A stretch of DNA of 13,856 bases from the NCBI GenBank assembly GCA_028689175.1, contig JAQTWS010000006.1, forward strand, positions 1-13,856. The letters run 5' to 3'. Position 1 is the stretch's first letter; each line of letters begins with the position of its first letter. Positions 1-13,856 of the stretch are shown here, piece after piece. Made by a program: the position numbers and the translations under genes. The stretch comes from Minisyncoccota bacterium (GTDB lineage: Bacteria > Patescibacteriota > Minisyncoccia > Minisyncoccales > Minisyncoccaceae). Below the pieces are notes generated by a model. It saw only the letters and a program-made list of their open reading frames with translations, was not told the origin of the DNA and did not search any database.

Positions 1-10
1 GGTATATTTC

Positions 11-61
11 TCACCTCCAAATATCTAATAGAAATATAACATAGTCCATACTTTTACGCAA
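11..61 (-). promoter_or_regulatory. Promoter pointing out of the left edge, with a perfect SD-like site
   Basis: On the minus strand a -35 TTGCGT (56-61) and a -10 TATATT (33-38) are separated by exactly 17 bases. The predicted start of transcription is near position 26. Downstream, GGAGGTGA (18-11) is a full 8-base Shine-Dalgarno match, but no start codon lies at a suitable distance before the window ends. The promoter should serve a gene or RNA beyond position 1. It could be the missing 23S rRNA or a protein gene; the sequence here cannot decide. Confidence 0.5.
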
Positions 62-67
62 TAAAAT

Positions 68-166
68 TTATAAATAAAAAAATCGGCTAAACGCCAACAT
101 TAATTTTTTCAAGTTTAAACAATGCAAATAATCTCCTTGTTCAGTTGGATATAAAACCAAACACAT
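68..166 (-). CDS. Possible 32-residue small protein or leader peptide
   Basis: A 32-codon frame begins with ATG at 166 and ends with TAA at 68. It is preceded by the purine-rich Shine-Dalgarno-like AGGAAGGTGA at normal spacing, by a promoter (213-240), and is closed by a hairpin with seven U's that overlaps its last codons. It therefore has every part of a self-contained transcription unit of about 130 nt. The peptide begins MCLVLYPTEQ and has two cysteines, with a basic and hydrophobic C-terminal half; it resembles nothing I recognise. The good SD is odd because the 16S gene in this window has no anti-SD. It could instead be a small non-coding RNA, or chance in AT-rich DNA. Confidence 0.3.
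   Translation of the reverse strand: MCLVLYPTEQGDYLHCLNLKKLMLAFSRFFYL
76..97 (-). terminator. Intrinsic terminator after the small unit
   Basis: On the minus strand TTGGC (97-93), loop GTTTA, GCCGA (87-83) forms a 5-bp stem with one G-U pair and is followed by seven T's (82-76). It overlaps the end of the 32-codon frame and lies just before the next promoter. Confidence 0.5.
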
Positions 167-212
167 CGATAATCACCTTCCTTAAATTTTTAATGAACTT
201 ATAAAAGTAAAT

Positions 213-240
213 ATATTAACACAATTAAAAATTTTGTAAA
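213..240 (-). promoter_or_regulatory. Possible promoter for the 32-codon unit
   Basis: Minus-strand TTTACA (235-240) and TAATAT (213-218) with a 16-base spacer. It sits directly after the tRNA-Ala terminator, where a new unit would have to start. In sequence this AT-rich such matches also arise by chance. Confidence 0.35.
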
Positions 241-241
241 G

Positions 242-267
242 AAAAAACACCTTGCGGAGTTTTTTTT
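242..267 (-). terminator. Terminator of the 16S-tRNA-Ile-tRNA-Ala operon
   Basis: Immediately after tRNA-Ala the minus strand reads A8, CTCC, GCAA, GGTG, T6. The GCAA tetraloop is closed by C-G pairs, there is one T-T mismatch, and the A and T runs extend the stem. The plus-strand reading also ends in eight T's, so it may work in both directions. It ends the rRNA operon before any 23S gene. Confidence 0.7.
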
Positions 268-268
268 G

Positions 269-341
269 TGGACCGACAGGGACTCGAACCCTGAACCCTC
301 TCATTGCAAATGAGATGCTCTACCAATTGAGCCATCGGCCC
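269..341 (-). tRNA. tRNA-Ala (anticodon TGC)
   Basis: A full cloverleaf can be drawn: acceptor GGGCCGA with TCGGTCC (one G-U), D stem GCTC/GAGC, anticodon stem TCTCA/TGAGA with loop TTTGCAA, and a T arm with loop TTCGAGT. The TGC anticodon decodes GCN alanine codons. The 3' CCA is not encoded (the discriminator A is followed by CA), so a CCA-adding enzyme is needed. It follows tRNA-Ile by 16 bases, the classical pair of the 16S-23S spacer. Confidence 0.96.
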
Positions 342-357
342 TCATTTGTTGATAATG

Positions 358-431
358 TGGGTATGCCTGGACTCGAACCAGGGACCTCGTCATTATCAGT
401 GACGCGCTCTAACCAGCTGAGCTACACACCC
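358..431 (-). tRNA. tRNA-Ile (anticodon GAT)
   Basis: Cloverleaf with acceptor GGGTGTG/CATACCC, D arm GCTC/GAGC, anticodon stem CGTCA/TGACG with loop CTGATAA (anticodon GAT) and T stem CCTGG/CCAGG around TTCGAGT. No CCA is encoded. The first ten bases of the tRNA also encode the last codons and the TAG stop of the methyltransferase gene upstream, so RNase P cleavage at the tRNA 5' end would remove the stop codon from the message. Confidence 0.96.
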
Positions 432-1015
432 GTCTTTTTTAAAACAAACATTTTTCTTTTTACTGGATTAAAGAAATATTTTTTATCTTTTGAATAAATT
501 AATTTTAATCCCAACTTTTTAAAAATATTATTCCATTCTTGTTCATTATAAAACTTTGCAGGAATACTGTTCTTTAAAAAAAATAAATCGTATAATCTTC
601 CGTGAAAATAGCAATAAATCTTCCCCAAAAACCCCTCGTTTAAATCTTCATAAACAATAATGTGCTTTTTTGTTATTCTTCTTGCCTGTTTTAAAATACT
701 TTCCAAATCTCCTGTGTGATGAAGCACGTAACTTATTAAAACCACGTCAAATTCATTATCCGAAATAAAAGACAAATCTTCGCCATCGTATATTTTCAAA
801 GAAACATCAACCACTCTCATGTCAACTATATCTACCCCTTCTACTTTTGTTTTAAACGTTTTTTCTATTTGTTTTGCTATAATTCCTGATCCGCACCCTA
901 AATCTAACACTTTGTCTCCTAAAGATATGTATTTTTTAAAATCATTACACATCTTTTTTGCCTCATGCCTATAAAACGATTTAAATAACCTGTATTGCAA
1001 ATGGCCTTTTTTCAT
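422..1015 (-). CDS. Class I SAM-dependent methyltransferase inside the rRNA operon
   Basis: 197 residues with a Rossmann-type methyltransferase core. The SAM-binding motif I VLDLGCGSG lies at residues 36-44, an acidic residue for the ribose (VDIVD) near 61-65, and a motif IV-like strand EFDVVLISYVLHH at 88-100, as in the Methyltransf_11 group. Residues 130-197 are less conserved, rich in aromatic and basic residues, and may set the substrate. The substrate cannot be read from the sequence: rRNA, small molecule or lipid are all possible. The gene lies between 16S rRNA and tRNA-Ile. Its ATG is 11 bases after the 3' arm of the 16S processing stem, and its TAG stop is inside tRNA-Ile. No promoter or clear SD is seen, so it is probably read from the rRNA transcript and released by RNase III and RNase P. 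That would tie its expression to ribosome synthesis. Confidence 0.85.
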   Translation of the reverse strand: MKKGHLQYRLFKSFYRHEAKKMCNDFKKYISLGDKVLDLGCGSGIIAKQIEKTFKTKVEGVDIVDMRVVDVSLKIYDGEDLSFISDNEFDVVLISYVLHHTGDLESILKQARRITKKHIIVYEDLNEGFLGKIYCYFHGRLYDLFFLKNSIPAKFYNEQEWNNIFKKLGLKLIYSKDKKYFFNPVKRKMFVLKKTGV

Positions 1016-1025
1016 AATTTTCCAA

Positions 1026-1041
1026 AGTTGTTCCGCTTATT
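1026..1041 (-). repeat. 16S processing stem, 3' arm
   Basis: This 16-base segment is the perfect reverse complement of 2659-2674 on the other side of the 16S gene. In the transcript the two arms would close a stem around the whole 16S rRNA, the usual substrate of RNase III. The arm lies about 90 bases beyond the mature 3' end and 11 bases before the methyltransferase start codon. Confidence 0.85.
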
Positions 1042-1079
1042 AAAACGATCTTCCTTTTAGGTGCAAAGATCAACACCTT

Positions 1080-1114
1080 AAAATTAATTCAGAGATCTCT
1101 CGAAAATTAATTTT
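1080..1114. repeat. Long AT-rich hairpin in the 16S 3' trailer
   Basis: Arms 1080-1089 (AAAATTAATT) and 1105-1114 (AATTAATTTT) are perfect inverted repeats of 10 bp. The centre holds a second palindrome, AGAGATCTCT (1091-1100). It lies about 17 bases past the expected 16S 3' end. No U-tract fits a terminator, so a role in 3' maturation is more likely than termination. Confidence 0.6.
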
Positions 1115-1130
1115 AGTCAACCATTTAATT

Positions 1131-2658
<1,528 letters not shown>

Positions 2659-2674
2659 AATAAGCGGAACAACT
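2659..2674 (-). repeat. 16S processing stem, 5' arm
   Basis: Perfect 16-base complement of 1026-1041. It ends right at the expected 5' end of mature 16S rRNA, so together with the trailer arm it should loop out the whole 16S gene for RNase III-type processing. Confidence 0.85.
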
Positions 2675-2693
2675 CTAAAAAATTACGTTGTTC
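2667..2693 (-). promoter_or_regulatory. Alternative leader hairpin competing with the processing stem
   Basis: In the leader GAACAAC (2693-2687) can pair with GTTGTTC (2673-2667), a 7-bp hairpin with a 13-base loop. The second arm is part of the 16S processing stem. The same GAACAAC recurs in the trailer. The leader hairpin would form first during transcription and then be displaced by the longer 16-bp trailer pairing. Confidence 0.5.
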
Positions 2694-2738
2694 GTTTAAT
2701 TTGTGTGAATCTATAAATTATCAAAGTGCACATCACTA

Positions 2739-2767
2739 TATTTACCTCAAATCATTCTATTTGTCAA
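2739..2767 (-). promoter_or_regulatory. Probable 16S rRNA promoter
   Basis: A consensus -35 TTGACA (2762-2767) lies 7 bases after tRNA-Thr, with a 17-base spacer to TAAATA (2739-2744). The -10 match is weak; TATAGT nearby has too long a spacer. The position between tRNA-Thr and the 16S leader suits an rRNA promoter, though read-through from the rpsB operon is also possible. Confidence 0.45.
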
Positions 2768-2774
2768 ATCCTTG

Positions 2775-2846
2775 AGCCGGCAGACGGACTCGAACCCCCA
2801 ACCTACTGTTTACAAAACAGTTGCTCTACCATTGAGCTATGCCGGC
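2775..2846 (-). tRNA. tRNA-Thr (anticodon TGT)
   Basis: Acceptor GCCGGCA pairs perfectly with TGCCGGC, the D stem is GCTC/GAGC, and anticodon stem ACTGT/ACAGT holds loop TTTGTAA with anticodon TGT. The T stem GGGGG/CCGTC is weak, with one G-G mismatch and one G-U pair. No CCA is encoded. The gene starts 5 bases after the stop codon of the preceding protein gene, so it is probably cut out of the 3' end of the rpsB-tsf message. Confidence 0.93.
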
Positions 2847-2851
2847 TTATT

Positions 2852-3205
2852 TTATTTTTTTTTAAGCTTACTTCGAATATCATTCAATCCAAAGTCTATA
2901 TCCTCCTTCGTCTTTTTTGATCTTTCCTTTAACTTTAAATTTAAATCAAAAATTTTATTGTCTAATCTTAAAATAAAAATTCTTATTTTGGAAAGTATCT
3001 TTTGTGCAAAAAGCTGAATTCCAAAATATCTTTTTTTTAAAATATCTCTCGCCTCTCTTCCTAATTTTTCCTTAAATTTTGCTCCAGAAATAAAATTTGG
3101 ATTATTAGGAAGTTCTACAATAACTGGTATTTTACGGACAACCACAACAATCATTCCTAAAAAACTAAAAATCATTATAGCTAATGCTATGATTTCATAA
3201 CTCAT
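2852..3205 (-). CDS. Unknown membrane-anchored coiled-coil protein after tsf
   Basis: 117 residues of unrecognised family. Residues 4-24 (EIIALAIMIFSFLGMIVVVV) form one hydrophobic membrane segment. The rest is very basic, likely helical and probably coiled coil from about 60 to 115, with a lysine-rich end. With few charges before the segment and a basic tail, the bulk would face the cytoplasm. The start overlaps tsf by 11 bases (ATATGAGTTATGA), which suggests translational coupling. It is the last protein gene before tRNA-Thr. A cytoplasmic basic tail next to translation genes could touch ribosomes or nucleic acid, but this is a guess. Confidence 0.75.
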   Translation of the reverse strand: MSYEIIALAIMIFSFLGMIVVVVRKIPVIVELPNNPNFISGAKFKEKLGREARDILKKRYFGIQLFAQKILSKIRIFILRLDNKIFDLNLKLKERSKKTKEDIDFGLNDIRSKLKKK

Positions 3206-3779
3206 ATCTTACAAATCCCTTAACTTTTATATTCTCTCCTAATTTAGCAATATAATCGTTAATTAAATCTTGAACTGTCATAGAGTTATCTTTTACCCAT
3301 GGTTGAGATAAAAGACAAACCTCTTTCTTAAATTTATCTAACTTTCCCTTAATAATATTTTCCTTAATATCGTCAGGTTTATTGTCATTTACTAATTGCT
3401 CTCTATAAATTTCAATCTCTTTCTCTATAGCCCCTCCTTCTATATCTTCTTCACTCACATATATTGGCGACATTGATGCAATTTGAAGCAATAACTCATG
3501 AATCAATTCTTTAAAAAGATCTCCTCTTGCAACAAAATCTGTTTCACACAACACCTTAATAAGTACACCTACCTGCCCTCCAGCATGAATATATGCATCA
3601 ATTAATCCAGCATTAACTTCTCTTTCACTTTTTTTAGCCGCAACAGATTCACCCTTCTTTTTTAATATTTCTTTTGCTTTTTCGATATCTCCATTAGACT
3701 CTTCTAAAGCTTTTTTACACTCTGCAAGAGAAATATCTGTCTCCTCTCTTAATTGTTTTATTAACTCTATTGAAACCAT
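3195..3779 (-). CDS. tsf: Elongation factor Ts, compact form
   Basis: 194 residues. EF-Ts is the nucleotide exchange factor that releases GDP from EF-Tu. The N-terminal UBA-like domain (residues 1-50) has the typical IKQLREETDISLAECKKAL. The EF-Tu-contacting motif CETDFVAR is at 78-85. E. coli EF-Ts has about 283 residues with a duplicated core; this one has a single core, like the short Thermus and mitochondrial-type forms. The C-terminal GFVRYEL closes the core. Start ATG at 3779 lies 2 bases after the rpsB stop with no SD, so reinitiation after rpsB is likely. The stop is TGA, which shows TGA is not reassigned. Confidence 0.95.
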   Translation of the reverse strand: MVSIELIKQLREETDISLAECKKALEESNGDIEKAKEILKKKGESVAAKKSEREVNAGLIDAYIHAGGQVGVLIKVLCETDFVARGDLFKELIHELLLQIASMSPIYVSEEDIEGGAIEKEIEIYREQLVNDNKPDDIKENIIKGKLDKFKKEVCLLSQPWVKDNSMTVQDLINDYIAKLGENIKVKGFVRYEL

Positions 3780-3781
3780 AT

Positions 3782-4477
3782 TTATTGCATTGAAATAGTA
3801 ACTTTGTCTAATATATATTTAACAGATGATAATGCATCGTCATTAGCTGGGACCATATAATTAACTTTTGTTGGATCAACATTAGTATCTGTTATAGCGA
3901 TAATTGTTTTTTTAATATCTATCGCTTCCTTTAAAGCCAACTTATCCTTTTCTAAATCAACGATAAATATAACATCTGGAATTTTTTCCATTTTTTTTAC
4001 TCCTCCAAACTTTAATTTAAGTCTTTCTAGATTTTTGCTAATTTGAAGCCTTTCTTTTTTAACATATTTTTCAGCAAAATCAGGTTGGGCTACTTTAGCT
4101 TCAAGCTCGTTAAAATACTTTAATCTCTTTTTAATTTCTGAAAAGTTTGTCAAAAGACCACCAATCCATCTTTCTACAACATAAAAAGAATCTGTTTTTT
4201 CTGCAGCCTCTTTTACAATATTTCTTAATGAAGGATTAGTGCTTACAAATAAAAAAGTCTTTTCTTCCTTTTTAGCCTCTTTAACAAAGTTTAAGGCTTC
4301 TTCTAATTTTTGTACAGTAATTTCTAAATTTATCAGTTCTATTCCATCCTTTATCTTTGAAACATAAGGTTTCATTTTTGGATGAAGTTTTGATACTTGA
4401 TGTCCGAAGCCAAGTCCTGCCTGAATCATCTCCTCTATTACCATGTTGTTTGTAGTTTTTTCTTCAGTTTTTTCCAT
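3782..4477 (-). CDS. rpsB: 30S ribosomal protein S2
   Basis: 231 residues, normal length for uS2, a late-assembling protein at the head-body junction of the small subunit. Hallmarks are GFGHQVSKLHPKM (residues 23-35), the loop ERWIGGLLTNF (102-112) and PDVIFIVDLEKDKLALKEA near 167-185. First gene of rpsB-tsf-unknown-tRNA-Thr. A good promoter lies upstream and gives a leader of about 18 bases with no SD. The N-terminal extension MEKTEEKTTNN is longer than usual; M12 (MVIEEMIQAG) would match E. coli better and could be an alternative start. Confidence 0.96.
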   Translation of the reverse strand: MEKTEEKTTNNMVIEEMIQAGLGFGHQVSKLHPKMKPYVSKIKDGIELINLEITVQKLEEALNFVKEAKKEEKTFLFVSTNPSLRNIVKEAAEKTDSFYVVERWIGGLLTNFSEIKKRLKYFNELEAKVAQPDFAEKYVKKERLQISKNLERLKLKFGGVKKMEKIPDVIFIVDLEKDKLALKEAIDIKKTIIAITDTNVDPTKVNYMVPANDDALSSVKYILDKVTISMQ

Positions 4478-4501
4478 AATTAATAATTAATCAATAATCA
4501 C

Positions 4502-4530
4502 TATATAACATATTAAAAAATATAAAACAA
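4502..4530 (-). promoter_or_regulatory. Promoter of rpsB-tsf
   Basis: Minus-strand TTGTTT (4525-4530), 17-base spacer, TATATA (4502-4507). Transcription should begin near 4495, giving a short AT-rich leader before the ATG at 4477. Confidence 0.6.
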
Positions 4531-4584
4531 GAGTATTCTCTGTCTCTATGATTAATATAATACATCTTTTATTTTTTTTCAAGA

Positions 4585-4620
4585 GAAGGAGTTAATTTAG
4601 CATGACGCCAAAACTCCTTC
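4585..4620. repeat. 9-bp inverted repeat at the end of the 95-codon gene
   Basis: GAAGGAGTT (4585-4593) and AACTCCTTC (4612-4620) are perfect inverted repeats with an 18-base loop that includes the stop codon. Neither strand has a U-tract directly after the stem, so it is not a standard terminator. It may stabilise the 3' end of the message. Confidence 0.5.
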
Positions 4621-4872
4621 CAAATGCTCAACTTTAAATACTCTTCCCAAGCTGCAACGATCATCGCTACAAAAGAATAAATCCCCATTCTTTTCTCTAA
4701 AAGTTCCTTGTAGCTCCTTAAAATAGCCTCCATAAACTTCCCAAACAGAATGCCTGTTTTTAATCAATAATTGGACAATATCTTTTTTTGTTAAATTTTT
4801 TTCCAATGTCTCATCATCAATCTCAAGTCCCCATTTATATCCGTCGCTAAAGAAGCGTACATTGAGCCTCAT
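4597..4872 (-). CDS. Small protein of unknown function
   Basis: 91 residues from ATG 4872 (95 from ATG 4884). It looks like a cytosolic alpha/beta protein: amphipathic N-terminal strand RLNVRFFSDGYKWGLEI, a helix (KKDIVQLLIKN) near the middle, then strands and two cysteines (CSDDRCS) before a C-terminal helix. I do not recognise the family. The later start is chosen because a strong promoter has its -10 at 4888-4893, which puts the transcription start near 4881, after the first ATG. If transcription began at 4884 instead, the message would be leaderless with the longer protein. No SD precedes either start. A hairpin spans the stop codon. Confidence 0.65.
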   Translation of the reverse strand: MRLNVRFFSDGYKWGLEIDDETLEKNLTKKDIVQLLIKNRHSVWEVYGGYFKELQGTFREKNGDLFFCSDDRCSLGRVFKVEHLEGVLASC

Positions 4873-4887
4873 GTAAAATCCCATGAT

Positions 4888-4916
4888 ATAATAGCCTATA
4901 TCAAAATTTATGTCAA
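4888..4916 (-). promoter_or_regulatory. Strong promoter of the 91-95 residue gene
   Basis: Minus-strand TTGACA (4911-4916), 17-base spacer, TATTAT (4888-4893). The best -35 and a near-consensus -10 make this one of the clearest promoters in the window. The spacer contains a second ATTTTGA-like copy of the -35 flank, a short direct repeat. Confidence 0.75.
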
Positions 4917-4931
4917 AATTTTCACTTTAAT

Positions 4932-4972
4932 AAAAAAAGGGGGGGTATTTTAACGTCCATTTTATCCCCCGG
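4932..4972 (-). terminator. Terminator after the 67-72 residue gene
   Basis: Minus strand: CCGGGGG (4972-4966), an AT-rich loop of about 20 bases, then seven C's (4945-4939) followed by seven T's (4938-4932). Seven G's in a row on the plus strand is unusual in such AT-rich DNA. It lies about 50 bases after the stop codon at 5025. Confidence 0.65.
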
Positions 4973-5024
4973 ACATAATATAAATAAGTTACAATTACCT
5001 GTTTAAAAAGATAAATCTTCAACC

Positions 5025-5231
5025 CTACTCTTTTTTAAATGCCTCTTCTACTATTTCTGATAGAAGAAACTTTACAAATTCTAATAACTCATCCCTGGAA
5101 ATATCCGTCCTCTTTGACAGATTTCCGAAACGTCTCCGAATACTTGAGTTATCAAGTTTTCGAACACCTTGTTCTCTAAATGCATCCTTTAAGATCGCAT
5201 ATGCGATCTCTCCTTTCCGTTTTTCATTCAT
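5025..5231 (-). CDS. Small charged helical protein of unknown function
   Basis: 68 residues from ATG 5231; an in-frame GTG at 5243 would add four. The protein begins MNEKRKGEIAYAILKDAF, is highly charged and predicted all-helical, with a basic centre (SSIRRRFGNLSKRTD) and an acidic-hydrophobic end. It has no membrane segment and no motif I can name; the size and basic centre would suit a small nucleic-acid-binding or regulatory protein, but nothing proves it. The ATG has GGAG at a 6-base distance, one of the few SD-like sites in the window. It has its own promoter and terminator, so it is a single-gene unit, expressed divergently from the small RNA upstream. Confidence 0.65.
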   Translation of the reverse strand: MNEKRKGEIAYAILKDAFREQGVRKLDNSSIRRRFGNLSKRTDISRDELLEFVKFLLSEIVEEAFKKE

Positions 5232-5287
5232 GTTTTTCTCCACTCATGAAACCTCATAACAAGATCCGTACTTTAGATAACTTTTTT

Positions 5288-5315
5288 AGTATAATATATT
5301 AAAACAATATGTCAA
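5288..5315 (-). promoter_or_regulatory. Promoter of the 68-residue gene
   Basis: Minus-strand TTGACA (5310-5315), 16-base spacer, TATACT (5288-5293). The leader is about 50 bases. Its -35 is 9 bases from the -35 of the divergent plus-strand promoter, so TGTCAA-N9-TTGACA forms a perfect dyad where the two polymerases would compete. Confidence 0.75.
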
Positions 5316-5324
5316 TAATAAAAT

Positions 5325-5353
5325 TTGACAAAACATAAGATATAGGATATAAG
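5325..5353 (+). promoter_or_regulatory. Promoter of the predicted small RNA
   Basis: Plus-strand TTGACA (5325-5330), 17-base spacer, TATAAG (5348-5353). Transcription should start near 5360, directly before a stable hairpin. No protein frame follows before the terminator. Confidence 0.75.
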
Positions 5354-5359
5354 CAAAGT

Positions 5360-5450
5360 GCCATTTAGTTTCCTATGACTAAATGGTGAGTGAAAGGATT
5401 GGTTTTTCTTTTTTCAGACAAAACGCCATCTATGGCGTTTTTGTCTTTTT
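5360..5450 (+). ncRNA. Predicted ~90-nt structured RNA upstream of rpmE
   Basis: The unit has a clear promoter and a clear terminator with no coding frame between. A perfect 8-bp hairpin (CCATTTAG 5361-5368, CTAAATGG 5379-5386) has the loop TTTCCTATGA. UCCU in that loop can pair with AGGA (5395-5398) to form a 4-bp pseudoknot, as in small riboswitches. A U-rich single strand (5403-5414) then leads to the terminator. It is either a free-standing small RNA or an attenuated leader of rpmE-prfA, which also has a promoter of its own closer by. I do not recognise it as a known RNA class, and it does not resemble SRP RNA, 6S RNA or an L31 leader that I know. Confidence 0.55.
5416..5450 (+). terminator. 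Strong intrinsic terminator of the small RNA
   Basis: AGACAAAACGCCA (5416-5428), loop TCTA, then TGGCG TTTTT GTCT: 12 to 13 base pairs with one bulged T, ending in five T's (5446-5450). This is the most stable terminator in the window and stands 65 bases before rpmE. Confidence 0.85.
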
Positions 5451-5474
5451 AGGACTTGATTTTAAAAAAGAATT

Positions 5475-5504
5475 TTGTTAGTGTATTTAATATAATCATA
5501 TATA
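5475..5504 (+). promoter_or_regulatory. Promoter of rpmE-prfA
   Basis: TTGTTA (5475-5480), 18-base spacer, TATATA (5499-5504). This would start transcription about 4 bases before the rpmE ATG. A perfect TATAAT (5491-5496) is also present but has no good -35. Either way the leader is very short and has no SD. Confidence 0.5.
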
Positions 5505-5514
5505 AATAAAAGTT

Positions 5515-5742
5515 ATGAATAAAAAGATCCAACCAAAATATTTCAAAGATGCAAAGATTAAATGTGCTTGTGGCACAGTTTTTGAAATTGGTTCAACAAA
5601 AGAATTAATGGAAGTTGAAATTTGTTCTAGCTGCCATCCATATTACACAGGACAAGAAAGAAGAACTGGTGAAATGGGTAGAGTTCAGAAATTCAAACAA
5701 AGACTTGCTAAAAAAGCAGAATTTAAAAAAGATGGAAAATAA
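5515..5742 (+). CDS. rpmE: 50S ribosomal protein L31
   Basis: 75 residues. bL31 bridges the central protuberance of the large subunit and the head of the small one. The zinc-binding set C17, C19, C37 and C40 (CAC and CSSC) marks the zinc-containing form. The signature ICSSCHPYYTGQ is followed by a lysine-rich tail that binds rRNA. There is no SD; the ATG follows AATAAAAGTT. The last 11 bases overlap the start of prfA, so the two are cotranscribed and probably coupled, an arrangement common in bacteria. A terminated small RNA lies just upstream and may regulate the pair. Confidence 0.95.
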   Translation: MNKKIQPKYFKDAKIKCACGTVFEIGSTKELMEVEICSSCHPYYTGQERRTGEMGRVQKFKQRLAKKAEFKKDGK

Positions 5743-6469
5743 TCCAAAAGCAATTATTTTTGAGATAAGAGCCGGCGTCGGAGGAGATGAAGCGGCTCTT
5801 TTTGCAAGCGACCTATTTAGAATGTATTCAAGATATGCCCAAAATAAAAATTGGAGTGTTTTTTTGTTGTCAGAAAATAAAAGCGATGCAGGAGGACTTA
5901 AAGAGGTAATTTTTGAAATCAAGGGAGATGATGCTTATGAAGATTTAAAGCATGAGGCAGGAGTTCACAGGGTACAAAGAATACCTAAAACTGAAAAGTC
6001 AGGAAGAGTTCATACTTCTACTGCAACTGTAGCAGTGTTACCTAAGTTAGAAAAAGCTCAGATTAATTTAAACCCTAATGATATTTCAATGGAAACAACA
6101 AAAGCTTCTGGTCCAGGAGGACAATATGTTAACAAAAGAATGACAGCTGTTAGAATGGTCTATTTACCTACTGGATTAACCGTTTTCTGTCAAACAGAAA
6201 GAAGTCTTGAACAAAATAAAGAACAAGCATTAGCATTGCTCGCTGCTAAAATTAGAGAAGAAGAAAGAAAAAAAAGTATATCGGAAATAGAAGGAAAAAG
6301 AAGAGAGCAAATTGGAAGCGCTGATAGAGGAGAAAAAATAAGAACATATAATTTTCCTCAAGATAGGATAACGGATCATAGAATTAACAAAAAATGGCAC
6401 GATATCGAATCATTCCTTGAAGGAAAGATAGATAAAATGATAAAGCAACTAAAACAAGGATTAAATTAA
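5732..6469 (+). CDS. prfA: Peptide chain release factor 1 lacking domain 1
   Basis: 245 residues from ATG 5732, against about 360 for E. coli RF1. RF1 reads UAA and UAG and triggers peptide release. Present are the RAGVGGDEAALFA block (13-25), the codon-reading PxT motif as PKT (85-87), HTSTATVAV, the catalytic GGQ as SGPGGQYVN (126-134), and RTYNFPQDRITDHR near the end. PKT says RF1, not RF2 (SPF). About 100 N-terminal residues, the helical domain that reaches L11 and the GTPase centre, are missing. The upstream frame is occupied by intact rpmE, so there is no decayed remnant. An earlier in-frame ATG at 5615 would add only out-of-frame rpmE sequence and is rejected. No prmC follows. Confidence 0.93.
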   Translation: MENNPKAIIFEIRAGVGGDEAALFASDLFRMYSRYAQNKNWSVFLLSENKSDAGGLKEVIFEIKGDDAYEDLKHEAGVHRVQRIPKTEKSGRVHTSTATVAVLPKLEKAQINLNPNDISMETTKASGPGGQYVNKRMTAVRMVYLPTGLTVFCQTERSLEQNKEQALALLAAKIREEERKKSISEIEGKRREQIGSADRGEKIRTYNFPQDRITDHRINKKWHDIESFLEGKIDKMIKQLKQGLN

Positions 6470-6484
6470 TCCTTGTTTTTTTTA
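6451..6484 (+). terminator. Terminator shared by prfA and the convergent gene
   Basis: Perfect 14-bp arms AAAACAAGGATTAA (6451-6464) and TTAATCCTTGTTTT (6466-6479), followed by more T's, include the prfA stop codon. On the minus strand the hairpin ends in TTTT, so it can also stop the gene that ends at 6482. Confidence 0.85.
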
Positions 6485-8065
6485 TGGAAATATCATTTTC
6501 TCACAAGAAGAAGACATAGAACCGTTATCTATATATTGCTGCATGCACCAAGTCAAAGTCTGCACTCTTTTTGCATATGTTGCAGACCCCCCATAATATC
6601 TTGAAGCAGCATTATACTCGCCAGAACCACTTGTCCTTGCCCCTAACTTATGTAAATAGACTGCGGCAGCAGTTAAAGCATCTTCAAAATTCCATGGATT
6701 AGGTAATATATGACCAGTGTATTTTGCAACATCAGCGCTAACCTCATTCCATGTACTTGGAATAAATTGAGCAGGACCCATTGCGCCTCCAAATCCAATA
6801 GGAACATACCCCTTAGGGCAGCTAATCGCTCCTGTTGATGAAATTGTAATAGATGATCTAGAAGCATGATAACCACTAGAAACACAATCAGGAATCCAAC
6901 AAGACACAGGAACTTTAGCACTATCATAACCCAAACCTTTCATAAGTTGTAAAAATGGTGGAAGATCTCTTGTATAATGAATTATTCTTTCTACAAGTCC
7001 TCCATTAATATAATATTCTCCATTTGGTTGCCTATAACCTGTTCCAGAGCCTGCAAAAGTTCCACCTCCTGTTTTACTATTTGTAATAAAGCATCTTCCA
7101 ACATTTCTTCCAAGAGCTGACTCTTGCGAAATAATTCCAAGTATAAATGCAGGTCTAACACCTATCTTTGGACCTACAATTTTTGCAATATTTAAAAGTG
7201 TTCCAAAATCAGGCTGCTCTTGTCCTGGTAGAAGACCAACAAGCTGAATTAATCTTTTCTCTATTTCTGCCTGTTTACTTTCAATATCTTTTTTACTTGC
7301 CAAAGATTCTTGATATTCTTTTTCTGTTATAGAATAAAGATATTCTTGCTGTTTTTTGGTTTCTTGTGAAGCACTTTTTTGTGTTCGTTGCAACTCTACA
7401 TAACCCTCCTGCTCTCCCTTTTTTATTTCTAAATCGTCCTTCTCTTCCCCTAATTTTATTTGAAGAGATTGAAAATCGTTTAAAATAGCTTGATTTTTAT
7501 TATTTAAAATTTCAAAATATATAAAATTATCAAAAAAACTTGAAATAGAACCTGATGTTAAAAATATTTCAAGCGGACTTTTTTCTCCATTTTCATAAAT
7601 CGCTTGAAGAATAAGCGCAATTTTTCTTTTTTGCTCCTCTATTTCTTTTTTAGTTTCTTCTATATTAATTTCTGTATCAGTTATTTTATAACCTAAACTT
7701 TTAATAGTTAAATTAGATTGATATATTTGATTATCTAAACTTTTAATTCTACTATTTATTTTATAAATTTCATTTTCTAAAGTTTTCTTTTCACTAGCTT
7801 TTTGATTAACATCCTTGTCTGCTAATATTTTTTTCTCATTTAAATATGCTTGACATTTTTCTAAAAGTTCTTGAAAATCTTTTTTTGAAAATTCTCTTTC
7901 TTTTTCATCAAGAATGGTAGAACTTTCACAAATTTGGGTTAAATCGATATTAGGATCAAGCGCAGCAATAGAAAAAACAGGAATAAAAAATATTATCCCC
8001 ACTAATCCTAAAAGTATATTTAAATTATTCTTTTTTTGTTTCTCCTTTTGGTTCTTCTTTTTCAT
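6482..8065 (-). CDS. Secreted coiled-coil murein transglycosylase
   Basis: 527 residues from ATG 8065. A very basic N-terminus (MKKKNQKEKQKK) precedes a hydrophobic core (LLGLVGIIFFIPVFSIAA), a signal peptide or anchor. Residues about 60-275 are a long charged coiled coil, similar in style to the PcsB/EnvC regulators of cell division hydrolases, with SPLEIFLTSGSISSFFDN in its middle, a motif of that group. The C-terminal 220 residues are a lytic transglycosylase of the MltB/SLT_2 type: catalytic Glu in IISQESALG (E315), then GGAMGPAQFIPSTW and PWNFEDALTAAAVYL. The domain should cleave peptidoglycan glycan strands outside the cytoplasmic membrane. Six or more cysteines in the enzyme part may form disulfides. 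The start lies inside rplY (41-base overlap); upstream in-frame ATGs would spoil the signal peptide. Confidence 0.88.
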   Translation of the reverse strand: MKKKNQKEKQKKNNLNILLGLVGIIFFIPVFSIAALDPNIDLTQICESSTILDEKEREFSKKDFQELLEKCQAYLNEKKILADKDVNQKASEKKTLENEIYKINSRIKSLDNQIYQSNLTIKSLGYKITDTEINIEETKKEIEEQKRKIALILQAIYENGEKSPLEIFLTSGSISSFFDNFIYFEILNNKNQAILNDFQSLQIKLGEEKDDLEIKKGEQEGYVELQRTQKSASQETKKQQEYLYSITEKEYQESLASKKDIESKQAEIEKRLIQLVGLLPGQEQPDFGTLLNIAKIVGPKIGVRPAFILGIISQESALGRNVGRCFITNSKTGGGTFAGSGTGYRQPNGEYYINGGLVERIIHYTRDLPPFLQLMKGLGYDSAKVPVSCWIPDCVSSGYHASRSSITISSTGAISCPKGYVPIGFGGAMGPAQFIPSTWNEVSADVAKYTGHILPNPWNFEDALTAAAVYLHKLGARTSGSGEYNAASRYYGGSATYAKRVQTLTWCMQQYIDNGSMSSSCEKMIFP

Positions 8066-8639
8066 TTTCTTTAGGGGTTTCGGCTGCAGCAACTTCTGTT
8101 TCATCCTTTGCCTCAACCACGCTAGCAATAATCTCTTCTTTATTAGTTAAAATTTTAACCTTATCGCCTAAATTAATACTTGCTACATCAATATAATCTT
8201 CAAAGGTCCTGAGGCTAGAAACATTAACTTCAATTTTATGTGGCAATTCACCTGGAAGTGCTTTAACATGTAAAACTTTTAAATTTTGAATCAGTGTTCC
8301 TCCAAGAGAAACTGCTCCTGCAACTCCGTTAAGTTCGATTGGAACTTCTGCCTCTACCTCTTCTTTTAAGTTAGGACTATAAAAATCTATATGGATGAAT
8401 TCACCTGTCATTGGATCGTTTTGATAATCATAAATTAAAACAGTATATTTTTTGCCATCATTTTGAAGATCAATTAAAGAAGTTTCTCCCGCCTCTCTAT
8501 ATATCTTTTTAAAATCCCCTGCCTTTATTTTAAGTAAAACATTTTCCTTAATTTCAGGACCGTATAATATTGCTGGTATATACTCCTCATTTCCTACTTT
8601 TTCTTTTTTTTCTCTTAATTCTGCTTTTAATGAATACAT
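8025..8639 (-). CDS. rplY: 50S ribosomal protein L25, long Ctc/TL5 form
   Basis: 204 residues. bL25 binds 5S rRNA in the large subunit; the long form has an N-terminal RNA-binding barrel and a C-terminal TL5-type beta domain. Seen here: IPAILYGPEIKENVLLKI and SLIDLQNDGKKYTVLIYDYQ in the first 75 residues, HIDFYSPN at 83-90, then the C-terminal VPIELNG...LGGTLIQNLKVLHVKALPGELP. The last 25 residues are a charged, low-complexity tail rich in E, K and A. The start follows a promoter by about 25 bases, without SD. The end overlaps the next gene by 41 bases. It is placed after gatB but has its own promoter. Confidence 0.94.
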   Translation of the reverse strand: MYSLKAELREKKEKVGNEEYIPAILYGPEIKENVLLKIKAGDFKKIYREAGETSLIDLQNDGKKYTVLIYDYQNDPMTGEFIHIDFYSPNLKEEVEAEVPIELNGVAGAVSLGGTLIQNLKVLHVKALPGELPHKIEVNVSSLRTFEDYIDVASINLGDKVKILTNKEEIIASVVEAKDETEVAAAETPKENEKEEPKGETKKE

Positions 8640-8668
8640 AATCGTTTCTATTAATTTATTACACTTTT

Positions 8669-8696
8669 ATAATAGCATTTTATTTAATATTTTCAA
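8669..8696 (-). promoter_or_regulatory. Promoter of rplY
   Basis: Minus-strand TTGAAA (8691-8696), inside the end of gatB, 16-base spacer, TATTAT (8669-8674). It would let rplY and the transglycosylase be transcribed separately from the long upstream operon. Confidence 0.55.
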
Positions 8697-10173
8697 GTTC
8701 CTCTGAAAGTGCTTCCCTTGCCTTATCAGGTTTTATTTTTCCTTTTGACTTTGCCATTATTTGTCCTATTAAAAATTGAAAGCTTGCCAATTTTCCCTTT
8801 TTGTAATCCATTACAGCACTGTCATTACAATCTAAAACTTCTTTTATAATCCTCTTAATTTCTTCTTCATCATCAATTTGTTTAAGTCCTTTACTTTCAA
8901 TAACATGAGAAGGATCAGATCCCCAATCATACATATCTTTTAAAACTATTTTTGCAATCTTACTATTAATATCTCCTTTAAATACAAGAATTGTAAATTC
9001 TGCAAAATTTTCAGGACTAATTTTATTACTAAAATCAGTAATCTCTCCTTTTGCAAGTCCAATTAAATCTGATGTTAAATAATTACAGCTTAATTTAATT
9101 AAATCAAAATATTTACTTTCGCCTATTTTTTCACAATTCATCCAATCTAAAATTTCTGTGGCAACTTTTTCAAAATATTCACCAAACTTCTTGTTCTCTA
9201 TAAATATTTCTAAAATCTTTTTATCTTTTATTCCAAATTCTGCCTCAAATCTGTGTCTTTTTTCTTGAGGAAGTTCAGGAATCTCGCCCTTCAATTTACT
9301 AATTCTTTCTTTTGCTATTTCAAGAGGTGGTAAATCAGGTTCAGGAAAATATCTATACTCATGACTTTCTTCTTTTGATCTCTGACTTAAAGTAATTTGT
9401 TTTGCATCATGAAAACCTCTTGTTTCTTGAATTATTTTTTCTCCTTTATCTAAAAGATTTGACTGCCTTTCTATTTCAAATAAAATAGCTCTTTCAACAG
9501 ATTTAAATGAATTTAAATTTTTAACTTCAGCTTTCGTGCCAAGTTTCTTTTCACCTTTTTTCTTAAGAGAAAGATTAACCTCTATTCTCATCTCACCTTT
9601 TTCCATATTTGCGTCTGATACGTTTAAATATCGAGATATGAGCTGAAGTTCTTTTACAAAATTAATAACTTCTGCTGCTGAATTAAAATCAGGCTCTGTT
9701 ACAAGTTCAATCAAAGAAACTCCTGCTCTATTAAAATCAACCATTGAAACATCGTTATCCGCATGAACTAATCTTCCAGCATCTTCCTCTTGATGAATCC
9801 TGTTAATTCTTATTAATTTAACGCCTTTTTCTCCCCTTATATCAAGGTAACCGTCTTTGCAAACAGGAAAATCAAATTGAGAAATTTGATAACCTTTTGG
9901 AAGATCAGGATAGAAATAATTTTTTCTATCAAATTTTGTATAACTAGAAATATCGCAATTCAAAGAAAGCCCTAATTTGATAATATTATTTATTGCCTCC
10001 TCGTTAATTAAAGGAAGAGTGCCTGGATGCCCCATACAAACAGGACAAATATTAACATTTGGATTTTTCTCATCAGTATTATTTAAACAAGAACAAAACA
10101 TCTTGCTTTTTGTTTTTGATTTAAGATGTATTTCAAGTCCAATAACAACATCGTATTTATTATTTTTTTCCAT
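8680..10173 (-). CDS. gatB: Aspartyl/glutamyl-tRNA amidotransferase subunit B
   Basis: 497 residues, full length. GatB is the kinase and tRNA-binding subunit of GatCAB, which converts Glu-tRNA-Gln (and Asp-tRNA-Asn) to the amide using ammonia from GatA. The catalytic cradle begins with VVIGLEIHLKSKTK (residues 9-22). Cys 27, 29, 43 and 46 form the zinc site of GatB proteins. Next come CMGHPGTLP (46-54), FDRKNYFYPDLPKGYQISQ and HQEEDAGRLVH. The C-terminal 150 residues are the helical and YqeY-like tail domain that grips the tRNA elbow. The ATG overlaps deoC by 14 bases. gatA and gatC are not in the window, so the complex is encoded at more than one place. The cell probably lacks glutaminyl-tRNA synthetase. 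Confidence 0.96.
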   Translation of the reverse strand: MEKNNKYDVVIGLEIHLKSKTKSKMFCSCLNNTDEKNPNVNICPVCMGHPGTLPLINEEAINNIIKLGLSLNCDISSYTKFDRKNYFYPDLPKGYQISQFDFPVCKDGYLDIRGEKGVKLIRINRIHQEEDAGRLVHADNDVSMVDFNRAGVSLIELVTEPDFNSAAEVINFVKELQLISRYLNVSDANMEKGEMRIEVNLSLKKKGEKKLGTKAEVKNLNSFKSVERAILFEIERQSNLLDKGEKIIQETRGFHDAKQITLSQRSKEESHEYRYFPEPDLPPLEIAKERISKLKGEIPELPQEKRHRFEAEFGIKDKKILEIFIENKKFGEYFEKVATEILDWMNCEKIGESKYFDLIKLSCNYLTSDLIGLAKGEITDFSNKISPENFAEFTILVFKGDINSKIAKIVLKDMYDWGSDPSHVIESKGLKQIDDEEEIKRIIKEVLDCNDSAVMDYKKGKLASFQFLIGQIMAKSKGKIKPDKAREALSEELENIK

Positions 10174-10822
10174 ATTCGTTTATAATTTTTACACCTGAAC
10201 TTGTTCCTACAATATCTGCTCCTGCTTTTATCATTTCAAGAGCATTTTCAAGTGTCTTTATGTTTCCCGAAGCTTTAATCAAAAGTCCTGGAGCATTTTT
10301 TCTCATAATTTTTAAATGCCCTGCTTTTTCAGCCATTTCTCTATTTTCTAAAGGATCTTTACCTGTTGCAGTTTTAACACAAATAGCCCCTGCCTCTTTT
10401 ACAATCTGAGATACTTTTGCAATTTCCTCATCTGTTAAATAACCGCTTCCTATAATAACTTTTGTTTCCCCAATCTTGCATATTGCTTTTAAATCTTTTA
10501 AGATTTTATCCCATTTTTCATGCTTTACCTGAGGAATATTAATAACTACATCAAGATCATCTGCACCATCACTAATCGCCTTTTTGCATAATTCAATTCT
10601 TTTTTTATGTTCTGAATCTCCAATTGGATCATCTATTAAAACCACTACTTTTACGTCTGTATCTTTTAATTCTTTCTTAGCCAATTTAACCCATTTAGGA
10701 TTAACGCATACACCTCTAAAATTATATTCTTTTGCTTCCCCGCAGGCTTTTATTATATCTTCTTTTTTAACGTCTTTACCTATTTTTGTATGATCGATAT
10801 ACTTATTTAATTCTTTTTTCAT
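10160..10822 (-). CDS. deoC: Deoxyribose-phosphate aldolase (diverged)
   Basis: 220 residues of the DeoC TIM-barrel family, which splits 2-deoxyribose 5-phosphate into glyceraldehyde 3-phosphate and acetaldehyde in deoxynucleoside breakdown. The start YIDHTKIG (8-15), GVCVNP (37-42), D91 in DLDVVIN, the Schiff-base lysine K150 in CVKTATG, the second lysine K183 in IKASG and the phosphate loop GTSSG (206-210) are all there, so activity is likely. Two conserved stretches differ: the usual GFPLG is DDPIG (64-68) and the usual IIET is IIGS (123-126). The gene is cotranscribed with tmk and dcd, a nucleotide group; its stop overlaps the gatB start. No SD precedes the ATG. Confidence 0.9.
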   Translation of the reverse strand: MKKELNKYIDHTKIGKDVKKEDIIKACGEAKEYNFRGVCVNPKWVKLAKKELKDTDVKVVVLIDDPIGDSEHKKRIELCKKAISDGADDLDVVINIPQVKHEKWDKILKDLKAICKIGETKVIIGSGYLTDEEIAKVSQIVKEAGAICVKTATGKDPLENREMAEKAGHLKIMRKNAPGLLIKASGNIKTLENALEMIKAGADIVGTSSGVKIINEYGKK

Positions 10823-10845
10823 ATTACTTAAATTTAATTAACTCG

Positions 10846-11445
10846 TCAACTTATTATACTTATTATTTTATTAAAGACTTCGTTGATTGACGTGTGCCCA
10901 TCAATTATTTCCCATTTACAAAATATTTGATTTTTGGCTACTTTTAAATATTGTTGCCTTGCATTATCTAAAAACATTAAATTGCTTTCATTTCTGTCTA
11001 GTTTATTAAACCCTTTCTCATTTGCCTTTCTTTTTTGAGATTCTTCAGCCGAAATATCTAATAAAAAACAAATGTCAGGAACCGGAAGATTGAAAATATC
11101 ATTTAATTTAGATATTTTATCAATACTCTTTTCATTATCTAAACTCTGATAAGCAATTGTTGAAGTAAAATATCTATCGCATATTATAGTCTTATTCTCA
11201 CTTAAAGCTTTTAAAATTTCTTGTTTGAATTGTAAAATATCTGCATAAAATATTAAAAGTTCAATATCTTTATTATAAACAATTCTTTTATGCAAAAAAT
11301 CATCAATAATTTTTCCTAAATTAGTATCATATGCTGGAAAGGACAAAAAAAGAATATTATTCTCTCCAAAATGTTTTTTAAGAAGATTGGTTTGAGTCTG
11401 CCCTCCGCAGCCATCAATCCCTTCTATTACAATAAATTTTCCCAT
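10846..11445 (-). CDS. tmk: Thymidylate kinase with altered P-loop
   Basis: 199 residues, normal size. The enzyme phosphorylates dTMP to dTDP. The family signature is visible: FIVIEGIDGCGGQTQ at 4-18, FPAYD (36-40), CDRYFTSTIAYQS (89-101) with the DR[YFH] motif, and a C-terminal lid region with RKANEKGFNKLDRNE. In the P-loop the consensus GIDGxGK[ST]T reads GIDGCGGQT, so the Walker A lysine is glycine (G15) and the next residue is glutamine. Either a nearby Lys or Arg takes over or the kinase is weak. The rest of the protein is intact, so it is not a pseudogene. It lies between dcd and deoC; a weak terminator-like hairpin separates it from dcd. The stop codon is TGA. Confidence 0.9.
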   Translation of the reverse strand: MGKFIVIEGIDGCGGQTQTNLLKKHFGENNILFLSFPAYDTNLGKIIDDFLHKRIVYNKDIELLIFYADILQFKQEILKALSENKTIICDRYFTSTIAYQSLDNEKSIDKISKLNDIFNLPVPDICFLLDISAEESQKRKANEKGFNKLDRNESNLMFLDNARQQYLKVAKNQIFCKWEIIDGHTSINEVFNKIISIIS

Positions 11446-11460
11446 ATATTTTTGTTATTT

Positions 11461-11488
11461 AAAAAACAGGAAGCTTTTAGTCCCCTGT
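11461..11488 (-). terminator. Weak terminator or attenuator between dcd and tmk
   Basis: Minus strand ACAGG (11488-11484), which with a two-G bulge extends to ACAGGA, pairs with TCCTGT, and is followed by six T's (11466-11461). The stem overlaps the dcd stop. It is weak and may only lower transcription into tmk. Confidence 0.35.
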
Positions 11489-12046
11489 CTCTAATTTACT
11501 TTCTTGTGGATGATTTTGATTAGCATACTTTGCTCCTTCCTTTTTATAATATGGTTTACTTGTTGAACTTTTTAACTCTTGAAATACTAATTGACAAATT
11601 CTTGTTCCAGGATAAAGAAGCACTGGTATCATACCTATATTCTCCATCTCTAAAACAATCTTTCCTTTAAAGCCTGGATCAATATGTCCTGCTGTTGAAT
11701 GAACTATGATGCCAAGTCTTCCTAAGCTTGATCTTCCATCAATCCGTGCGGCAATATTATCAGGAAGAAAAACTTCTTCAACCGTAACACCTAAAACAAA
11801 TTCTTTTGGATGAAAAACAAAAGGTTCGTCATCCTTTAATTCAATCAATCTAGTCATGCCATTATGAAATTCCGGATCCCTTGTGTCTATAAAAGATCTT
11901 CTGCTATGTTCAAAAACCTTAAATTCATTACCTAATCTTAAATCAAGTGAAGCGGAACCCAATTGTTTTTCCAAATTAGGCTCTGGGCTAATTTCAATCT
12001 TTTTTGATTCAATATATGCTTTGATATCTTTGTCTGATAGAATCAT
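11477..12046 (-). CDS. dcd: dCTP deaminase, possibly also dUTPase
   Basis: 189 residues of the Dcd/dUTPase trimer family. The enzyme makes dUTP from dCTP, and in bifunctional members also hydrolyses it to dUMP for dTMP synthesis. Motifs: GSASLDLRLGNEF (30-42), RSSLGRLGIIVHSTAGHIDP (105-124), the catalytic Glu E133 in KIVLEMEN, and LYPGTRICQLVFQEL. The C-terminus YYKKEGAKYANQNHPQ closes the active site. The HSTAG segment matches the bifunctional mycobacterial-type enzymes more than E. coli Dcd (HVTAH), so one-step dUMP formation is plausible. It is followed by tmk, the next step towards dTTP. Its ATG overlaps the rplK stop by one base (TAATG), so translation is coupled to L11. Confidence 0.94.
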   Translation of the reverse strand: MILSDKDIKAYIESKKIEISPEPNLEKQLGSASLDLRLGNEFKVFEHSRRSFIDTRDPEFHNGMTRLIELKDDEPFVFHPKEFVLGVTVEEVFLPDNIAARIDGRSSLGRLGIIVHSTAGHIDPGFKGKIVLEMENIGMIPVLLYPGTRICQLVFQELKSSTSKPYYKKEGAKYANQNHPQESKLETGD

Positions 12047-12471
12047 TATTCTACAACTTCAATACCTAATGATCTTGCTGATCCCTCGAGAATTTTAAGT
12101 GCAGCATCCATATCATTTGCATTCAAATCCTTCATTTTTCTTTCTGCAACTTCTTTTAGTTGAGATTTAGTAATCTTACCAACCTTTTTTTTATTAGGTT
12201 GTGAAGATCCTTTTTCTAAACCTAGTGATTTTTTAATTAATTGAGATACTGGCGGTTCTTTTAAAACATAATCATAACTTTTATCTTCATAAACAGTTAT
12301 TTCTACTGGTATTTTAAAACCAATGTTTCCCTGAGTGTCAGCGTTAAACTTTTGGCAAAATTCAGCCATATTAATTCCTGTTGGAGCTAATGCTGGTCCT
12401 ACTGGAGGTGCTGGATTTGCTTTTCCTGCTGCTATATGTAATTTTACTATTTTCTTAATTTTTTTTGCCAT
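12046..12471 (-). CDS. rplK: 50S ribosomal protein L11
   Basis: 141 residues, full length. uL11 forms the GTPase-associated centre with 23S helices 43-44 and is the contact of elongation and release factors. The N-terminal domain carries ANPAPPVGPA (18-27); the C-terminal RNA-binding domain has GSSQPNKKKVGKIT and GSARSLGIEV. In the factor-facing loop the usual PALGQxGVN is PALAPTGIN (26-34). The gene begins 1 base after nusG and runs into dcd. In most bacteria rplA (L1) comes next; here it is absent from this place. No SD. Confidence 0.96.
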   Translation of the reverse strand: MAKKIKKIVKLHIAAGKANPAPPVGPALAPTGINMAEFCQKFNADTQGNIGFKIPVEITVYEDKSYDYVLKEPPVSQLIKKSLGLEKGSSQPNKKKVGKITKSQLKEVAERKMKDLNANDMDAALKILEGSARSLGIEVVE

Positions 12472-12472
12472 A

Positions 12473-13018
12473 TTATAATTTCTTAATCTGAAGAGAGTCT
12501 AATTCAAGCGGCGTATCTCTTCCGAACATGTTAATTAATACTTTAACCTTTCCTTTTTCCTTGTCTATTTCTGAAATTTTACCATCAAAATCTTTAAATG
12601 GTCCATCTATAATTTTAACAACATCTCCCTTTTTAAAATCAATATTGAACTCTGGTTCTTCTGCATTCATTCTCTTTTTAAGAGCCTCTATTTCTTCAGT
12701 TGATACTGGAAGAGGAACTGTTCCTGAGCCAACAAAACCTGTAACATTCGGAGTGTTTCTTACAATATACCATGAATCATCTGTCACGATCATTTCAACG
12801 AGTACATATCCTGGATAAATCTTTTCTTCCACTGTTTTCTTTTTTCCATTCTTGATTTTAATCTTTTTTTCTTTTGGAACAATTACATTAAAAATCTTAT
12901 CATCCATCGAAAGTGATTCAATTCTTTGTTTTAATCCTTTTGCAACCGCATCCTCGTACCCAGAATATGTATGAAGAACATACCATCTTCTTTCATTTGT
13001 TGTTTGCTGTTTTGCCAT
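12473..13018 (-). CDS. nusG: Transcription termination/antitermination factor NusG
   Basis: 181 residues. NusG binds the RNA polymerase clamp with its NGN domain and, through its KOW domain, Rho or S10, coupling transcription to translation. The NGN domain begins RRWYVLHTYSGYEDAVAKGL and runs to about residue 115, including KIYPGYVLVEM and the conserved WYIVRNTPNVTGFVG. The KOW domain is at the C-terminus: FKKGDVVKIIDGPFKDFDGK. A lysine-rich insert (EKKIKIKNGKKKTVEEK) precedes KIYPGY, as in many Gram-positive NusG proteins. Gene order secE-nusG-rplK is the classical one. The gap to rplK is 1 base and no SD is seen. Confidence 0.96.
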   Translation of the reverse strand: MAKQQTTNERRWYVLHTYSGYEDAVAKGLKQRIESLSMDDKIFNVIVPKEKKIKIKNGKKKTVEEKIYPGYVLVEMIVTDDSWYIVRNTPNVTGFVGSGTVPLPVSTEEIEALKKRMNAEEPEFNIDFKKGDVVKIIDGPFKDFDGKISEIDKEKGKVKVLINMFGRDTPLELDSLQIKKL

Positions 13019-13023
13019 AATAA

Positions 13024-13209
13024 CTATTTAATAATATAATTTTCTAATACATGGAAAAATGCAAGGTCAAGTAGTCCTAAAATCATTGCTACAACAAAAG
13101 AAAAGATAATTACATTAATTACATATTTAGTAGTTTCTTTTTTTGTAGGCCAAGTTACTTTCCTTAATTCCTTAAAAATACCTTGTACAAAATTTCCTTT
13201 ATTATTCAT
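13024..13209 (-). CDS. secE: Preprotein translocase subunit SecE
   Basis: 61 residues, the short single-helix form. SecE clamps the SecY channel in the cytoplasmic membrane. The amphipathic helix with FKELRKVTWPTKKE (13-26), the family signature, is followed by one membrane segment, VINVIIFSFVVAMILGLLDL, at about 31-50. Its promoter puts the -10 box just 6 bases before the ATG, so the message should begin at or next to the A of the start codon, without a leader. It is the first gene of the long nusG-rplK-dcd-tmk-deoC-gatB operon. Confidence 0.95.
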   Translation of the reverse strand: MNNKGNFVQGIFKELRKVTWPTKKETTKYVINVIIFSFVVAMILGLLDLAFFHVLENYIIK

Positions 13210-13215
13210 AGAATT

Positions 13216-13244
13216 ACAATAACAAAAAGGTATTAAAATGTCAA
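13216..13244 (-). promoter_or_regulatory. Promoter of the secE operon, predicted leaderless
   Basis: Minus-strand TTGACA (13239-13244), 17-base spacer, TATTGT (13216-13221). Six bases (13215-13210) separate the -10 from the secE ATG at 13209, the usual distance from a -10 to the first transcribed base. Confidence 0.75.
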
Positions 13245-13336
13245 TTTTTTACATGTATTCATGATACACTGAACTTGAAGACTTATCTTCTTCATTATTT
13301 TAACACTTTTATCCCCTTTAAAAAGATACCCCACTT

Positions 13337-13361
13337 GGCATTTTTCTAAAAGAAAAATGCC
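13337..13361. repeat. Perfect hairpin/cruciform downstream of the variable region
   Basis: GGCATTTTTCT (13337-13347) and AGAAAAATGCC (13351-13361) form a perfect 11-bp inverted repeat with a 3-base loop. Neither strand has a U-tract after it, so it is not a standard terminator. It lies 23 bases past the stop of the FGE-like gene. DGR target genes carry such a short-loop hairpin just downstream of the variable region, where it aids retrohoming. The rest of 13245-13384 holds no gene I can see. Confidence 0.7.
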
Positions 13362-13384
13362 CTATCAGATTATCAGAATTTTAT

Positions 13385-13856
13385 TTACCTAGCGCACCGA
13401 AACCCAATGTTGGTGTACGTGCCCGCAGGCGAGACGGTCAAACTCAGAGCGAAGACCCCGGCAGACGCGCCATCGCTCCAATGCCCGCCGCGTAGAAACG
13501 CACGGTTTGAAGTATAAATAGTATCATAATATATTCCCCCAACTCCGTTTGACCTAGTAAGCGTGTTATCTTTGGGACCAATCTCACTATATGCTAAACC
13601 ATTTCCCCAATCTGTTACATTTTTAATTTCTCCCGGCCAATATCTTCCGGTTGGTTTCATATCTGCTTGTGTAGGAATTTGAGCATCCACCCATTCCCAG
13701 ACATTTCCGGCAAAGTCCCAAATTACTTCTCCATTGCTTAAAGTATGAGTTCTTTTGTTTATTCCTGATAATGGATCAGTGCCGTTCATTGCTGCTGAAG
13801 AATCTGAATTTCCACGATTCAGAACCGTTCCACTCCAGTTTGAAGAAACTGACTCA
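13385..13856 (-). CDS. FGE-sulfatase/C-type-lectin-fold protein, 5' end off window; probable DGR target
   Basis: The frame is open to the right edge, so only the last 156 residues are seen. The fold is that of formylglycine-generating-enzyme-like proteins: SNWSG near the left end, THTLSNGEVIWDFAGNVWEWV (in two parts, GEVIWDFAGN and VWEWV), and the end RAFLRGGHW...NIGFRCAR. In Patescibacteria such proteins are often exported surface proteins; the N-terminus that would show a signal is missing here. The lectin-like loop at the C-terminus is the part that DGRs vary to change ligand binding. The first two thirds are AT-rich like the neighbours, but the last ~117 bases jump to about 62% GC. The gene stands alone, in front of secE, with no clear terminator. 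An ATG at 13789 is internal and not the true start. Confidence 0.85.
   Translation of the reverse strand, partial: ESVSSNWSGTVLNRGNSDSSAAMNGTDPLSGINKRTHTLSNGEVIWDFAGNVWEWVDAQIPTQADMKPTGRYWPGEIKNVTDWGNGLAYSEIGPKDNTLTRSNGVGGIYYDTIYTSNRAFLRGGHWSDGASAGVFALSLTVSPAGTYTNIGFRCAR
13388..13504 (-). other. Probable DGR variable region (VR)
   Basis: By hand count 75 of the 120 bases at 13391-13510 are G or C, far above the surrounding sequence. The framework residues RGGxW, AGVFALxL, SP and IGFRCAR alternate with positions whose codons can all be derived from AAY by changing only the two A's: CAT, AGC, GAT, TCT, AGT, ACC and also GTC, GGC, TAC. Codons at framework positions contain few A's, so they would be safe from adenine mutagenesis. 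The last 21 bases before the stop (13388-13408), ending GGTGCGCTAGG, are in the position of the IMH site that fixes where retrohoming starts. The template repeat and reverse transcriptase are not in the window. Confidence 0.7.

What the first reader, a model, noticed from the sequence alone, without database searches (positions are those of the whole stretch)
13388..13510. Variable region of a diversity-generating retroelement
The 3' end of the FGE-like gene is a GC-rich island with a fixed framework (RGGxW, AGVFALxL, IGFRCAR). Between these are positions whose codons nearly all end in C or T and could come from AAC or AAT by substituting only the two A's. This is the signature left by adenine-specific mutagenic retrohoming, and FGE/C-type-lectin proteins of Patescibacteria are known DGR targets. 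The gene would thus encode a rapidly varied binding protein.
Basis: partly seen in the sequence, partly recalled or inferred. Interest (0 to 1): 0.85.

Follow-up and report, generated by a model that had tools for sequence, protein, structure and literature searches.

The report
Hypermutated end of pilin-like gene
The end of this gene in a tiny Patescibacterium is a target of a mutation-making retroelement found on another contig of the same genome, and the gene most likely makes a pilus-linked surface protein whose binding face keeps being rewritten; such systems are known, but the scattered, pilin-like targets are of some interest.

The parts
13385..13855 (-). 3' part of the DGR target gene (156 codons and stop; 5' end cut by the contig end); FGE/C-type-lectin-like domain with the VR at its C-terminus
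   Evidence: closest listed homolog P0028 (364 aa, prepilin motif) 88% identical over all 156 residues
13388..13502 (-). variable repeat (VR), 115 nt, ten AAY-type codons
   Evidence: matches TR C24:711-827; 14 of 21 differences at TR adenines
13388..13405 (-). G+C-rich 3' end of the VR, place of the presumed initiation site of mutagenic homing (IMH); role inferred from position only
   Evidence: sequence; IMH role not tested
13318..13387 (-). stop codon and 70-nt tail conserved behind the three VRs
   Evidence: window against C16 67 of 71 and against C24 62 of 67 aligned bases identical; beyond it 44 of 98 and 51 of 93
13337..13361 (-). hairpin, 11-bp stem and 3-nt loop, 26 nt downstream of the VR; presumed target-site hairpin, a terminator role is not excluded
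   Evidence: sequence; same hairpin behind the C24 VR, none behind the C24 TR

Best explanation
The window carries a remote target of a chromosomal DGR. Shown: a cassette on contig C24 of the same assembly (end of a VR gene, Avd, TR, unbroken RT), VRs on three contigs that match this TR, adenine-biased substitution, and a shared tail with a hairpin behind the VRs. Inferred from the known mechanism of the BPP-1 element: the TR is transcribed, RT with Avd copies it with random bases opposite adenines, and the cDNA replaces the VR from its G+C-rich 3' end. Inferred from full-length relatives: the protein is an exported type IV prepilin-like subunit that carries an FGE-type C-type-lectin domain whose ten varied residues form its binding face. 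The DGR thus makes variants of a pilus- or membrane-linked binding protein, plausibly for contact with host cells or surfaces. The window VR was probably last written from a template that differs from the present C24 TR at six bases.
For: RT and cassette; Avd NF033474 99.6 bits against a cut-off of 80, RVT_1 78.6 against 29.6. RT against solved structures: best 8ub7, E 1.3e-56 (that 8ub7 is the BPP-1 RT is recalled). Adenine bias: C24 VR 10 of 10, window 14 of 21, C16 12 of 20 differences at TR A's (p 4e-8, 7e-7, 4e-5). Window and C16 VRs agree at 87 of 90 non-A positions and differ at 18 of 25 A positions, while the genes upstream agree at 193 of 348 aligned bases with many gaps. Window against P0028. 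Homolog pairs with 98-100% identical upstream 170 residues (P0073/P0080, P0094/P0099, P0003/P0004) differ at 8, 8 and 7 of 10 AAY sites and at 3, 2 and 0 of 25 sites without A. Model of the C16 target (mean pLDDT 85.2): best chain by Z TaqVP 20.4. Prepilin motif over cut-off in the C16, C74, G004 and G010 targets; 66 of 120 listed homologs show it by pattern.
Against: Against the only assembled TR 7 of the 21 window differences are not at A (67% at A; C16 60%), less than usual: of 70 pairs in the order, chosen at 70% or more, 1097 of 1192 mismatches are at A. The six shared bases that explain this come from the two VRs themselves, and no such second template was found in the assembly. The assembly is in 100 contigs with 5.45% contamination, so cassette and window could come from different strains. 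No prepilin peptidase (PF01478) was found in this genome, though 15 of 21 family genomes have one. The window gene's own N-terminus is not in the assembly at that place. No reads and no activity data.
Confidence: 0.88

Rival explanations
1. The window VR is a leftover: it was diversified by an earlier or lost template and the present C24 cassette no longer rewrites it, for instance because of the base changes near the VR's 3' end.
For: Six non-A differences from the TR are shared with the C16 VR, three of them within the last seven bases of the VR. In Treponema denticola SP32 a remote VR fits another strain's TR (19 of 21 at A) and was read as a leftover (PMC4891356 section 11).
Against: The non-A framework is still 108 of 115 minus A-site changes compatible with the TR, the hairpin is intact in the window, and P0028, the closest listed homolog, has Leu at the site where the window has Thr, so the same target elsewhere seems to have been written from a CTG-type template like the C24 TR.
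Confidence: 0.3
2. Binning artefact: the C24 cassette and the window belong to different, closely related strains, so the window genome may have another DGR or none.
For: Contamination 5.45% and 100 contigs; template mismatch.
Against: Window and C24 tails agree at 62 of 67 aligned bases; own-genome searches gave one matching TR and one unbroken DGR-type RT. Even if true, the window VR remains a DGR VR.
Confidence: 0.12
3. Ordinary divergence of a lectin-like gene family under positive selection, without a retroelement.
For: Binding faces of surface proteins often vary; FGE-type paralogs exist.
Against: Differences fall at template adenines at DNA level with third bases kept; a TR, RT and Avd are present; near-identical homolog pairs differ mainly at AAY sites.
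Confidence: 0.01

Closest known systems
Treponema denticola DGR with TvpA-type FGE targets (PMC4891356, passages and section 11 read)
   Same: One RT/TR cassette, several target genes, some remote from it, FGE-type lectin fold, a remote VR that fits a different TR type
   Different: TvpA-type targets; a prepilin N-terminus was not looked for there by me; the TvpA chain 2y3c comes second by Z (14.1)
Bordetella phage BPP-1 DGR (PMC3240598, abstract and section 10 read)
   Same: Avd, TR, RT; VR with downstream hairpin; gene order VR, avd, TR, RT (the order in BPP-1 is recalled)
   Different: Chromosomal here; the hairpin here has an A+T-rich 11-bp stem and 3-nt loop, while the phage pattern is a 7-10 bp G+C-rich stem with a 4-nt GRNA loop; spacing 26 nt lies within the 4-34 bp given there
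Thermus aquaticus DGR variable protein TaqVP, 5vf4 (PMC6328139, passages read)
   Different: The target family here adds a prepilin-type N-terminal helix
Patescibacterial (CPR) DGRs of Roux et al. 2021 (PMC8144416, passages and section 9 read)
   Same: Cellular DGR of Patescibacteria
   Different: That paper says clade 2 (CPR) targets typically have no recognisable transmembrane or other domain and that remote targets were out of reach of its method; here prepilin and FGE domains and remote VRs are seen. Whether this RT belongs to clade 2 was not tested

Membership tests
Diversity-generating retroelement | Reverse transcriptase | tested here: met
   C24:1020-2042, 340 aa, unbroken, RVT_1 78.6 bits, YMDD in the sequence; placement among DGR RTs by a tree was not done
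Diversity-generating retroelement | Accessory Avd | tested here: met
   C24:330-671, NF033474 99.6 bits over the cut-off of 80; PF22296 78.8 over 40
Diversity-generating retroelement | TR near the RT, matching the VR | tested here: met
   C24:711-827, between Avd and RT
Diversity-generating retroelement | TR-VR differences at TR adenines | tested here: met
   10 of 10 for the C24 VR, 14 of 21 for the window, 12 of 20 for C16; the last two are lower than usual
Diversity-generating retroelement | Downstream hairpin at the VR | tested here: inconclusive
   Present behind window and C24 VRs, weakened behind C16, in 4 of 4 FGE-type pairs of the family with enough flank (L014, L037, L039, L040) and behind none of their TRs; in the order 25 of 67 VRs, 33 of 67 TRs, 6 of 67 stretches upstream of VRs, 0 of 67 shuffled
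Diversity-generating retroelement | Mutagenic retrohoming takes place | not testable with these tools
   No reads, no culture
C-type-lectin DGR variable protein, FGE subtype | Fold | tested here: met
Type IV prepilin-like protein | Prepilin N-terminal motif | tested here: inconclusive
   Met in C16 and C74 and in P0028; the window gene itself lacks its 5' end
Formylglycine-generating enzyme | Catalytic cysteines | not tested
   Only the domain match and fold were examined

The most novel reading that the evidence does not exclude
In this group of Patescibacteria one DGR keeps a scattered family of prepilin-anchored lectin-like subunits variable in trans, marked by a shared hairpin tail, and targets pass from one template to another over time, so that the cell shows a changing repertoire of pilus-linked binders for contact with its host.
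Probability: 0.35. Interest if true: 0.7.

Novelty: new member of a known kind. Interest (0 to 1): 0.5.

Why it matters
Roux et al. 2021 left open whether the DGR targets of the Candidate Phyla Radiation lack membrane anchors or only lack recognisable ones, and state that remote targets were invisible to their method (PMC8144416). Here a set of such targets has a recognisable prepilin anchor and VRs on other contigs than the cassette. If the pilus link holds, it ties targeted hypermutation to an organelle thought to serve contact between these ultra-small cells and their hosts, and gives a concrete protein to test.

Tried and rejected
Ordinary paralog divergence was rejected on the adenine bias and the homolog pairs. 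A rule that hairpins mark VRs across the order was not supported: 25 of 67 VRs against 33 of 67 TRs; 3 of 70 pairs were dropped for short flanks. A rule that DGR targets of the order are prepilin-like was not supported: 4 of 70 pairs (59 of them with a complete 5' end) show the motif by pattern. A second template was sought in the assembly and not found. Overlap of C74 (5' half of a prepilin-FGE gene) with the window or C24 was sought and not found. The Avd gave no solved structure at E 0.1. Prepilin peptidase was not found in this genome. The second TR-like stretch on C86 has no second copy in the assembly, the other four matches having E 0.197 or worse.

Limits of the counts. One search listed 92 Avd places in 67 of 247 genomes at E 1e-10 (24 of 247 over the family's cut-off); 90 of the 92 were examined, in 89 loci (80 fetched fetched earlier), and 68 of 89 gave a TR-VR pair (70 pairs) with at least 70% of mismatches at A. 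Pairs under 70% were dropped, so that count leans towards DGRs. In one search, 20 of the 120 listed homologs did not fit the ungapped 38-residue pattern and were left out; 120 were the best of 452. 991 of 1000 residues at AAY sites can be reached from AAY by changing the two A's, but so can 83% of upstream residues, so that figure is weak. One P0028 residue at an AAY site (Lys) cannot come from AAY by A changes alone. The corrected count of 14 of 15 uses a template inferred from the same two VRs and is not independent.

Papers. 'diversity-generating retroelement' with 'prepilin': 0 papers in the held library; with 'pilin': 10 listed, of which I read passages in two: PMC6642488 mentions putative pilin structures linked to DUF1566 targets, so a pilin link is not new in print; PMC10221324. 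Search for 8UB7: 0 papers. Paul et al. 2017 (Nat Microbiol) is not held and was not seen.

Full report
What is there. The window is one whole contig (C100) of a genome of 586,034 bases in 100 contigs. It carries 16S rRNA and three tRNAs and housekeeping genes, most on the minus strand (I read them as ribosomal proteins S2 and L11, EF-Ts, NusG, GatB and others by recalled motifs, not by a search). At its right end a minus-strand frame of 156 codons runs off the contig. The last 115 nt before its stop are the most G+C-rich stretch of this length in the window (63%). A genome of the same genus, G004, has a contig of 71312 bases with an RT 75% identical to ours; JAQVLF010000001.1, Candidatus Paceibacterota bacterium STF1_103, has the same length and identity, so the window comes from that group.

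The machinery. The own genome has two places with reverse transcriptase. The one on C24 is a DGR cassette: VR at 118-234, at the end of an FGE-type frame cut by the contig start; Avd at 330-671; TR at 711-827, between genes; RT at 1020-2042, unbroken. The window VR as query found itself, the C24 TR, the C24 VR and a third VR on C16.

Adenine bias. Of the 115 TR bases 25 are A. Differences at A: C24 VR 10 of 10, window 14 of 21, C16 12 of 20 (chance 4e-8, 7e-7, 4e-5). Of the window's seven non-A differences one is private and six are shared with C16. Templates of several relatives carry some of these bases, such as GGCGC or ACACG, so either the C24 TR has changed or there is a second template, not assembled. 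With the six bases put in, the window has 14 of 15 and C16 12 of 14 at A, a figure that is not independent. P0028, closest to the window protein, has Leu where the window has Thr at one of these sites, which fits a change of template within this target.

Rewriting outlasts gene divergence. Window and C16 agree at 193 of 348 aligned bases upstream of the VR (138 gap positions) and at 44 of 98 beyond 70 nt downstream, but at 87 of 90 non-A positions in the VR and 67 of 71 in the tail, while 18 of 25 A positions differ. Repeated copying from one template and a kept tail would leave this; a recent conversion of the block followed by mutagenesis is possible too.

Relatives. In the genus 3 of 6 genomes have TR-like matches; in the family 11 of 21 have a related RT at E 1e-20 and 9 of 21 match a family TR, G008 and G009 also on a second contig. 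In the order 67 of 247 genomes have Avd. A protein search with residues 70-322 of the C16 target gave 452 homologs, 120 listed. In the 100 that fit, AAY sites have mean entropy 3.06 bits and sites without A 0.69 (AAY against all others p 2e-6). The window fragment and P0028 differ at 6 of 118 upstream residues and at 9 of 10 AAY sites (p 4e-9).

Target protein. The C16 target has a prepilin motif and an FGE domain, both over their cut-offs; so have the targets of G004 and G010. C74 ends in the 5' half of another such gene, which may belong to the window gene, to the C24 gene or to a further one (no overlap). P0028, 88% identical to the window fragment over its whole length, is a 364-aa protein with the motif. 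The model of the C16 target (mean pLDDT 85.2, low at the N-terminus and residues 31-70) has a long N-terminal helix followed by the lectin domain. By Z the best chain is TaqVP, 20.4; TvpA (14.1) and Mtd (13.6-13.8) follow, tied with CalU17, PvdO and FGEs at 12-13.6. C74 also carries a PilB/GspE-type ATPase (T2SSE 378.5 bits), and 25 further places of the genome match the prepilin N-terminus at E 6e-6 or better. Against a working pilus system: no prepilin peptidase was found here, though 15 of 21 family genomes have one.

Hairpin. The window has an 11-bp stem with a 3-nt loop 26 nt behind the VR (sequence); the same one follows the C24 VR, its 10-bp core the G004 VR, and other 13-bp ones the VRs of G007 and G010; none follows these TRs. 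Behind the C16 VR it is weakened. In BPP-1 such a hairpin is needed for efficient homing (PMC3240598 abstract). Its loop and stem here do not fit the phage pattern (section 10), and across the order the signal is not specific.

Verdict. The kind is known. The less usual parts are the prepilin-type anchor and the signs of a second or former template.

Noticed in passing
L015 (contig C86) 12087-14204, same as L002 256-2373: A second DGR-like locus: a gene broken by 100 N, an AAC-rich TR-like stretch ending in FRCVR and stop, and an opposite RT frame with a single in-frame TGA at a place where relatives would have Gly (recalled motif); TGA also ends 7 of 46 frames counted, so it is a stop here.
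   Followed up: partly
L118 (TR 4830-4973) and L124 (TR 4891-5010): In two loci of the order one TR is matched by two VR genes side by side.
   Followed up: no
L168 (G019) and L175 (G051): DGR targets with a prepilin N-terminus and a Fib_succ_major domain instead of FGE, so the prepilin anchor occurs with two kinds of variable domain; in L168 the Pfam motif is just under its cut-off (20.9 against 21.2), the NCBIfam one over it.
   Followed up: partly
L023 (G001), L044 (G008), L038 (G007:C42): RT frames of some relatives hold stop codons, which suggests repeated decay of these DGRs.
   Followed up: no
window 422-1015: A methyltransferase-like frame (name from recalled motifs) lies between the 16S rRNA gene (1130-2658) and tRNA-Ile (357-431), all on the minus strand, and overlaps the tRNA by 10 bases.
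   Followed up: no
window 13856, C24 base 1, C74 base 4391: Three contigs of this assembly end inside target genes of this family, as if the assembler broke at these repeated, variable genes.
   Followed up: no
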